Below are positions 1 to 64,000 of a stretch of DNA of 64,000 bases, one piece after another. Location: contig NZ_ARWE01000001.1 of NCBI RefSeq assembly GCF_000384395.1, forward strand, positions 1,178,001 to 1,242,000, in the 5' to 3' direction. This DNA is from Geopsychrobacter electrodiphilus DSM 16401 (GTDB taxonomy: Bacteria > Desulfobacterota > Desulfuromonadia > Desulfuromonadales > Geopsychrobacteraceae). The notes under the pieces were generated by a model. The model searched no databases. It was not told the origin of the DNA and worked only from the letters and a program-made list of their open reading frames with translations. A program made the translations under genes and the position numbers. How positions within the stretch are numbered: position 1 is the first letter of the stretch; the number at the start of each line of letters is the position of its first letter.

Positions 1-1
1 T

Positions 2-1945
2 GGCAGCGGCGACGCCGTAGGTGTGATCTGGCTGGCCAGTCAAGATCCAGTCATACCCGGTGGGCGCTTTCTGGTAAGTCGCAGTGAGCGCTGGGCGCTG
101 CTGAAAGAGCTGGTCGATAAGTGCGGCGCCAAGCTGCGTGTCTCGACAGATGGCCTCAACTTTGAGGTCTATGACCACCCAAGTATGTCACTCAGCGAGT
201 CTGTGACCCGCACCTATATTGATGCGCAGAGCCTTAACTATCAGCTGTTGAGGGTTAAACAACCAGGCAATGCCGTCCGGGTGCAAGGTGAGCAGGCTAA
301 CTACACGCGGCCCCAACTGCCGGTTATTTTGTGCGGTGTTTATCCGACAAGCATTACCGCCGATGGCGTCAGCACCGCAGTAGCTATAGCTAAAGTTTAT
401 GATTCTAACGGCGCTCTGGTGCAACAGCGGGCAATAGTCGAAGAGGCGATCACAGCCGGAAGTTACACCGAAATACCCGTCTCCGGTTGTTATGCGGTGC
501 AGGCTGTCTGGATAAACACCGGCACCACCGCAAGCCCAACCAAGGGATCGCGGATTGATTGGTCGGCTTTTAATTCAAGCAGCATCACCGTCCCGGATAA
601 CGGCACCCAACTGTTTATCGTCAGTTATACCCAGGCAGAGGAGGTCAGTTTTACGCTCACCGACCAGGCCGATGAAATCCTGGGCGAAGCGCAAAGCACC
701 ACGGGAGCGCTGGCCGTATCGACCAGCGCCGCTCTCGGCCGGGTGATCGGCGTTTATCGCAGCACCGACAGCAACCGCAGCGGCGTGAATTATTACACCG
801 GCGGTTCAGCTACGCCCAATACAACAAGTATCACCTTGGGGATCACTCCGGGACCAATCGGCACGGCCGTGATAATCGACTATGAAACCTATAACGGCAG
901 CCCCCTGTCAGCCAGCATCAGCCCGGCTTCTGTGCTGTGCGATGCTAACGGCATGGCACAAGCCACGATAGGCAGCGGAACTACAGTTGGTACGGCCAAG
1001 ATAATCGCGCGAGCCTTAAGTCAGGAGGGTAGCACCTGGTTATCATTGCTTGGTTCTGCCGTGGCCAGCATCGACCTTGCAAGTGACAAGGCGCAAATCC
1101 TTGTTGGCAGCAGTATTGTGGGGCAAACGCAGGTTGCAGAAACAAACCTGGTGGTGCACTCAGATACCTATGCAGACGGCACAATCGGGTTTGATGGCTA
1201 TGTCGTGGTAGCAAACGCGGTCGCGGGGAGTGTCGCCATTTCCAGTATCCTCACGGTTAAATATATTACGCGCAAGGTTGTCAGCGGTGAAAATCGGGTT
1301 TACCTGCGGGTCACTGGAGCTGGCCAGTATTTCACTTTCGGCTCAACCACAATTGATATCAATTACAACACGACCGCCGATATCAGCAACGATGCCGGCA
1401 CCGCAACGATAACCGCCACCGTCACGCAGGCCGACTTAAGCCCTGTCTCTGATGGCACCCCGGTCGTATTTAGTTTTTATGGGCAGTCCAATGGCCGCTT
1501 GTCCAGCACCCGCTCTTATACCAGCGGCGGAGTGGCCACTACTGTGCTCACCGCCGGGGCATCTATCGGCCGCGCCCGCATCTCTGCCGTCTGTGGCAGC
1601 CAACGCGCCGATATTAGTATTGAGGTCGTGCGGGTTATTACTGATGACAGCGCCATTGGAACGGTCAGCTACCCAGCGGGTGCCAACCCTCCGGGCGGCA
1701 CTACAGATGCCGTCGCCGATAGTGGAACCGATGGCGATATCAGCGGCAAGCGGCGCCTGATTTGCGACAATCAACCCCACGCCGGGGTCTGGGTCTCATT
1801 ATGTAACGGCCAGATTAACCGGCAGACCGATAGCAGTGGATATTTTACGTTTGACTGCGGCGTCATCGGCACCAACAACGGCACCGCAACGATTGATGGT
1901 GAGGTTTATCCGTTCAGCTGGACCATTACTGCGCCGGCGGTTTAA
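2..1945 (+). CDS. Prophage tail/adhesin-like protein with Ig-like domain (5' truncated)
   Basis: The reading frame is open back to base 2, so the true start lies outside the window; the GTG at 23 is only the first internal start codon. About 647 codons are visible. The N-terminal part looks like a phage tail or hub protein but I cannot name its family. Around codons 455-540 there is a Big_1-like bacterial immunoglobulin fold, with the pattern TATVTQADLSPVSDGTPVVF followed by a glycine-rich strand and a GVATTVLTAG segment, as in invasins and phage tail proteins. Composition is rich in Thr, Ser, Ala and Gly, as expected for extracellular beta-structure. It is followed directly, without a gap, by further phage-like genes on the same strand. 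Inferred role: virion surface or receptor contact. Confidence 0.7.
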   Translation, partial: GSGDAVGVIWLASQDPVIPGGRFLVSRSERWALLKELVDKCGAKLRVSTDGLNFEVYDHPSMSLSESVTRTYIDAQSLNYQLLRVKQPGNAVRVQGEQANYTRPQLPVILCGVYPTSITADGVSTAVAIAKVYDSNGALVQQRAIVEEAITAGSYTEIPVSGCYAVQAVWINTGTTASPTKGSRIDWSAFNSSSITVPDNGTQLFIVSYTQAEEVSFTLTDQADEILGEAQSTTGALAVSTSAALGRVIGVYRSTDSNRSGVNYYTGGSATPNTTSITLGITPGPIGTAVIIDYETYNGSPLSASISPASVLCDANGMAQATIGSGTTVGTAKIIARALSQEGSTWLSLLGSAVASIDLASDKAQILVGSSIVGQTQVAETNLVVHSDTYADGTIGFDGYVVVANAVAGSVAISSILTVKYITRKVVSGENRVYLRVTGAGQYFTFGSTTIDINYNTTADISNDAGTATITATVTQADLSPVSDGTPVVFSFYGQSNGRLSSTRSYTSGGVATTVLTAGASIGRARISAVCGSQRADISIEVVRVITDDSAIGTVSYPAGANPPGGTTDAVADSGTDGDISGKRRLICDNQPHAGVWVSLCNGQINRQTDSSGYFTFDCGVIGTNNGTATIDGEVYPFSWTITAPAV

Positions 1946-2605
1946 ATGGATATCTTTCTCTGCACCAGTGAAAAAATATCGGCACCATCATCAGATATTT
2001 TGCTCTGTCCGCATGTTGCTGTCACCGGTGATATTGAGTTATGTGCCTCGCCTTGCGCGACTGCGCCAGCGCTGTTTTTGACTGGTTCAGATGCCCCCAG
2101 TGTCGGGGATATTTATAGCGCCAGCGGTGGTATCGCACCCTATACCTATAGCTACACCGGCGGAACGATCAACCCCACCACCGGTGAGATATTAACTGTT
2201 TTAAGCTGCGTTTATGGGGACAATACCAGGGCCTCAGCCATTGTTAGTGTTATGGATGATTGTGGCGTCAGTGCGGCAATCGTTGTCAGACAGCCTGGTG
2301 GTGGATGGGTCATGCGTGACTATCAAACCAACCCGGAGAGTGGTGGCACCTATAGTAATCACGTTTTTACCTTAGGCAAAGATCAATACAATATTACTTT
2401 TGGCCGCACAGAAGGATCAGAAGGATCGATTACCCCTTGCACGAGTTCATGGCCTGTCTTTATTTTCGATTGTGCGGCTGGGGTATGGCTGTCTGCTTAT
2501 TTTGGAGACTATTGGGGTGAGATGGGCATGACAGAGGCATGGTGCTCGCAAATCTATGTTCGTAACTTTGCTTGGTCGGAGTGGATATGTCCCCCTTTTT
2601 GGTAG
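1946..2605 (+). CDS. Hypothetical prophage structural protein (219 aa)
   Basis: The ATG lies immediately after the stop of the preceding Ig-like gene (no spacer), so the two are almost certainly translationally linked. The product is rich in Thr, Ser, Gly and Cys. It contains a segment resembling a putative-Ig repeat (SGGIAPYTYSYTGGTINPTT), common in phage and surface proteins. The C-terminal half is rich in aromatic residues (Trp and Tyr). There is no signal peptide or transmembrane helix. I do not recognise a specific family; placement among tail genes suggests a virion component. Confidence 0.6.
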   Translation: MDIFLCTSEKISAPSSDILLCPHVAVTGDIELCASPCATAPALFLTGSDAPSVGDIYSASGGIAPYTYSYTGGTINPTTGEILTVLSCVYGDNTRASAIVSVMDDCGVSAAIVVRQPGGGWVMRDYQTNPESGGTYSNHVFTLGKDQYNITFGRTEGSEGSITPCTSSWPVFIFDCAAGVWLSAYFGDYWGEMGMTEAWCSQIYVRNFAWSEWICPPFW

Positions 2606-2643
2606 ATGACAGTGAGTCCAATAACCTACGACTGGAAACGCCC

Positions 2644-2826
2644 ATGAGTGATAACCGCGAACCACGTATTGTGACCAGCTCCGGAAGTTCCCGCGGGCTG
2701 GGTGACAGCATCGCCAAGCTGACCAGCGCCCTCGGTATTAAGCCCTGCGGCGGCTGCAAAAAGCGTCAGGCGTACCTGAATAAGAAGATGCCCTACAAAA
2801 CAAGGATGATCGATGCTGATAGCTAA
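2644..2826 (+). CDS. Small cysteine-containing prophage protein (60 aa)
   Basis: This frame is open from 2572, and possible starts exist at 2572, 2587 and 2644. I chose 2644 because it gives a compact protein starting MSDNREP with a GGA-type ribosome site just upstream. The product has a glycine/serine-rich head, then GDSIAKLTSALGIKPCGGCKKRQ and a basic tail. Small proteins ending in this type of helix plus CxxC plus KRQ motif recur in phage structural modules, but their function is not known to me. The CxxC pair might bind a metal. Its end overlaps the start of the next gene by 14 bases. Confidence 0.55.
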   Translation: MSDNREPRIVTSSGSSRGLGDSIAKLTSALGIKPCGGCKKRQAYLNKKMPYKTRMIDADS

Positions 2827-3499
2827 CCAGTCACCCGCCGAAAATACCAGCGCCGTGCGCCGTGATTGGTCACTGACGGCCGATGTAACCGATGCCAGCG
2901 GCATCAGCAGCGTGGCCCTCCTGGTTAACGGGGTAAGCGTGACCCCAAGCACCACCAGCATCACAGATGGTAAGCGCGTTGAATATGCCCCACCAACCGC
3001 TAGCGGCTACGGCGACCGCATCACCATTGAGCTGACAGCCACCCCGGTCACTGGCGCGGCAGTCACATACACCTGGCGCTTTACCACGGCCACCGGCTTG
3101 ACCGCCGCAACCAGCTCACCGCCGCCGAACCTGGTGGTTGCTAAAGATATCAGCTTAACCGCTGCTGAAGCCGACGATCAGGTCGGCGGTGTGAATGTCA
3201 TCTGGTTGGCAGATATCACCCACCCGCTGATCGTCACCGAAGATCAGGCCCAACTGGTTGGCAGCGTCGCGGTTAATGACAACTGTTATCACAAGCATCG
3301 TCGCACCTTACTGGTTGACCGTTTAGATGTTAATGGCGACGCCAGCGCCGCGCTGCAAGAAGGTGATTTAGTCGCCATCACCATTGGCGCCCTGGGAGAA
3401 ACTGCACAAAAAGCCCAGGTGTTGGCGATACGACAAAGCATAACGCCACAAGATGGTGTGCAATACGAATTGCTGGTCGAATATTACGAGGCAGTTTAA
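2813..3499 (+). CDS. Prophage structural protein (228 aa)
   Basis: The ATG overlaps the end of the previous small gene by 14 bases, consistent with translational coupling. The N-terminal ~100 residues form a fibronectin/Ig-like pattern (VTDASGISSVALLVNGVSV, then TYTWRFTTATG), and the C-terminal half is a separate beta-rich domain ending at the stop that directly abuts the next ATG. No catalytic motif is visible. Context and composition indicate a virion or tail accessory protein; the family is not identified. Confidence 0.6.
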   Translation: MLIANQSPAENTSAVRRDWSLTADVTDASGISSVALLVNGVSVTPSTTSITDGKRVEYAPPTASGYGDRITIELTATPVTGAAVTYTWRFTTATGLTAATSSPPPNLVVAKDISLTAAEADDQVGGVNVIWLADITHPLIVTEDQAQLVGSVAVNDNCYHKHRRTLLVDRLDVNGDASAALQEGDLVAITIGALGETAQKAQVLAIRQSITPQDGVQYELLVEYYEAV

Positions 3500-3757
3500 A
3501 TGGCAGACACCCTGACAAAAATTAAAAAGAGCCTCAACATCGACCAGCGCAACCTGTTAGTCGCCACCGTCATCTCTGACCATGGAGCCACTTTAAGCTT
3601 GCGCAGCACTCGTGGAGAAGCCCTGATCGCCGGTAACCCTGGCGGAAGCTATCGGGTTGGAGATCGCGTCGAAGTCAGCACCAACGGCACCACATACACT
3701 GTCACTGGCCTGGCGCTGGTTGTTGAATTAGCCGGAGAGAAAGTTGTTTTAATTTAG
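3500..3757 (+). CDS. Small prophage protein, beta-barrel-like (85 aa)
   Basis: It starts at the base after the preceding stop codon. The pattern ATVISDHGATLSLRSTRGEALIAGNPGGSYRVGDRVEV resembles a small OB-like or tail-assembly beta-barrel, with alternating hydrophobic strands and Gly turns. No homologous family can be named from sequence alone. The close packing with genes on both sides places it in the same transcription unit. Confidence 0.55.
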   Translation: MADTLTKIKKSLNIDQRNLLVATVISDHGATLSLRSTRGEALIAGNPGGSYRVGDRVEVSTNGTTYTVTGLALVVELAGEKVVLI

Positions 3758-3846
3758 TGGAGCGGCACAGAAAACTTTTTAAATAACAAACCAGTTAACA
3801 TAAACCAGCCTCGAAACCAGAGGCCCTGACCCAAAGGAGCCACATC

Positions 3847-4119
3847 ATGGGCGATAAATTTGAAGGTGCAGTTTATGACCTCAACAGCATCCCGGCTAAC
3901 ATCCAGTCGATCACCCCAAGCGACACGGTAGATCTGCCCAACGTCACCCGCCGAATCTACATCGGCACCGGCGGAGATATCAAAGTCACCGCCAAGGAAA
4001 GCGGCACCGTAACCTACAAAAACATGCCAGCCGGATACATGGAAGGCGCCTTCACCCGCGTCTGGGCAACCCCCGACGGTGGCGGAACCCCAGCCGCTGA
4101 CCTGATCGCGGAGTGGTGA
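3847..4119 (+). CDS. Spike-base-like small virion protein (90 aa)
   Basis: A strong ribosome site (AAAGGAG) precedes the ATG by about 8 bases. The order of motifs, ITPSDTVDLPNVTRRIYIGTGGDIKV followed by a YKNMPAGYM turn and a final TRVWATPDGGGTPAADLIAEW, is like the small spike-base proteins of phages and gene transfer agents (RCAP_Rcc01079 type). That assignment is by eye. It precedes the large fibre-like gene by one base, which fits a baseplate spike or connector role. Confidence 0.55.
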   Translation: MGDKFEGAVYDLNSIPANIQSITPSDTVDLPNVTRRIYIGTGGDIKVTAKESGTVTYKNMPAGYMEGAFTRVWATPDGGGTPAADLIAEW

Positions 4120-4120
4120 G

Positions 4121-6340
4121 ATGATTGGCCTCGGGACCACCATATTTCACCGCGCCAGATCAGCCGCTACCAGCGTTATTTATTTTTTGCGCAACGTCCT
4201 CAATAGCACTGCCACGACTGGAGCAGACTCAACCTTCACCCGTGGTGGCTCCCCGGCAACTGTTCGCGCTTGGGATGCTACGACAGGGCTGAAGCTCGTC
4301 ACCTCTCAGGCTGATGAACCTGTCAGTGAGGGGATGCGGTATGACGCGGGCACTTGGCTCAACGATGACGGAGCAGGCAACGCCCTCCACCCCACCAACG
4401 CAGACGGTGCTTATCTCGACCTGCCTGCACGGATGAACAATGAAGCAATAGGCCCTGACGCGACCAAGAGACAGCTTGGCACTGCTGAACCGCATGACTA
4501 CTACTATGAGTCTGTGGCGATGGGGGAGGAAGTCATCACCCCTCTACTTGTCGCTGGAGTTGGGGCGACAATCTCAGAGACTGATGGAGTTACAACTCAA
4601 ACCAGAAATGGGTCATCAAGTTCAGCTTATGTAACGGGACTTCCTTTTGTTACCTCTGGTGCTAAATATCAGGTTTCAATCGATCTCATATCTATTAATG
4701 CACCAGCTACTGTGTCTGTCAGGGTTGGTGGCGTATTGACTCCGCTGACGGTAGGTATTAACACTTTTGAAGTAACAACCGTTTCCAGTGTCTATCTAAC
4801 CATTGAAATTCTCAATTACACCACAGGAACGGCAGTCTACCGTGATGTCTCACTCAAACTCATCCCCAACACCAGCCTCACTAGCCCCTTGCGCGACTCT
4901 CTGGGCAGGATGTACGAGGAGCGGGTGGTCAATGGGGGCTTTGATGTTGACTATGGGTGGGTGAAAAATGGCAACTGGGCCATCTCAGGTGGTAGTGCTT
5001 CCTGTACGTCTACGGGAGTGAATGAGGATATTTATCAGAGTATAGTTACCACGATAGGAAACACCTACACTGTTTCATGTGATGTGTCTGGTGTCGTTGG
5101 CGCACCACGGTTCTATGTCGATGCCTCTCATGAAGCTCTAGTAAATGGACCATACGAAAGGACTTTTACTGCAACTGCTACCTTTGCAACCATCCGTGTA
5201 CGAATGATTACGGGAGGTTATTCTGTCACCATCGACAACGTATCCGTCACAGAAGTCGATGCCCTCGGCAACCCGACCAACGTGCTGGATGGGGGGAGGC
5301 GGGTAGCGGCAAGTAACTACCTTCTGAACTCTGGCGCACCTATCACACAGACCACAGGAAGCCTTGCAATAGGCTGGTACACTCTCTGGGCTACAGGAAC
5401 AGGTACGGTTACGGTATCAGCAGGGACCGCTACTATAAGCACAACGGCTATGGGTGCTGTGACGGACGGAACGGATGGTAGCTATATCTGGTTTGAAGTC
5501 ACAGGCGCAGGAACAGTAACGGTCACAGTAGCAGGAACACTTGGCACGTTTGATCTGATCGGTGGAACCTACACACCAGCACAACAGCCTCATATTGTAA
5601 CAACTTCAGCCCCCGTAACCGAAGCGGCGAATGTCGCGTCATCCGTCGTGTGGCAATACGGAGGTCGCTACAACAACACCGGGAAGATGCCTTATCTGTT
5701 GCATGAGGGGGCGGCGACGAATCTCTTTCTTAATTCAGATGCACCAGTTACTCAGAACATCACGACTACTGCACAGGCTTACGTCCTCTCAATGACAGGA
5801 ACGGGAAGCATTACAGCGTCCGGTACAGGTTCAGGTGTAGCAACAGAGGGCAGTCCATTGACCTTCACAGCCACAGCAGGGACGTTGACACTTACGAAAA
5901 CTGGTACTGTTACAACCGCTGATTTCTGCGCCGAGACCGTACCAACAAGCCACATCCCCACAACTACAGCCCCGGTCACCCGCGCAGCAACGAGTCAGAC
6001 GTCTCCAATTGTCTTCAGTGCTGATCGTATCCAACTGCGTATCATGCCGTCAGGATTATCGGAAACCTTCCTGAGTGACGGTACAAACGCGCTGACCTAC
6101 ACAGGCACAGCTTTGCAATTCACGGATGGAACAAATATCCTGACGCATACAGTAACGCTTGCTGATGCTGATGTTGTCGGCATTGACTTCGCCCTCGGGA
6201 CGCTCTACCTCAACGGGACTCTGGTTGATACCAATGCCCTTGTCTCTCCAACGTGGGGGGCTTTGACGGATATTGGCAATATAACGGACCTGAAAGAGGA
6301 TGCTACTCTCGACCTTACCAGCATTGCATGGAGTAAATAA
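4121..6340 (+). CDS. Large tail fibre-like protein with repeated beta modules (739 aa)
   Basis: The start has a GGAG ribosome site. The N-terminal ~130 residues are typical of phage proteins that attach to the virion. Two carbohydrate-binding-like beta-sandwich segments follow (around residues 140-250 and 260-385), and then two diverged copies of a module beginning with a leucine-rich LNS-APVTQ motif (near residues 404 and 533), with strings such as TGTGTVTVSAG and TGTGSITASGTGSG. The final ~100 residues form another beta domain (LSDGTNALTYTG). This modular build is characteristic of receptor-binding fibres or decoration proteins. Host-range function is inferred. Confidence 0.65.
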   Translation: MIGLGTTIFHRARSAATSVIYFLRNVLNSTATTGADSTFTRGGSPATVRAWDATTGLKLVTSQADEPVSEGMRYDAGTWLNDDGAGNALHPTNADGAYLDLPARMNNEAIGPDATKRQLGTAEPHDYYYESVAMGEEVITPLLVAGVGATISETDGVTTQTRNGSSSSAYVTGLPFVTSGAKYQVSIDLISINAPATVSVRVGGVLTPLTVGINTFEVTTVSSVYLTIEILNYTTGTAVYRDVSLKLIPNTSLTSPLRDSLGRMYEERVVNGGFDVDYGWVKNGNWAISGGSASCTSTGVNEDIYQSIVTTIGNTYTVSCDVSGVVGAPRFYVDASHEALVNGPYERTFTATATFATIRVRMITGGYSVTIDNVSVTEVDALGNPTNVLDGGRRVAASNYLLNSGAPITQTTGSLAIGWYTLWATGTGTVTVSAGTATISTTAMGAVTDGTDGSYIWFEVTGAGTVTVTVAGTLGTFDLIGGTYTPAQQPHIVTTSAPVTEAANVASSVVWQYGGRYNNTGKMPYLLHEGAATNLFLNSDAPVTQNITTTAQAYVLSMTGTGSITASGTGSGVATEGSPLTFTATAGTLTLTKTGTVTTADFCAETVPTSHIPTTTAPVTRAATSQTSPIVFSADRIQLRIMPSGLSETFLSDGTNALTYTGTALQFTDGTNILTHTVTLADADVVGIDFALGTLYLNGTLVDTNALVSPTWGALTDIGNITDLKEDATLDLTSIAWSK

Positions 6341-6753
6341 TGGTAGATGCAATCTTAAAGCTCAAAGCACCCTTCGATGCTGACCCTCACGCAACGCTGG
6401 TTGCACTTGCCGAACTATCCCTTGCTATGTATGGGGAAGGGGGCAACCCAGATGCAAAGATCACGGAGGACTTCCTCGGCTTTGTCAATACACCCGTCTT
6501 CGGTGGCTACGTGACGATGAGGATTACAGAAGCCTACGCTATGGCTCTGGAGTACATTGAGGCGAACGGAGGGAATCCTATGGCTGAACTGATCAGAGTG
6601 GAATGGCCGACGACACTAGACACGAACGGTGATACGATCCCTGCGGTCTATGCTCCGATCACTTTCCCTGTTGAGCAGTTCGATATTGACGGCGTTTCAC
6701 TTGGGTTTATTCAACAGTCAATTGGCATCATTGGTGGGGGCGTGCATGGTTAA
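6340..6753 (+). CDS. Hypothetical prophage protein (137 aa)
   Basis: The start codon overlaps the fibre gene's stop by one base (TAATG) and is preceded by GGAG. The product is a soluble mixed alpha/beta protein with an acidic bias and no membrane segment. It might be a fibre chaperone or assembly protein because it follows the fibre gene directly, but I recognise no family. Its stop overlaps the next gene by 8 bases. Confidence 0.5.
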   Translation: MVDAILKLKAPFDADPHATLVALAELSLAMYGEGGNPDAKITEDFLGFVNTPVFGGYVTMRITEAYAMALEYIEANGGNPMAELIRVEWPTTLDTNGDTIPAVYAPITFPVEQFDIDGVSLGFIQQSIGIIGGGVHG

Positions 6754-6982
6754 GTTACCGACGATCCCAGCCGACAAACTCGGCCACTTCTTCTACTCCG
6801 CAATCCTCGGCGCAGGTTGTAACCTCTTTTTCGGTCCACTCGTTGCGCTCGTGGTTGTGGTAGCCGCCGCTATAGTAAAAGAGCTTTACGACAAGATCAG
6901 CAGCAAGGGAACGCCGGAAATATTGGACGCGCTGGCGGGGATTGCTGGTGGTCTGGTTGCGATCAGCGGGAGCTGGATTTAA
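6746..6982 (+). CDS. Small membrane protein of the prophage, holin- or lysis-accessory-like (78 aa)
   Basis: The frame is open further upstream, but the ATG at 6746 gives a product starting MVKLPTIPADKLGHFFYS, and a GGTGGGGG ribosome-site-like run precedes it. It has two hydrophobic segments (about residues 15-40 and 58-76) separated by a charged turn containing VKELYDKISSKGTPEILDA. Small phage membrane proteins with the DKLGHF start and KELYD/DA pattern are found near lysis genes. The role is inferred. It is the last recognisable prophage gene before the tRNA. Confidence 0.55.
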   Translation: MVKLPTIPADKLGHFFYSAILGAGCNLFFGPLVALVVVVAAAIVKELYDKISSKGTPEILDALAGIAGGLVAISGSWI

Positions 6983-7025
6983 CACAACAACTAAATGTAG
7001 TCAGATGTGGTCAGATTGAACTAAA

Positions 7026-7056
7026 AAAGGGTTAGCCAAAAAACGGCTAACCCTTT
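7026..7056 (-). terminator. Rho-independent terminator of the tRNA-Ala gene
   Basis: A perfect 12-bp stem (7026-7037 with 7045-7056) with a 7-base loop lies 8 bases past the 3' end of the tRNA. Read on the - strand it is followed by a T run (complement of 7023-7028). Confidence 0.8.
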
Positions 7057-7064
7057 GAAATGTT

Positions 7065-7140
<76 letters not shown>

Positions 7141-7154
7141 GAACAAGTGGAGCG

Positions 7155-7183
7155 TTTATAACAAAGGCCCTTGTGACTGTCAA
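7155..7183 (-). promoter_or_regulatory. Sigma-70 promoter of tRNA-Ala
   Basis: On the - strand, TTGACA (7183-7178), a 17-base spacer, and TATAAA (7160-7155) lie 15 bases before the mature tRNA 5' end. Both boxes are near-consensus. Confidence 0.8.
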
Positions 7184-7295
7184 CAGGAAAGATATGGGTT
7201 GGTTTAATATCGCGTGGCCAGTTCGGAACCCGCATGTTAGAATCAGGCTTGGTTCTATGAATTGAATATCTTCCTGCCGAGTAGGGATTTTTATC

Positions 7296-8705
7296 GTGAG
7301 CTCTCATCCGCAAAATTTACTCCGCAAGTTGCCCGGTGTCGATCGGGTTCTTGTTACCGTTCAGGGCCTGGTGCATGAAGACTGGCCTGCCCACCTTTTA
7401 ACCGCCGAGATCCAGCAACAGATCGCTGACTTGCGTGCGCAGTTATTAAGCGGCGCATTAGCAAAGGTGCCTGCGCTCGAAGTGATCGCCAGAGCGGTGA
7501 TTGTCGGCTTGAATAAATTTCGCCAGCCCTCGTTGCGTCGCGTCATTAACGCCAGCGGGATTCTGCTGCATACCAACCTGGGACGTGCCCCCTTGGCGGT
7601 CGCGGCGCTGGAACAAATTCAGCAGGTCGCCAGTGGTTACAGTAACCTGGAAATGGATCTGGTCAGTGGCCGTCGCGGGTCGCGACACACCCATGTCGAA
7701 GACCTGCTCTGTCGTCTGAGTGGGGCCGAGGCGGCGATGGTGGTTAACAATAATGCCGGGGCGGTGCTTCTGGCGTTGACCGCGCTGGCCAAAGGGAAAG
7801 AGGCCCTGGTTTCGCGCGGTGAGCTGGTCGAGATCGGTGGATCTTTTCGCATCCCCGATGTGATGGAGGCGGGGGGGGTGAAGTTGCATGAAGTCGGCAG
7901 CTCTAACCGGACCCATCTGCGCGACTATGAACAGACGCTCGGACCTGATACGGCGCTGCTGCTCAAGGTTCATACCAGCAACTATAAGGTTGTTGGTTTC
8001 ACCAGCAGCGTTACCGCCGCAGAGTTGGTGGCTCTGGCCGCCGCGACCGGTATCCCGTTGCTGGAAGATCTGGGCAGCGGATTGCTTAAGCCTTTGCCCA
8101 ACAGCAACCTGCCGTATGAGCCGACGATTGCCGAAGCGGTGGCCACCGGGGTTGACCTGCTGACCTGCAGTGGCGACAAGCTGCTGGGCGGACCGCAGGC
8201 GGGGCTGATTTTCGGCCGGCGGGAATGGGTCGACAAACTGCGCAAGCATCCCTTGGCCAGGGCACTGCGCATCGACAAGCTCTCCCTGGCAGCCCTTGAA
8301 GCGACCTTGCGTCTCTATTTGACCGGTGAGGAGAGCAAGATCCCGTTGATGGCCTATTTTGGTGTCGGCGTGCAGGAGCTGGAGGAACGGAGTCGACGCT
8401 TGATGCTGAAACTTGAACCCTTGAGCTTAAGTGTCGAGCTGATTGAGGATGCGGCGAGGGTCGGTGGTGGTGCGATGCCCGAAGCTGAATTAGCCGGTCC
8501 GGCGCTGGCATTGACCTCTGATGTTCTGTCTCTTGATCAGCTGGCCGCGGGGTTACGTGCCTCAACCCCGGCCCTGGTCTGCCGTCTCCACGAGGGGCGG
8601 TTGCTGCTTAATCTGCGCACGGTTGATCCGCTGGAGGAGTCGTTGATTGTTGATATCTTTAAAACCCTGCTGCTGCCTGATTCACCTGTCAAGCGGGGCG
8701 CATGA
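7296..8705 (+). CDS. selA: L-seryl-tRNA(Sec) selenium transferase
   Basis: SelA is a pyridoxal-phosphate enzyme that converts seryl-tRNA(Sec) to selenocysteinyl-tRNA(Sec) using selenophosphate. The 469-residue product has full length for the family. The N-terminal tRNA-binding helical region is followed by INASGILLHTNLGRAPL and the PLP-binding lysine in TCSGDKLLGGPQAG at residue 295, the same number as in the E. coli enzyme. A GTG start is used. The stop overlaps the selB start (ATGA), so translation is coupled. With selB and selD next to it, the whole selenocysteine pathway apart from tRNA(Sec) (selC) is here. Confidence 0.95.
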   Translation: MSSHPQNLLRKLPGVDRVLVTVQGLVHEDWPAHLLTAEIQQQIADLRAQLLSGALAKVPALEVIARAVIVGLNKFRQPSLRRVINASGILLHTNLGRAPLAVAALEQIQQVASGYSNLEMDLVSGRRGSRHTHVEDLLCRLSGAEAAMVVNNNAGAVLLALTALAKGKEALVSRGELVEIGGSFRIPDVMEAGGVKLHEVGSSNRTHLRDYEQTLGPDTALLLKVHTSNYKVVGFTSSVTAAELVALAAATGIPLLEDLGSGLLKPLPNSNLPYEPTIAEAVATGVDLLTCSGDKLLGGPQAGLIFGRREWVDKLRKHPLARALRIDKLSLAALEATLRLYLTGEESKIPLMAYFGVGVQELEERSRRLMLKLEPLSLSVELIEDAARVGGGAMPEAELAGPALALTSDVLSLDQLAAGLRASTPALVCRLHEGRLLLNLRTVDPLEESLIVDIFKTLLLPDSPVKRGA

Positions 8706-10630
8706 AATCTTCCGTTCTGAAACCCGTTATTATCGGGACCGCTGGCCATGTCGACCATGGCAAAACTTCCCTGATTCAGGCCCTGACCGGGGTCGATACC
8801 GATCGCTTGCAAGAGGAAAAAGCGCGCGGTATTTCGATTGAACTTGGCTTTGCCCCGCTGCATCTGCTGGATGGGCGCCTGGCCGGGGTCGTTGATGTGC
8901 CCGGGCACGAGAGGTTTATCCCGCAGATGTTGGCGGGTGCCGCTAGCATCGATCTGGTGCTACTGGTCGTCGATGCTGCCGAGGGGGTGATGCCTCAGAC
9001 TCGGGAGCATCTGCAGATTCTGCAGCTGCTTGAGGTCAAGCGCGGCATTCTGGTGTTGAACAAGATCGATCTGGTCGAAGAGGAATGGCTCGATATTGTC
9101 GAAGAGGAGATTCGCGAGCAGGTGGCCGGGACCTTCCTGGAAAACGCTCCCTGTTGCCGGGTCTCGGCACGGCAGAAACTTGGGCTTGAGTCGCTGTTGC
9201 AGACACTGACGACGCTGGCGATCAAACTGCCACAGCGCGACAGTGGCGGGCCGGTGCGCTTACCGGTTGATCGCTGTTTCAGTATCAGCGGTTTCGGTAC
9301 CGTGGTCACCGGGACCCTGGTTTCAGGCACCGTGCGCAGTGGTGACCGCCTCGAAGTTTTACCGCTCGGAAAGCGGGTGCGGGTGCGGGAGCTTCAGGTT
9401 CACAGTAACAAAGTCGAGTCGGCTGAAGCGGGGCAGCGCTTGGCGATTAACCTGTCCGGTGCTGAGCGTGACTGGTTTAAAAGTGGTTCGGTGGTCGCCA
9501 GCCCGCATCGTTTCTGTGTCACCGAGCGCATTGATGTGCGTCTTCAACTGTTGCCCGAGGCACCAAGACCACTCAAGTTCCGCGATCCTGTGCATCTGCA
9601 CCTCGGCACCGCGCGTGCCGTCGGTCGTGTGGTGCTGCTGGAGGCGGACAGCCTTGAGCCCGGAGCCAGCGCTCTGGCACAGATTGTCCTCGATCGTCCC
9701 CTGGCCGCCTGGCGCGGCGATCCTTTCGTGATCCGCAGTTATTCACCGGTGACGACCATCGGCGGCGGATGTATTCTCGATGCGCTGCCGCAGAAGCACC
9801 GGCGCTTTCGTCCCGAGGTTTTGCAACGCCTGCAGCAACTGGAGAGCGGCAGCAGCGGTGCGGTGCTGCATGCGGTGGAGCAGCTCAAGGCCGCGCGCCT
9901 GCGTGACATGGAGAAGCTGACTGGCCTCTCTCGCGATCTGTTGTTGCAAAATCTTGAGCAGTTAACCGAGAGCGGAGAGCTCTGCCAGCTTGGCGAACAA
10001 TGGTTGACGGCCGGCTTGCAGACCGCCTGGCTCGATCAGCTGGAGGAGCGCTGTGCGGATATCCTGGCAGAGAATCTGCTGGCGCATGGCGTTGCGCGTG
10101 CCACGCTCAAAGAGAGCTTGCCACCGGTGCTGGCCTTGCGCAGTTTCGATCTGCTGCTTGAGCAGCTGTTGGCGGCGGCCAGGCTGAAGAAGGTGAATGA
10201 TCTGCTGGCACCGCCGGATTGGTATCCACAGGTTAGTCCGCAGCAGGCGGAGCAACTGGGAAGGCTGCTAGAGCATTTTGAGCAGCAGGGTTGCCAGGTT
10301 GCCAGTCTCAATCAGGTGATTGAAGATCTTAAGCTGAATCAAACCGAGGTCGAACCCTTAGTCGTCTATCTGGTGGGGGAAGGGGATCTGGTGCGGCTTT
10401 CGAGTGAAAGTTATCTGGCAAAATCGGCCTACGCGCTGGCCCTGAAGCGCCTGGTTGAATATTTCGTCGAGACTGCTGAGTTGAGCCTGGCTCAGTATCG
10501 GGACCTGTTCGGCGGCGGGCGAAAACTGGCCCAGGCACTGCTCGAACATTTCGACGGCTGCAAATACACCCGGCGTCAGGGCGATATCCGTCTCGCCTGG
10601 AATTTACCTGTCCTTGAAAAAGAGGACTGA
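8702..10630 (+). CDS. selB: Selenocysteine-specific elongation factor
   Basis: SelB is a GTPase that carries Sec-tRNA to UGA codons by binding the mRNA SECIS hairpin. The 642-residue product begins with a G1 loop GHVDHGKT (residues 15-22), followed by GISIELGFA (switch I) and DVPGHERF (G3), and NKID (G4). EF-Tu-like beta-barrels occupy the middle. The C-terminal ~300 residues have the winged-helix repeats expected for SECIS binding. It overlaps selA by 4 bases. A client selenoprotein gene (selD) starts 71 bases downstream. Confidence 0.95.
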   Translation: MKSSVLKPVIIGTAGHVDHGKTSLIQALTGVDTDRLQEEKARGISIELGFAPLHLLDGRLAGVVDVPGHERFIPQMLAGAASIDLVLLVVDAAEGVMPQTREHLQILQLLEVKRGILVLNKIDLVEEEWLDIVEEEIREQVAGTFLENAPCCRVSARQKLGLESLLQTLTTLAIKLPQRDSGGPVRLPVDRCFSISGFGTVVTGTLVSGTVRSGDRLEVLPLGKRVRVRELQVHSNKVESAEAGQRLAINLSGAERDWFKSGSVVASPHRFCVTERIDVRLQLLPEAPRPLKFRDPVHLHLGTARAVGRVVLLEADSLEPGASALAQIVLDRPLAAWRGDPFVIRSYSPVTTIGGGCILDALPQKHRRFRPEVLQRLQQLESGSSGAVLHAVEQLKAARLRDMEKLTGLSRDLLLQNLEQLTESGELCQLGEQWLTAGLQTAWLDQLEERCADILAENLLAHGVARATLKESLPPVLALRSFDLLLEQLLAAARLKKVNDLLAPPDWYPQVSPQQAEQLGRLLEHFEQQGCQVASLNQVIEDLKLNQTEVEPLVVYLVGEGDLVRLSSESYLAKSAYALALKRLVEYFVETAELSLAQYRDLFGGGRKLAQALLEHFDGCKYTRRQGDIRLAWNLPVLEKED

Positions 10631-10701
10631 ATTCACTTGGCAGTTGGGGCGCGTTGTGACAGCATGCTTTTCGCTAAAGCCATATTTTTGCAGGAGATAA
10701 G

Positions 10702-11736
10702 ATGACCAACAGGGTACGCCTGACCGGTCTGTCGCGCAGCTCAGGTTGAGCCGCCAAGATAGGCCCCGAGGCCCTGGCCCAGGTACTGGGTCAGATACCA
10801 AAATTTAACGATCCCCGTCTGCTTTCGCAGCATATTCCCTTTGCCGATGCCGGTATCTTCCGCATCGACGAGAAGAGGGCATTGGTGCAGTCGGTCGATT
10901 TCTTCACCCCGGTGGTCGACGATCCCTTTATCTTTGGTCAGATCGCGGCGTCCAACGCGCTCTCCGATCTGTACGCGGTCGGCGCAACCCCGCTGACCGC
11001 GTTGAGCCTGGTCGCATTTCCGCTGAAGCTGGGCGAAGATGTTCTGGCTGAAGTGCTTAAAGGCGGTGCCGAACGGGTGGCTGCGGCCGGCGCCGTGATT
11101 GCCGGTGGGCATTCGGTGGAGGATGACGAGCCGAAATATGGTCTGGCGGTCACCGGTATTGTTGAGATTGAGCAAATGATGCTCGCCACCTCCTGCCGGG
11201 TCGGTGACCGGCTGCTGTTGACCAAACCGCTTGGTTGCGGAATTCTGGCTACGGCGCTTAAGGGTGAGGTCGTCACGGAAGCTGGAATTTCAGAAGCTAT
11301 CGGCGGGATGATCGCCTTGAATGCTTCTGCCTCAGCAGCGTGCATGGCCAGCGGTGTGCGGGCCGCAACCGATGTCACCGGCTTCGGGTTGCTTGGACAC
11401 AGTATGGAAATGGCGCAGGCCAGCCAGGTCCGGTTCGAGATTGAGACCGCGAGCCTGCCGGTTTACCCGCAGGTCGCTGAGATGGCGGCCTTAGGCCTGT
11501 TGCCGGCCGGATTGCACCGCAATCGAAAGTATTATCTGCCCAGGGCTGTTCAAGCTCAGACACTTGAACCCTTTGTCCTTGACCTGCTCTGTGACCCTGA
11601 AACCTCTGGTGGCTTGTTGATTGCGGTGGCGGCGGAACTGCTGCCGCGATTACAGCAGGAGCTGGCGAGTCGACAGGTTTGTTCCTTTGAGATCGGCCGG
11701 GTGATTTCCGGGGAGGCTGGTATTGTTCTGCGCTGA
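10702..11736 (+). CDS. selD: Selenide, water dikinase, itself a selenoprotein (UGA = Sec at codon 16)
   Basis: SelD makes selenophosphate from selenide and ATP. The gene must be read through an in-frame TGA at 10747-10749. Upstream is MTNRVRLTGLSRSSG; downstream is AAKIGPEALAQVLG, so the Sec sits in the position of the catalytic Cys of the usual GCAAK motif, with the partner Lys three residues later. Total length is 344 residues, normal for the family. A ribosome site (AGGAGATAAG) precedes the ATG at 10702. The later ATG at 10882 would delete the active site and is not the true start. Selenocysteine SelD creates a feedback in which the factor needs its own product. Confidence 0.95.
10750..10795 (+). 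promoter_or_regulatory. Candidate bacterial SECIS element of selD
   Basis: Downstream of the UGA, 10774-10782 pairs with 10786-10794 over 9 bp, with one G-U pair, around a very short GTA loop. The stem begins about 24 bases after the UGA, inside the range for bacterial SECIS hairpins, and the loop region has the G/U character seen in such elements. The fold is drawn by eye. Confidence 0.6.
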
Positions 11737-11772
11737 GGGAGTCAGGCTCGCTAAACCCAGGAGGTGCCGCTG

Positions 11773-11937
11773 ATGTTCGGCTTTGGTGTCGGAGAGCTTA
11801 TGCTGGTCGGGGCCCTGGTGGTTTTTGCGCTTATCAGCGGGCGCAATGTCGCGAGCATGTCACGTCAGGCCGGACAACTAACCAGCCTCTGGTTTAGGTT
11901 GAAACAAAAACTCTCATTTCTGCGTTTTTTCAAATAG
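11773..11937 (+). CDS. Very short TatA/TatB-like protein (54 aa)
   Basis: Starts with MFGFGVGELMLVGALVVFALI, which matches the TatA family pattern: short N-terminal region with Phe-Gly and a Glu before a single membrane helix, then an amphipathic helix. AGGAGG precedes the ATG by about 6 bases. The second helix (about residues 25-52) is basic but much shorter than in normal TatA/B. It sits 36 bases after selD. It may be an accessory component of the twin-arginine translocase or a degenerate relative; no tatC is present in the window. Confidence 0.6.
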   Translation: MFGFGVGELMLVGALVVFALISGRNVASMSRQAGQLTSLWFRLKQKLSFLRFFK

Positions 11938-11975
11938 TCTTTTTGCGCCCAACACCCAACATCCAACACCCAAAC

Positions 11976-14129
11976 TTAATACTCAATCTTTGCAAATGCC
12001 GATTTTTCTGAAGCAATCAAGGCATCCTTCAGGGTGATGATCCCCTGTGCCTCCAATAACGGAATCAACTTGATCAGCACCTCAGCGGTTACAATCGAAT
12101 CGCCGAGTGCCGTGTGTCGGCCAACGATGGTGATGTTGAGTCGCTCTGCGATCCCTTCGAGGCCGTGTCCTTTCAGGTTCGGGTGGATAATCGATGAGAG
12201 CAGCAGGGTGTCGAGGACGGGGTTGGAGAACTGGACGCCGGACTTCTGTTCCTTTAGCTGCAAAAAACGCATGTCGAATGCCGCATTATGTGCGACCAGT
12301 ACGGCCCCGTCGGCAAAGTTATGAAACTGTGGGAGGACCTTGTCGATCGTCGGCTGGCCGATGAGCAGTTCGGGATTGATCCCGTGGATGGCAACCGAAG
12401 CCGCCGGGACATGGCGCCTTGGGTCGACCAGTTGATCAATAGTCTCATGGTGCAGAATCTGACTGTTGACGATACGGATGGCTCCGAGCTGGATAATCTC
12501 GTCCCCTTCCGAGGGATTCAGGCCGGTGGTTTCGGTGTCAAAGACTACGAAGGTCAGTTTGCGCAGCGGGGTCTTGGCCATTTCGTCATCACCACGGCGC
12601 TCGAAGAGATCGAACTCGTAGGAGATTGGACGATGCTCGATGCTGGTGTGGATTGAGAGGGTCAGATCTCTGTCTTGTTTGGCATAGTTGATTTTCATGC
12701 CAAGGAAACTTTTGCCGCCGTCCGAAGTCAGATATTGCATGTTGCCGGACATCTTCTCGAGCAGGTCCACGAAACTGAAGGTTTCGCCGCGGCTGTTGCT
12801 TATCAGAGGGGAGTCCCGCCAGTTGTTAAGCAGGCTGTCGTCAATCGACTTATACCACTCGATCCACAGGGAGAAGTAATCATCTTCAGTGGTGAGCTTG
12901 AACTGCAAGTGATCGATAGCGTGATGCATGTTGAGCATGTCAGCCAGGTACGAGAGAGTCTGGACAAAGGAATAGCTGTCAAGCCTTAGCCAGATGTTGG
13001 TCTCGCTGTGAAAAGTGACCTGACAGTGGAGACGGTCGGTAATGTTCTTGGCCAGCACTTCGAGGATACTCTCGCCGGGAATATCCTCGACCTTACTTTG
13101 GGCCCGCAGATGGGTCATATAGTTGTTGCGCGCCAGTTGGATGGTCTGCTCCAGCACCTGAGAGGCCCGGTCGATGGTTTTTCGGTTTTTTTGCAGTTGC
13201 TCCAGCTTCATCTCCGGAGTGTCGAGGATTTGCGTGATCGAATCCCTGATTTCACTCAAGGTCCCCTGCAGGTCATCGGTCAGGGAGCGGATCAGCGAAT
13301 CACGTCGCGTGTCGGCAGCGATTTGTTCTGTCATGTCCTCCAGGGTGAGGACAAACCCGCTCATCTGCTCTTTCCCATCCCTGAGCACTAGAACCGGGGC
13401 CATGTTGACCCGCAAGTAGGCACCACCATGGTATGACATCATGAAACTGCTGATGGGGGTCGACTGGCCGCGTGCAAGAGCATGATTCAGCATTTCAAGC
13501 GCGTGTGCCAGCGGGTCGCGATCAAGCAGACCGAAGACAGAGCGGCCGAGACCGATTAATCCCATGGGTTGGATAGTGGCGGTATTTACTGCCGATTTCT
13601 TGTCAAAGAGGGTCTTGGCTTTGGTGTTGTAGAGAAGAATCTGACCATCGCTGTTACAGACCAGAACGGCGTGGGGCAATTCGGACATGAGCGCTGCGAG
13701 ACGATTCCGCTCCTCCTTGAGCTGAGCCTTGGACTGTGCGATATGTATGTCGATATCCCTCTGCATGCGGGTAAAGGTGTCGGCCGACTCATTGAAAATC
13801 TCGGCGAGATGAACGAGTTCTTTCGCCCCTTTAGGCTTAAGGCGGTAGTCGGTATTGGCTGTCGAAATCAGGCGGATCTCTTCACCCATCTGCAAAATCG
13901 GGATGATGTAGTTGTGGAAAAGCAGGCTGACGAGTCCGCCGATAATCACACAAAGAAAGGCAGCCCCAATAATCGGAAACGGGATTAATTTTCCGATAAG
14001 ATGCTCTAAATAGAGTTGTTCTTCGGTCGCGAGGCTGTGCCAGGACCCGGCAAAACTGGCGATAATAACGCTGAAGGTTATCAACACAATTGCGAAGAGG
14101 AAAAACCAGTATTTGACACGTGGTGACAT
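11976..14129 (-). CDS. Membrane sensor pseudokinase fused to a DnaQ-type 3'-5' exonuclease (717 aa)
   Basis: Two membrane helices (about 7-27 and 50-72) are followed by a HAMP-like region (75-130) and a PAS-like domain (140-265). A histidine-kinase-like segment (275-480) then lacks key residues: where the family has S-H-E-L, this protein has T-D-D-L at 284-287, so there is no phosphoacceptor His, and the ATP-binding N-box Asn is not evident. The C-terminal ~190 residues are a complete DEDDh exonuclease: D531 and E533 (DTETTG), D619 (HNAAFD), H672 and D677. Such fusions link a membrane sensor to a nucleic-acid nuclease. The substrate is unknown. It has an AGAGG ribosome site and is monocistronic in appearance. 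Confidence 0.85.
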   Translation of the reverse strand: MSPRVKYWFFLFAIVLITFSVIIASFAGSWHSLATEEQLYLEHLIGKLIPFPIIGAAFLCVIIGGLVSLLFHNYIIPILQMGEEIRLISTANTDYRLKPKGAKELVHLAEIFNESADTFTRMQRDIDIHIAQSKAQLKEERNRLAALMSELPHAVLVCNSDGQILLYNTKAKTLFDKKSAVNTATIQPMGLIGLGRSVFGLLDRDPLAHALEMLNHALARGQSTPISSFMMSYHGGAYLRVNMAPVLVLRDGKEQMSGFVLTLEDMTEQIAADTRRDSLIRSLTDDLQGTLSEIRDSITQILDTPEMKLEQLQKNRKTIDRASQVLEQTIQLARNNYMTHLRAQSKVEDIPGESILEVLAKNITDRLHCQVTFHSETNIWLRLDSYSFVQTLSYLADMLNMHHAIDHLQFKLTTEDDYFSLWIEWYKSIDDSLLNNWRDSPLISNSRGETFSFVDLLEKMSGNMQYLTSDGGKSFLGMKINYAKQDRDLTLSIHTSIEHRPISYEFDLFERRGDDEMAKTPLRKLTFVVFDTETTGLNPSEGDEIIQLGAIRIVNSQILHHETIDQLVDPRRHVPAASVAIHGINPELLIGQPTIDKVLPQFHNFADGAVLVAHNAAFDMRFLQLKEQKSGVQFSNPVLDTLLLSSIIHPNLKGHGLEGIAERLNITIVGRHTALGDSIVTAEVLIKLIPLLEAQGIITLKDALIASEKSAFAKIEY

Positions 14130-14181
14130 GAAACCTCTGCAGCAGAACCGATGCTAAGCGCTGTGTGCGCTGGCGTCGGGG

Positions 14182-14838
14182 TTAATTTTTTGGGAAAGGG
14201 GCGTTACGTCGATCTTCCCAGTAGTTGGTAATGCGTGCAACCAGGCTGTGACCCCGTCCGTAGTTGACGGCTTCAAACAGGGCGCGAAAGGTCTCGCGTT
14301 CGAGACGCAATTTAAAGTAGATCTGGGCCATGTGGAAATTGGCCCAACCCTTCTCCTCATTATTTTTCGCCTGGGAAAGCGCCCGCTGACTTTCGTTGAG
14401 GGCCGGCTTGAATTGTCCTTGTTTCAAGAGAATGACCGATTTCAAGTCAAAGAGCCTGCTGTCGGCGGTCGGGAGGGTTTGTGCAAGGTTTTCAGCGGTC
14501 TTGAGGTTGTCAAAATTTACGGCTTCAAGTAGAGCCAGATGATAACTCAAGGTCTGTTTCTGAGAGTTGTCAGACGGATAGGTAAAGGCTTTTTTGTAGA
14601 CGCGGCGGGCTTCTTTATACTTTCCCGTTGATTCTAACAGATCGCCATATAACAAAGCATCGTCAACATTCGGGTTGCCTGTTATGGCCTGCTGCATCTC
14701 TTTGAGCGCCCCGGGGATATCTTGAACCGAAATCATCGCCGTGGCCCTCAGGCGATGTTGAGCCGGGGTGATGGTGGTGCTGTTGGTTGCCGGGGCGCAG
14801 GCTGGTAAAAGCAGAATCAGGATGCAGAACAGACGCAT
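14182..14838 (-). CDS. TPR lipoprotein (218 aa)
   Basis: A GGAG site precedes the start. The N-terminal MRLFCILILLLPAC gives a signal peptide ending in a lipobox (LPAC), so the mature protein is predicted to be lipid-anchored. The remainder consists of helical repeats with TPR character (ALLYGDLLESTGKYKEARRVYKKA and later copies). It is upstream of the exonuclease-sensor gene on the same strand with about 50 bases between. A role in envelope complex assembly is inferred; substrate unknown. Confidence 0.65.
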   Translation of the reverse strand: MRLFCILILLLPACAPATNSTTITPAQHRLRATAMISVQDIPGALKEMQQAITGNPNVDDALLYGDLLESTGKYKEARRVYKKAFTYPSDNSQKQTLSYHLALLEAVNFDNLKTAENLAQTLPTADSRLFDLKSVILLKQGQFKPALNESQRALSQAKNNEEKGWANFHMAQIYFKLRLERETFRALFEAVNYGRGHSLVARITNYWEDRRNAPFPKN

Positions 14839-14883
14839 TCGATATTCTCCGACGGATAGCTGAAAATCAGGAGATTCTACCGA

Positions 14884-14917
14884 AACGGCGGCCGCATCAG
14901 GAGCGTGGCCGCCGTTT
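14884..14917 (-). terminator. Hairpin after purC
   Basis: An 11-bp GC-rich stem (14883-14893 with 14907-14917) lies just past the purC stop at 14926. Both strands have short T/A tails, so termination is likely on - and possible on +. Confidence 0.6.
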
Positions 14918-14925
14918 TTATAAGA

Positions 14926-15807
14926 TCAGCAGGTAAGGCGTTTGAGCGCCTCAAGATATTTTTCACTGGTCCTCAGGATAATCTCGGGCGGTAGCGGAGG
15001 AGCTGGTGCCGTTTTCCCCCAGTCAAGGGTTTCGAGATAGTCGCGCAGGAACTGTTTGTCAAAACTCGGCTGCGCTTGACCTGCTTTATATTGGGCGCTC
15101 GGCCAGAACCGGGAAGAGTCAGGGGTCATGGCCTCGTCAATCCAGATGAGTTGGTCACCGATGGTGCCGAATTCAAATTTTGTGTCGGCGATGATGATCC
15201 CCTTTGTCGCGGCAAATTCGCGCGCCCGCTGGTAAATCTGGATACTCACCTCGCTGACTTTTTGCGCCAGTTCCGGCCCGCATAGGTTGGCGGCTTCGGC
15301 AAGGGAGATGTTCTCGTCATGGGTGCCGAGTTCGGCCTTGGTTGATGGCGTGAAAATCGGCTCAGAAAGCTTGCTGCTTTCGAGCATGCCTTCCGGCAGC
15401 TTGATGCCACAAACAGACCCTTTTTGCTGATACTCTTTCCAGCCGCTACCAGAGAGGTAGCCCCGGACAATACATTCGATCGGCAGTGGCTGCGCTTTTT
15501 TGGTCAGCATGCTGCGACCTTCCAATTGGTCGCGGTACTGATGAGTGATAGCGGGAAAGTCATCAACCTCGGTCGAGATCAGGTGGTTTGGAATCAGATC
15601 TCCCATCATTTCAAACCAGAATTTGGAGACCTGGGTCAAAACAAAGCCCTTCTGCGGAATCCCTTCGTTCATAATGACATCAAAGGCCGAGATTCGATCG
15701 CTGGTGACGATCAGCAGGTGCTCACCGAGGTCATAGAGATCACGAACTTTACCCCGGTTGAGAAGTTTCAGTTCCGGACAGTTTGTCTGGGTTACGATCT
15801 TGGTCAT
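14926..15807 (-). CDS. purC: SAICAR synthetase
   Basis: PurC joins aspartate to CAIR in de novo purine synthesis. The start chosen ([14 protein letters not shown] site 8 bases upstream) gives 293 residues, the usual length for the long-form enzyme. A larger frame to 16005 overlaps the upstream gene and has no family match. Motifs [26 protein letters not shown] near the start and [11 protein letters not shown] are typical. It lies 4 bases after the PpiD-like gene, implying co-transcription. Confidence 0.95.
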
Positions 15808-15811
15808 AAGC

Positions 15812-17755
15812 TTATCTCCGGCCTCGGTCGTTGGTAAGGGATGGGTCGATCGTGATTTCAGCGGCTTCACGTAATGTTTTGAGTTTGTCATTGATGATGG
15901 CTTCCTTTTTCTGGGAGAGAAGCCGATCTTCGATCTTTTTGCGTTCCGCCGTGTCAAGTTTTGCCGGGTCAGATTTTTCGCTCTGCTTGAGGCTGACCAG
16001 AACATATCCCGCGCCCTGTTTGAAGACCTTCGTTGCCAGAGGCTTTTCGCTGGTCAGGGAGAAAGCTGCGTCGGAGAGTTCCTGCGATGTACCGATTCGG
16101 GGGATAAATGCGCCATAGCTGCGGCTGAAAAGACCGGTCTCCTCTACCTGGAATTTAGCTGCCTTGGCGGCGGCGCTCAGGCTTTTCATCTCAGTTGCCT
16201 GTTTAAGCAGATTGTCGGCGGCTTCTTTCGCAAGATCGATCGCATGGGTCTTGCGGTAATCGGCCTCAACTGCCGTGCGGACTTCCTTAAGTTCAGGAAT
16301 GCGGCTTTGCTGGCGCTCTTTGATGGTGAATAGATATACACCCTGGCTGGTTTGGACCGGGTGACCCAATTCGCCATCGTTCAGGCTGAATGCAGCTGAG
16401 ATGATTTCTTCTTCGCGACCAATGCCGTCGATAGCGTCGGTGCGCGCAAACAGGCTTGTCTCTTTAATCGTCAGGTCGTTCGCTTTGGCCGCTGCGTCCA
16501 GGTTGCCATTTTTGCGGTTGATATTGTAGGCATCCATCGCTTTCTCATAGGCGATTTGTCGCTCTTTTTCAGTTCGGAGACCCTGCTTGACCTGGTCCAT
16601 GGCCTCAGCGAGAGTTTTAACTCCAGGCTCAATGTAGTCTTCAAGTTTGATGATGTGGTAGCCGAAATCGGATTCAACAATTCCACTGAGTTCCCCCGGT
16701 TTCAGGTTGAATACCGCTTTATCGAAGGGCGCAACCATTGCCCCTCGACCAAAGTAGCCGAGTTCTCCACCTTTGGCCGCACTACCGGGATCATCCGATT
16801 TGGCCCGAGCCAGGGTTGCAAAATCTTTACCCGCCTTGAGTTCTTTAAGAATCGATTCGGCTATCGCGCGGCGTGCTTTTTTCTGGGTTGCGTCAGCATC
16901 TTTAGCGACCTTGATCAGGATATGAGAGGCCTTGGCCTGTTCCTTGACTTCGAACAGGTTGATATTGCGGCGATAATAGCGATTGAGGTCTTCTTTGCTG
17001 AAACTGGTCACCTCTTTAGCGTAGCTGGCGGGGTCAAACTTCAGGTAGCGCAAGGAGATTTTTTCGGGCAGGCGGAAATCTTCCTGATGGTCCTTAAAGT
17101 AGGTCTTCAGTACTTCATCCGTGACAGTTACTTTATTTTCAAAACTGGCCGGCAACAGACGAACAAAGTTCAGGTTGATCCTGTCGTTCTCCTTGCGAAA
17201 GGCCTGGTTGATCTCGTCAGCGCTGACACTGACTCCCTGCTGCAACTGCTTGCGCAATTTATCGACCAGCAGTTGGCGGCGTTGACTGGCTTCGAACTGC
17301 TCTGCTGAGATCTTTTCATAGTTTAATACTTGAATGTAGCGATTGCGGTTGAATTTACCGTCGACCTGAAAGGCAGGGTAGGTCGCAATTGAATTGACTA
17401 ATTCGTCTTTGGAAACCTCAAGGCCGGTTTTTTCGGCTTCCTGCATCAGCAGGGATTGCCCGATGAGTTGATCAACGGCTTGTTGTTTCAAGTTCAGCTG
17501 TTTTTCAAGCTGGGGGGTAAAGTTTTCTTTGTAGATGCCTTGATAGAGGTTGTAGAGGTTGCTGTAAGCGCTCTGAAACTCTTCGTATGAGATTTTGGTG
17601 TCGTTGATCTGCAGGGCAGCGGCCTTCCCACTGGCCCCTTTGTCGCCACCATGTCCCCAGACCAGGAAGATTGTGCCGATAAAAGCTGCAATGATCACCC
17701 AGAAGATGATCTTGACAATAATCGTTTTTTGTTTGGTGCGTATCATATGAAGCAT
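15812..17755 (-). CDS. ppiD: Membrane-anchored PpiD-like peptidyl-prolyl isomerase (647 aa)
   Basis: A single N-terminal membrane helix (about residues 13-32) is followed by a SurA N-like chaperone region, a parvulin (PpiC-type) domain near residues 265-370 containing [26 protein letters not shown] and [12 protein letters not shown], and a second long helical tail. This matches the periplasmic chaperone PpiD, which helps newly translocated proteins at SecYEG. A GAGGAG site sits upstream. purC lies 4 bases downstream. The gene starts about 160 bases from the divergently read mreB. Confidence 0.85.
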
Positions 17756-17861
17756 CAGTGAAAAACTCCTCGAAAACCAAGTGAATGACAGGGCTAAAAA
17801 CAGCCACGCATGTTAGCCCAGCAATCTGTTGAATTGCAATATATATTTCCCTTTTTGGGCC

Positions 17862-19006
<1,145 letters not shown>

Positions 19007-19061
19007 GGTTTAGGTGTCCACTGCATAGATTGTGCGGTCGATCTAGTGTGAAAACCTGATG

Positions 19062-19090
19062 ACGGGAGGATCAAGCGATCCTCCCGTTTT
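19062..19090 (+). terminator. Hairpin between mreB and mreC
   Basis: A perfect 11-bp stem (19062-19072 with 19077-19087), tetraloop AAGC, then TTT. It probably makes a separate mreB transcript and attenuates mreCD-mrdA-rodA. Confidence 0.75.
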
Positions 19091-19150
19091 ACATATAGCC
19101 TGCGTGTCACGCAGTGCGGTCCCTGTCTGCCCCATAGCTGTGAGCCCCAG

Positions 19151-19969
19151 ATGCGTGACTTTCTGAAACGCCATCAAATAACCCTGCTGATCACTCTGCT
19201 GATTCTGGTCGTGGTGTTTATCTATTCGGTCAACCTGCGCAGCAAAACTAAAATTACCCTTTTTGAACGTGTCGTTTTAGCTCTGACTGAGCCCCTTCAA
19301 CGTGGGATAGATCAGGCAGGCACCGAAATCAGCGCTTTCTGGAACAATTATATCTGGCTGGTGGATACGCGCCAACAGAATGTTGCTGTGATGCAGGCCA
19401 ATCGTGACCTGCGAGCCGGCCTGGTCGCAGTGAATGAAGTCAAACTTGAAAACAAGCGGCTTAAAAAATTACTCGATTTTGTGGAAGCTGATCCACGCAT
19501 CGTTTTACCGGCTCTGGTTGTTGCCGAGGATGCCAGTAGTTGGTCGCGGACCATTGTTATAGACAAGGGGACAGACCAGGGGGTACATGCCGGAGCTCCA
19601 ATTGTCGTGGCCGAAGGGGTTGTCGGGCGAGTCATCAAGGCGGCGGACAATAGTTCCCGAGTGTTGTTGGTGACCGACGCTTCCTCGTCCATCGCCGCTC
19701 TGGTCCAGCGGACACGCACCCGCGGAGTGGCGCGAGGCAATGGACTAAACCTGACCCTTGAATATGCCTTGCGTGACGATCAGGTTGAGAAGGATGATCT
19801 GATTGTCACCTCAGGCATGGGTGGAGTCTTCCCGAAGGGGCTGATTATCGGGCGGGTGACGGCAGTTCAATACAATGATTATGATCTTTTTCAGCAGATA
19901 AATTTTACTCCGGTCGTTGACTTTACCCGACTTGAAGAGGTTCTGGTTCTGATGGACACTACGCCATGA
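19151..19969 (+). CDS. mreC: Rod-shape-determining protein MreC
   Basis: MreC is a periplasmic scaffold with one membrane helix that links MreB to the wall synthases. The 272-residue product has an N-terminal hydrophobic helix (about 10-28), a coiled-coil region around 65-110, and paired beta-barrel domains containing GVVGRVIKAADNSSRVLLVTDASSSI. The stop overlaps the next ATG (ATGA), so mreD is translationally coupled. Confidence 0.9.
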   Translation: MRDFLKRHQITLLITLLILVVVFIYSVNLRSKTKITLFERVVLALTEPLQRGIDQAGTEISAFWNNYIWLVDTRQQNVAVMQANRDLRAGLVAVNEVKLENKRLKKLLDFVEADPRIVLPALVVAEDASSWSRTIVIDKGTDQGVHAGAPIVVAEGVVGRVIKAADNSSRVLLVTDASSSIAALVQRTRTRGVARGNGLNLTLEYALRDDQVEKDDLIVTSGMGGVFPKGLIIGRVTAVQYNDYDLFQQINFTPVVDFTRLEEVLVLMDTTP

Positions 19970-20502
19970 GGGGGCTTTTCTCGGTTTTTCTCTGTGGTCT
20001 GATGTTCATCCTTCTGCAGACTACAATTTTCCCCCGGTTTTTGTCTGCCGAGCTTCGGCCCAATCTGTTGCTCCTTCTGGTGATTTATCTGGGTCTGAGT
20101 GAATCTTTTTTGCGCGCAGCTATTCTGGCACTGCTGCTCGGCGCTCTGCAGGATGTTTTTAGCGGTACAACTTTTGGCCTGTATGCCACCGTGCAACTGA
20201 CAATTTTTTTGGTGGTTCGGCTATTTTCTGACCGTCTTAATGCAGAAAGCCGGAGACTTATCCTGGGGATGGTGGTTGTCGGGACCCTGATTCAGACCTT
20301 TGTCCTCGGCTTTCTGCTAACTATTTTTGCTGAGGCTGGCGCAGTGGTGAGTATTCTGCTTGCCGATCTTCCTTTTCAGTTGCTGTCCAATGTATTGACC
20401 GCCTGGTTGTTGCTGCTTTTATGGCTGAGATTCCAACCCCTGATCGGGACAAGATCAGGGATGGCTGGCCTTTTGTATCAGAGCAAACACCATGGGACTT
20501 GA
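19966..20502 (+). CDS. mreD: Rod-shape-determining protein MreD
   Basis: A 178-residue integral membrane protein with 5-6 hydrophobic helices and a short charged loop (SDRLNAESR), typical of MreD. It overlaps mreC by 4 bases and mrdA by 11 bases. The position between mreC and mrdA supports the call more than the sequence, which is poorly conserved in this family. Confidence 0.85.
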   Translation: MRGLFSVFLCGLMFILLQTTIFPRFLSAELRPNLLLLLVIYLGLSESFLRAAILALLLGALQDVFSGTTFGLYATVQLTIFLVVRLFSDRLNAESRRLILGMVVVGTLIQTFVLGFLLTIFAEAGAVVSILLADLPFQLLSNVLTAWLLLLLWLRFQPLIGTRSGMAGLLYQSKHHGT

Positions 20503-22354
20503 TGCGCGCTGGATTGAACTGCCGGCGGTGCAGAGACGCTTGTTGCTCTTCTCTGTAGCTGCTGCCGGGCTATTTCTGCTTTTGGCCCTGCGTCTTTGGT
20601 ACCTTCAGATCATCAGCTATGATCGTTACACTGAGAAGTCAATGCGTAACCGGACCCGTGTTCTCTCCCTGGCTCCCCCACGGGGGCCAATTTATGATCG
20701 AAACGGAGAGTTGCTGGTCGGAAATCGTCCCTCTTTTACCGTTTCGGTGATGCGCCAAGATGTAGATGATTTGCCGGGCCTGCTCCAGAAGCTGGCCGGA
20801 TTGCTCGGAGTGGATATTGCTGTTTTGCGTGATCGCTGGGAGAAAGGGAGTCGTTTTCCGATCTACCGCCCGGTTCCTCTTGCCGAGGATGTCCCACGTG
20901 ATGTGATGGAGCGTGTTCTAGAGCACAGTACTGAGCTCCCTGGCGTTCTTGTTGAAGTTGTGCCGGTACGTGATTATCTCGAGAAAGGCTCTGAAGCCCA
21001 TTTGATTGGTTACCTGGGAGAGGTCACGGAAAAGGAGTTGAGTCAGGATATGTTTGACGACCTTCAGCCGGGTGATGTTGTTGGGAAAATCGCTTTGGAG
21101 AAGACCTATGAAAAATATTTACGCGGCCAAAAAGGGCAAAGATTGGTCGAAGTTGATGTTAAAGGGAAACTTCTCAAGCAACTTGAAGTCGACCCGCCAC
21201 GTCCTGGGAATAAGTTGTTTTTGACGATTTCCCGTGAAGTTCAACGTGCGGCAGATCAGGCCTTTGGCGACCAGTCCGGTGCGGCAGTGGTTCTGGATGT
21301 GCATACTGGTGACGTTCTGGCCATGTTGAGTCGTCCGACCTTCGATCCGTCGCTTTTTGTGAGTGGGATTGAAGGAGACGCCTGGGCACAACTGCTTAAA
21401 GATCCACGTCATCCTCTGCAGAACAAAGTCTTGACCGGGCTCTATTCTCCGGCGTCCACCTTTAAAATGATTGTTGCTCTGGCTGCGTTGCGCGGGAAGG
21501 TTATTACCAAGAATCACATCGTTGATTGTAACGGAGAGTTCAACCTCGGGGAGGCGCGATATCGTTGTTGGAAGAAGGCCGGCCATGGACGGACCAATCT
21601 TAAAAAGGCCCTGCGCGAAAGTTGCGATGTCTGGTTTTATCAGGTTGGGCTGGAGCTGGGGATTGATAAGCTTGAGGAGACCGCACACGAGTTTGGCCTG
21701 GGTGCGCCGGTCGGGTTTCCTCTGGGAGGGGAAAAATCCGGAGTTATCCCCTCGCAAAGCTGGAAGCGGCAGCGTTTTAATCAGTCCTGGTATGCCGGTG
21801 AAACGGTTATCACTGCAATTGGACAGGGGTATGTTCTCACCACTCCGATTCAGTTGGCGGTGATGACGGCGGCCCTGGCGAATCACGGGGATGTCCTGCA
21901 GCCGCAGGTTGTTCGGCGGGTCGAAGATTGGAATGGAACGGTGTTGAAAGAAGAGACGCCGCAGGTTATGCACCATATCGATATTCCTGAGGATGCGTGG
22001 AACGCCGTCAACCAGGGATTGGTTGCCGCGGTTAATGAACCCCATGGAACAGCCTCTGCCGCAAGAATGGGCAATATCGAAGTGGCGGGTAAAACCGGAA
22101 CGTCACAGGTGGTTCGACGGCGGTCGGATGAAGAAGAAGCGGCCGATCGTCTTGACGTCCCCTATCGGTTTAGAGCGCACGCTCTCTTTGTGGCCTACGC
22201 TCCTGCCGATAACCCCGAAATTGCGCTGGCTGTCGTGGTTGAGCATGGTCAACATGGCGGGAGTGCCGCCGGGCCGATTGCCCGGGCGATATTGGAGAGC
22301 TATTTCAAGGGGCGAGGCGATGTCGCGACCACCATCCTGGAAGAGAGGCCTTAA
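20492..22354 (+). CDS. mrdA: Penicillin-binding protein 2 (elongasome transpeptidase)
   Basis: PBP2 crosslinks peptidoglycan during side-wall growth. The 620-residue product has one N-terminal membrane helix (about 17-37), a dimerisation/pedestal region starting RGPIYDRNGELLVGN, and a transpeptidase domain with the SxxK motif in YSPASTFKMI, the SxN-equivalent SCD in RESCDVWFYQ, and KTG in VAGKTGTSQVV. It overlaps mreD by 11 bases and shares its TAATG junction with rodA. Confidence 0.95.
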   Translation: MGLDARWIELPAVQRRLLLFSVAAAGLFLLLALRLWYLQIISYDRYTEKSMRNRTRVLSLAPPRGPIYDRNGELLVGNRPSFTVSVMRQDVDDLPGLLQKLAGLLGVDIAVLRDRWEKGSRFPIYRPVPLAEDVPRDVMERVLEHSTELPGVLVEVVPVRDYLEKGSEAHLIGYLGEVTEKELSQDMFDDLQPGDVVGKIALEKTYEKYLRGQKGQRLVEVDVKGKLLKQLEVDPPRPGNKLFLTISREVQRAADQAFGDQSGAAVVLDVHTGDVLAMLSRPTFDPSLFVSGIEGDAWAQLLKDPRHPLQNKVLTGLYSPASTFKMIVALAALRGKVITKNHIVDCNGEFNLGEARYRCWKKAGHGRTNLKKALRESCDVWFYQVGLELGIDKLEETAHEFGLGAPVGFPLGGEKSGVIPSQSWKRQRFNQSWYAGETVITAIGQGYVLTTPIQLAVMTAALANHGDVLQPQVVRRVEDWNGTVLKEETPQVMHHIDIPEDAWNAVNQGLVAAVNEPHGTASAARMGNIEVAGKTGTSQVVRRRSDEEEAADRLDVPYRFRAHALFVAYAPADNPEIALAVVVEHGQHGGSAAGPIARAILESYFKGRGDVATTILEERP

Positions 22355-23451
22355 TGTTCGATCGTCGCTTGGTCACTAACTTTGACTGGGTCCTTTTGAC
22401 TGTGGTGCTGATGCTGGCCGGTGTCGGAATCCTTAACCTATACAGTGCAACCAGTGGTTGGGATGTTTACTCCTTACCCTTTTATCTGAAGCAGAGTCTT
22501 TGGCTGGCTGGTGGGCTTTTTTTGGTGCTATTGATCTGTTGCTTTGATTATCGGCACCTTGAACATTTTTCGCTGCCGGCCTATGTGGTGACACTTGGCC
22601 TTTTGCTCTTCGTTCTGTTGCTGGGCAAGACATCAATGGGTGCGACGCGCTGGATTCATCTTGGGTTTTTTAATCTGCAGCCGAGCGAAGTCGCTAAGCT
22701 GGTGATTATTATGGCCCTGGCACGGATCCTGGCACGGACGGTCCAACCCTCTGGCTATCGTCTGCGGGATCTCTGGCTCCCCGCTTTGCTGTTAGCCCCC
22801 CCCTTTTTATTGATTGTGAAGCAGCCTGATCTGGGTACGGCACTGGTCGTGGTTTTTATTGCCGCTTCGATGCTTCTGTTTGCTGGTCTGCAACCCAGGA
22901 CCTTGTTGGTTTTAGGTGTGGGCGGGGTGGCGAGTGCCTGCGGTGGCTGGTTTATGTTACGTGATTATCAAAAGGCACGAATCAGTACCTTTTTGAATCC
23001 CGAGGCGGATCCCTTGGGCAGTGGTTATCACATTATTCAATCAAAAATTGCCGTCGGTAGCGGAGGCTTCTGGGGGAAGGGTTTTATGGCCGGGACGCAA
23101 TCGCAGCTCTCTTTTCTACCGGAACGGCATACCGATTTCGCCTTTTCAGTTTTTGCTGAAGAGTGGGGTTTTTCCGGGAGTATGCTGTTATTGCTCGGTT
23201 ATCTGTTCCTGGTGGTTTGGGGGATCTATGTGGCACGGCGAGCTGCGGATCGGTTCGGGATGTTCCTCGCCTTCGGGGTGACGGCGATGATCTTCTGGCA
23301 CATTGTGATAAATCTTGGCATGGTCATCGGCCTGATGCCGGTCGTCGGGGTCCCTTTGCCGCTTTTCTCCTACGGGGGAACCAGCATGATTACCACCATG
23401 ATCGGTGTCGGCCTGCTGATGAATATCAGCATGCGGCGCTTCATGTTCTGA
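22354..23451 (+). CDS. rodA: Rod-shape peptidoglycan glycosyltransferase RodA
   Basis: RodA is a SEDS-family polymerase that works with PBP2. The 365-residue product has about ten membrane helices and SEDS signatures such as QPSEVAKLVIIMALA and QPDLGTALVV, and ends with VPLPLFSYGGTSMI, the family's diagnostic C-terminal motif. It starts on the last base of the mrdA stop codon. The convergent yidD gene ends 17 bases downstream, and I see no clear terminator between them. Confidence 0.95.
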   Translation: MFDRRLVTNFDWVLLTVVLMLAGVGILNLYSATSGWDVYSLPFYLKQSLWLAGGLFLVLLICCFDYRHLEHFSLPAYVVTLGLLLFVLLLGKTSMGATRWIHLGFFNLQPSEVAKLVIIMALARILARTVQPSGYRLRDLWLPALLLAPPFLLIVKQPDLGTALVVVFIAASMLLFAGLQPRTLLVLGVGGVASACGGWFMLRDYQKARISTFLNPEADPLGSGYHIIQSKIAVGSGGFWGKGFMAGTQSQLSFLPERHTDFAFSVFAEEWGFSGSMLLLLGYLFLVVWGIYVARRAADRFGMFLAFGVTAMIFWHIVINLGMVIGLMPVVGVPLPLFSYGGTSMITTMIGVGLLMNISMRRFMF

Positions 23452-23468
23452 CGCCTTGCAGCTGTCTC

Positions 23469-23885
23469 CTATTTTACCTTGTTCCACCAGAAATCATTGT
23501 ATGACAATGGATCGTTGAAGCGTCGAACCCCCCATTTGGTAACAGGTTCCTGTTGCTCGAGCGGATCTCCTTCATGAAATAAGCGATCAACGGTCATGAA
23601 CATTCCAAGTAAGGGACCGTGCTTGCGGAGTGCCTGCCGGGCATAGGCCGAGCAGGTCGGATACATTGGACAGCGGGCACCATCAACCGGTGAGATGTAG
23701 GTTTGAAAGATACTGACCGCCTGATCGAGTGGATTGATATCTGTTGTCGCGCGCGCCGGTTTGTTGCCGGCGCCAGCGTCCCAGGGGCCCCATTCCGTCG
23801 CTAATGAAGTTGTTGCCGTCAACCCAACCGTCAGCATCATGAATGCCAGCGCCAGTCTTGAGCTCCCTGCCAGGCTCTTCTTCAC
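23469..23885 (-). CDS. yidD: YidD-family protein with an added signal peptide (138 aa)
   Basis: The YidD core is seen at residues 52-115 (QTYISPVDGARCPMYPTCSAYARQALRKHG, then DRLFHEGDPL), including the conserved Cys pair. Typical YidD is about 70-90 residues, amphipathic and cytoplasmic, aiding membrane protein insertion. This one carries about 30 extra N-terminal residues forming a signal peptide ([19 protein letters not shown]... then ATTSLA as a cleavage site), so the core may be exported. Its start overlaps the end of rarA by 4 bases (ATGA), so it is translated with rarA rather than with oxaA/rnpA as usual. Confidence 0.8.
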   Translation of the reverse strand: MKKSLAGSSRLALAFMMLTVGLTATTSLATEWGPWDAGAGNKPARATTDINPLDQAVSIFQTYISPVDGARCPMYPTCSAYARQALRKHGPLLGMFMTVDRLFHEGDPLEQQEPVTKWGVRRFNDPLSYNDFWWNKVK

Positions 23886-25207
23886 CGGGGCTTCTCCTGG
23901 GTGGCCTCGAACTGGTTGCGAATAAAGGCCATCCGCTCGCCAATCAGTTTTTCATAGCCACGATCGGTCGGTCGATAAAAGACTGTGCCCTGTAATTTTT
24001 CAGGCAAATGCTGTTGCGCGGCGACTCCCCCCAGATGATCATGGGCGTATTTGTATCCCTTGCCGTAATCGAGCTCTTTCATCAGACTGGTGGGCGCATT
24101 ACGAATATGCTTGGGCACCGGCAAGGACCCGCTGTTGCGCACTTCGGCCTGGGCCTGTTTGATTCCAACATAACTGGCGTTGCTCTTGGGGGCTGTCGCC
24201 AGATAAGTGACCCCCTGAGCCAGGTTGATCCGTGCCTCGGGGAGGCCGACGAAGTGGACCGCCTGTTGAACGGCCATAGCCAGTTGCAAAGCCCGCGGAT
24301 CGGCGTTGCCGATATCTTCTGAAGCAAAAATAACCATACGTCGCACAATAAAGAGCGGATCCTCTCCAGCCTCAATCATGCGCGCCAGCCAGTAGAGCGC
24401 CGCATCGGGATCGCTTCCCCGCATACTCTTGATGAAGGCCGAAATGACGTTGTAATGTTCTTCAGCGCCCTTGTCGTAGAGCAGGGCCTTCTTCTGTAAC
24501 GATTCCTGAGCCAGGGTCAGATCTATTGTCGTACCAGTAGTTGCCGCCGCGGCCACCTCCAGCGCTCCCAGCGCCACGCGTGCATCGCCAGCGGCCTGAT
24601 CAGCCAGAAACTCGAGGGCATCCTCGGCGATCTGCAAATTATTGGCAGCGAGCCCACGTTCTTCGGAGAGTGCGCGCTGGATGAGCAGTTTGATTGCCGG
24701 CGGGTCAAGGGGCTCGAGAACAAAAACCCGTGAGCGTGACAGGAGCGCCGAATTGACCTCAAAACTCGGATTTTCGGTGGTTGCACCGATCAGGGTGATT
24801 TCCCCCTTTTCGACTGCGGGGAGAAACGCGTCCTGCTGCGCCTTGTTAAACCGGTGAATTTCGTCGACAAAGAGCAGTGTGCGCCGACTATAATAGGCGC
24901 GTTGATGTTTGGCTTCGGTCAGGATTTCTCGTACGTCCTTGATGCTGCCGAGCACCGCGGAAAAGAAGACGAAACGGCTGCGGGTGGTGTTGGCTATGAC
25001 CTGTCCGAGACTGGTTTTGCCGGTCCCGGGCGGACCCCAGAAGATCAACGAGCCGAGTTGGTCTGTTTCGATGAGCTTACGGAGCAGTTTTCCTTTGGCC
25101 AGAAGATGTTGTTGGCCGACGACCTCGGCCAGACTGCGCGGACGCATGCGTTCGGCCAGGGGCCGATCACGGCTCTGATCCTGCTCCTGATTAAAAAGAT
25201 CACTCAC
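23882..25207 (-). CDS. rarA: Replication-associated recombination AAA+ ATPase RarA (MgsA)
   Basis: RarA acts at stalled replication forks. The 441-residue product carries the Walker A motif GPPGTGKT (residues 58-65), Walker B in [19 protein letters not shown], and the C-terminal clamp-loader-like and tetramerisation regions ([23 protein letters not shown] and AHDHLGG). Length matches the family. The product of the overlapping downstream gene is a YidD variant, an unusual partner. Confidence 0.95.
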
Positions 25208-25373
25208 TGACGGCCCTTATATTCGGGTTGAAGAGGCCTGCAATGTAGCACGAAGGTCAGGCGCCTACAACTGCCTAAGTTGTTGAAAGCGATAGACTTT
25301 GGCGTAAACATGTGATATCTCCGAGGACACTTGTTTTTACCTGCTGAGGGACCCGCGAAACGGGAGAGCTACA

Positions 25374-26231
25374 TTGATTCAGACTGTTGGAATATACGCT
25401 AAGATCAATCATCCGGACGCGCCGACACTGGTCCGGAATATTTGCACCCGGCTTCAAAAAAACGACATCAATTTCTTGCTGGAACCCTGGTTGGGCAAGG
25501 CTCTCAACAGCGAGTCGGTCGCCGCCAAGGATGTAATTCCAAGGCGTTCCGATCTGATTATCGTCCTCGGCGGTGACGGGACCCTGATCTCGGTGGCGCG
25601 GCAGGTCACACCGCTGCAGATTCCAATTTTGGGGGTCAACCTCGGCAGCCTGGGATTTTTAACCGAGATCACCCAGCATGAATTACCAGCGATGCTCGAG
25701 ATGGTTCTGACGGGCCAGTATGAGATCACCGATCGAATGATGCTGGATGTTGAAATCCTGCGGCAGGGGAAAGTCGTTGAGGCCCTGACCCTGTTGAACG
25801 ACGCGGTGATCAATAAGGGGACCCTGGCCCGAATTATCGACATGCAGACCCGGGTCGATGGAAACTATCTGACTACCTTTAAGGCCGACGGCCTGATCGT
25901 CAGTACTCCGACCGGGTCAACCGGCTATAATCTGGCCGCAGGCGGGCCGATTATTTATCCCGGCATTAATAGTCTTGTGATTACTCCGATCTGTCCGCAT
26001 ATGCTGACGAATCGGCCCTTGATCGTATCGAGCGATTCAGTGGTCGCCATCGATGTCAGCTTTACGGATGATGTTGTGTACTTTACCGGGGACGGTCAGA
26101 TTGGGGCCAGTCTTGAACCTGGAGACCGGGTTCAGGTGCGCCAGTCAACGGCGCGGACCTATCTGATTAAAAGTCCGAATCGAAACTATTTCGAGATATT
26201 ACGCGCAAAATTGAGTTGGGGCGAAAGATAA
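25374..26231 (+). CDS. nadK: NAD kinase
   Basis: It phosphorylates NAD to NADP. The TTG start at 25374 is chosen: GGGAGAG precedes it and the product then starts MIQTVGIYAK, matching the family's usual beginning. GGDGT lies at residues 66-70 and NDAVINKG, PTGSTGYNLAAGGPI are the other binding motifs. Length is 285 residues. recN starts 11 bases after its stop, so they form one unit. Confidence 0.95.
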   Translation: MIQTVGIYAKINHPDAPTLVRNICTRLQKNDINFLLEPWLGKALNSESVAAKDVIPRRSDLIIVLGGDGTLISVARQVTPLQIPILGVNLGSLGFLTEITQHELPAMLEMVLTGQYEITDRMMLDVEILRQGKVVEALTLLNDAVINKGTLARIIDMQTRVDGNYLTTFKADGLIVSTPTGSTGYNLAAGGPIIYPGINSLVITPICPHMLTNRPLIVSSDSVVAIDVSFTDDVVYFTGDGQIGASLEPGDRVQVRQSTARTYLIKSPNRNYFEILRAKLSWGER

Positions 26232-26242
26232 CCTGAGTTGTT

Positions 26243-27913
26243 ATGCTGTCTGATCTGATTATCAAAAACTTTGCCATCGTTGAACATCTGCATGTCAGTT
26301 TTCAAGACGGCTTCAATGTACTTACCGGTGAGACAGGGGCGGGGAAGTCGATTATCATCGACGCGGTCAATCTGTTGCTGGGTGGCCGGGCCCGGGGTGA
26401 TGTAATCCGGACTGGGACTGAAGAAGCGACGGTCGAGGCGATTTTTGAAGTGGGTTCTACCCCTTTATTAAACCAGAAGCTGGTCGATATGGGGCTGGAA
26501 AACGGTGATGAACTGCTGGTCAGACGGATTGTCACGCGCAGCGGGAAAAATCGAATTTATGTGAATGGCTCGCCTGTCCCTTTGGCCCAGCTGCGTGAAT
26601 TGACCCCCCTGCTGGTGAATATCTACGGTCAGCATGAACATCAGGGGCTACAGCGGGTGGAAACTCACCTGCCCCTGCTCGACATCTATGCCGGTTGCCA
26701 GTCCGAAGCCGAGGCCTATAAAGAGGCTTTTGTGCGCATGAACGAGATCGCCGGTCAACTCCAGCGTCTCGAGTTAGCGGAACGGGAGCGTCAACAGCGC
26801 CTGGACATGCTGAGCTTTCAGCGTCAGGAGATCGCCGCCGCCGACCTGCAGCCGGGGGAGGATCTGATCCTTGAGCAGGAGCGACGTCTTTTGCAGCACG
26901 CCGGCCGTCTATCCGAAGCGAGTCATGGCGGGTATCGGACCCTCTACGCCGGCAACGGTGCGGTCTGCGAACAGCTGACCGCCGTGGCTGAATCCTTAGC
27001 TGGGTTGCAGCAGATCGACCCACTGTTGGGGGAGCTGAGTGAGTCCCTGAAGTCGGCGCTTTATACGGTTGAGGATGTTGCAACCCAGTTGCGTGATTAT
27101 GCGCAGAAACTTAGTTTTGAGCCTCAGCGTCAGCAGCAGGTTGAAGATCGGCTTGCACAACTAAAAACCTTGAAACGCAAGTATGCACCGACCGTGGAAG
27201 AACTTCTCGCATTCTTGCAGAAGCTAGATGCCGAGCTGGACGACTTGCAGGATATTGATGGACGGCGCCGGGAGTTACAGCAGCAGTTGGTGCAGGCAGA
27301 GGCAGACCTGCGTGAAAAGGGGGGATGCTTGAGTGCCAAGCGCCTTGCCGCAGCGGGGCTCCTGTCGCAGCTTGTGGAACGTGAACTCTCTGACCTGGCG
27401 ATGACCAACGCGCGCTTCGAAGTGCGACTTTTGCCGCAGGTTAAGCCGGGTGTTGATGGTCTGGAGTCCGGGGAGTTTTATCTGGCGGCCAATGCCGGAG
27501 AGAATGCTCAACCGCTGGCCCGCGTTGCCTCGGGGGGGGAGTTGTCGCGCATTATGCTTGCGCTGCGCCGTAGCATCCCTGACGGTGACACGGTTCGGAC
27601 CCTGATTTTCGATGAGGTAGATGCCGGAATCGGTGGCGAGGCGGCCAGCGCGGTCGGTGAGAAAATTTGTCGTCTGGGTGAAGGGATGCAGGTGCTGTGT
27701 GTCACCCATCTGCCACAGGTCGCGGCATTTGGCCACCATCACTATCGGGTGGCCAAGCAGCAGGTTGATGGCCGGACTCGTACCAGCCTGACCCTTCTGC
27801 AAGGGGAGCCCCGGGTGCAGGAGATGGCCCGCATGCTCGGGGGCGCTCAGGTGACAGAACGTACCCTTGATCACGCCCGCGAACTGCTTGACCGTTCCCA
27901 CACCCTGGCTTGA
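26243..27913 (+). CDS. recN: DNA repair protein RecN
   Basis: RecN is an SMC-like ATPase for double-strand break repair. The 556-residue product has Walker A GETGAGKS (residues 29-36), a long central coiled coil (about 150-360), the ABC signature VASGGELSRIMLALR and Walker B with TLIFDEVDAGIGGEAA. It follows nadK by 11 bases. Confidence 0.95.
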   Translation: MLSDLIIKNFAIVEHLHVSFQDGFNVLTGETGAGKSIIIDAVNLLLGGRARGDVIRTGTEEATVEAIFEVGSTPLLNQKLVDMGLENGDELLVRRIVTRSGKNRIYVNGSPVPLAQLRELTPLLVNIYGQHEHQGLQRVETHLPLLDIYAGCQSEAEAYKEAFVRMNEIAGQLQRLELAERERQQRLDMLSFQRQEIAAADLQPGEDLILEQERRLLQHAGRLSEASHGGYRTLYAGNGAVCEQLTAVAESLAGLQQIDPLLGELSESLKSALYTVEDVATQLRDYAQKLSFEPQRQQQVEDRLAQLKTLKRKYAPTVEELLAFLQKLDAELDDLQDIDGRRRELQQQLVQAEADLREKGGCLSAKRLAAAGLLSQLVERELSDLAMTNARFEVRLLPQVKPGVDGLESGEFYLAANAGENAQPLARVASGGELSRIMLALRRSIPDGDTVRTLIFDEVDAGIGGEAASAVGEKICRLGEGMQVLCVTHLPQVAAFGHHHYRVAKQQVDGRTRTSLTLLQGEPRVQEMARMLGGAQVTERTLDHARELLDRSHTLA

Positions 27914-27925
27914 GCCGGAGAGTTT

Positions 27926-28375
27926 ATGATCCGTCGTGCACTTATTACTGACGCCAGGGCAATTCATCAACTGTTGCTCGGGTATGCACAGCAGGGACAG
28001 CTGCTCGGCCGTTCCCTGGTAGATATTTATGATGCTCTGCGTGATTTCCATGTCTTCGAAGAGGAAGGCCAGATTATTGGCGTTGGCGCCCTGCAGATCT
28101 GCTGGGAAAATCTTGCAGAGATTCGTTCCCTGGCCGTCAAAGACGGGTTGATCGGCCGAGGAATAGGCCGCCTTCTCGTTGAGGCCTGCCTTGAGGAAGC
28201 GCGCTTGTTAGGGCTTAAACGGGTTTTTGCATTGACTTACCAGCCGCGTTTTTTTGAAAAACTCGGTTTCACTGAAATCGAAAAATCGGATCTGCCGCAT
28301 AAAATATGGACGGATTGTATCCACTGTATCAAATTTCCTGATTGCGACGAAATTGCCCTTGCTATCGATTTATAG
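27926..28375 (+). CDS. Short GNAT acetyltransferase, N-acetylglutamate synthase-like
   Basis: The 149-residue product has the GNAT core: IRSLAVKDGLIGRGIGRLLVEA contains the acetyl-CoA loop, followed by FALTYQPRFFEKLGF. Small proteins of this shape act as the first enzyme of arginine synthesis in many deltaproteobacteria (short ArgA). The conserved KIWTDC-x2-C region is present. argJ (34182) and argC (54675) are also in the window but not adjacent. It starts 13 bases after recN. The enzyme activity is inferred. Confidence 0.75.
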   Translation: MIRRALITDARAIHQLLLGYAQQGQLLGRSLVDIYDALRDFHVFEEEGQIIGVGALQICWENLAEIRSLAVKDGLIGRGIGRLLVEACLEEARLLGLKRVFALTYQPRFFEKLGFTEIEKSDLPHKIWTDCIHCIKFPDCDEIALAIDL

Positions 28376-28443
28376 AGGGAGTTCGTCCCTGGTTTGTCCA
28401 TCTTTTTGGCCGGGTCTTATGGTTCTTTAGGGGGTGTCCCCCC

Positions 28444-28472
28444 TTGACAGCCTGGAGGAAAAGCTTTAAAAA
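28444..28472 (+). promoter_or_regulatory. Candidate promoter of the M23 peptidase gene
   Basis: TTGACA (28444-28449), 17-base spacer, TAAAAA (28467-28472), about 50 bases before the GTG start. An AAGCTT-TAAA-AAGCTT palindrome overlaps the -10 region. Confidence 0.5.
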
Positions 28473-28521
28473 GCTTAATCCAACTGAATCTAGATGTTTT
28501 CCTGGTGGAGATAATCTCAAC

Positions 28522-29388
28522 GTGGCACGTCGATTTACCTTGATGTATATCCCCGATTCTGGCAAGCGGACCCGACGTTATCTGGTTACGCATCGCCTGA
28601 TCATCTCAGCGTTGGCCGTTGCCAGCGTCTGTGTCCTGGTGTTGGGTTACATCTGTGTTGATTATTATCGACTGCAACTGGATCAGCAACAATTCACCCG
28701 GCTGTTGATTGAAAACAGCGAACAACGTCAGCAGCTCAGCCACCTGACGCGCAGCTTTGGCGAGTTGCAACGTGATGTAGTGGTTATGGCTGGCGCTGAA
28801 GCCAGGGTGCGAGAATCCCTGGGTCCCGACGCTTCAGTACCAAAAGCTGTCCCGGTCGGCATCGGGGGGGCGCTTGAAACCAGCGCTACTGACATGACAG
28901 CGTTGCAGAAACAGATCAACGATTTGCGGCTGGCCATCGATCTGCGCCGGGAATCTCAGGAAGAGGTCCGCGACCTGTTGAATGATAAACACTCTCTGGC
29001 CTCAGCGACCCCCGAAGGATGGCCGACCAAGGGGTGGCTGACCTCCTATTTTGGGATGCGGGAGTCTCCTTATAGTGGTGAACCCAAAATGCATGAAGGC
29101 CTGGATATCGGAGCCAATATCGGAACGAGTGTGACGGCTACCGCTGACGGCGTGGTGGTCAAAGCCACGACTGAACCGGGTTTCGGGAAGGTTGTCATGA
29201 TTGATCACGGATATGGCTATCGCACCATTTTTGGTCACAATTCCAAACTTATGGTGACGCCCGGGATGCGAGTCAAGCGCGGCGACAAAATTTCAGAAGT
29301 TGGTAACACCGGCCGCTCGACTGGTCCCCATCTGCATTATGAAGTGCGTCTCAATGGCGTGCCGATCGACCCGCGTAAGTTTCTCTGA
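28522..29388 (+). CDS. M23 family metallopeptidase, membrane-anchored (288 aa)
   Basis: I chose the GTG at 28522 (GGTGGAG upstream; product starts MARRFTLMYIPDSGKRTRR). One membrane helix (about 28-50) is followed by a coiled coil (60-160), which commonly serves as a stalk, and a C-terminal LytM/M23 domain with SYFGMRESPYSGEPKMHEGLDIG, the metal ligands H and D in HEGLDIG and TGRSTGPHLHYEVRLNGVP. EnvC/MepM-like peptidases cut peptidoglycan crosslinks or activate amidases. Its immediate neighbours are an acetyltransferase and secA, so the context adds nothing. Confidence 0.85.
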   Translation: MARRFTLMYIPDSGKRTRRYLVTHRLIISALAVASVCVLVLGYICVDYYRLQLDQQQFTRLLIENSEQRQQLSHLTRSFGELQRDVVVMAGAEARVRESLGPDASVPKAVPVGIGGALETSATDMTALQKQINDLRLAIDLRRESQEEVRDLLNDKHSLASATPEGWPTKGWLTSYFGMRESPYSGEPKMHEGLDIGANIGTSVTATADGVVVKATTEPGFGKVVMIDHGYGYRTIFGHNSKLMVTPGMRVKRGDKISEVGNTGRSTGPHLHYEVRLNGVPIDPRKFL

Positions 29389-29457
29389 TTTCCCTGGTTA
29401 ACTCTCCTATGTCGGCATAAAACCGCATCATTTAAAATCCTCTCAAAGTCCGTATAT

Positions 29458-29650
29458 CCCTGCAGTAAACCAAGCGAGCCCGCATTTAATTACGCGAGTA
29501 GAGGAAGCTATTCCTCCTTGTGAGCCTGAAGACCAGTATGGTAGTATGCCGGGTTTAATCCTACTTGTTCGTCTGCCAATAGGGCCGGATGAACCTAATT
29601 TCCCCGTCTAGCCAGGTCTGGCAGTAGGCGGTTATGGAGCCTGTTTTTCG
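29458..29650 (+). promoter_or_regulatory. Possible structured leader RNA upstream of secA
   Basis: The 262 bases between the M23 gene and secA contain no ORF of note but many pairings. A hairpin occupies 29501-29516. A 7-bp stem 29567-29573/29588-29594 has a loop whose 5' part (29573-29578) can pair with 29619-29624, which would be a pseudoknot or a switch, and 29560-29564 can pair with 29624-29628. Two motifs resemble parts of the cobalamin-riboswitch core (29474-29483 and 29522-29534), but the upstream core is missing, so I do not call it that. The family is not identified. Confidence 0.35.
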
Positions 29651-32350
29651 ATGATTAAGAGTCTGGTGCGAAAGATCGTTGGCAGCAAAAACGAGCGTGA
29701 AATCAAACTGATGATGGTTAAGGTTGAGCAGATAAACGCCCTTGAAGAGAGCTTGACAGCGTTAAGTGATGAACAACTTCGCGGCAAAACCCTTGAATTT
29801 CGGGCACGCATGGAGCAGGGGGAGACGGTTGACGACCTGCTGGTTGAAGCTTTTGCTGTGGTGCGTGAAGGGAGTAAACGCGCCCTTGGTATGAGGCACT
29901 TCGATGTCCAGATGATCGGGGGGATGGTGCTGAACGCCGGTAAAATTGCAGAAATGAAGACCGGTGAAGGAAAAACTCTGGTCGCAACGTTGGCGACCTA
30001 CCTCAATGCACTGGTCGGCAAGGGGGTTCATGTCATCACGGTCAATGATTATCTGGCGAGTCGTGATGCCGAGTGGATGGGGAAACTTTATCGGTTTTTG
30101 GGGCTTTCGGTTGGCTGTATCGTGCATGGTCTCACAGATAAGCAGCGTCAGGAGGCCTATGGCGCAGACATTACCTACGGAACCAATAATGAATTCGGCT
30201 TTGATTACCTGCGCGACAATATGAAGTTTGCGCTGGCCGATTATGCTCAGCGACCCCTGCATTACGCGATTGTTGACGAAGTCGATTCGATTCTGATCGA
30301 TGAAGCCCGGACACCACTGATTATCTCAGGCCCGAGTGAGGCTTCAAGCGACCTTTACACGCGGGTTGATATGATAATCCCGCGACTTGTGAAGGGCGAG
30401 ACCAGCGAATCCAGGGATGGGGCCATCGGGCAGAGTGTCAAGCACTATACCGGCGACTTTACCGTGGATGAAAAAGCGAAATCGGCGATGCTGACCGAGG
30501 AGGGGGTGCTTAAAACCGAGAAACTCCTGGGAATTGAAAACCTTTATGACCCCGTCAACATTGAACTCCTCCACCATGTAAATCAGGCGCTCAAGGCTCA
30601 TGCCCTGTTTAAGCGTGATGTCGATTACGTAGTCAAGGATGGTGAGGTCATGATTGTCGATGAGTTCACCGGGCGCCTGATGGAAGGTCGCCGCTGGAGC
30701 GATGGCCTGCATCAGGCCATTGAAGCCAAAGAAGGGGTCAAGATTGAATCTGAAAACCAGACCCTGGCTACGATTACCTTTCAAAATTATTTCCGGATGT
30801 ACGATAAGCTCTCGGGGATGACTGGTACCGCCGATACCGAGGCCAAGGAGTTTCACGAAATCTATAAACTTGATGTCGTTGTTATTCCGACCAATCGCCC
30901 ATTGTCACGACTCGACAACCCCGATGTTATTTATAAGACTAAGAAAGAAAAATATCTTGCAGCGATCGAAGACATTATTGCTTGCCACAAGGTTGGACAG
31001 CCGGTGCTGGTCGGCACGATTTCGATCGAAGATTCTGAACTGCTGGCAGAGTTGTTACAAAAGAGAGGCGTTCCCCATAGTGTTCTGAACGCCAAGCAGC
31101 ATGGTCGTGAAGCCCTGGTGGTTGCTCAGGCAGGGCGTAAGGGGTCCGTGACGCTGGCGACCAATATGGCCGGCCGCGGTACTGATATCGTCCTTGGCGG
31201 GAATGCAGAAATGATGGCTCGGGTGGAGTCTGCCGACGCTGAACCCGAAGAACGCGAAGCTGTCTTTGAAGCGGCCCTGGCGAGGCACAGGACACAGTGT
31301 CTCCGCGAAAAGGAAGAGGTCTTGGCGGCAGGGGGGCTCTATATCCTCGGTACAGAACGTCATGAATCGCGCCGGATTGACAATCAGTTGCGCGGCCGCT
31401 CCGGTCGTCAGGGTGATCCAGGGGCCAGTCGTTTCTATATGAGCCTTGAGGATGATCTGTTGCGAATTTTCGGTTCACAGAGGGTCGCCTATGTCATGGA
31501 GAAACTGCGTATCCCGGACGGGGAGCCGATTGAGCATGGCATGATCAGTAAAGCAATTGAAAATGCACAGAAGAAGGTTGAAGCCCATAACTTCGATATC
31601 CGAAAGCACCTGATAGATTACGATGATGTCATGAATCGTCAGCGTGAGGTTATCTATGCGCAACGCCGTGAGATTCTTGGTGGACAGGATATTCGTGGCA
31701 CCGTCGAGAGCATCCTGAATGAGGCGATCGGCGATTCGGTCGCATCGTTCTGTCCGGATAAGTCACGTCGTGAGGATTGGGATTGGCAACGCCTCAGCGA
31801 AGACATGCTGACTCAATTTAATTTTTTCCCTGAACTTGAGGCTGTTGATCAGGACAAAGTCAGTCATGACGAACTCGAGAATCTGCTGAAACAACAGGCG
31901 TTGATGCGACTTGATGAACGCGAACAGGAATTCACCCCGCCGGTGATGAAACATCTCTGTCAGGTCCTTTTACTGCAGAGCATCGACACCCAGTGGAAGG
32001 GACATCTGCTTGATGTCGATCATTTAAAGGAGGGGATCGGCCTACGTGGTTATGGGCAACTAGATCCCAAGGGTGAGTATAAGCGTGAGGCATTTGAGCT
32101 GTTTATGCAGATGATGGGGCGTGTGCGTCAAGAGGTTTTGCAGAATCTCTTCCGGGTGCAGTTGGCCCGCGAAGACGATCTGGACCAGATAGAAGCTCGG
32201 CGGCGTCAGCAACAGCAGATGGTCCTGAACCGGGCGGCTGGAGACACCGAAGTGAAGAAGCCGGTGACCCGAGAGGAAGACAAGGTTGGTCGGAACGATC
32301 CATGCCCCTGTGGCAGCGGGAAAAAGTTCAAGAAGTGTTGTGGCCGTTAA
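29651..32350 (+). CDS. secA: Preprotein translocase ATPase SecA
   Basis: SecA pushes unfolded precursors through SecYEG. The 899-residue product has Walker A MKTGEGKT (about residues 102-109), the [19 protein letters not shown] helicase motif, and [12 protein letters not shown]. The C-terminal zinc-binding tail [13 protein letters not shown] is intact, which recruits SecB and lipids. The ribosome site GGAG is 11 bases before the ATG. The preceding region may be a regulatory leader. Confidence 0.97.
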
Positions 32351-32380
32351 CTCTCACAACTGATGGAGTCTGACCCGAGA

Positions 32381-34081
32381 ATGAGCAATCTGAAACTCGA
32401 TTCCGAACCGGCGGTTCTGCTGGTTGATGATGCTCCGTTGATCCTTGATCTGTTACAGGAAATTCTCGAGGATCGTGGTTATCGGGTGTTACGCACCGAA
32501 TCCGGCAAGGACGTACCTGGGATTCTTGCCCATGAGCAAGTCGCGGTCGTCTTCTGCGACATTCTCCTGCCAGAAATAAACGGGGTTGAGGTTCTACGTC
32601 AGATCAAACAGCAGACCCCCGAGGTCCAGGTGATAATAATTTCGGGACAACAGAGCTTTGATACCGCGCGTGAAGTCATGCGCGAACGGGCGCTCGACTT
32701 TCTGGTTAAACCATTTGCTTCCGGAGAGGTTCTGAATGCCGCTCAGCGGGGAGTCACCGCCTATTACACGGCGATTAATCAGCAAAAGGCTCGGATCGAA
32801 GCGCAACGGCGCATGGCCGATCTGGTTCTTTTAAAGCAGGTCGGGGAGTCCGCGAGTGCTGGCAGCGACTTGCAGGAGCTGTTTGAGCAAATCCTTGACT
32901 CGATAGTCCTTTCGGCTGGTGTCGAGATCGCTTCATTGATGATTGTCGGCGAAGATAAGCTACTGCGGATTTCAGCTGCTCGGGGGCTTTCCCCCGAAAT
33001 TGTGAACTCGGTACTGGTTGCGCCAGGCGAAGGGATTGCCGGCCATGTCTTTCAGTTGCGTGAACCGGTGCTGATTCAGAACATCAGTTTTGATGATCGT
33101 TTCGAAGCGTTGGTTGGTGGGGAGCGCTACAAAAATCAGTCCCTGCTTTCGGTGCCGATTTTGTACCGCGAAAAGACCCTGGGGGTTATCAACGTCAACA
33201 ATAAGCGCTCTGGGGGGGCGTTCGACGCTGAAGATCAAAATTTACTGATGGCCATTGCGCATCAGGTCGCATTGGCGATGGAGAACTTCAAACTCGTCAC
33301 TAGCCTTCGTCAGCAGGCACGGACCCTTGAGCGGACGAATGCCGACCTGGTCAAACTCAATCTGGCACGCACCAGGCTGGTCTGTAATCTGTCTCATGAG
33401 TTGAAGACGCCCCTGACTTCAATCATGGGGTTTGTTGACCTGGCCCTGACCTTTTACGGGCGACTTTCCGAGGAGGACCTGAAAGATTATTTGAGTCAGG
33501 CGCGTGAAGAAGGTGTGCGGTTAGGCGGGCTGATCACCAGCATGCTGCGGCTGTTTTCGATCGAATCCGAACGTGAACCGTGGAAATGGAAGGCGTTCAA
33601 CCTGGGTTGGGCGGTCAGTGAGGCCTTTCAGTACCATGGTAAGCGGATCGAACGCGCCAGGTTGAAGGTTAAGGTCGCGATTGATGAAGATCTGCCAGAG
33701 ATCTATGGTGACTCCGAAAAGTTCGGCATCGCCTTGAACGCCTTGCTGGACAACGCAGTCAAGTTTAATCGTGAGGGGGGGGATCTCTCAGTTCGGGTGG
33801 AAAGACGCGAAATCGACGGACTCGAGTTTGCCTACCTGCAGATTCAGAATGATGGTGTGACTATCCCTCCTGAAGCCAAAGCGACGATCTTTGATTCCTA
33901 TACTCAGTTGGGCGATATTAATACGGAAAAGCCTCATGGAGTGGGAATTGGACTCTCTTTAGTGCGCGTCGTGATTTCTAAAATGAAGGGCCGAGTCTTT
34001 CTTGAGTCAAAAGAAGGGGAGGGCGCCTCATTTGGCCTGTTGTTGCCGAGTGAAGAGAGTTATGGGACTTTGCGCGACTGA
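32381..34081 (+). CDS. Hybrid response regulator-GAF-histidine kinase (566 aa)
   Basis: An ATG at 32363 exists, but GGAG precedes the ATG at 32381, so the latter is preferred. The receiver domain (about 1-125) has acidic D16-D17, phosphoacceptor D60 and K110. A GAF domain spans about 155-305 (GEGIAGHVFQLREPVLIQN). A histidine kinase core follows, with H339 in NLSHELKTPLTS and an ATPase domain (NALLDNAVKFNREGG, PHGVGIGLSLV). The receiver comes first and the kinase last, as in signal-integrating hybrid kinases. No membrane segments. A terminator follows. Confidence 0.85.
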   Translation: MSNLKLDSEPAVLLVDDAPLILDLLQEILEDRGYRVLRTESGKDVPGILAHEQVAVVFCDILLPEINGVEVLRQIKQQTPEVQVIIISGQQSFDTAREVMRERALDFLVKPFASGEVLNAAQRGVTAYYTAINQQKARIEAQRRMADLVLLKQVGESASAGSDLQELFEQILDSIVLSAGVEIASLMIVGEDKLLRISAARGLSPEIVNSVLVAPGEGIAGHVFQLREPVLIQNISFDDRFEALVGGERYKNQSLLSVPILYREKTLGVINVNNKRSGGAFDAEDQNLLMAIAHQVALAMENFKLVTSLRQQARTLERTNADLVKLNLARTRLVCNLSHELKTPLTSIMGFVDLALTFYGRLSEEDLKDYLSQAREEGVRLGGLITSMLRLFSIESEREPWKWKAFNLGWAVSEAFQYHGKRIERARLKVKVAIDEDLPEIYGDSEKFGIALNALLDNAVKFNREGGDLSVRVERREIDGLEFAYLQIQNDGVTIPPEAKATIFDSYTQLGDINTEKPHGVGIGLSLVRVVISKMKGRVFLESKEGEGASFGLLLPSEESYGTLRD

Positions 34082-34113
34082 CTTTTTTGGATTACAATGA
34101 AAGGCAATATATC

Positions 34114-34145
34114 GCGAGGCTGCTCACAGGGTAGCCTCGCTTTTC
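34114..34145 (+). terminator. Terminator after the hybrid kinase
   Basis: 8-bp stem GCGAGGCT/AGCCTCGC (34114-34121 with 34133-34140), then TTTTC. Confidence 0.75.
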
Positions 34146-34181
34146 TTCCAGCGGCTCCATTGAATTTTGAGGATTAAAGTG

Positions 34182-35372
34182 ATGGATAAAATAATCTCTC
34201 CCAAGGGGTATCGTTATGCTGCCCTGGCCAGCGGTATAAAAAAAAGCGGCAAGCTTGATCTCGGTCTGATCCTCTCTGAAACTCCGGCGAACTGTGCGGG
34301 TGTTTTTACTCAAAATCTGGTCATTGCTGCACCCTTGCAGGTCACCAAACCACGAATTGCTCTGGGGAAATGTCAGGCTATTTTGGTCAACAGCGGGAAC
34401 GCCAACGCTTGTACAGGGGCTTCAGGTTTAAAGACTGCCGAAGATTGCGTCACCTTGACTGCACGCGCCCTCGGACTCGACCCTGACCTGGTGGCGGTCG
34501 CATCGACCGGTGTCATCGGTCAACCCATGCCGCTTGAACCTTTTGTGGCGGCAATGCCGAAACTTGTAGCAGGGCTTGAGACCCAAGAGGTTGCAGATGT
34601 CGCCAGGGCGATGATGACAACGGATCGTTATACGAAAATTTCGTGCGTGAACGGATCTGTTGCCGGAACTCCGTATACGTTGCTGGGGGTGGCAAAAGGT
34701 GCCGGCATGATTCATCCGAATATGGCGACCATGCTTGGATTTGTTGTGACCGATGCCGCCCTCGGCTGCAAGCAGTTGCAGCGGCTGCTTAAACCGGCAG
34801 TTGACAACAGTTTTAATGCCATCACGGTCGATGGAGATACTTCGACCAACGACCTGGTGTTGTTGTTGGCCAATGGCGCTTCCGGGGCTGAAATAAAACC
34901 TGAGAGTGATGACGAAAAGCAATTTGCTGAAAATTTGCTTCAGCTGCTGCTTGATCTGGCAAAAATGATTGTTCGTGATGGCGAGGGAGCTACCAAACTG
35001 GCCGAAATCAAGGTTGTCGGAGCACAAAATCCGAGCGCCGCGCGTAGTATCGCCAAGACCGTTGCAACCTCATCTCTGGTCAAGACGGCATTCTTTGGTG
35101 AGGACGCTAACTGGGGTCGGATTATTGCTGCGGTAGGCTATGCCGGAGTTGAGATTAATCCGGATATGATCGATATCCTTTTTGATCAGGTCATGGTGGC
35201 CTCAGCGGGGCTGTATGTCGGCCCGCACATCGAAGCGCCTGCTACCGCCGTTTTGAAGCAGGCTGAATTTTGCGTGACCATTGATCTGCATCAGGGGGAT
35301 GCAACGGCGAGTTACTATACCTCTGATTTGACCTATGATTATGTCAAGATCAACGCCGATTATCGTTCCTGA
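34182..35372 (+). CDS. argJ: Bifunctional glutamate N-acetyltransferase/ornithine acetyltransferase
   Basis: ArgJ transfers acetyl from acetylornithine to glutamate in arginine synthesis. The ATG at 34182 follows GAGGA by 8 bases; the TTG at 34167 lacks that. The 396-residue product self-cleaves at Thr in GMIHPNMATMLGF, the conserved autoproteolysis site. The mature parts form the usual heterodimer. deoC begins one base after its stop. Confidence 0.95.
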   Translation: MDKIISPKGYRYAALASGIKKSGKLDLGLILSETPANCAGVFTQNLVIAAPLQVTKPRIALGKCQAILVNSGNANACTGASGLKTAEDCVTLTARALGLDPDLVAVASTGVIGQPMPLEPFVAAMPKLVAGLETQEVADVARAMMTTDRYTKISCVNGSVAGTPYTLLGVAKGAGMIHPNMATMLGFVVTDAALGCKQLQRLLKPAVDNSFNAITVDGDTSTNDLVLLLANGASGAEIKPESDDEKQFAENLLQLLLDLAKMIVRDGEGATKLAEIKVVGAQNPSAARSIAKTVATSSLVKTAFFGEDANWGRIIAAVGYAGVEINPDMIDILFDQVMVASAGLYVGPHIEAPATAVLKQAEFCVTIDLHQGDATASYYTSDLTYDYVKINADYRS

Positions 35373-35373
35373 G

Positions 35374-36039
35374 ATGTCGATTCTGAATCCAGCTCGGCTG
35401 ATTGATCATACCCTGCTCAAGCCTCAGACCACGCTGAAGCAGATTGAACAGCTGTGTGAAGAGGCGGTCGAATGGGGGTTTGCGGCTGTGTGTGTCCCCC
35501 CGGCCTTTGTTGAGCGTGCTGTTGCCTGTCTTTACGGCTCGGAAACGGCGGTTGCCAGTGTGGTTGGCTTTCCTTGTGGTTATGACAGCACCACATCCAA
35601 GGTGCGGCAGACTGAGGAGCTGGGGAGCCTGGGTTGTACTGAAATTGATATGGTGATTTCGATTGGACTGGCCCTGTCTGGAGAGTTTGCACGGGTCGAG
35701 GATGAGATCGCGCAGATTGTTCTGGCTTCGGCCGGGGCAAAAGTCAAGGTCATCATTGAATGTTGCTATCTTGACAGACTACAAAAAATTGCATTGACCG
35801 ATGCGGTTGTGCGCGCCGGTGCTGCTTATGTCAAAACCTCGACCGGGTTCGGTCCCTCCGGTGCCAAAGTTGAGGACGTGCATTTATTGGCCGAAACGGC
35901 TCAGGGTCGGATCGGGGTCAAGGCTGCAGGAGGAATTAAATCATTAAATGACCTGCGTCTTATGTCCGTGGCCGGAGCGAGCCGGATCGGCACCAGTTCC
36001 GGGGTCGAAATTATGCGGCAATGGGTCGCTTCCCTATGA
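35374..36039 (+). CDS. deoC: Deoxyribose-phosphate aldolase
   Basis: It cleaves deoxyribose-5-phosphate to glyceraldehyde-3-phosphate and acetaldehyde. The ATG at 35374 gives 221 residues; the earlier ATG at 35335 lies inside argJ. The Schiff-base lysine region is YVKTSTGFGPSGA, with IGVKAAGGIK near the end. The stop overlaps deoB (ATGA). Confidence 0.95.
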   Translation: MSILNPARLIDHTLLKPQTTLKQIEQLCEEAVEWGFAAVCVPPAFVERAVACLYGSETAVASVVGFPCGYDSTTSKVRQTEELGSLGCTEIDMVISIGLALSGEFARVEDEIAQIVLASAGAKVKVIIECCYLDRLQKIALTDAVVRAGAAYVKTSTGFGPSGAKVEDVHLLAETAQGRIGVKAAGGIKSLNDLRLMSVAGASRIGTSSGVEIMRQWVASL

Positions 36040-37223
36040 AAACGCATCGTGATTTCAAGCGGGTCGTGCTGATTGTTCTGGATGGCGTCGGGGTTGGCGC
36101 TCTGCCGGATGCCGCAAGCTATGGTGATGCCGCGGCCGCTACTCTTCCCCACGTTGCAGAGGCCGTGGATGAATTTGGCTTGCCGAACCTGCAAAAGCTG
36201 GGGCTGGGGAACATTTGCCAGATCAAAGGTGTTCCTCCCACAGACCAACCACAGGCTTCCTGGGGCAAGATGGCCTCACTGAGCGCTGGGAAGGATTCAA
36301 TCACTGGACACTGGGAGATTGCAGGTCTGGTCAAATCGGTCCCATTTCCCTCTTTTCCTCAGGGGTTCCCAGCTGAGATCATTGATAAGTTTTCGGTTTT
36401 AGCCGGAATTGAACCGTTGGGGAATATTGCGGCCAGCGGGACGGATATTTTACGGTTATTAGGGGCAGAGCATCTTTTAAGCGGGCGTCCCATTGTTTAT
36501 ACCAGTAGTGATTCGGTTTTTCAGATCGCAGCCCACGAGGATGTGTTGCCGCCTGCGCAACTCTATCGACTTTGTATACAGACCCTCGAAATGTTACGGC
36601 CTTACGGGGTATGTCGAGTGATAGCGCGTCCATTTGTCGGGGATTCTGAAGAAAATTTTATGCGCACTGCGCGTCGTCATGACTTTCCGATCGAACCTGA
36701 AGGGACGACAGTTTTGGATCTCATGCAGGCGGCCGGGTTTCCCACTTGCGGCATCGGGAAAGTCGGTGATTTGTTTGCCGAGCGGGGTCTTGATCGGAGC
36801 CTGCCTACTCGGAATAACAGTGACGGGATGCAGAGGTTGCAGCGAGAATTATTCTCTCTGAAGGAGGGGTTGATATTTGTTAATCTCGTGGATTTCGATA
36901 TGCTTTATGGTCACCGACTCGATAGCAAGGGGTTCGCGCGAGCCTTGACCGAGTTCGATCAGCAACTTCCCGCAGTCTTGCAGGCTTTAAATTCTGCCGA
37001 TTTGCTTTTGATTACTGCGGATCATGGCTGTGATCCGACGACACCGGGAACTGATCACAGCCGCGAGTACGTTCCATTGCTCGCTTGGTCGCAACAGTTC
37101 GATTGCGGACGGTTTCTTGGGGAGCGAGCAAGTTTTTCCGATGTTGCTGCGACAATTGGTTATATTTTCGGACTTGGAATGAAGACGGGAGCTAATTTTT
37201 TTGATTCGTTGAGATGCGACTGA
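36036..37223 (+). CDS. deoB: Phosphopentomutase
   Basis: It interconverts ribose-1- and ribose-5-phosphates in nucleoside salvage. The ATG at 36036 overlaps the deoC stop and gives 395 residues, the family length. Metal-binding segments are FKRVVLIVLDGVGVGALPDA and ADHGCDPTTPGTDHSREYVP. With deoC it forms a small nucleoside-catabolic unit. Confidence 0.95.
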   Translation: MKTHRDFKRVVLIVLDGVGVGALPDAASYGDAAAATLPHVAEAVDEFGLPNLQKLGLGNICQIKGVPPTDQPQASWGKMASLSAGKDSITGHWEIAGLVKSVPFPSFPQGFPAEIIDKFSVLAGIEPLGNIAASGTDILRLLGAEHLLSGRPIVYTSSDSVFQIAAHEDVLPPAQLYRLCIQTLEMLRPYGVCRVIARPFVGDSEENFMRTARRHDFPIEPEGTTVLDLMQAAGFPTCGIGKVGDLFAERGLDRSLPTRNNSDGMQRLQRELFSLKEGLIFVNLVDFDMLYGHRLDSKGFARALTEFDQQLPAVLQALNSADLLLITADHGCDPTTPGTDHSREYVPLLAWSQQFDCGRFLGERASFSDVAATIGYIFGLGMKTGANFFDSLRCD

Positions 37224-37296
37224 GCATGTACTGTCCAGCGTTTTTTAGGTCAATCCAAAAGCCGTGGTTCTAGCGGCCTACGACAGGGAGAAGAAA

Positions 37297-37677
37297 ATGA
37301 TGAAGCGATATATCCTGACCATTCTTGCACTGCTGGTTTTTCCACTTTCGGCTTTTGCGTTGACGGTATCTGGGGCTGTTATTACTACAAAGGTTGTTGA
37401 CCGTGTGCCAGTCGACAAGGTTGAGGTTTACCCTGCTCAACTCGGAAAGCTTTATTGCTTTTCAAGGGTTGAGGGTGCGACCGCCGACACCAGCATTGAA
37501 CATGTCTGGCTGTATCAGGGGGATGAGATGGCCCGGGTCAGGCTGCCGGTCAAATCAGCAAACTGGAGGACCTATTCTTCAAAGAAAATGTTTCCGGCGT
37601 GGAAAGGAGAATGGGAGGTTCGAATTCTTGATGACGCAGGAAATGAATTGGCTAGAGTCCCATTTAAGGTCGAATAG
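37297..37677 (+). CDS. Secreted DUF2914-like protein (126 aa)
   Basis: A GGGAG site precedes ATG-ATG at 37297-37302. The N-terminal MMKRYILTILALLVFPLSAFA is a signal peptide. The rest contains the DUF2914 pattern: IEHVWLYQGDEMARVRLPV, NWRTYSSKKMFPAWKGEWEVRILD. DUF2914 domains appear in periplasmic proteins; function is unknown. It ends in a strong bidirectional terminator. Confidence 0.75.
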   Translation: MMKRYILTILALLVFPLSAFALTVSGAVITTKVVDRVPVDKVEVYPAQLGKLYCFSRVEGATADTSIEHVWLYQGDEMARVRLPVKSANWRTYSSKKMFPAWKGEWEVRILDDAGNELARVPFKVE

Positions 37678-37681
37678 ATAC

Positions 37682-37729
37682 CGATTTAAAAGAGCGCCTT
37701 TTATTTAAGAAGGGCGCTCTTTTAAATCG
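37682..37729. terminator. Long bidirectional terminator
   Basis: A perfect 17-bp inverted repeat (37682-37698 with 37713-37729), 14-base loop, with A/T runs on both arms, separating converging genes. Confidence 0.85.
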
Positions 37730-37742
37730 AATTTGTCGGGGA

Positions 37743-38165
37743 TTATTTTTTCTTCTTGTTGGCACGTGCCTTGGCAAGGTTGTCTGCCAGGCCTCTGTCC
37801 ACTGCCATCTGACGCCGACTTTCCGAGTAATTACGGGATGCAAGTGACTGGCTTGTGGGGATCTCAAATTGAACGCGATACTCTTTAGGGGTGGTGTCGT
37901 GCGCGGTACGTAGATGGCGTGAAAGGGTTTTGAATCCTTTACCACAAATCATGCAAAAAATTTTATCTTTGCCGAAGGCTTTTTTGCGACTGATGGAGGG
38001 GCTTTCAGTTCCTTCATCCGCTGCGGTAGGAACTTCTCCACGCTCAAGAGCGGTAAGCGTGTTATGCAGTTCTGTGAGTTCCGCAAACATTTCATCTTTT
38101 GACATTTCTGTCTTGGACAGGTGGGCCGAAAGGATTTGAGCTGCAAGCTCTGTTGGTGTCGCCAT
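37743..38165 (-). CDS. MucR/Ros-family zinc-finger transcription regulator (140 aa)
   Basis: MucR/Ros proteins bind AT-rich promoters and silence or activate envelope and polysaccharide genes. The Ros-type finger is C71-x2-C74-x9-H84-x4-H89, inside FCMICGKGFKTLSRHLRTAH. The N-terminal part (residues 1-60) is helical, resembling the oligomerisation region; the C-terminal tail is rich in Lys. Such regulators are commonest in alphaproteobacteria but also occur in this group. It reads away from the dGTPase gene over an AT-rich 216-base interval. Confidence 0.85.
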   Translation of the reverse strand: MATPTELAAQILSAHLSKTEMSKDEMFAELTELHNTLTALERGEVPTAADEGTESPSISRKKAFGKDKIFCMICGKGFKTLSRHLRTAHDTTPKEYRVQFEIPTSQSLASRNYSESRRQMAVDRGLADNLAKARANKKKK

Positions 38166-38381
38166 CTGTTATCTCCTTATTATTGGTATAAATTGAGCCG
38201 TCTTGATCGTTTCCTGTTTAATGCAGAGTATTCTTTTTAACGTATTTATGGTTAAAATCAAGTTTATTTTATTATTTCATCTAAAAATATTCAAAAAATA
38301 ATAGTTCGGCATTTTCTTTTCTTTTTAAACTCGTATTTTTTGGCAAATTTAAGTCCTGCATTAATCGAAAATGGACAATTT
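38166..38381. other. AT-rich divergent intergenic region
   Basis: About 216 bases of unusually A/T-rich sequence between mucR (-) and the dGTPase-like gene (+). No clear consensus promoter, but MucR-type proteins bind such sequence, so autoregulation is possible. Confidence 0.4.
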
Positions 38382-39422
38382 ATGAATATCAGAAAACATA
38401 TTGAGAAGCGTGAAGCAATAAATCTTTCAGCATATGCTTGCCATAGTGTTAACTCTTTAGGTCGCTTGAAAATTGAACCTCTCTGTACAGTGAGAACCTT
38501 GTTTCAGCATGATCGCGACCGGATACTTCACTCTAAATCTTTTCGAAGGCTTAAACATAAAACACAGGTATTTCTATCTCCAGAGGGGGATCATTATCGG
38601 ACTCGGTTAACCCACACGCTGGAAGTTTCTCAGGTGGCCCGGACAGTAGCCAGGGCGCTGGAGCTTAATGAAGATTTAACTGAAGCGATTGCGCTCGGAC
38701 ATGATCTGGGACACACTCCTTTCGGGCATGCGGGGGAAAGGGTCCTTAACGAACTTATGCCTGGTGGGTTTCGGCATGTTGCACAGAGTTTGAGAGTTGT
38801 TGATTTTCTTGAAAAGGACGGAGAAGGCCTTAACCTGACTCACGAGGTGCGCGACGGCATCCTTCGTCACTCCAAGGGGCGGGGACCGTTGTTGGCACCT
38901 GAGGATGAATCGCGGGCTGGAACTCTGGAGGGGCAGATCGTGCGCCTCGCAGACATTATCGCTTATGTCAATCATGACCTGGATGATGCTATCCGTGGCG
39001 GTGTCATTATGGAGACCGATTTGCCCACCTCTATCGTCGGGGCGGTTGGTGACACGCATGCTCATCGGATAGGGCGTATGGTGAGCGACCTGATTGAACA
39101 GTCGATGGCCGTAGGGGGTTCTCGAATCTGTCTGTCTGAAGAGATGGATGAAGCCATCCGGGCACTCAGATCCTGGCTGTTTGAACGGGTGTATGAGTCT
39201 GATGCTGTTCATAGTGATTTCGTAAAGGCTTCGCGCATGTTACGCGAACTTTTTAATTTTTTCATCGATAACGAAGCCATTTTTTTACGGGAGGGTGGGC
39301 GACGTTACTCGAGCGATTCTCTGGAGGTTTCGGTCGCGGATTTCATTGCCGGGATGACAGATCGTTTTGCTTTGGCGCTTTACAGTCGCTTGTTTTTACC
39401 GCAACCTTGGAGACCGCTTTGA
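38382..39422 (+). CDS. dGTP triphosphohydrolase-like HD protein (346 aa)
   Basis: It belongs to the HD superfamily of deoxynucleoside triphosphate hydrolases. The metal site is visible as RTRLTHTLEVSQVARTVAR and GHDLGHTPFGHAGE, with FRRLKHKTQVF before it and ADIIAYVNHDLDDA later. The start at 38382 (MNIRKHIEKRE) is preferred over TTG at 38340 because family members begin near here. Its substrate (dGTP or another dNTP) cannot be told from sequence. Confidence 0.85.
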   Translation: MNIRKHIEKREAINLSAYACHSVNSLGRLKIEPLCTVRTLFQHDRDRILHSKSFRRLKHKTQVFLSPEGDHYRTRLTHTLEVSQVARTVARALELNEDLTEAIALGHDLGHTPFGHAGERVLNELMPGGFRHVAQSLRVVDFLEKDGEGLNLTHEVRDGILRHSKGRGPLLAPEDESRAGTLEGQIVRLADIIAYVNHDLDDAIRGGVIMETDLPTSIVGAVGDTHAHRIGRMVSDLIEQSMAVGGSRICLSEEMDEAIRALRSWLFERVYESDAVHSDFVKASRMLRELFNFFIDNEAIFLREGGRRYSSDSLEVSVADFIAGMTDRFALALYSRLFLPQPWRPL

Positions 39423-39458
39423 ATCGAGGTAACTCCTTGATTTTCCCAAGGTAAAAAC

Positions 39459-39487
39459 TTGACACTCTGAAAAGCGATATGCTAGCG
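39459..39487 (+). promoter_or_regulatory. Possible promoter before the CheW-like genes
   Basis: TTGACA at 39459-39464 followed 17 bases later by CTAGCG. The -10 is poor; TATGCT at 39478 has a better sequence but the wrong spacing. Confidence 0.35.
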
Positions 39488-39540
39488 TTAGCGCGTTTTC
39501 AGGCGCGGATTGAACCAATTTTCCTGACTGGCTTCAAGGT

Positions 39541-39975
39541 ATGGACGCAATCTCTCGTCGGCTACTATTTCGTATCGGAACGATAAGGTTCTGCCTCTAC
39601 CTTAATGAACTAATAGAGATTCGTAATCAGACCGATTCGTTGTACGAGTGTAGACAACCTGACTTCCCGTTGGTCACTGTTGACGCTTTCACTGTTGGAC
39701 AAGCGCAGATTCCTGTGGTCGAATTGTATGGCCGATTAAGTCTTCTGCCCGTCGAGGCAGAAAGCCTTTTGGTTTTGAGCAGTCTGGGTGGGCGTTGGGC
39801 GTTGGTTGTCGATCGGGTTGAAGGTTTTTGTTCGAAAGCTGAGATGAAAGACCTTCCTGTGCCCCCTCTTTTGCGCGTAGAGGGGTGGCGTTGCTTTCAA
39901 CGAATCAGTCTGTATCAAGGGGTTCCTTATTTATGTCTTGATCTGGATGCATGCTATGGCGGGGAGCCAGAGTGA
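39541..39975 (+). CDS. CheW-like protein, first of a pair (144 aa)
   Basis: A single CheW-type SH3-like domain is inferred: RLLFRIGTIRFCLYLNELIEIR, VVELYGRLSL and LVLSSLGGRWALVVDRVEGF match the two beta-barrel halves of CheW. No other domain. The next gene overlaps by 4 bases (GTGA) and encodes a second CheW-like protein. No chemoreceptor or CheA is present nearby, so the partner kinase must be elsewhere or the proteins act as stand-alone scaffolds. Confidence 0.6.
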   Translation: MDAISRRLLFRIGTIRFCLYLNELIEIRNQTDSLYECRQPDFPLVTVDAFTVGQAQIPVVELYGRLSLLPVEAESLLVLSSLGGRWALVVDRVEGFCSKAEMKDLPVPPLLRVEGWRCFQRISLYQGVPYLCLDLDACYGGEPE

Positions 39976-40388
39976 TCGAAAAGTTTGGTCTTTTCAGTCT
40001 TGCGGAACGCGGCTATGCTGTTCCGTTAGTTCGCTTGTTACGCGTACTTGATAGCCCAAGGTCTGAATTCATCCCTCTCATCCCGCAAGAGATGGCCGGG
40101 ATGGTAGTGGTTGATGATGAGATCATCCCTCTGGTCGAGTCAGCTTTGTTCCCCGGGGTCCCTGCAGGGAAGGCGCTGGCCGCGGAATTTAAGGTTCTGG
40201 TCGCTACTGAGTATGGTACCGTTGCTCTTCCTGCTGAAGGAACAATCGGAGTTGTTGCGGCAGATCGATGTGTGCTGGGTGCGGCAGAGAGATTTGCCGG
40301 TTTCTTGCCAGAGGCGATCAATTATCGCCGCAAGGAATATTTGGTGTTGGATGTAGACGCTTTTACTATGAGCCTGATTCGTCCCTGA
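39972..40388 (+). CDS. CheW-like protein, second of a pair (138 aa)
   Basis: The GTG at 39972 overlaps the previous stop and is preceded by GGGGAG; an in-frame ATG at 39951 is less likely. CheW-type motifs: FGLFSLAERGYAVPLVRLLRV, MAGMVVVDDEIIPLVES, KVLVATEYGTVALPAEGTIGVV. It is diverged from the first copy. It precedes a receiver-domain gene by 40 bases, so the three genes form a probable unit. Confidence 0.6.
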   Translation: MIEKFGLFSLAERGYAVPLVRLLRVLDSPRSEFIPLIPQEMAGMVVVDDEIIPLVESALFPGVPAGKALAAEFKVLVATEYGTVALPAEGTIGVVAADRCVLGAAERFAGFLPEAINYRRKEYLVLDVDAFTMSLIRP

Positions 40389-40428
40389 GCTTTATTCGGG
40401 GCATATACTTGGTGCGAGGAGTTCTCGA

Positions 40429-42120
40429 ATGTTGAAAAAGCTGCTTCTGGCCGATGACAGTCTGACGATCCAGAAGGTTGTCGGAATTGTTTTCGCTAAT
40501 CTGAACTATCAACTTCTGATCGCCGACAACGGTGATGAGGCCCTTGCTCTGGCGCGCAAGGAATTTCCGGACCTGGTCATTGCTGATATTGGTATGCCGG
40601 GGAAGGATGGACTTGAACTCTGTCGAGATATAAAAAACGATCCCGGCTTAAGTCAAATTCCGGTCCTCCTGCTACCCGGTACTTTCGAGAACTTTGATGA
40701 AAAGAAAGCTCTTGCTGCTGGTGCTGATGGCTGGTTAACTAAGCCTTTTGAATCTCAATCCCTGATTACGAAAGTTGAAGATCTTCTCGCTGCGGCTTCT
40801 GCTCAGGCGCCGTCAATGGCAACTGCGGCAATGGTGTCCGACCAACCTGTTGCGTTTGAGGATACTATTGCTGAGGATGAGGAGAAAGGTCAGACGTTTG
40901 AATCTGTCGGCTTTGATGCTCCTGATTTTTTTGAAGATGAATCGGTCAGTTTCGAGACGCCTGAGCCTTTCGCGGTTGAAGCACCCCCAGAGCTTGAAAC
41001 CTTTGATTCTCCTGACGCGGAAAACATTAACCCCCTTGATGAGCTCAGTTCTGCGGCAGACAATATCGTCAGTTTTGCCTCACCAGAACCTGCGTCGGTG
41101 GCTACGCCGATCAATTTTGATATCCCTGCTGTCGAGGAATCATCTTCAGATGCCGGAGATGATATCTGGGATGCAGTGACCTTCGAAGAAGAGGATCTTC
41201 GTTCCGAGATCAACTCACTTTCAATCGCGGACGAAAAGGTTGACGATCTGATCTCTTTTGATACCCCGGCAGAGATTGAGTCCGCCCCGGTTGACGAGGA
41301 TCCCGCCCTGGTTGACGAGGAACCGACCCTGGTTGACGAGGAACCGACCCTGGTTGAAGAAGAACCCGCTCTGGTGGAAGAGGAGCCCGCCCTGGTTGAA
41401 GAGGAGCCCGCCCTGGTTGAAGAGGAGCCCGCCCTGGTTGAAGAGGAGCCCGCCATGGTTGAAGAGGAGCCCGCCCTGGTTGAAGAGGAGCCCGCCCTGG
41501 TTGAAGAGGAGCCCGCCCTGGTTGAAGAGGAGCCCGCCCTGGTTGAAGAGGAACCCGCTCTGGTCGAAGAGGAACCAGCTCTGGTTGACGAGGATCTTGA
41601 CGATGACATCCTCGAACTCGGTGAAGAGGATATTTTCGAGCTTGAGGATGATGCCGTTATCGAAGAGAGTTCAGCCGATTTACCAGCGAGTACTCCGGAC
41701 GATTTCGAATTCCCTGATTCTCCGGTGGAGACGATTGTTGATTTTGCGGCCCCGAGCCATGTCGAACCGGTGGCCGAGGTTGAGCCTGCAGCAGTCGAGG
41801 TCTCTGGTGATATAGTGTCGGAATTCCCTGACTATGAGGACGCTTTTGAAGAGAACCTTGACGATGAGTTTGCGTTCTCAGACGAGCCAAGTCTTATAGA
41901 TAAGGTTGATACTCCTGCCCCTGACACTGATCAGATTGCAGCCCAGTTGGCGAAACTTGATCCTTCTGTCCTTGAAGATATTGTTAAACGGGTCGCTGGC
42001 CCTGTTATCGAGAGACTCGCAACTCGGATGCTCGAAGAGATTATATGGGAGGTCGTGCCGGACTTGGCCGAAAGCATGATCAAGGACGAGATCCGCAAAA
42101 TCAAAGATGGAGCGGCTTGA
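40429..42120 (+). CDS. Receiver-domain protein with acidic tandem repeats and a conserved C-terminal helix (563 aa)
   Basis: Residues 1-120 are a response-regulator receiver: D9-D10, phosphoacceptor D53, KPFESQSLI. Residues 140-510 are an acidic, proline-containing linker with 14 repeats of the type VEEEPAL (288-385). The C-terminal ~60 residues (LEDIVKRVAGPVIERLATRM then EVVPDLAESMIKDEIRKIK) look like a helical oligomerisation domain. The layout (receiver, Pro/Glu-rich linker, C-terminal helix) recalls polar scaffold proteins such as Myxococcus RomR or the PopZ-type C-terminus; this is architecture only. CheW-like genes precede it. Confidence 0.65.
   Translation: MLKKLLLADDSLTIQKVVGIVFANLNYQLLIADNGDEALALARKEFPDLVIADIGMPGKDGLELCRDIKNDPGLSQIPVLLLPGTFENFDEKKALAAGADGWLTKPFESQSLITKVEDLLAAASAQAPSMATAAMVSDQPVAFEDTIAEDEEKGQTFESVGFDAPDFFEDESVSFETPEPFAVEAPPELETFDSPDAENINPLDELSSAADNIVSFASPEPASVATPINFDIPAVEESSSDAGDDIWDAVTFEEEDLRSEINSLSIADEKVDDLISFDTPAEIESAPVDEDPALVDEEPTLVDEEPTLVEEEPALVEEEPALVEEEPALVEEEPALVEEEPAMVEEEPALVEEEPALVEEEPALVEEEPALVEEEPALVEEEPALVDEDLDDDILELGEEDIFELEDDAVIEESSADLPASTPDDFEFPDSPVETIVDFAAPSHVEPVAEVEPAAVEVSGDIVSEFPDYEDAFEENLDDEFAFSDEPSLIDKVDTPAPDTDQIAAQLAKLDPSVLEDIVKRVAGPVIERLATRMLEEIIWEVVPDLAESMIKDEIRKIKDGAA
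41290..41583 (+). repeat. 21-bp in-frame tandem repeat, 14 copies
   Basis: Fourteen contiguous units of consensus GTTGAAGAGGAGCCCGCCCTG (a 21-base unit coding VEEEPAL), nearly identical in copies 5-12 and more diverged at both ends; a degenerate 15th unit follows. The pattern suggests expansion from the centre. Confidence 0.95.
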
Positions 42121-42160
42121 CCTTCCCGGTGAACTGAACAGCTAAGCTGAACACCCCGGG

Positions 42161-42205
42161 GGGGGAAGACAGAACAATATATCTTGTTCTGTCTTCCCCC
42201 TTTGT
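42161..42205 (+). terminator. Terminator after the acidic-repeat receiver gene
   Basis: 16-bp perfect stem (42161-42176 with 42185-42200), 8-base loop, then TTTGT. Confidence 0.8.
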
Positions 42206-42262
42206 CGTATCTGCCCGGCACAACTTGAATGATTGCCGGGCAAAATAATATGAGGATAAACA

Positions 42263-44926
42263 GTGCAAATGGATAAATTACCCAAGGGGTACGAGCCCCA
42301 GCAGGTTGAACAGAAATGGTATCAGCATTGGGAAGCAAACGGATATTTTCGCGCCGATGAAAACTCATCATTGCCTCCCTATTCGATCGTTATTCCGCCT
42401 CCGAATGTTACTGGTGTCCTGCATATGGGACATGCCCTGAATAACACCCTGCAGGATATTTTGTGTCGCTGGAAGCGGATGACGGGACACGAAGTTCTAT
42501 GGATGCCAGGGACCGATCATGCCGGGATTGCAACCCAGAATGTAGTTGAGAGGCAACTCGCCAGCGAAGGTCTCGATCGACATCAACTCGGTCGTGAGAA
42601 GTTTGTTGAGCGTGTCTGGAAATGGCGTGAAGAATCTGGCGGTCAAATTATCAATCAACTCAAGTGTCTCGGTGCGTCCTGTGACTGGGAACGTGAGCGT
42701 TTCACCATGGATGAGGGGTTGTCTAAAGCAGTACGTGAAGTCTTCGTCCACCTCTACGAAGATGGACTTATCTATCGCGCTAATCGTTTGATCAACTGGT
42801 GCCCACGTTGCCATACCGCCCTGTCTGACCTGGAAGTCGAGCACGAAGATAAAAAGGGCCATCTCTGGCACCTGCGTTATCCTGTCGTCGGAACTGATCG
42901 GGTGCTTATTGTTGCTACGACCCGACCCGAAACCATGCTGGGTGATACCGCGGTTGCTGTTCATCCCGAAGATGAACGATATGCCGACCTGATCGGAAAA
43001 ACGGTCAAGTTGCCATTTACAGATCGAGAAATCCCGGTTATCGCCGATGAATATGTTGATCGCACCTTCGGGTCAGGAGCGGTTAAAATCACCCCGGCAC
43101 ATGATTTTAACGATTTCGAAATTGGCAAGCGCCATAATCTTGAAGTGATCAATGTCCTTGATGAGTCGGGGAATATCAACGAGAACGGCGGAGACTATCA
43201 AGGGCTTGATCGTTCGGTTGCACGAGGGAAAATCGTCGAAGATCTTGAACGACTGGGCCTGTTGGAGAAAATTGATGACTATGCCAACGCTGTCGGGGAA
43301 TGCTACCGCTGCAGAACAGTCATCGAGCCTTATATGAGCAAGCAGTGGTATGTGGCCGTCGCCCCGTTGGCGGAGAAAGCAATCGAAGCGGTTGAGAGCG
43401 GCAAGACTAAGGTTCTGCCCGCGCAGTGGGAGAAAACCTACTTCGAGTGGATGAATAATATTCAAGACTGGTGTGTGAGCCGCCAGATCTGGTGGGGTCA
43501 CCGCATTCCCGCCTGGTTCTGTGACGATTGTGGTGAAATTACCGTCAGTCGGGAAGACGCCAGCGTCTGTTGCTATTGCGGCTCTGCTGCTCTGCAGCAG
43601 GAAACCGATGTCCTCGATACCTGGTTCTCATCGGCGCTCTGGCCGTTTTCGACCATGGGCTGGCCAGAAAATACCACCGTCCTCGAGAAGTTCTACCCGA
43701 CCTCCTGCCTGGTGACCGGTTTTGATATCCTCTTCTTCTGGGTTGCGCGCATGATGATGATGGGGATCAAGTTTATGGATGTGGTCCCCTTCAATGAGGT
43801 CTATATCCATGCCCTGGTGCGCGATGCACAGGGGCAGAAGATGAGTAAGAGTAAGGGGAACGTTATCGACCCCCTGACCGTGGTCGATGAATATGGTGCG
43901 GATGCCTTCCGCTTTACTTTAGCGGCCTTCGCTGCGATGGGGCGTGATATCAAGTTGTCGACCGATCGTATCGGGGGCTATCGCAACTTCATTAACAAAC
44001 TCTGGAATGCCAGTCGTTTTGCCTTGATGAACCTGGAAGAATTCGATCCTGCTTCTTCTACCTTGTCCGATTATGAACTGAGCCTGGCCGACCAATGGAT
44101 TATTGATCGTTTTAATCGCGCCGCGGTCGAGGTGGACAGCTGTCTGGCCAACTATAAGTTTAATGATGCTGCGAGTGCGCTCTACTCTTTTACCTGGCAT
44201 GAGTTCTGTGACTGGTATGTTGAGCTTGCCAAGGACAGCCTCTATGGAGACGACCAGTTAGCAAAACGGCGAGTCCAATTGGTTCTCTATACCGTCCTCG
44301 AAGGGTTATTGCGCTTGTTGCATCCGTTTATTCCGTTTGTGACGGAGGAGATCTGGCAGGCCCTGCCAGGGGTGAGGTCGACAGAGACGATCATGCGCGC
44401 GACCTTCCCCTCTTGCCTCAATGGACAGACCAATGCCGAGGCTGTGGCGCGAATGGATCTGGTCATGGAGGTCGTTAAAGCTATCCGAAATATCCGTGGC
44501 GAACTTGATGTTCCTCCCGGCCGCAAGATTGCAGTCAGTCTCGACTGCCGGAGTCGGCAAACCGCTGAGGCAATTATTGAAGGGGAGCGTTATATCTGTT
44601 CTCTGGCCAGGGTCGAAAGCCTGATTGTCGGCGTTGGCATTGAACGCCCGGCTGAATCAGCAACGCAGGTTGCGGGCGACGTTGAAGTATTAATTCCCCT
44701 GGCGGGGTTGATCGATCTGGCTGAAGAGAAAGAGCGTCTGGAGAAAGAGATCGCCAAGGTTCAGAAAGATGTTGATTTCTTCTTCGCTAAGCTCTCGAAC
44801 GAAAAATTTATCGCCAACGCCCCTCCGCAGGTGCTTGAGAAAGACAGGGCAAAATTATTATCGACTCAGGAAAAACTAAAAGTCCTCCAGCAGGGGCTTG
44901 CACGAATCTGTAGCCTCATGGTCTGA
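42263..44926 (+). CDS. valS: Valyl-tRNA synthetase
   Basis: It charges tRNA(Val). The 887-residue product has the HIGH-type motif in PPPNVTGVLHMGHALNN and KMSKS in GQKMSKSKGNVIDP, plus the editing domain (ATTRPETMLGDTAVAVHP). Cys pairs (CDDCGEITV and CCYCGSAAL) may bind zinc. The C-terminal coiled coil (LAEEKERLEKEIAKVQ) is typical. The GTG at 42263 has better GAGG spacing than the ATG at 42269. Confidence 0.95.
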   Translation: MQMDKLPKGYEPQQVEQKWYQHWEANGYFRADENSSLPPYSIVIPPPNVTGVLHMGHALNNTLQDILCRWKRMTGHEVLWMPGTDHAGIATQNVVERQLASEGLDRHQLGREKFVERVWKWREESGGQIINQLKCLGASCDWERERFTMDEGLSKAVREVFVHLYEDGLIYRANRLINWCPRCHTALSDLEVEHEDKKGHLWHLRYPVVGTDRVLIVATTRPETMLGDTAVAVHPEDERYADLIGKTVKLPFTDREIPVIADEYVDRTFGSGAVKITPAHDFNDFEIGKRHNLEVINVLDESGNINENGGDYQGLDRSVARGKIVEDLERLGLLEKIDDYANAVGECYRCRTVIEPYMSKQWYVAVAPLAEKAIEAVESGKTKVLPAQWEKTYFEWMNNIQDWCVSRQIWWGHRIPAWFCDDCGEITVSREDASVCCYCGSAALQQETDVLDTWFSSALWPFSTMGWPENTTVLEKFYPTSCLVTGFDILFFWVARMMMMGIKFMDVVPFNEVYIHALVRDAQGQKMSKSKGNVIDPLTVVDEYGADAFRFTLAAFAAMGRDIKLSTDRIGGYRNFINKLWNASRFALMNLEEFDPASSTLSDYELSLADQWIIDRFNRAAVEVDSCLANYKFNDAASALYSFTWHEFCDWYVELAKDSLYGDDQLAKRRVQLVLYTVLEGLLRLLHPFIPFVTEEIWQALPGVRSTETIMRATFPSCLNGQTNAEAVARMDLVMEVVKAIRNIRGELDVPPGRKIAVSLDCRSRQTAEAIIEGERYICSLARVESLIVGVGIERPAESATQVAGDVEVLIPLAGLIDLAEEKERLEKEIAKVQKDVDFFFAKLSNEKFIANAPPQVLEKDRAKLLSTQEKLKVLQQGLARICSLMV

Positions 44927-45273
44927 TCTTATGTTCAATTAGAAATCGCATATCTTGGTGAATTGAGCTTTTATTTTATAACGATGTTTAGTATACAGTA
45001 TACGCTTCAATACATTGTAAGCTTGTTGAGCCTATCCGGGGGATTTGACCGGGTTAACTAATTTTCATTCGCTGCGCTCCTCCTTTTATGAAGAGATTCT
45101 GTCCATGAGCAGGAGGAAGTGAAGCTGGCGCGGTCCGCCAGCAGTCAGTCGAGACTCAACTTCAGGAGGAAACAGCTTAAATGGGTATGAGTCGCCCGGA
45201 TTTTGCGCAGCGGTTGGGTTGAAGGGCCAGGCTCTTCGATCGGCAATCATTCACTTTTTTGAGGGATTGAATT
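44927..45273 (+). promoter_or_regulatory. 347-base region upstream of frdC with operator-like and leader elements
   Basis: GTATAC-A-GTATAC at 44991-45003 is a near-perfect palindrome like GntR-family operators. A 7-bp hairpin occupies 45124-45142. A strong ribosome site (AGGAGGA, 45164-45170) precedes a 13-codon ORF at 45181-45222. No further gene is seen. Confidence 0.5.
45181..45222 (+). CDS. Possible 13-residue leader peptide before frdC
   Basis: ATG at 45181 with AGGAGGA 10 bases upstream; product MGMSRPDFAQRLG, then TGA. The strong ribosome site makes translation plausible. It has no known family, and could also be chance. Confidence 0.3.
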   Translation: MGMSRPDFAQRLG

Positions 45274-45951
45274 ATGCATTTACTACAAAGTACTGTGGGA
45301 CGAAAGATTCTGATGGCGGTGACCGGCCTGCTCTTGGTCGGGTTCGTGACTGTCCACCTGCTCGGCAATCTGTCAATTTTTGCCGGGCCTGACGGCATCA
45401 ATGCCTATGCCGTACATTTGCACAGCCTGGGGGCTCTGGTCTGGGTTTTTCGCCTGATCATGTTGGTTCTCTTCGCGGTACACATCACCTTAGGTGTACA
45501 ATTATCTCTGGAGAACCGTACCGCCAATCCGATCAATTATTCGATCAAAAGCCGGATGAAGACCACCTTCTCCAGCGAATCGATGCTCTACACCGGGCTC
45601 ATTTTGCTCGCTTTTTTGATCTACCATCTGCTGCACTTTACTCTACAGATTACCAATCCAGAGATTTCGGCGCATAACCTGCCGCTCGATGCCATGATGC
45701 GTCCGGATGTCTTCACTATGGTGGTCTTAAGCTTCCAGAAGGTTTTTATTTCGCTGGTCTATATTGTTGGAATGATTGCCCTGTTTCTTCATCTGACCCA
45801 TGGACTTTCAAGCTTTGTACAGACATTCGGTTTGAATAATGGCCCCAGCCTGGAAAAGGTCTCTCTCTGCGGTAAACTTCTCGCGGTCGGTTACCTTTTG
45901 GCTTATGTCGCTATTCCTGTTTTTATCCTTGCTCGCTTTGTGAACATTTAG
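45274..45951 (+). CDS. frdC: Succinate dehydrogenase/fumarate reductase cytochrome b subunit
   Basis: A 225-residue, five-helix membrane anchor of the succinate:quinone reductase. It begins [21 protein letters not shown]; His residues in helices ([38 protein letters not shown]) are the probable heme b ligands. It is single and large, like the dihaem FrdC of epsilon/deltaproteobacteria. frdA starts 10 bases later. Confidence 0.9.
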
Positions 45952-45961
45952 GGGGTTTATT

Positions 45962-47878
45962 GTGATTCTCGACGGAAAAACACCCACTGGTCCTATTGAA
46001 AAAACTTGGGATAAGCACCGTTTCGATATGAAACTGGTCAATCCCTCCAATAAACGTAAATTCAAGATTCTGGTTGTCGGTACCGGCCTCGCCGGTGGCG
46101 CTGCAGCGGCCTCTCTTGGTGAGCTTGGCTATAATGTTGAAGCCTTCTGCTATCAGGATAGTTCGCGTCGCGCTCACTCGATTGCGGCTCAGGGCGGGAT
46201 CAACGCGGCCAAGAACTATCCGAACGATGGTGACAGTATCTATCGTCTCTTTTATGACACCATCAAAGGTGGTGACTTCCGGGCCCGCGAGGCTGACGTC
46301 TGGCGTTTGTCTCAGGTCTCGAACAATATTATCGACCAGTGTGTCGCTCAGGGCGTGCCCTTTGCTCGCGACTATGCCGGTTATCTGGATAATCGTTCTT
46401 TTGGTGGTGCTCAGGTTTCTCGGACCTTCTTCGCCCGTGGGCAGACAGGTCAGCAACTGCTTCTAGGTGCATATTCTGCGTTGTCCCGTCAGGTTAAGGC
46501 CGGTACCGTCACCATGAACGAGCGGACTGAGATGCTTGACCTGGTTGTTGTGGACGGTGTCGCCAAGGGGATTACCTGTCGCGATATGATCACCGGAGAA
46601 ATTAAATCTTTTTGGGGAGATGCCGTTATTCTGGCAACCGGTGGCTATGTAAATGTTTTCTATCTGTCGACCAATGCCATGGGCTGTAGTGTCACGGCCG
46701 CTTGGAAAGCCGCTAAAAAAGGCGCCTTCATGGCTAACCCCTGCTACACGCAGATCCATCCGACCTGTATCCCGCAGACCGGTGATCATCAGTCGAAACT
46801 GACCCTGATGTCCGAGTCTCTGCGAAATGATGGCCGCTGCTGGGTACCCAAGAAAAAGGAGGATTGCGATAAGGCTCCAGGCGATGTCGCTGAAGAAGAT
46901 CGTGACTACTATCTTGAACGGAAATACCCATCATTCGGCAACCTGGCTCCACGCGATATCGCATCACGTGCGGCAAAGGAGCAGTGTGATGATGAGCGTG
47001 GCGTTGGACCAGGAAAACGCGGTGTTTACCTTGATTACGCTACGGCTATCGGACGCGTTGGTGAGCACACTATCAAGGAGCGTTACGGCAATCTCTTTGA
47101 AATGTATGAAAAAATTACCGATGAGAACGCCTACAAGCGTCCGATGCGGATCTACCCGGCACCGCACTACGCCATGGGTGGGCTCTGGGTTGACTACAAC
47201 CTGATGAGCAACGTCCCAGGTCTGTTTGTACTAGGTGAGGCAAACTTCTCGGTTCACGGGGCAAACCGCCTCGGTGCCTCGGCTCTGATGCAGGGTCTGG
47301 CCGATGGTTACTTCGTCATTCCTTACACCATCGCGGGTTATCTGGCGACGGTAAAACCTGGTGTAATCACTGACGAACACCCGGCGTTCAAGGAGTCGAA
47401 AGAGCAGGTTCAGGCAGATATTGATAAAATGCTCAATATCAAAGGCAAGAAGACTGTTAGTGAACTACATCGTGAACTCGGCAAGGTCATGTGGGAAGAT
47501 GTGGGCATGGCTCGCAGCGAAGTTAGTCTTAAGCACGCTCTGCAACGTATTCCGGAAATTCGTGAAGAGTTCTGGAATAACGTCAATGTCAGCGGGACAG
47601 GGACTGAATTGAATCAGCAACTTGAAAACGCCGGCCGGTTGGCGGATTTCCTCGAATTCGGTGAAATCCTTGCGACCGACGCCTTGCACCGTGAAGAGTC
47701 CTGCGGTGGGCATTTCCGAACCGAGCACCAGACCGATGATGGTGAAGCGACGCGTGATGATGAGAACTTCGCTTACGTTGGGGCCTGGGAGTTCAAGGGG
47801 AACGACAAGGCCCCTGAGCTGCACAAGGAACCGCTGAAGTTTGACAATATACATCTTGCCGTGAGGAGCTATAAATAA
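45962..47878 (+). CDS. frdA: Succinate dehydrogenase/fumarate reductase flavoprotein subunit
   Basis: The GTG start gives 638 residues. FAD binding: [20 protein letters not shown] and covalent-flavin region [16 protein letters not shown]. The substrate motifs ([24 protein letters not shown]) are present. It catalyses succinate oxidation or fumarate reduction with FrdB and FrdC. The stop overlaps frdB (TAATG). Confidence 0.95.
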
Positions 47879-48618
47879 TGAATCTTACACTTCACGTTTG
47901 GCGCCAGGCCGGGCCTAAAGATAAAGGGACACTTGAAACCTATCCTGCCAAGGATGTCAGTGCTGACATGTCTTTCCTTGAGATGCTCGATGAGGTCAAT
48001 GAAGGTCTGATTAAATCGGGCAAACAGGCAATAGTCTTCGATCACGACTGCCGCGAGGGGATCTGCGGTATGTGTTCACAGGTTATCAATGGCAAACCTC
48101 ATGGTGGTCAGGATCGCACCACTGTTTGTCAGTTGCATATGCGTTCGTTCAAGGATGGCGATGAAATTTTCATCGAGCCCTGGCGCGCCCGTGCTTTCCC
48201 GGTGATCAAAGACTTGATTGTTGACCGCACCGCTCTCGACACCATCATGCAGGCTGGGGGCTATGTCTCCTGCCATACCGGAGGAGTGCCTGACGGTAAC
48301 GCCCACCCGATTGGTAAGCCGGTTGCTGATTATGCCATGGACGCCGCTGAATGTATCGGTTGTGGAGCCTGCGTAGCGGGTTGCCCTAACAGTTCGGCGA
48401 TGCTTTTCACCAGTGCCAAGGTGGCTCAACTTGCGGTTCTTCCGCAGGGTCAGCACGAAGCCAAGGCCCGGGTCAAGAACATGACCGACACGTTGCAGGC
48501 TGCCGGCTTCGGTAACTGCAGCAATCACCTTGAATGCGAAGCGTCCTGTCCCAAGGGGATCAGCGTTAAGTTTATTGCCAAACTCAACCGCGAGTACATC
48601 AAGACGATTGCTGGTTGA
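47878..48618 (+). CDS. frdB: Succinate dehydrogenase/fumarate reductase iron-sulfur subunit
   Basis: The 246-residue product has a plant-type [2Fe-2S] site ([20 protein letters not shown]) and two ferredoxin-like cysteine clusters ([14 protein letters not shown], then [14 protein letters not shown]). It passes electrons between FrdA and the cytochrome b. Last gene of the frdCAB unit; a strong terminator follows. Confidence 0.95.
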
Positions 48619-48635
48619 ATTGAAAATCACTGATG

Positions 48636-48677
48636 GATAAAAAAAGGCGGGCCCTTCGGGCTCGCCTTTTTTTATCC
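48636..48677 (+). terminator. Terminator after frdB
   Basis: A long stem whose core GGCG-GCCC/GGGC-CGCC sits round a TTCG loop, flanked by A and T runs; acts on +, possibly on both strands. Confidence 0.85.
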
Positions 48678-48755
48678 ACCGCCTCAGTTAAAATTGTTTT
48701 CGCGGTATCCTTTACTTTTCATTGTGACAGTTATTTTTGTTCGTGGATTTAAGTT

Positions 48756-49637
48756 ATGCAAAAAAGAGTCAAACTGATTGCCAATCCCATTTCGGGAGGT
48801 AATGCCAGGCCGAAAATCTGCCAGGTCGTACGTTTTCTGGAGGAGACTGGAGCCCAGGTCGAATTATATCTGACAGGAAAATCTGGAGATGCAGCAGTCG
48901 AAGCTGCGCAATCAAATGCAGACGAATTTGACCTGGTGATCGCGGCCGGAGGTGATGGCACATTGAATGAAGTCGCCAACGGTCTGGCAGGTCGTGGTAT
49001 CCCCTTGGCTTTTATCCCATTAGGCACAGCGAACGTCATGGCTCTTGAAATGGGGGTTCCCACCAAGGTCTCTGCGGCCTGCCGGATCGCGATTGAAGGG
49101 GAGGCAAGACCTGTTTGGCTTGCAGAGACGGCTGAGTATAAGTTTCTTATGATGGCAGGTCTCGGGTTTGATGCAGCCGCCGTCAGAGGGGTGAGCTCTC
49201 GGTTAAAGCGAATAACAGGAAAGTTTGCCTATCTGGTCGCAGCATTGCGGGCCTTTATTTGGTTTCATCCTGAACCCTTTACCCTGATAACCGATGAAGG
49301 GGTGGAAATTAGAGCATGGCACACGATTATCAGTAATATAAGACTTTACGGAGGGCGTTTTGTTATGGCCCCGACGGCTGGATTAGAAAAGCCTGGCCTG
49401 GTTGCCTGTATCGTCGATCGTCCCGGACGCTTTGCGTTACTGTTTTTTTGGTTGAGAATTCTTTTCCATGAACGTTTTTTTGGTGCGGTGCGGCGAGTCG
49501 AATCGGTTCAGTTCCATCTTTCGGCGGTAAACCTTCCGGTTCAAATTGATGGTGATGAGTTTATTGAGTCACCGCAACACATCAGGTGTGTTTTTGGTCA
49601 ACTTGATCTGGTTTTCCCCAGAGGAAAGAGCAAGTAA
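48756..49637 (+). CDS. Diacylglycerol/lipid kinase-like protein (YegS family)
   Basis: The 293-residue product has the lipid kinase core: LIANPISGGNARP, AAGGDGTLNEVANGLAGRG, PLGTANVMALEMG and the later DGDE site (IQIDGDEFIES, 265-275). It may phosphorylate diacylglycerol or another lipid. The frdCAB unit precedes it and a DsbC-like gene reads toward it. Confidence 0.8.
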   Translation: MQKRVKLIANPISGGNARPKICQVVRFLEETGAQVELYLTGKSGDAAVEAAQSNADEFDLVIAAGGDGTLNEVANGLAGRGIPLAFIPLGTANVMALEMGVPTKVSAACRIAIEGEARPVWLAETAEYKFLMMAGLGFDAAAVRGVSSRLKRITGKFAYLVAALRAFIWFHPEPFTLITDEGVEIRAWHTIISNIRLYGGRFVMAPTAGLEKPGLVACIVDRPGRFALLFFWLRILFHERFFGAVRRVESVQFHLSAVNLPVQIDGDEFIESPQHIRCVFGQLDLVFPRGKSK

Positions 49638-49739
49638 CTCCAATAATACCTGTCGACAAGGGGCCTTGTAGGCGATACGCCTTGATTCTTGGGTCGCAAG
49701 AGGGGCCACCAAGGGTGTTCACCTCCTGTACGGATTTAC

Positions 49740-49760
49740 AGCCGGCGGCGACGGCTTTTT
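49740..49760 (+). terminator. Small terminator after the lipid kinase
   Basis: AGCCG stem (49740-49744 with 49752-49756) followed by a T run. Confidence 0.45.
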
Positions 49761-49775
49761 ATGTGGGAGCTGAAA

Positions 49776-50603
49776 CTATTTGGGAACGGCCCCACTGGTG
49801 TGCTGGTTGGGTTTTTTCTCGATGCTCGCATTTTGTGCCGGTGTATTTTCATCGACCGCCTGTAACAGCTGGTCGAGCTTTTTGTATCCTGGAAGCATCT
49901 GTCCGTTTGGCATAATCAGGGTCGGAGTGCTGTGAATTCCAAGTTCTGCTGCAATTTTCAATGTCATGTCGATTGATTTGTTCTTACAGCCAGGAGGGGC
50001 AAGCTGATGCCCGGCAAAGGCGTCGTCCAGAAGGGACAACGATTTTTCGCAGAGAATCGTTTCGGCAGCCTCCCTTGAGCCTTTCTTGATCGGCATCAGT
50101 TTGATCAGCCAGGCTATATCAGGACGAACTTCGAGGGCCTTTTTGAGCTCCTGGTGCAGCTTGCTGCAATAGGGGCAATGGGGGTCTGTAAAGACGATGA
50201 TCTTTATCCTGGCCAAGGGGTCACCTAGAAGGAGGGCGTCATCGAGCGGAATACTTGCAATATCGATCGGGTTGAGCTCTCGATAATGATTTTCAGTGAG
50301 ATTCTGACGGCTGTCGAGTTGAATGACATTTCCAGAAATCAGGTACGATTTTGAATAATCAAGATACAGTGGCCAGGTCTTTCCCTTCATTCGCATGTCA
50401 ATCCTCCAGAGACCAGGAACTTCGGCAGGGGAGACGCCGACGACTTCGCCTTCAATCTGCTTGAGGATGTCGTTTGCTTCTGCTGATGAGAGGGTGTGAC
50501 AGTCTATGCAGCTTCCGGCTCCGCAGCCCTCAGAGCCGGGCATAAAGGCTGACGCTGGAAGTGAAATTAATAGCATGGCTATGGTGAAGAATACTTTTAG
50601 CAA
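49776..50603 (-). CDS. DsbC-like thiol oxidoreductase with an N-terminal CxxCH motif (275 aa)
   Basis: The start is TTG at 50603 (AGGAGG upstream), giving a signal peptide MLKVFFTIAMLLISLPASAF; the longer ATG frame would put this in the middle of a protein. Mature sequence opens with C27 and a CxxCH heme-c-like motif, CIDCH (residues 32-36). A thioredoxin fold follows with CPYC (143-146) in VFTDPHCPYCSKLH and cis-Pro TPTLIMPNG. DsbC-family proteins shuffle disulfides in the periplasm. The CxxCH may bind heme c, but nothing in the sequence proves it. A sigma-70 promoter for leuB lies in its upstream region. Confidence 0.85.
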   Translation of the reverse strand: MLKVFFTIAMLLISLPASAFMPGSEGCGAGSCIDCHTLSSAEANDILKQIEGEVVGVSPAEVPGLWRIDMRMKGKTWPLYLDYSKSYLISGNVIQLDSRQNLTENHYRELNPIDIASIPLDDALLLGDPLARIKIIVFTDPHCPYCSKLHQELKKALEVRPDIAWLIKLMPIKKGSREAAETILCEKSLSLLDDAFAGHQLAPPGCKNKSIDMTLKIAAELGIHSTPTLIMPNGQMLPGYKKLDQLLQAVDENTPAQNASIEKKPNQHTSGAVPK

Positions 50604-50727
50604 AATGGCCTCCTGGTGCTTGGTGATGGTTTCGTCGGGCATCTTAACAGTGCCAGGGGTGGCTGTACAGGCCTGGTTTCTTTGATGTTGGTCCAGACTC
50701 AAATGGCAGAGTCAGGGGAGAAAGGGT

Positions 50728-50756
50728 TTGACAATTTTTTATCGGATACCTATAGT
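50728..50756 (+). promoter_or_regulatory. Promoter of leuB
   Basis: TTGACA, exactly 17 bases, TATAGT; about 92 bases before the leuB ATG. Confidence 0.8.
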
Positions 50757-50830
50757 TGGTCCGCTCCAACTCCCGGATAATTAGGGGTTTTTTAGTTTAT
50801 TGTGTGTTTATTTTTATTTGATCCCGATAA

Positions 50831-51937
<1,107 letters not shown>

Positions 51938-52054
51938 TTAGTCCTTATCAAATTATACGCCCCTGCTTCGGTCATAACGTCGCGGGGATATCATTTCTTT
52001 TGCGCAGCCACCTTGATCCGGAGGTGACGCCTTTTCCCTTGGAAAGGTCGTTCG

Positions 52055-52780
52055 ATGTCCAGCCTGCTTCAGCAGTATGATCCACGGTTGAAGCTCGTAC
52101 TGCTCCTGATCCTGGTCATCACCATTTTTTCGGCCTCTGGGTTTCGCTCCCTTTTATTGGTGGGAGCCTTGGTGGCAGGCCTGCTCTTTTGGCAGCCTTC
52201 ACTTTTTAATAAATTCATTCAGCATCTTAAATATATCCGCTGGCTATTGTTATTTACACTCCTCGTGCATGTTTTCTTAACGCCTGGACGTGTCCTCTTC
52301 GGTTTGAGAATGCTCTCTTATGATGGATTATTGCGTGGGTTGATGGTTGATTTGCAATTGGTTCTGGCCCTTTTTTTTACCCTCTTTTTCTCTCTGATCA
52401 CCACTCCTTCTGCAGTCGCCTGGGGAGCTGCCAAAGTCTTGTCACCATTAGGGCGTCTGGGCCTGCCTGTTGAGGAGGCGGGGGGGCTGCTGGCTTTGGT
52501 TCTTCATTTTTTGCCGCAGGTATTCCAATTGGGAGCGCCTCTTGTTGAGCAGGCCAGGCAGGCCGATCGACGCACTCTGATTCAGCGTTTTCAAGTTTTG
52601 GCGAAGTCTTTGGGGGAGGCTGTTCTGGCTCTGGTTGGGCAAGCAGATCAACTGGCTCAATCCGTTGCACGAGGAGAAAAAAAACTGGTAGATAGCTCTG
52701 AACTCTCTGTTTGGCATCGACGTGATTCACTGGGTTTTGGTGTCGGTCTGATATTTGTCGCACTGTGCTGGAGTTTATAG
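52055..52780 (+). CDS. EcfT/CbiQ-type transporter subunit (orphan)
   Basis: A 241-residue protein with about five membrane helices, beginning with DPRLKLVLLLILVITIF. The C-terminal cytoplasmic region carries VEQARQADRR and VARGEKK, which recall the two Ala-Arg-Gly-type motifs that bind the ATPases of energy-coupling factor transporters. No ECF ATPase or S component is near. truA starts 1 base after its stop. Confidence 0.7.
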   Translation: MSSLLQQYDPRLKLVLLLILVITIFSASGFRSLLLVGALVAGLLFWQPSLFNKFIQHLKYIRWLLLFTLLVHVFLTPGRVLFGLRMLSYDGLLRGLMVDLQLVLALFFTLFFSLITTPSAVAWGAAKVLSPLGRLGLPVEEAGGLLALVLHFLPQVFQLGAPLVEQARQADRRTLIQRFQVLAKSLGEAVLALVGQADQLAQSVARGEKKLVDSSELSVWHRRDSLGFGVGLIFVALCWSL

Positions 52781-52781
52781 C

Positions 52782-53549
52782 ATGGCGGTCATTGCGTTGT
52801 GGCTGGAATTTGATGGCGGTGCGTATGTGGGCTGGCAGTACCAGACCAACGGTCAGAGCATTCAGCAACGGGTAGAAGAGGCCCTTGGCGATCTTTGTGG
52901 CGGACCGGTGACGGTTTATTCTTCTGGGCGGACGGATGCCGGCGTTCATGCCCGGGGCATGGTTGTCCACTTTGTTGTGGATCACATTCTTCCCCTGGCC
53001 GCTTACCTGCACGGCGTTAATCAACGCTTACCTGCTGATATTGCCGTGCGTCGGGTCCGTAAAGTTGCTGATCGATTTCATGCTCGCTTTAGTGCCATCG
53101 GAAAATGGTACCGGTACAGCATCTATCTGGCGCCGGTCCGTTCGCCACTTTGCCAACGCTTTGGCTGGCATTTTACAAAGCCTCTTGATTTGGAGTTGAT
53201 GCGACTTGCCGCGCGAGATTTTATAGGTGAACACGACTTCGCTGCTTTCCGCGGTTCTGGCTGTAGTGCCAAGACGACTATCCGCCGCATTGACTCGGTA
53301 GAACTCGTGGAAGATGGTGACTTTGTTCATCTTGACGTGAGAGGGAGCGGATTTTTACGCCACATGGTGCGTATGATGGTCGGCACCCTGGTTCAGATCG
53401 GGGCAGGAAAGCGAGCACTAAGTGATGTTCGACGGCTTTTATCCCAGGGCGTTGTGGACGAAACCCGCTTGAATGCACCCGCGAAGGGACTTTGTCTGCA
53501 GCAGGTTTATTACCCGGATTACTTGCTTGAGCCTGAGGAGTCAAGCTGA
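52782..53549 (+). CDS. truA: tRNA pseudouridine synthase A
   Basis: The ATG at 52782 directly follows the preceding stop. The 255-residue product has WLEFDGGAYVGWQYQTNGQS and the catalytic Asp in SGRTDAGVHARG. It modifies U38-40 of tRNA. Family length is normal. An upstream TTG at 52755 would overlap the preceding gene and is not used. Confidence 0.95.
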   Translation: MAVIALWLEFDGGAYVGWQYQTNGQSIQQRVEEALGDLCGGPVTVYSSGRTDAGVHARGMVVHFVVDHILPLAAYLHGVNQRLPADIAVRRVRKVADRFHARFSAIGKWYRYSIYLAPVRSPLCQRFGWHFTKPLDLELMRLAARDFIGEHDFAAFRGSGCSAKTTIRRIDSVELVEDGDFVHLDVRGSGFLRHMVRMMVGTLVQIGAGKRALSDVRRLLSQGVVDETRLNAPAKGLCLQQVYYPDYLLEPEESS

Positions 53550-53653
53550 CGTATATTTATATTAAGCAGTGTGATTGAGGTGACTCCTGTTAATTGGGGG
53601 TCTCGAGTCTTAGGCAAGCTTTAGTTTGTCCCGTTGGCCGTAAGAAAAAGAGC

Positions 53654-53682
53654 TTGACAACCCGGGGCTTGTCAGCTAGATT
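53654..53682 (+). promoter_or_regulatory. Promoter of rplM-rpsI
   Basis: TTGACA, 17 bases, TAGATT, about 58 bases before the rplM ATG. Confidence 0.75.
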
Positions 53683-53739
53683 CTTCGCTTTGTGAGCCCC
53701 GCAACCCGTAGCAGATACAGTTTACTGGAGAGGAACGCG

Positions 53740-54168
53740 ATGAGTACCGAAATCGCTAAAGAGCAAGACATTAAAAGAGCATGGTATGTGGTCGATCTTG
53801 AGGACAAGGTTCTCGGCCGTGCCGCAACCGAAATTGCCCGTATTTTACGTGGCAAGCATAAGGCAATTTATAGCCCGAGTGTTGACACTGGGGATTTTGT
53901 TATTGTCGTCAATGCAGAAAAGGTAAGATTGACCGGGAATAAGATGAATGCCAAGATGTACCATCGGTACACGGGTTTTCAGGGCGGTCTGCGTTCGATC
54001 AATGCGAGTGATCTGTTGCAAAAAAAACCTGAAATGCTGCTTCAAACGGCTGTCAAGGGGATGCTTCCCAAGAATACCCTGGGACGCCAGATGCTCAGTA
54101 AATTGAAAGTATACGCCGGCACTGAGCATCCGCATGCAGCACAACAACCCAAAGAACTCGCTATTTAA
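53740..54168 (+). CDS. rplM: Large-subunit ribosomal protein uL13
   Basis: The start at 53740 ([17 protein letters not shown] upstream) gives 142 residues. Characteristic: [29 protein letters not shown] and [22 protein letters not shown]. It pairs with rpsI in a two-gene unit, spaced 23 bases. Confidence 0.97.
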
Positions 54169-54191
54169 GACGATAATCAGGAGATAGCCGA

Positions 54192-54584
54192 ATGGCCGAT
54201 CAAAGGTTTTATGCAACTGGTAGAAGAAAAGCGTCTGTAGCCCGGGTATGGATCAAGCCTGGTTCTGGCGAATTTGTTGTTAACAAGCGTACACTTGATG
54301 AATACTTCGGTCGCGAGACGTCGAAGATGGTGGTGCGTCAACCGTTTGAACTGACCGATAATTCCGGTAAGTTCGATGTCTTTGTTAATGTGAGTGGCGG
54401 CGGGGCCTCTGGTCAGGCTGGCGCGATTAAACATGGTATAACGCGCGCGCTTCTTGTCGCGGATTCAAATCTGCGTGGCGTGCTGAAGAAGGCTGGTTTC
54501 ATTACACGTGACAGTCGAGTTGTGGAACGGAAAAAGTATGGCCGAAAAGGTGCTCGTGCCAGCTTCCAGTTCTCGAAGCGTTAA
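54192..54584 (+). CDS. rpsI: Small-subunit ribosomal protein uS9
   Basis: 130 residues: [20 protein letters not shown] at the N-terminus and the basic end [15 protein letters not shown] that reaches the P site. GGAG precedes the ATG. It ends near a terminator at 54624. Confidence 0.97.
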
Positions 54585-54623
54585 TGTCGCAGGCCGGATA
54601 TCGGCCGGATATCTGTTTCTGAT

Positions 54624-54657
54624 AGAAAAGGGAAGCCCAAATGGGTTTCCCTTTTCT
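54624..54657 (+). terminator. Terminator after rpsI
   Basis: 15-bp stem with one G-U pair (54624-54638 with 54643-54657), 4-base loop, and T-rich arm. Confidence 0.75.
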
Positions 54658-54674
54658 GTTTAAGGAGTCCCGCT

Positions 54675-55712
54675 ATGCAAAAAGTTTCCGTGATTGGAGC
54701 GAGCGGCTATACCGGTGTTGAACTTTTACGACTCCTGGCCGGTCACCCTCGTGCCGAAGTGATTTCCGTAACATCTCGCCAATTCGAAGGGATGTCTATC
54801 GGGCAGGTGTTCCCCAGCTTAAAGGGGTATTACGATCTTAAGTGTGAAACCGTTGACATAAAGACGATCGCCGCACAGGCAGATCTTGTATTTACGGCAT
54901 TACCACACAAGAGCGCGATGGAGATCATCCCTGAATTTCTCTCTGAGGGCTGCAAGGTTATCGATCTGTCAGCCGATTATCGATTGCAGGATCAGCATGT
55001 CTATGAGGCCTGGTACCAGGCGCATACGAGCCCGGAGTTGCTTGCCGAAGCAGTGTATGGTTTGCCAGAAATTAATCGGGCCCAGATCAAAAATGCCCGA
55101 CTGGTAGCAAACCCAGGTTGCTATCCCACCAGTGTTGCACTCGGTTTGGCGCCCTTGCTTCTCGGGAAATTGATCGACCACACTTCTTTGATCATTGACA
55201 GTAAGTCCGGGACTACGGGTGCTGGACGCGGCCTTAAGGAGGGGAGCCTTTTTTGCGAAGTCAATGAGGGGTTCAAGGCTTATGGACTTGCCAGTCACAG
55301 GCATACACCAGAAATCGAACAGACCCTCAGTCAGTTGGCAGGTGAGGCTGTGACAGTCACCTTTACGCCGCATCTTCTCCCTGTTGATCGTGGTATCCTC
55401 TCGACAATTTACGCTTCCCAGACGCAGGGTAAATCTACAGCCGAGTTGATTGAACTTTTCCAGGGGCACTATGCTGCCGAACCTTTTGTCCGCGTCTTGC
55501 CTGAAGGGCAACTACCGAATATCTCTTATGTCCGTGGTACAAACCTTTGTGATATTGGTTTAGTGGCAGATGAACGCACCGGGCGGGTTATTGTGGTCTC
55601 TGTGATTGATAACCTGTGTAAGGGGGCTGCTGGCCAGGCGGTCCAGAATTTTAACCTTATCAGCGGGTTCGATGAGCGGACCGGACTTTCGGCTGCGCCA
55701 CTTTTCCCCTAG
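54675..55712 (+). CDS. argC: N-acetyl-gamma-glutamyl-phosphate reductase
   Basis: The 345-residue product starts [23 protein letters not shown] (NADP loop) and carries the catalytic Cys in [19 protein letters not shown]. It makes the acetylated semialdehyde of arginine synthesis. GGAG precedes the start. It follows the rpsI terminator by 17 bases, a frequent arrangement in this group. Confidence 0.95.
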
Positions 55713-55773
55713 AGTTTTACTGGGCTTCAACGTAAAATGAGCCCTTGAATTCTGAGGCGTGATGGTAGTGTTG

Positions 55774-55791
55774 TTGAATTTAATAATTCAA
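55774..55791. repeat. Perfect inverted repeat upstream of the TPR protein gene
   Basis: TTGAATT-TAAT-AATTCAA (55774-55780 with 55785-55791): an 18-base palindromic site, possibly an operator; position is about 45 bases before the ATG at 55836. Confidence 0.4.
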
Positions 55792-55835
55792 TAATCAGGC
55801 AGTGAAATAAGCGTCAGAATATTGGAGTAGATTTC

Positions 55836-57014
55836 ATGGAAGAACCGCTTGAACCTAAGCCTTTGGAAGATATGGCTTTGCGCATTGAAGATACGCTCGC
55901 TGAGCGCGAAAAGGAACGTATCGAGCAGTCAGCAGCAACGGGCGACAGCGAAGATGCCGTGCGAACTGCGGGGAAGAAACGATATATAAGTTATTTGTTG
56001 TTCTTCTTTGGCGTTGTTTTAGGTGCTTTAATTGGGGCGACTCTGTATTTTGTTCTGCCCGGTGCCGGAGTCATTAAACAGAAAGACGTGATCAAAGTTG
56101 CTGGACCTGCAGGTCTGGATGATGCAGATCGTTTGCTGGTCGCAGGGAAGCATGATTTAGCGCGTAAGGCTTATCTGGCGATTATATCTGCGAATCCAGA
56201 ATCTCCACTCCCTTATAATAATCTTGCTTCCTTATATGCAGCCGAAGGGGACTTTGAGCAGGCCGAGATTTTATTGAATAAGGCCTTAGCGACGGATTCC
56301 GACTATTTAACTATCTATCGAAATGTCGGCACGGTGTACGCGGCTATGGCGCGAGATAGTTATGGTAAGGCACTGCAATTGGAAGGGAAGCGGCAACAGG
56401 TGCGCTTGCAGCTTCTTGGACCGCAGGGTGATGCTGTTATCGCATCGGTTGCCACTACTCAACCGGTTGCCACTACTCAACCGGTTGCCACTACTCAACC
56501 GGTTGCCACTACTCAACCGGTTGCCACTACTCAACCGGTTGCCACTACTCAACCGGTTACCACTACTCAACCGGTTACCACTACTCAACCGGTTACCACT
56601 ACTCAACCGGTTACCACTACTCAACCGGTAATGCCTCAAGATGCGTCTACCTCCAACCCAGTAGAGCGCCTCTCGCCTCAGCAGTTTTTACGCGAATGGG
56701 CGAGGGCTTGGTCGTCACAAAACGTAGAGGCTTATCTGGATAGCTACGCTGCTGAGTATGTTCCCGATGGCAAACTCTCACATAACAGTTGGCGGGAATT
56801 GCGCAAACAGCGGTTGCAATCTCCAACCTTTATCAAGGTTTCTCTTGATCCGATAGAGTCGGTTATCCTGAAGGGTGGGACTGCGCAAATTCAAGCGATT
56901 CAGTCTTATCAGAGTGATCGATATAAAGATCGCACGCGGAAGAATTTCGTTCTTCGCAGAAAAGGGCAGGGCTGGTTGATTGTTGAGGAGAGGACTCTGG
57001 GCCGGGTAAGATAA
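55836..57014 (+). CDS. Membrane-anchored TPR protein with TTQPV repeats and an NTF2-like tail (392 aa)
   Basis: Order: acidic cytoplasmic tail (1-47), one membrane helix (about 50-73), TPR-like region (95-190; YNNLASLYAAEGDFEQAEILLNKALA), ten TTQPV repeats (about 205-264), and a C-terminal domain (280-390; WARAWSSQNVEAYLDSYAAEYV, then LIVEERTL). That last domain resembles the C-terminus of the next gene's product. The stop overlaps the next ATG (TAATG). Probable role: periplasmic partner of the L,D-transpeptidase-like enzyme; inferred. Confidence 0.75.
   Translation: MEEPLEPKPLEDMALRIEDTLAEREKERIEQSAATGDSEDAVRTAGKKRYISYLLFFFGVVLGALIGATLYFVLPGAGVIKQKDVIKVAGPAGLDDADRLLVAGKHDLARKAYLAIISANPESPLPYNNLASLYAAEGDFEQAEILLNKALATDSDYLTIYRNVGTVYAAMARDSYGKALQLEGKRQQVRLQLLGPQGDAVIASVATTQPVATTQPVATTQPVATTQPVATTQPVATTQPVTTTQPVTTTQPVTTTQPVTTTQPVMPQDASTSNPVERLSPQQFLREWARAWSSQNVEAYLDSYAAEYVPDGKLSHNSWRELRKQRLQSPTFIKVSLDPIESVILKGGTAQIQAIQSYQSDRYKDRTRKNFVLRRKGQGWLIVEERTLGRVR
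56448..56627 (+). repeat. 18-bp in-frame tandem repeat, 10 copies
   Basis: Units GTTGCCACTACTCAACCG, coding VATTQP: six copies with GCC then four with ACC, a single-base change that splits the block, suggesting two expansion events. Confidence 0.95.
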
Positions 57015-58363
57015 TGTTGAGACGCGGATTCGTCATATTTTTTGTTTTTCTGCTGCTGATTGCGACGGTGGTAAGCGTCTGGGCGCTTTGGCGCAATCAG
57101 CCGACTGCGGATGTGGTTAATCCAGCAGTTCAGGCTCAAAAACTTTTATCTGTTGAGGCTACTGGAGCCCTACTACCACAGCAGCAGGCGCTCTATCAAC
57201 GCCTGCAGCAACGTCTGTTAGACAATCCAGAAGACTACGAAGCCACCTTGCTGCAATCGCTGCTATTTTTTCAGATTGGGCGACTGGATGATGCTATCGC
57301 TATGCTTCGGGACCTGACACAAAAGGCGCCCAAATTTCAATTAGCTCATCTTGTCTATGGTGATCTGTTGGTCGCTCGCTTTGAGCCTTTGCAACAGTTA
57401 GGTGGAACAAAGCTTATGGCAGCTCTGGACTCAAAACAGGGCGAGCATCAGGTTGCAAATTTGAGGAGCGAGGCGCTTGCGCGTTTGCGGGGGTATCAGA
57501 CGCTGTTGCAAGGACAGAAGATTCCATCGGCGTTTATTGCTTTAGATTCGACAATAAAATATGCCTTGCTTGTGGATAAGTCAGCGAACCGGCTCTATAT
57601 CTATCGCAATGTCGGCACAGGTTTGCCGCCGAAACTGGTCGATGATTATTATGTTGTTGTAGGTCAAAAGCCGGGGAATAAATACTCCGCAGGGGATCTG
57701 AAGACGCCGAGTGGTGTTTATTTTGTCACGGGCCATATCAGTGATAAAGATCTCCCCATTAAATATGGTACGGGCGCTTTCCCTGTCAATTACCCCAATA
57801 CCTTTGATCTTCATTTGCAAAAAACAGGTCACGGTATCTGGCTGCATGGAACGGATAAGTCGTTGTACAGTCGACCACCGCGTGATACTGAGGGGTGTGT
57901 TGCTCTTACAAATGAAGAATTATTGCGCATTGGTCGTTATATTGAGCCGGGGGTGACGCCGGTTGTTATCAGCGGCTCGGTTACATGGATTTCTGGTCGT
58001 CAATGGTTAGATCAAAATGTTGAACTTCAGTCAATGCTGGAAAGCTGGCGAAGCAGCTGGGAGCACCGTGATCTTGATCAATATCTGTCCAGCTATTCAC
58101 GAGATTTCTGGAGCAAAGACAACAACCTTTCAAGTTGGAAAAAATATAAGTCTCGTGTTTTGAGGGGGAAGCGTAACCAGAATATCGCCCTGCGCGGGGT
58201 TTCGTTATTCGGGTATCCCCAGCAGGGGAGCGAGGGACGCAATATGGTTGTCGCGACCTTTTTGCAGAAATATCGCTCGAATAATTACAACGGGGACATG
58301 GATAAGAAACTTTATCTGGTTAAGGAGGATCGTCGGTGGAAAATTTTGTATGAGGGAAAGTGA
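57014..58363 (+). CDS. YkuD-type L,D-transpeptidase-like protein with C-terminal NTF2-like domain (449 aa)
   Basis: An N-terminal membrane helix (7-25), TPR-like helices (55-160), a YkuD domain (about 180-320) and a tail (330-449) similar to the preceding protein's C-terminus. The catalytic region reads WLHGTDKSLYSRPPRDTEGC: H278 and Cys295 are present, but the usual Ser-His-Gly-Cys is Thr-Glu-Gly-Cys. Variants of this kind include DpaA/YafK-type enzymes, which cleave rather than form crosslinks. It is coupled to the upstream gene by overlap. Confidence 0.8.
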   Translation: MLRRGFVIFFVFLLLIATVVSVWALWRNQPTADVVNPAVQAQKLLSVEATGALLPQQQALYQRLQQRLLDNPEDYEATLLQSLLFFQIGRLDDAIAMLRDLTQKAPKFQLAHLVYGDLLVARFEPLQQLGGTKLMAALDSKQGEHQVANLRSEALARLRGYQTLLQGQKIPSAFIALDSTIKYALLVDKSANRLYIYRNVGTGLPPKLVDDYYVVVGQKPGNKYSAGDLKTPSGVYFVTGHISDKDLPIKYGTGAFPVNYPNTFDLHLQKTGHGIWLHGTDKSLYSRPPRDTEGCVALTNEELLRIGRYIEPGVTPVVISGSVTWISGRQWLDQNVELQSMLESWRSSWEHRDLDQYLSSYSRDFWSKDNNLSSWKKYKSRVLRGKRNQNIALRGVSLFGYPQQGSEGRNMVVATFLQKYRSNNYNGDMDKKLYLVKEDRRWKILYEGK

Positions 58364-58382
58364 AGTTAAATCCAGTGTTGGT

Positions 58383-60533
58383 CTATAGTGCCTGGACCAT
58401 TTCTGATTTTTCTTGAACCCTTGCTTGAGACCAGACGGTCACCTGATTTCGACCACTATTTTTAGCCTGGAACAGTGCCTTATCAGCCAGATTTAAGAGT
58501 TCATAGAGGTCGGTGCTGTCAGAAGGAAAGGTTGCTAATCCGATCGAGACTGTTAGCTTCTGCTGTGGCTGACTCTCTTCCATCCCGATAAAATTCCCCT
58601 CTTCGATACACGTGCAAAGTTTTTGTGCAACGGCCAGACCTCCTTCCTTGCTTGCTTTTGGCAGCAGGACCACAAACTCTTCTCCACCAAAGCGTGCTAC
58701 CAGATCTATCCCGCGGGTATTCTGCAGCAGTAATGCAGCGACCTTCTTTAGGGCAATATCGCCTTTGAGGTGTCCATGAATGTCGTTGTAGGTTTTAAAA
58801 TGGTCTATATCGATCATAAGTAGGCTGAACGTGCTGTGGTAACGGCGGGATTGCGCCCATTCCCGTTGAAGGTAGTCCTGAAATTGTCGTCGGTTGGCCA
58901 GACCGGTCAGATCATCCGTGGCTGAAAGGGCTCGGGTTTTTTCATAAAGTCGCGAATTCTCAATGGAGATTGCCGCCTGATCGGCAATGGCTTGGGCCAT
59001 CTGTTGAGCCATAGCGTTAAAGGCTTTTATTTGCTGATGATGTATGTTGAGCACGCCTATGAGCCGATTTTGCAGGACCATCGGCATTGACAAAAGGCTC
59101 CCTGTCGATACCCAACGGCCCTTGTAGTTAAGATTTCTCTGGTCGACACTTAGGTCAGGGCTATAGATAGGTCGCATGCTCGCTGCTACCATGCCGCTGA
59201 TCCCTTCTCCCAGGATAAATGACAGGCCTTTGGTTGTTTTGGTTTCGAGTCCTGTTGTTTTGACGACCTCCAAAGACTCAGATCCTGGCTGATAAAGTAG
59301 CAAGACGATGCTGTCACAGTGAAGCGCTTCACGGAAAATGGTGAATATTTTATCAAACAACAAGTTTTGATCCAGGGCTGAAGTCAGGCTGCGAGAAACC
59401 TGGAACAGCGCTGACAATTCCTCATACTGTTCCTTGAGTAAGATATTGGCCCTTTCTATCTCATAACTTTTTTTCTTCAAGTTCATGTTGTATTTCAATG
59501 TTTCTTGATTGAGAGCTTCAGATTTTTCTGCTTCGAGTCGATTTGCGTAAAGAATTTCGAGTTGACCCAGCATCTGGTTGAAACTTGTGCCCAGTTCATA
59601 TAGATGAGAGCCTGGTGCGATGAGGGTTCTATTTGAAAGGTTTCCTTTGGCTACCTGATGAATGGTGTGGAGTAAATTTTTTAAAGGAGTTAGTGAGCGC
59701 AACAGCAGGCGATAGTAGAAGGTTGCCCCAATGATAAGTGTCAGAACAACGGTCAGCAATAATCGCCAGCTATTTGTAAAGAGCAAATTATTCATGTCCT
59801 TTAGTGAACGACTGGCGGAAAGGTAGAGCACGCCATTACTGCCAAGAGGTAGCGGCGACAGCATACTGTGATATCCAAAACCTTCAAGGTGTGAGGTTGA
59901 TAAATTAATGCCATTTGCAATCTGGTTTATCGTCTTTTCGCTCAAAAATGATTCGATTTTATATTGGTCGTTGCTACTGGCCATGAGTCGACCTGTGTCG
60001 GAGTAAAGAGCAAGGTCGCAAAAGAAGCGATCAGCAAGGATCTTTAAAAGCTTCTGGTCGATTGGAAATTGCAGAATAAGTGCATTGTGTTGACTCGTAG
60101 CTGGTTCAACCAGAGTCAGCGAGTAGAGTTCAGTCTGGCTGTCGTAGGTAATGTTCCGCATGCTGGTATGACTGAGCCTGACAGCGTTAACCATATCCCG
60201 AAGGGGTGGACTTAGGCTGTCATGTGAATCGAACAGATGGAGATTCAGAAGGGGTTGATAGGCACGTATCTGAAATTCAAGAGTTTGGGTTGAAATTGAG
60301 GAAGGCTTCTGACTCAGCAAGCGTAGCAGCTCAGCGAGAAATAATTCGCGCTGTTTGAGGTCCTGGTACACCATCTGTTGGGCGTGATTCAGCTGTACGT
60401 CGATTGAGACACCAAGACTGCGTTGCAATAGCAGCCCTGAGCCGATGACAGAGGTTGCAGCCAGGAGCAACGAGAGCGCTATGAGCGGCCAGATGAGCTG
60501 CTTGAGTAATGGAAAGGTTTTGAGTTGGGGCAT
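58383..60533 (-). CDS. Membrane diguanylate cyclase with HAMP and GAF domains (716 aa)
   Basis: Membrane helices at about 13-35 and 255-278 bracket a periplasmic sensor; a HAMP linker, a coiled coil, a GAF domain (370-525) and a GGDEF domain follow. GGEEF is at 616-620 and the inhibitory RxxD (R607-D610) lies exactly five residues before it, so product inhibition is likely. It makes c-di-GMP. It is 30 bases downstream of the HD-GYP gene on the same strand. Confidence 0.9.
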   Translation of the reverse strand: MPQLKTFPLLKQLIWPLIALSLLLAATSVIGSGLLLQRSLGVSIDVQLNHAQQMVYQDLKQRELFLAELLRLLSQKPSSISTQTLEFQIRAYQPLLNLHLFDSHDSLSPPLRDMVNAVRLSHTSMRNITYDSQTELYSLTLVEPATSQHNALILQFPIDQKLLKILADRFFCDLALYSDTGRLMASSNDQYKIESFLSEKTINQIANGINLSTSHLEGFGYHSMLSPLPLGSNGVLYLSASRSLKDMNNLLFTNSWRLLLTVVLTLIIGATFYYRLLLRSLTPLKNLLHTIHQVAKGNLSNRTLIAPGSHLYELGTSFNQMLGQLEILYANRLEAEKSEALNQETLKYNMNLKKKSYEIERANILLKEQYEELSALFQVSRSLTSALDQNLLFDKIFTIFREALHCDSIVLLLYQPGSESLEVVKTTGLETKTTKGLSFILGEGISGMVAASMRPIYSPDLSVDQRNLNYKGRWVSTGSLLSMPMVLQNRLIGVLNIHHQQIKAFNAMAQQMAQAIADQAAISIENSRLYEKTRALSATDDLTGLANRRQFQDYLQREWAQSRRYHSTFSLLMIDIDHFKTYNDIHGHLKGDIALKKVAALLLQNTRGIDLVARFGGEEFVVLLPKASKEGGLAVAQKLCTCIEEGNFIGMEESQPQQKLTVSIGLATFPSDSTDLYELLNLADKALFQAKNSGRNQVTVWSQARVQEKSEMVQAL

Positions 60534-60563
60534 CTGCCGTGGTCCTTCCCCTCATTCTATCTC

Positions 60564-62606
60564 TTAGTTGGTCAAGTGTTCGGTGTGCATGAGTTCGATA
60601 AAAGCTTTCGCAACCCGGGGGTCAAACTGAGTGCCGGCATAAAGCCCAATTTCATTGAGGGCAACATCCTTGGAAAGTGCTTTTCGGTAGGGGCGATCAG
60701 AGGTCATAGCGTCGTAGCTGTCTACGACAGACAAGATCCGCGCTTCAAAGAGCAGTTTTTCTCCAGACAATCCTAATGGATAACCTTGCCCATCGAAGCG
60801 CTCATGATGCTGCCCGATGATCTCACGGACGCGGACCAGAAACTGGATGGGCTCGAGAATCCGCATGCCAATCACGGGGTGTTGGCGTAACAGGTCGATG
60901 TCGTTTGGAGAGAGTTGATCAATCTTGTGCAGCAAAAAGCTGTCAATGCCGATCTTACCAATATCGTGAAGTATGGCGGCCTGTTCGAGGTCCTTTTGAG
61001 AAGGCTCTGGCAGATTGAGGCATTTCGCCAGAGCCAGGGCATAGCGAGTAACCCGTTCTGAGTGGCCACGGGTATATGGATCACTTGCTTCTATAGCTGA
61101 TACCAAGGCATGGACGGTATTGAGATAGGTACTTTGTTGATCCTCATATAATTGTGCGTTTTTAATCGCTACACTCGCTTGAGCGGCAATCGTTGAGAGC
61201 AATTCCAAATCTTCATCACTGAAGGCAACACCGTTTGGTCGGTTTGCAATCGTCAGGGTGCCGAAAATTTCATTATGAACAAACAGTGGGGCACAGATAA
61301 CCGTTTCACGGGCAAAGCCGAGGCGACTCATGCGTGTGAAGTCTCGAGACTCTTCAATTTTACGAATGAGAACCGGCTCGCGGTTTTCAATAACCCAATT
61401 AGAGACTCCACCGCGAGAAAGTTCAATTGACATCCTGGGGTCAAAAACGGGACTGTTTAATCCAAAAACACTCCCGATGCGCAGTGAATTTCTATTTTTA
61501 TCCAGCAGCAAAATATACCCGATACTGCCATTAAGGGAGTCGAGTGCCTTTTGCAACAGCAGGTTGAAGAGTTGCCCGAGGTCCATGGTAGAGTTGACCG
61601 CCAGCCCCATTTTATACAGGGATGACAGACGGTTGACCGCGCTGGCAAGGTTGGTGTTGCGGTCTTCAAGGTCCCCTGCCAGGTCGGCAATTTTAAAGTT
61701 CGCCTCTTCGACCTCCTCGAGCCGTTCTTCGAGGGTTATGTTTAGATATTCAATTTCACTGAGTCGATCCTCAAGGGTCATGTTCATATTTTCGAGTTCT
61801 GACTGGTGGGAAAGTTTTTCGCGATGAATAGCAGTTTCCCGCTCGTAGGTAATTGTCGAATCGATGAGAGACTGCAGACGTGCCACCATCCTGTTGAACT
61901 TCAGGGAGAGTGTCGACATTTCACGAGAACTGGTGATGTCTGTAGACGCATGTTCAAATTCACCATTTTCGAGTTTGGTCATTGCTTCGACCATCTGGCG
62001 AATAGGAGAATCTACATAATAGAGAATAAAGAAGGTGATCGAGAAAATCAGAATGACAATAATGGAGGCAGATGAAAGGAGAGTAGCTTCCCGGCCTTTT
62101 CTCTGCAGCGAATCAATACCGTCAAGGGATAGATGAACATTAAGGATGCCCAGCAATTTTAATTGCGGATTGTGGCAACGGTGGCAATCATTTTCATTGA
62201 AGATCGGCAGTGTCGATATGAATCGATTCCCTTCCCGGGTCATGAAAGAGAACTGCTCCGGCGACAGACGATAGGTCATCAGGTCCGCCGCTTCCACAAT
62301 TTGATCATCCTCGGCATCAGATGAAGAAAGCAGAATTTTTCCGTTCGGATCAATGATCCGGATACCGCTAATGGTCTGTTCTTGGGTGATTTGTTTCAGG
62401 ATGCTGGCGACATCTTTGTTGCGTCCGATCGACATGGAGGTACGAATACTGTTGTGGATAGTGTCGGAGATGATTCGACTTTCATGTGCTGCAACGCGTT
62501 CAATCATGGCTGACTGTGTCCGCAGATTATGCCAGGCTCCCAAGAGAACGGCGATAATCGTGATGCCAATCGTCAACCCTAATATTTTAATTTTAAGTGA
62601 GTTCAT
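60564..62606 (-). CDS. HD-GYP c-di-GMP phosphodiesterase with periplasmic CxxCH sensor (680 aa)
   Basis: Membrane helices at about 7-25 and 176-198 bracket a periplasmic domain with a heme-c-like motif, C141-H-R-C144-H145. A HAMP, a heptad-rich coiled coil (245-315), a GAF domain (330-485), and an HD-GYP domain follow: H547-D548 in HDIGKIG, H600-H601 and GYP at 608-610. It degrades c-di-GMP. It is the first gene of a pair with the GGDEF enzyme. Heme binding is inferred from the motif. Confidence 0.9.
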   Translation of the reverse strand: MNSLKIKILGLTIGITIIAVLLGAWHNLRTQSAMIERVAAHESRIISDTIHNSIRTSMSIGRNKDVASILKQITQEQTISGIRIIDPNGKILLSSSDAEDDQIVEAADLMTYRLSPEQFSFMTREGNRFISTLPIFNENDCHRCHNPQLKLLGILNVHLSLDGIDSLQRKGREATLLSSASIIVILIFSITFFILYYVDSPIRQMVEAMTKLENGEFEHASTDITSSREMSTLSLKFNRMVARLQSLIDSTITYERETAIHREKLSHQSELENMNMTLEDRLSEIEYLNITLEERLEEVEEANFKIADLAGDLEDRNTNLASAVNRLSSLYKMGLAVNSTMDLGQLFNLLLQKALDSLNGSIGYILLLDKNRNSLRIGSVFGLNSPVFDPRMSIELSRGGVSNWVIENREPVLIRKIEESRDFTRMSRLGFARETVICAPLFVHNEIFGTLTIANRPNGVAFSDEDLELLSTIAAQASVAIKNAQLYEDQQSTYLNTVHALVSAIEASDPYTRGHSERVTRYALALAKCLNLPEPSQKDLEQAAILHDIGKIGIDSFLLHKIDQLSPNDIDLLRQHPVIGMRILEPIQFLVRVREIIGQHHERFDGQGYPLGLSGEKLLFEARILSVVDSYDAMTSDRPYRKALSKDVALNEIGLYAGTQFDPRVAKAFIELMHTEHLTN

Positions 62607-62994
62607 GGGTCGCGCTTTTCAGCCTTAGCTCGGCCTTAAGGCCGGGTTTTGTCGCTAAAAGCCCATTCAATCGAGGGGCTGAATTTCTTGGTGCGTTTAT
62701 GGATTACAGTGACGCAAAAAGTTTTTAACGTGGCTGGCACCCAGATTGAGGTCGGAGGAGCATGAATAGTCAATGGGTTTTATTGCACGGCCATCCCTTA
62801 AGTGTTAGCGATTTGCAAATTGTCTGCCAGCAGAATTCTTTTGTGCCAGGGGTTCATTTAAAGTCGATTGCGACCGGGATTCAAGGGATTTTAGCCATCC
62901 TCGCGTGAGGAAAATGAATTTGACTTTGCCCCGTAACTATGATTTTCTAGGTCGCTGGTTTGCCCGGGATATGGGCGTTACAGAATGGTGTCGG
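62607..62994 (+). other. Region between the HD-GYP gene and queA
   Basis: This 388-base region contains a 7-bp palindrome at 62629-62646, a 48-codon ORF (62762-62908) and no clear promoter consensus. Confidence 0.4.
62762..62908 (+). CDS. Short ORF of unknown function (48 aa)
   Basis: ATG after GGAGGAG (spacing very short). Product begins MNSQWVLLHGHPLSVSDLQI and has no recognised family; faint likeness to the N-terminus of aromatic amino acid ammonia-lyases, perhaps a remnant. Ends 86 bases before queA. Confidence 0.3.
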   Translation: MNSQWVLLHGHPLSVSDLQIVCQQNSFVPGVHLKSIATGIQGILAILA

Positions 62995-64000
62995 ATGCAG
63001 TTGGAAAATTTTGATTATGTGCTGCCTGATGAATTAATTGCGCAGTATCCGGCCAGGAGCCGTGACGATTCACGTTTGATGCGTCTGGATCGACAGTCGA
63101 AAACAATTTCTACTGGTGCTTTTCTTGAGATCGTTGACTCCTTTGTCCCCGGGGATCTCTTAATCCTCAACGACACCCGGGTCCGGTCTGCACGCCTACT
63201 GGGGAAAAAAGATTCAGGGGGACAGGTTGAACTCCTTCTGCTCAGGCGAATGCCGGGTGAGCCCGAGGACTGGCGCTGTTTGGGCCGCAGTTCACGCCCC
63301 CTGAGACCAGGGACACTGATTGATTTTGCGGAGGGCTTAAGCGCAGAGATTTTACCCGGCGGGGTTGATCAAGAGCGGATAGTGCGATTCTGTCGGGTCG
63401 AGAATTTTGAGGCTTTGATTGAAAGGATCGGTCATCTGCCTTTACCGCCCTATATCAGACGTGCTGATCAGCAGACCGATCGTGAGCGTTATCAGACCGT
63501 TTTTGCCCAGAATCTGGGCGCGGTCGCAGCACCCACGGCAGGGTTGCATTTTACTCAATCCCTGCTGCAGCAATTGCGTCTTAAGGGTGTTCAGATTGAA
63601 ACTTTGACCCTGCATGTCGGGATCGGTACTTTCCTGCCGGTACGGGTTGAAAATGTGCATGACCATCGTATGCATAGCGAGGCCTATCAGGTGCCTGAAT
63701 CCACGGCCACTGCGGTAAATCGCGCCAAGCAGGAAGGTCGGAGGGTTGTTGCTCTCGGGACAACCGCGGCGCGCACGCTTGAAACGGCTACTGATGAACA
63801 GGGGGCTTTGGTCCCTGGGGCCGGGGAGAGTGAAATTTTTATCTTTCCGGGATATAAATTTAAAACAGTCAATGGGCTGGTTACAAATTTCCACCTACCC
63901 AAATCGACCTTGTTGATGCTGGTCAGCGCCCTCGCTGGACGTGAGTTTATTTTAGAAGCCTACCAACGGGCAATTGCTGAGCGGTTTCGTTTTTTCAGCT
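62995..64000 (+). CDS. queA: tRNA preQ1(34) S-adenosylmethionine ribosyltransferase-isomerase (3' cut by window)
   Basis: QueA turns preQ1 in tRNA into epoxyqueuosine. The product starts MQLENFDYVLPDELIAQYPA as the family does. Also present: LLILNDTRVRSARLLGKK, GAVAAPTAGLHFTQSLLQ, LHVGIGTFLPVRVENVHDHRMH and TNFHLPKSTLLMLVSA. An in-frame ATG at 62914 would add 27 residues; I use 62995 because it fits known relatives, though neither start has a good ribosome site. The stop lies beyond base 64000. Confidence 0.95.
   Translation, partial: MQLENFDYVLPDELIAQYPARSRDDSRLMRLDRQSKTISTGAFLEIVDSFVPGDLLILNDTRVRSARLLGKKDSGGQVELLLLRRMPGEPEDWRCLGRSSRPLRPGTLIDFAEGLSAEILPGGVDQERIVRFCRVENFEALIERIGHLPLPPYIRRADQQTDRERYQTVFAQNLGAVAAPTAGLHFTQSLLQQLRLKGVQIETLTLHVGIGTFLPVRVENVHDHRMHSEAYQVPESTATAVNRAKQEGRRVVALGTTAARTLETATDEQGALVPGAGESEIFIFPGYKFKTVNGLVTNFHLPKSTLLMLVSALAGREFILEAYQRAIAERFRFFS

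Follow-up and report, generated by a model that had tools for sequence, protein, structure and literature searches.

A predicted membrane-anchored exonuclease joined to a degenerate histidine-kinase core in Geopsychrobacter electrodiphilus and its relatives

The window, a stretch of 64,000 nucleotides of the Geopsychrobacter electrodiphilus DSM 16401 genome (contig NZ_ARWE01000001.1, positions 1,178,001 to 1,242,000), encodes between purC and selD a fusion protein in which membrane helices, HAMP- and PAS-like regions and a degenerate histidine-kinase core precede a DEDDh exonuclease (Table 1). Judged from sequence, the fusion is a widespread conserved family whose architecture is kept across classes. 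Outside the window's lineage the kinase-like core tends to occur together with an adjacent single-domain response regulator, and many relatives lie beside acetate genes. A mechanism is proposed below in which the receiver would gate the exonuclease through the dead kinase core.

Table 1. Features of the fusion gene and its upstream neighbour, in positions of the window
Feature	Residues	Position	Strand	Basis
Whole fusion gene, TM-HAMP-PAS-pseudokinase-DEDDh exonuclease, 717 aa, ATG start		11976..14129	(-)	
Two TM helices, loop between them <20 residues	1-79	13893..14129	(-)	hydropathy
HAMP-like region and linker	80-139	13713..13892	(-)	weak Pfam match and A1 alignment
PAS-like domain	140-269	13323..13712	(-)	Pfam, sub-threshold
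Degenerate histidine-kinase core (DHp and CA), predicted pseudokinase	270-498	12636..13322	(-)	
Asp285 codon, at the phosphoacceptor His position	285	13275..13277	(-)	
Linker motif RPISYEFDLF, conserved in long and short forms	500-509	12603..12632	(-)	
DnaQ/RNase_T DEDDh exonuclease	525-690	12060..12557	(-)	
TPR-repeat ORF, lipoprotein-like by eye, upstream of the fusion		14182..14838	(-)	

Architecture and distribution

The fusion open reading frame is regarded as a real gene because it is matched over its whole length (residues 1 or 2 to 717) in 33 of the 44 genomes of the window's GTDB family, at 52-100% identity; 43 of the 44 have some match, in some genomes to the exonuclease alone. Hydrophobic stretches lie at about residues 4-32 and 43-79, and the short loop between them leaves no periplasmic sensor domain. 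An envelope signal, as put forward in the earlier note, is therefore poorly accommodated by the protein. Pfam signals for the sensory regions are under cut-off, both for HAMP (E 0.12, residues 77-117) and for PAS_9 (E 0.0058); in one relative, L097, PF00989 is over its cut-off. The TPR-repeat ORF stands 52 bases ahead of the fusion gene on the same strand, and its cluster is found at L090-L092 only. Structure prediction of the full-length protein from four sequences was unusable (mean pLDDT 36.9), and residues 265-500 were the only part modelled usably.

Searched with the part of the protein that precedes the exonuclease, the window's class gives matches in 91 of its 277 genomes at E<=1e-20, and relatives are present also in Alpha- and Betaproteobacteria; the fusion, treated at first as a single oddity, is thus one member of a family. 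Nine class loci (L064-L072) carry a short form, composed of TM-HAMP-PAS, linker, YEFDLF motif and exonuclease, from which the pseudokinase is missing. A tblastn search of plasmids gave 743 matching records, and in 18 of them a single place spans 80% or more of the query; these 18 belong to Cupriavidus, Paracoccus, Neorhizobium, Ciceribacter and Marivivens. A broader profile run on a 395-genome sample of the phylum matches 52 genomes at E<=1e-45, the lower half of them mostly over the exonuclease alone. Loci L166-L168, with the exonuclease motif near the N-terminus, and L137 from Bradyrhizobium, with a DnaQ domain on an unrelated N-terminus, were dropped from the family. Among the matches listed in open-licence PubMed Central (titles and abstract starts, where other wording would escape), no description of a fusion of this kind was found.

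The exonuclease domain

RNase_T (Pfam PF00929) is matched at residues 528-685 with E 1e-34 and 120.9 bits, where the cut-off is 24, and all 37 proteins in the alignment share D531, E533, D619, H672 and D677. By score and by the full D-E-D-H-D set the domain belongs to the DEDDh exonuclease family, and the earlier reading that all five residues are kept holds throughout the alignment. Mean pairwise identity among 28 long forms is 68% in the exonuclease as against 35% in the pseudokinase region. Twelve PDB sequences are matched, comprising PolC, DnaQ/epsilon, DinG, exonuclease X and other exonucleases plus one unrelated row, with 2p1j (PolC-type) the best at E 1.9e-30.

That PolC and epsilon exonuclease domains are the best PDB relatives is in keeping with an ordinary DNA-repair or proofreading exonuclease fused by chance to a decayed sensor. 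The five DEDDh residues are indeed shared with the DnaQ and PolC domains (PF00929); in the window protein, however, the exonuclease is fused to a membrane-HAMP-PAS-pseudokinase part and the polymerase context is absent. The protein also stays far under the equivalog cut-off of DNA polymerase III epsilon (TIGR01406; 105.4 of 222.7 bits), and the full architecture is conserved across classes with acetate genes alongside in many relatives. A chance fusion, already disfavoured, is very improbable. The favoured reading is a membrane-anchored DEDDh 3'-5' exonuclease that looks live, its activity being predicted from the conserved residues.

The substrate could instead be a nucleotide signal or a small RNA, that is, a dinucleotide second-messenger product or short RNA destroyed at the membrane in an oligoribonuclease-like manner. 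DEDDh chemistry, a feature of oligoribonuclease, fits such a role, as do the cNMP-binding domains carried by the DUF294 partners of the fusion in Marivivens and Neorhizobium. Against it, none of the 12 PDB sequences matching the window exonuclease is an oligoribonuclease by name, and this kind of hydrolase is considered improbable.

A kinase core lacking the phosphoacceptor histidine

The window protein has no Pfam row for HisKA or HATPase_c at E values up to 1, in a listing from which HMMER filters remove most matches above about 0.1; in a Neorhizobium relative HATPase_c is matched weakly and under its cut-off (E 0.0016, 19.3 of 26.4 bits). Relationship to kinases is evident from comparing profiles. 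The family profile matches a profile of 19 H-box-keeping kinases, drawn from the neighbourhoods of family loci, with E 6.6e-12 (a single comparison) and probability 97.5. In that alignment SLTDDLQ of the family is placed on SVTHELR of the kinases, which puts Asp285 at the phosphoacceptor His, as the earlier note had it, and the CA boxes of the family read as degenerate. Column 285 in the 28 long relatives of alignment A1 holds D in 20, E in six, S in one and A in one. Aligned jointly with eight real kinases (His in 8/8), another 24 members, drawn from Alpha- and Betaproteobacteria and from further classes of the window's phylum, have no His in this column (0/24), and the phosphoacceptor is absent in all 52 long members checked. 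The Paracoccus yeei member has a His four residues beyond column 285.

The AlphaFold2 model of residues 265-500, built from four sequences (mean pLDDT 69.3), consists of two long helices and an alpha/beta sandwich, corresponding to the DHp hairpin and CA domain of the kinase fold. Its best structural matches in the PDB are histidine kinases, with DivL (4q20) among the Foldseek matches. The CA part alone superposes on histidine kinases with Z 10.5 and rmsd 2.9 over 117 residues; many two-domain superpositions exceed rmsd 13, and the relative placing of DHp and CA in the model therefore differs from that of the PDB kinases. A structural model showing a normal ATP-binding kinase whose H-box lies elsewhere would have told against the earlier note; what the model and alignments give is a kinase fold with no His at the H-box. 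The core is accordingly read, from alignment and model, as dead yet folded like a kinase. Since the histidine is missing in the long forms and in all 24 further members, the pseudokinase state appears to be ancestral to the family rather than a recent decay in the window genome.

With membrane helices, a kinase core that is dead by these signs and an exonuclease that looks intact, the natural output of the protein is nuclease, as was first supposed from the single sequence. The earlier observation is confirmed in this respect and its interpretation partly supported.

Receivers and the pseudokinase

The loci read outside the window's lineage number 31 (L109-L119, L130-L136 and L153-L165), or 30 after L114 is set aside; this locus and L103 are left out of the comparison of receiver and architecture as the contig ends inside the gene. 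L158 is from a genome of the window's class and was counted outside by choice, its gene being of the distant type. Counts cover loci with fetched neighbourhoods rather than all matching genomes. The HMM of nearer relatives fails to match the pseudokinase regions of L157-L163 and matches only weakly those of L118, L119 and L153-L155, so that distant loci were called long by spacing, reading and joint alignment with real kinases; spacing from motif positions at L118, L153, L154 and L162 is 342-345.

All 21 of the loci with a single-domain response regulator directly upstream encode the long form. The receiver gene is on the same strand as the fusion and often overlaps it by 4 bases. Among the nine loci lacking such a regulator, two are long (L112, L130) and seven short (L117, L131, L132, L133, L135, L164, L165). 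Twenty of the 21 receiver loci were found by one rule and the remaining one, L153, was read separately, an over-long start call having hidden its receiver; L156 failed the motif filter and entered the final count. Fisher's exact test on 20/20 versus 2/9 gives p 2.3e-5, and collapsing the loci by clade, on the analysts' own judgement and with kinship otherwise ignored, gives 12/12 versus 1/5 (p 0.002). In all 21 receivers that were aligned, with L114 included and L156 not, the acceptor Asp is retained, and so is the conserved Lys.

Within the window's class the picture is different. No single-domain regulator is directly upstream at any of the 30 long loci (L073-L102), nor at the nine short ones (L064-L072), and the correlation of receiver and pseudokinase thus fails inside the lineage. 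A few class loci have two-domain regulators nearby, e.g. L079 at 283 bases. A profile of nine operon receivers was run on 14 genomes; among the matches listed, the best of the window genome scores 130.8 bits, within the range of five fusion-free genomes (120.9-137.6), and the operonic receiver of the genome G212, which was not part of the profile itself, scores 171.6 bits. With no adjacent single-domain regulator at the class loci read and no outstanding receiver in the window genome, the window protein may be a derived form that takes its input solely through the PAS domain or the membrane, or else from a recruited receiver.

The same observations bear on a receiver-free alternative, namely that the exonuclease is gated by membrane and PAS movement, the pseudokinase of the lineage being no more than a dimerising spacer through which HAMP/PAS motion is passed on and the acetate link being historical. 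The missing regulators in the class and in the window genome agree with it, as do the nine class members that dispense with the pseudokinase and the low conservation of this region, the lowest of the protein. The region is nevertheless recognisable across the 28 long forms (I298 in 27/28, S385 and W437 in 28/28), the kinase fold is kept in the model, and outside the lineage the presence of the pseudokinase tracks that of the receiver. On balance the receiver-free account is rather unlikely.

Docking of the receiver on the pseudokinase, the reading preferred for the relatives, has a parallel in DivL of Caulobacter, a histidine-kinase core that likewise lacks the phosphoacceptor His. DivK~P is bound by the kinase core of DivL, whose DHp-CA is frequently missing from alphaproteobacteria that have no DivK (PMC4211667); receiver partner and DHp-CA thus tend to be missing together, as outside the window's lineage. 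DivL differs in controlling another kinase, CckA, where the family described here has its pseudokinase fused to an exonuclease. The comparison extends to the window's own lineage less well, as an adjacent receiver is lacking there, and receiver binding in the fusion family is a prediction. The resemblance to DivL/DivK suggests gating of the exonuclease by a receiver that docks on the pseudokinase.

Gene neighbourhoods

In the window's GTDB family the fusion adjoins purC, within the genus also the TPR gene, and sel genes are present at most loci read. A function tied to selenium or purines was rejected, as purC and sel neighbours are common only to loci of this family. The acetate module seen elsewhere (acs, SSF symporter, DUF294) is not found at the window locus, where the neighbours are purC, the TPR ORF and selD.

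Around the relatives in Alpha- and Betaproteobacteria acetate genes recur. In Paracoccus yeei the order is acs, DUF485, cation acetate symporter (ActP), DUF294 nucleotidyltransferase, response regulator, fusion, and in Marivivens it is acs, DUF4212, SSF symporter, DUF294, small ORF, response regulator, fusion. Three other Paracoccus have DUF294, small ORF, histidine kinase, response regulator and fusion; Cupriavidus has kinase, receiver, fusion, DUF294 and an Acs-like gene. Shinella, Rhizobium oryzihabitans, Ruegeria and Limimaricola carry DUF4212, SSF, DUF294, a small ORF and the short fusion with no receiver, and at the Limimaricola locus acs is present as well.

Similar arrangements occur in other classes of the window's phylum: receiver-fusion-kinase at L118, L119, L153-L155, L157, L159-L161 and L163, ACS-receiver-fusion at L114, receiver-fusion-DUF294 at L115, and SSF-short fusion-DUF294-ACS at L164 and L165. 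In the window's class the fusion is divergent from DUF294-x-SSF at L096 and L097, and in its GTDB family the fusion, a stand-alone DnaQ and Acs stand in a row at L084 and L089; at 27 of the 40 class loci the other baits have no match within the fetched stretch. Away from the fusion, the window genome has two SSF/DUF294 pairs at about 2.41 Mb and, near 1.265 Mb, a protein that matches the kinase bait. Co-occurrence of DUF294 across the class was dropped as evidence: DUF294 is in 273 of 277 class genomes and its mere presence is therefore uninformative.

In several relatives the kinase encoded next to the fusion resembles, by bait matches, the monocarboxylate-sensing SLC5-STAC kinases of the CrbS/CrbR and RpuS/RpuR systems, and would thus be CrbS-like. 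The Paracoccus kinase used as bait has only a sub-threshold Pfam match to SSF (19.6 of 22.8 bits), and at L159-L161 and L163 the kinases, of 460 aa, look too short for an SSF part. Regulators of the SLC5-STAC kind in Sinorhizobium fredii are described as LuxR-family (PMC9100948), in contrast to the fusion operons, in which a single-domain receiver stands next to the nuclease. As the relatives lie in acetate or monocarboxylate modules with DUF294 and often a response regulator, the signal, at least there, is more likely an intracellular nutrient signal, from carboxylate transport and carried by the regulator, than an envelope stimulus.

Comparison with Pseudomonas putida

The acetate link draws on gene context and on data from P. 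putida. In that species (PMC9927547), the CBS-domain protein PP_0354 and the RNase_T protein PP_0353 share an operon, ErdR binds the PP_0354 promoter, PP_0353 is required for normal growth on pyruvate, and homologues of the pair adjoin actP in P. aeruginosa PAO1 and P. fluorescens NCTC10783. The pair, of the CrbS/R (= MxtR/ErdR) regulon, likewise links an RNase_T exonuclease to a CBS-domain protein gene. In a comparison by description only, PP_0353 is an RNase_T match with no secretion signal, in contrast to the membrane-bound window protein with its pseudokinase. Against an acetate role, deletion of PP_0353 or PP_0354 leaves growth on 20 mM acetate unaffected, and the precise role of PP_0353 is called unclear by the authors (PMC9927547). 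In the P. fluorescens CrbS/R regulon, Pflu5625 combines a cAMP-binding domain with CBS and nucleotidyltransferase domains, and its mutant is reported to have a negligible effect (PMC5715377).

A further possibility is that the DUF294 nucleotidyltransferase writes and the exonuclease erases one nucleotidyl mark, either on a protein, for instance the symporter or Acs, or on RNA 3' ends. DUF294 repeatedly adjoins the fused exonuclease. No paper pairing the two was found in open-licence PubMed Central. RNase T, too, belongs to the 3' exonucleases of the RNase_T/DEDDh group. It is reported to have left AMP on SelO substrates in vitro and in cells (PMC12663964), which weighs against an eraser, while the single operon of PP_0354 and PP_0353 (PMC9927547) weighs for one. 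The idea is attractive and compatible with the mechanism below; as an explanation of its own it is unlikely.

Proposed mechanism

The mechanism favoured is that the histidine-kinase core, its phosphoacceptor lost, would serve as the docking and relay module of a membrane-anchored exonuclease. In relatives the fusion would be the effector of an acetate/monocarboxylate module: an SSF-linked, CrbS-like kinase would phosphorylate the single-domain receiver, and the phosphorylated receiver would dock on the pseudokinase in the manner of DivK~P with DivL, switching the exonuclease. The exonuclease and the DUF294 nucleotidyltransferase would act on a shared substrate, tuning acetate uptake and activation. 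The window's lineage would have retained the exonuclease and the membrane/PAS/pseudokinase relay, with an input that is PAS- or membrane-borne or comes from a recruited receiver. The neighbours of the window gene, purC and sel genes rather than acetate genes, speak against the proposal, and the whole of it, a receiver-gated pseudokinase-exonuclease as acetate-module effector and a lineage with other input, is judged evenly balanced between right and wrong. Held more tentatively, and on the doubtful side, is the full chain in which a transporter-kinase senses carboxylate uptake and signals through the receiver and the dead-kinase socket to a tethered exonuclease that erases the product of the nucleotidyltransferase, amounting to post-transcriptional control of acetate use.

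Two-component systems mostly act through transcription factors, cyclases or motility switches. If the proposal is true, a nuclease reached via a pseudokinase would be an added class of output, and the P. putida pair PP_0354/PP_0353 would gain a mechanistic frame. Because receiver and pseudokinase co-occur, the idea can be tested directly in bacteria that are tractable, e.g. Paracoccus denitrificans.

Genomic context of the fusion and its relatives

Five alphaproteobacterial operons (L113, L131, L132, L133 and L135) carry an uncharacterised ORF that separates the DUF294 nucleotidyltransferase gene from that of the fusion or of the fusion's receiver. Pfam analysis of two such ORFs, from L113 and the further alphaproteobacterial locus L112, returned no family over the cut-off. 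In the window, a small ORF lies between selD and the fusion; its N-terminus recalls the TatA type.

Coordinates of ORFs and clusters at fusion-related loci
Feature	Locus	Position	Strand	Remark
ORF, ~160-175 aa	L113	8976-9464		DUF294-fusion/receiver interval
ORF, ~160-175 aa	L131	8278-8808		same interval
ORF, ~160-175 aa	L132	7524-8048		same interval
ORF, ~160-175 aa	L133	7742-8260		same interval
ORF, ~160-175 aa	L135	7749-8270		same interval
Small ORF, 54 aa	window	11773-11937	+	N-terminus MFGFGVGELMLVGALVVFALISGRN
Kinase-bait match, 1076 aa	L149 (G000:C1:1257000-1275000)	5045-9372	-	
Two gene pairs, each an SSF symporter gene with a DUF294 gene after it	L148 (G000:C1:2402000-2421000)	6593-15599		one cluster

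The protein of the window organism that matches the Paracoccus kinase bait is encoded ~21 kb beyond the window. Of the two small ORFs that come after it, one by eye resembles a STAS protein, the other an anti-sigma kinase.

Within the window's class, one genome holds a receiver-fusion-kinase operon of the distant-class type (L158, G212:C18:262000-278000), and this occurrence suggests horizontal transfer. The SSF/DUF294 cluster of the window organism, with neither receiver nor fusion among its listed ORFs, is likely the organism's own carboxylate-uptake locus.
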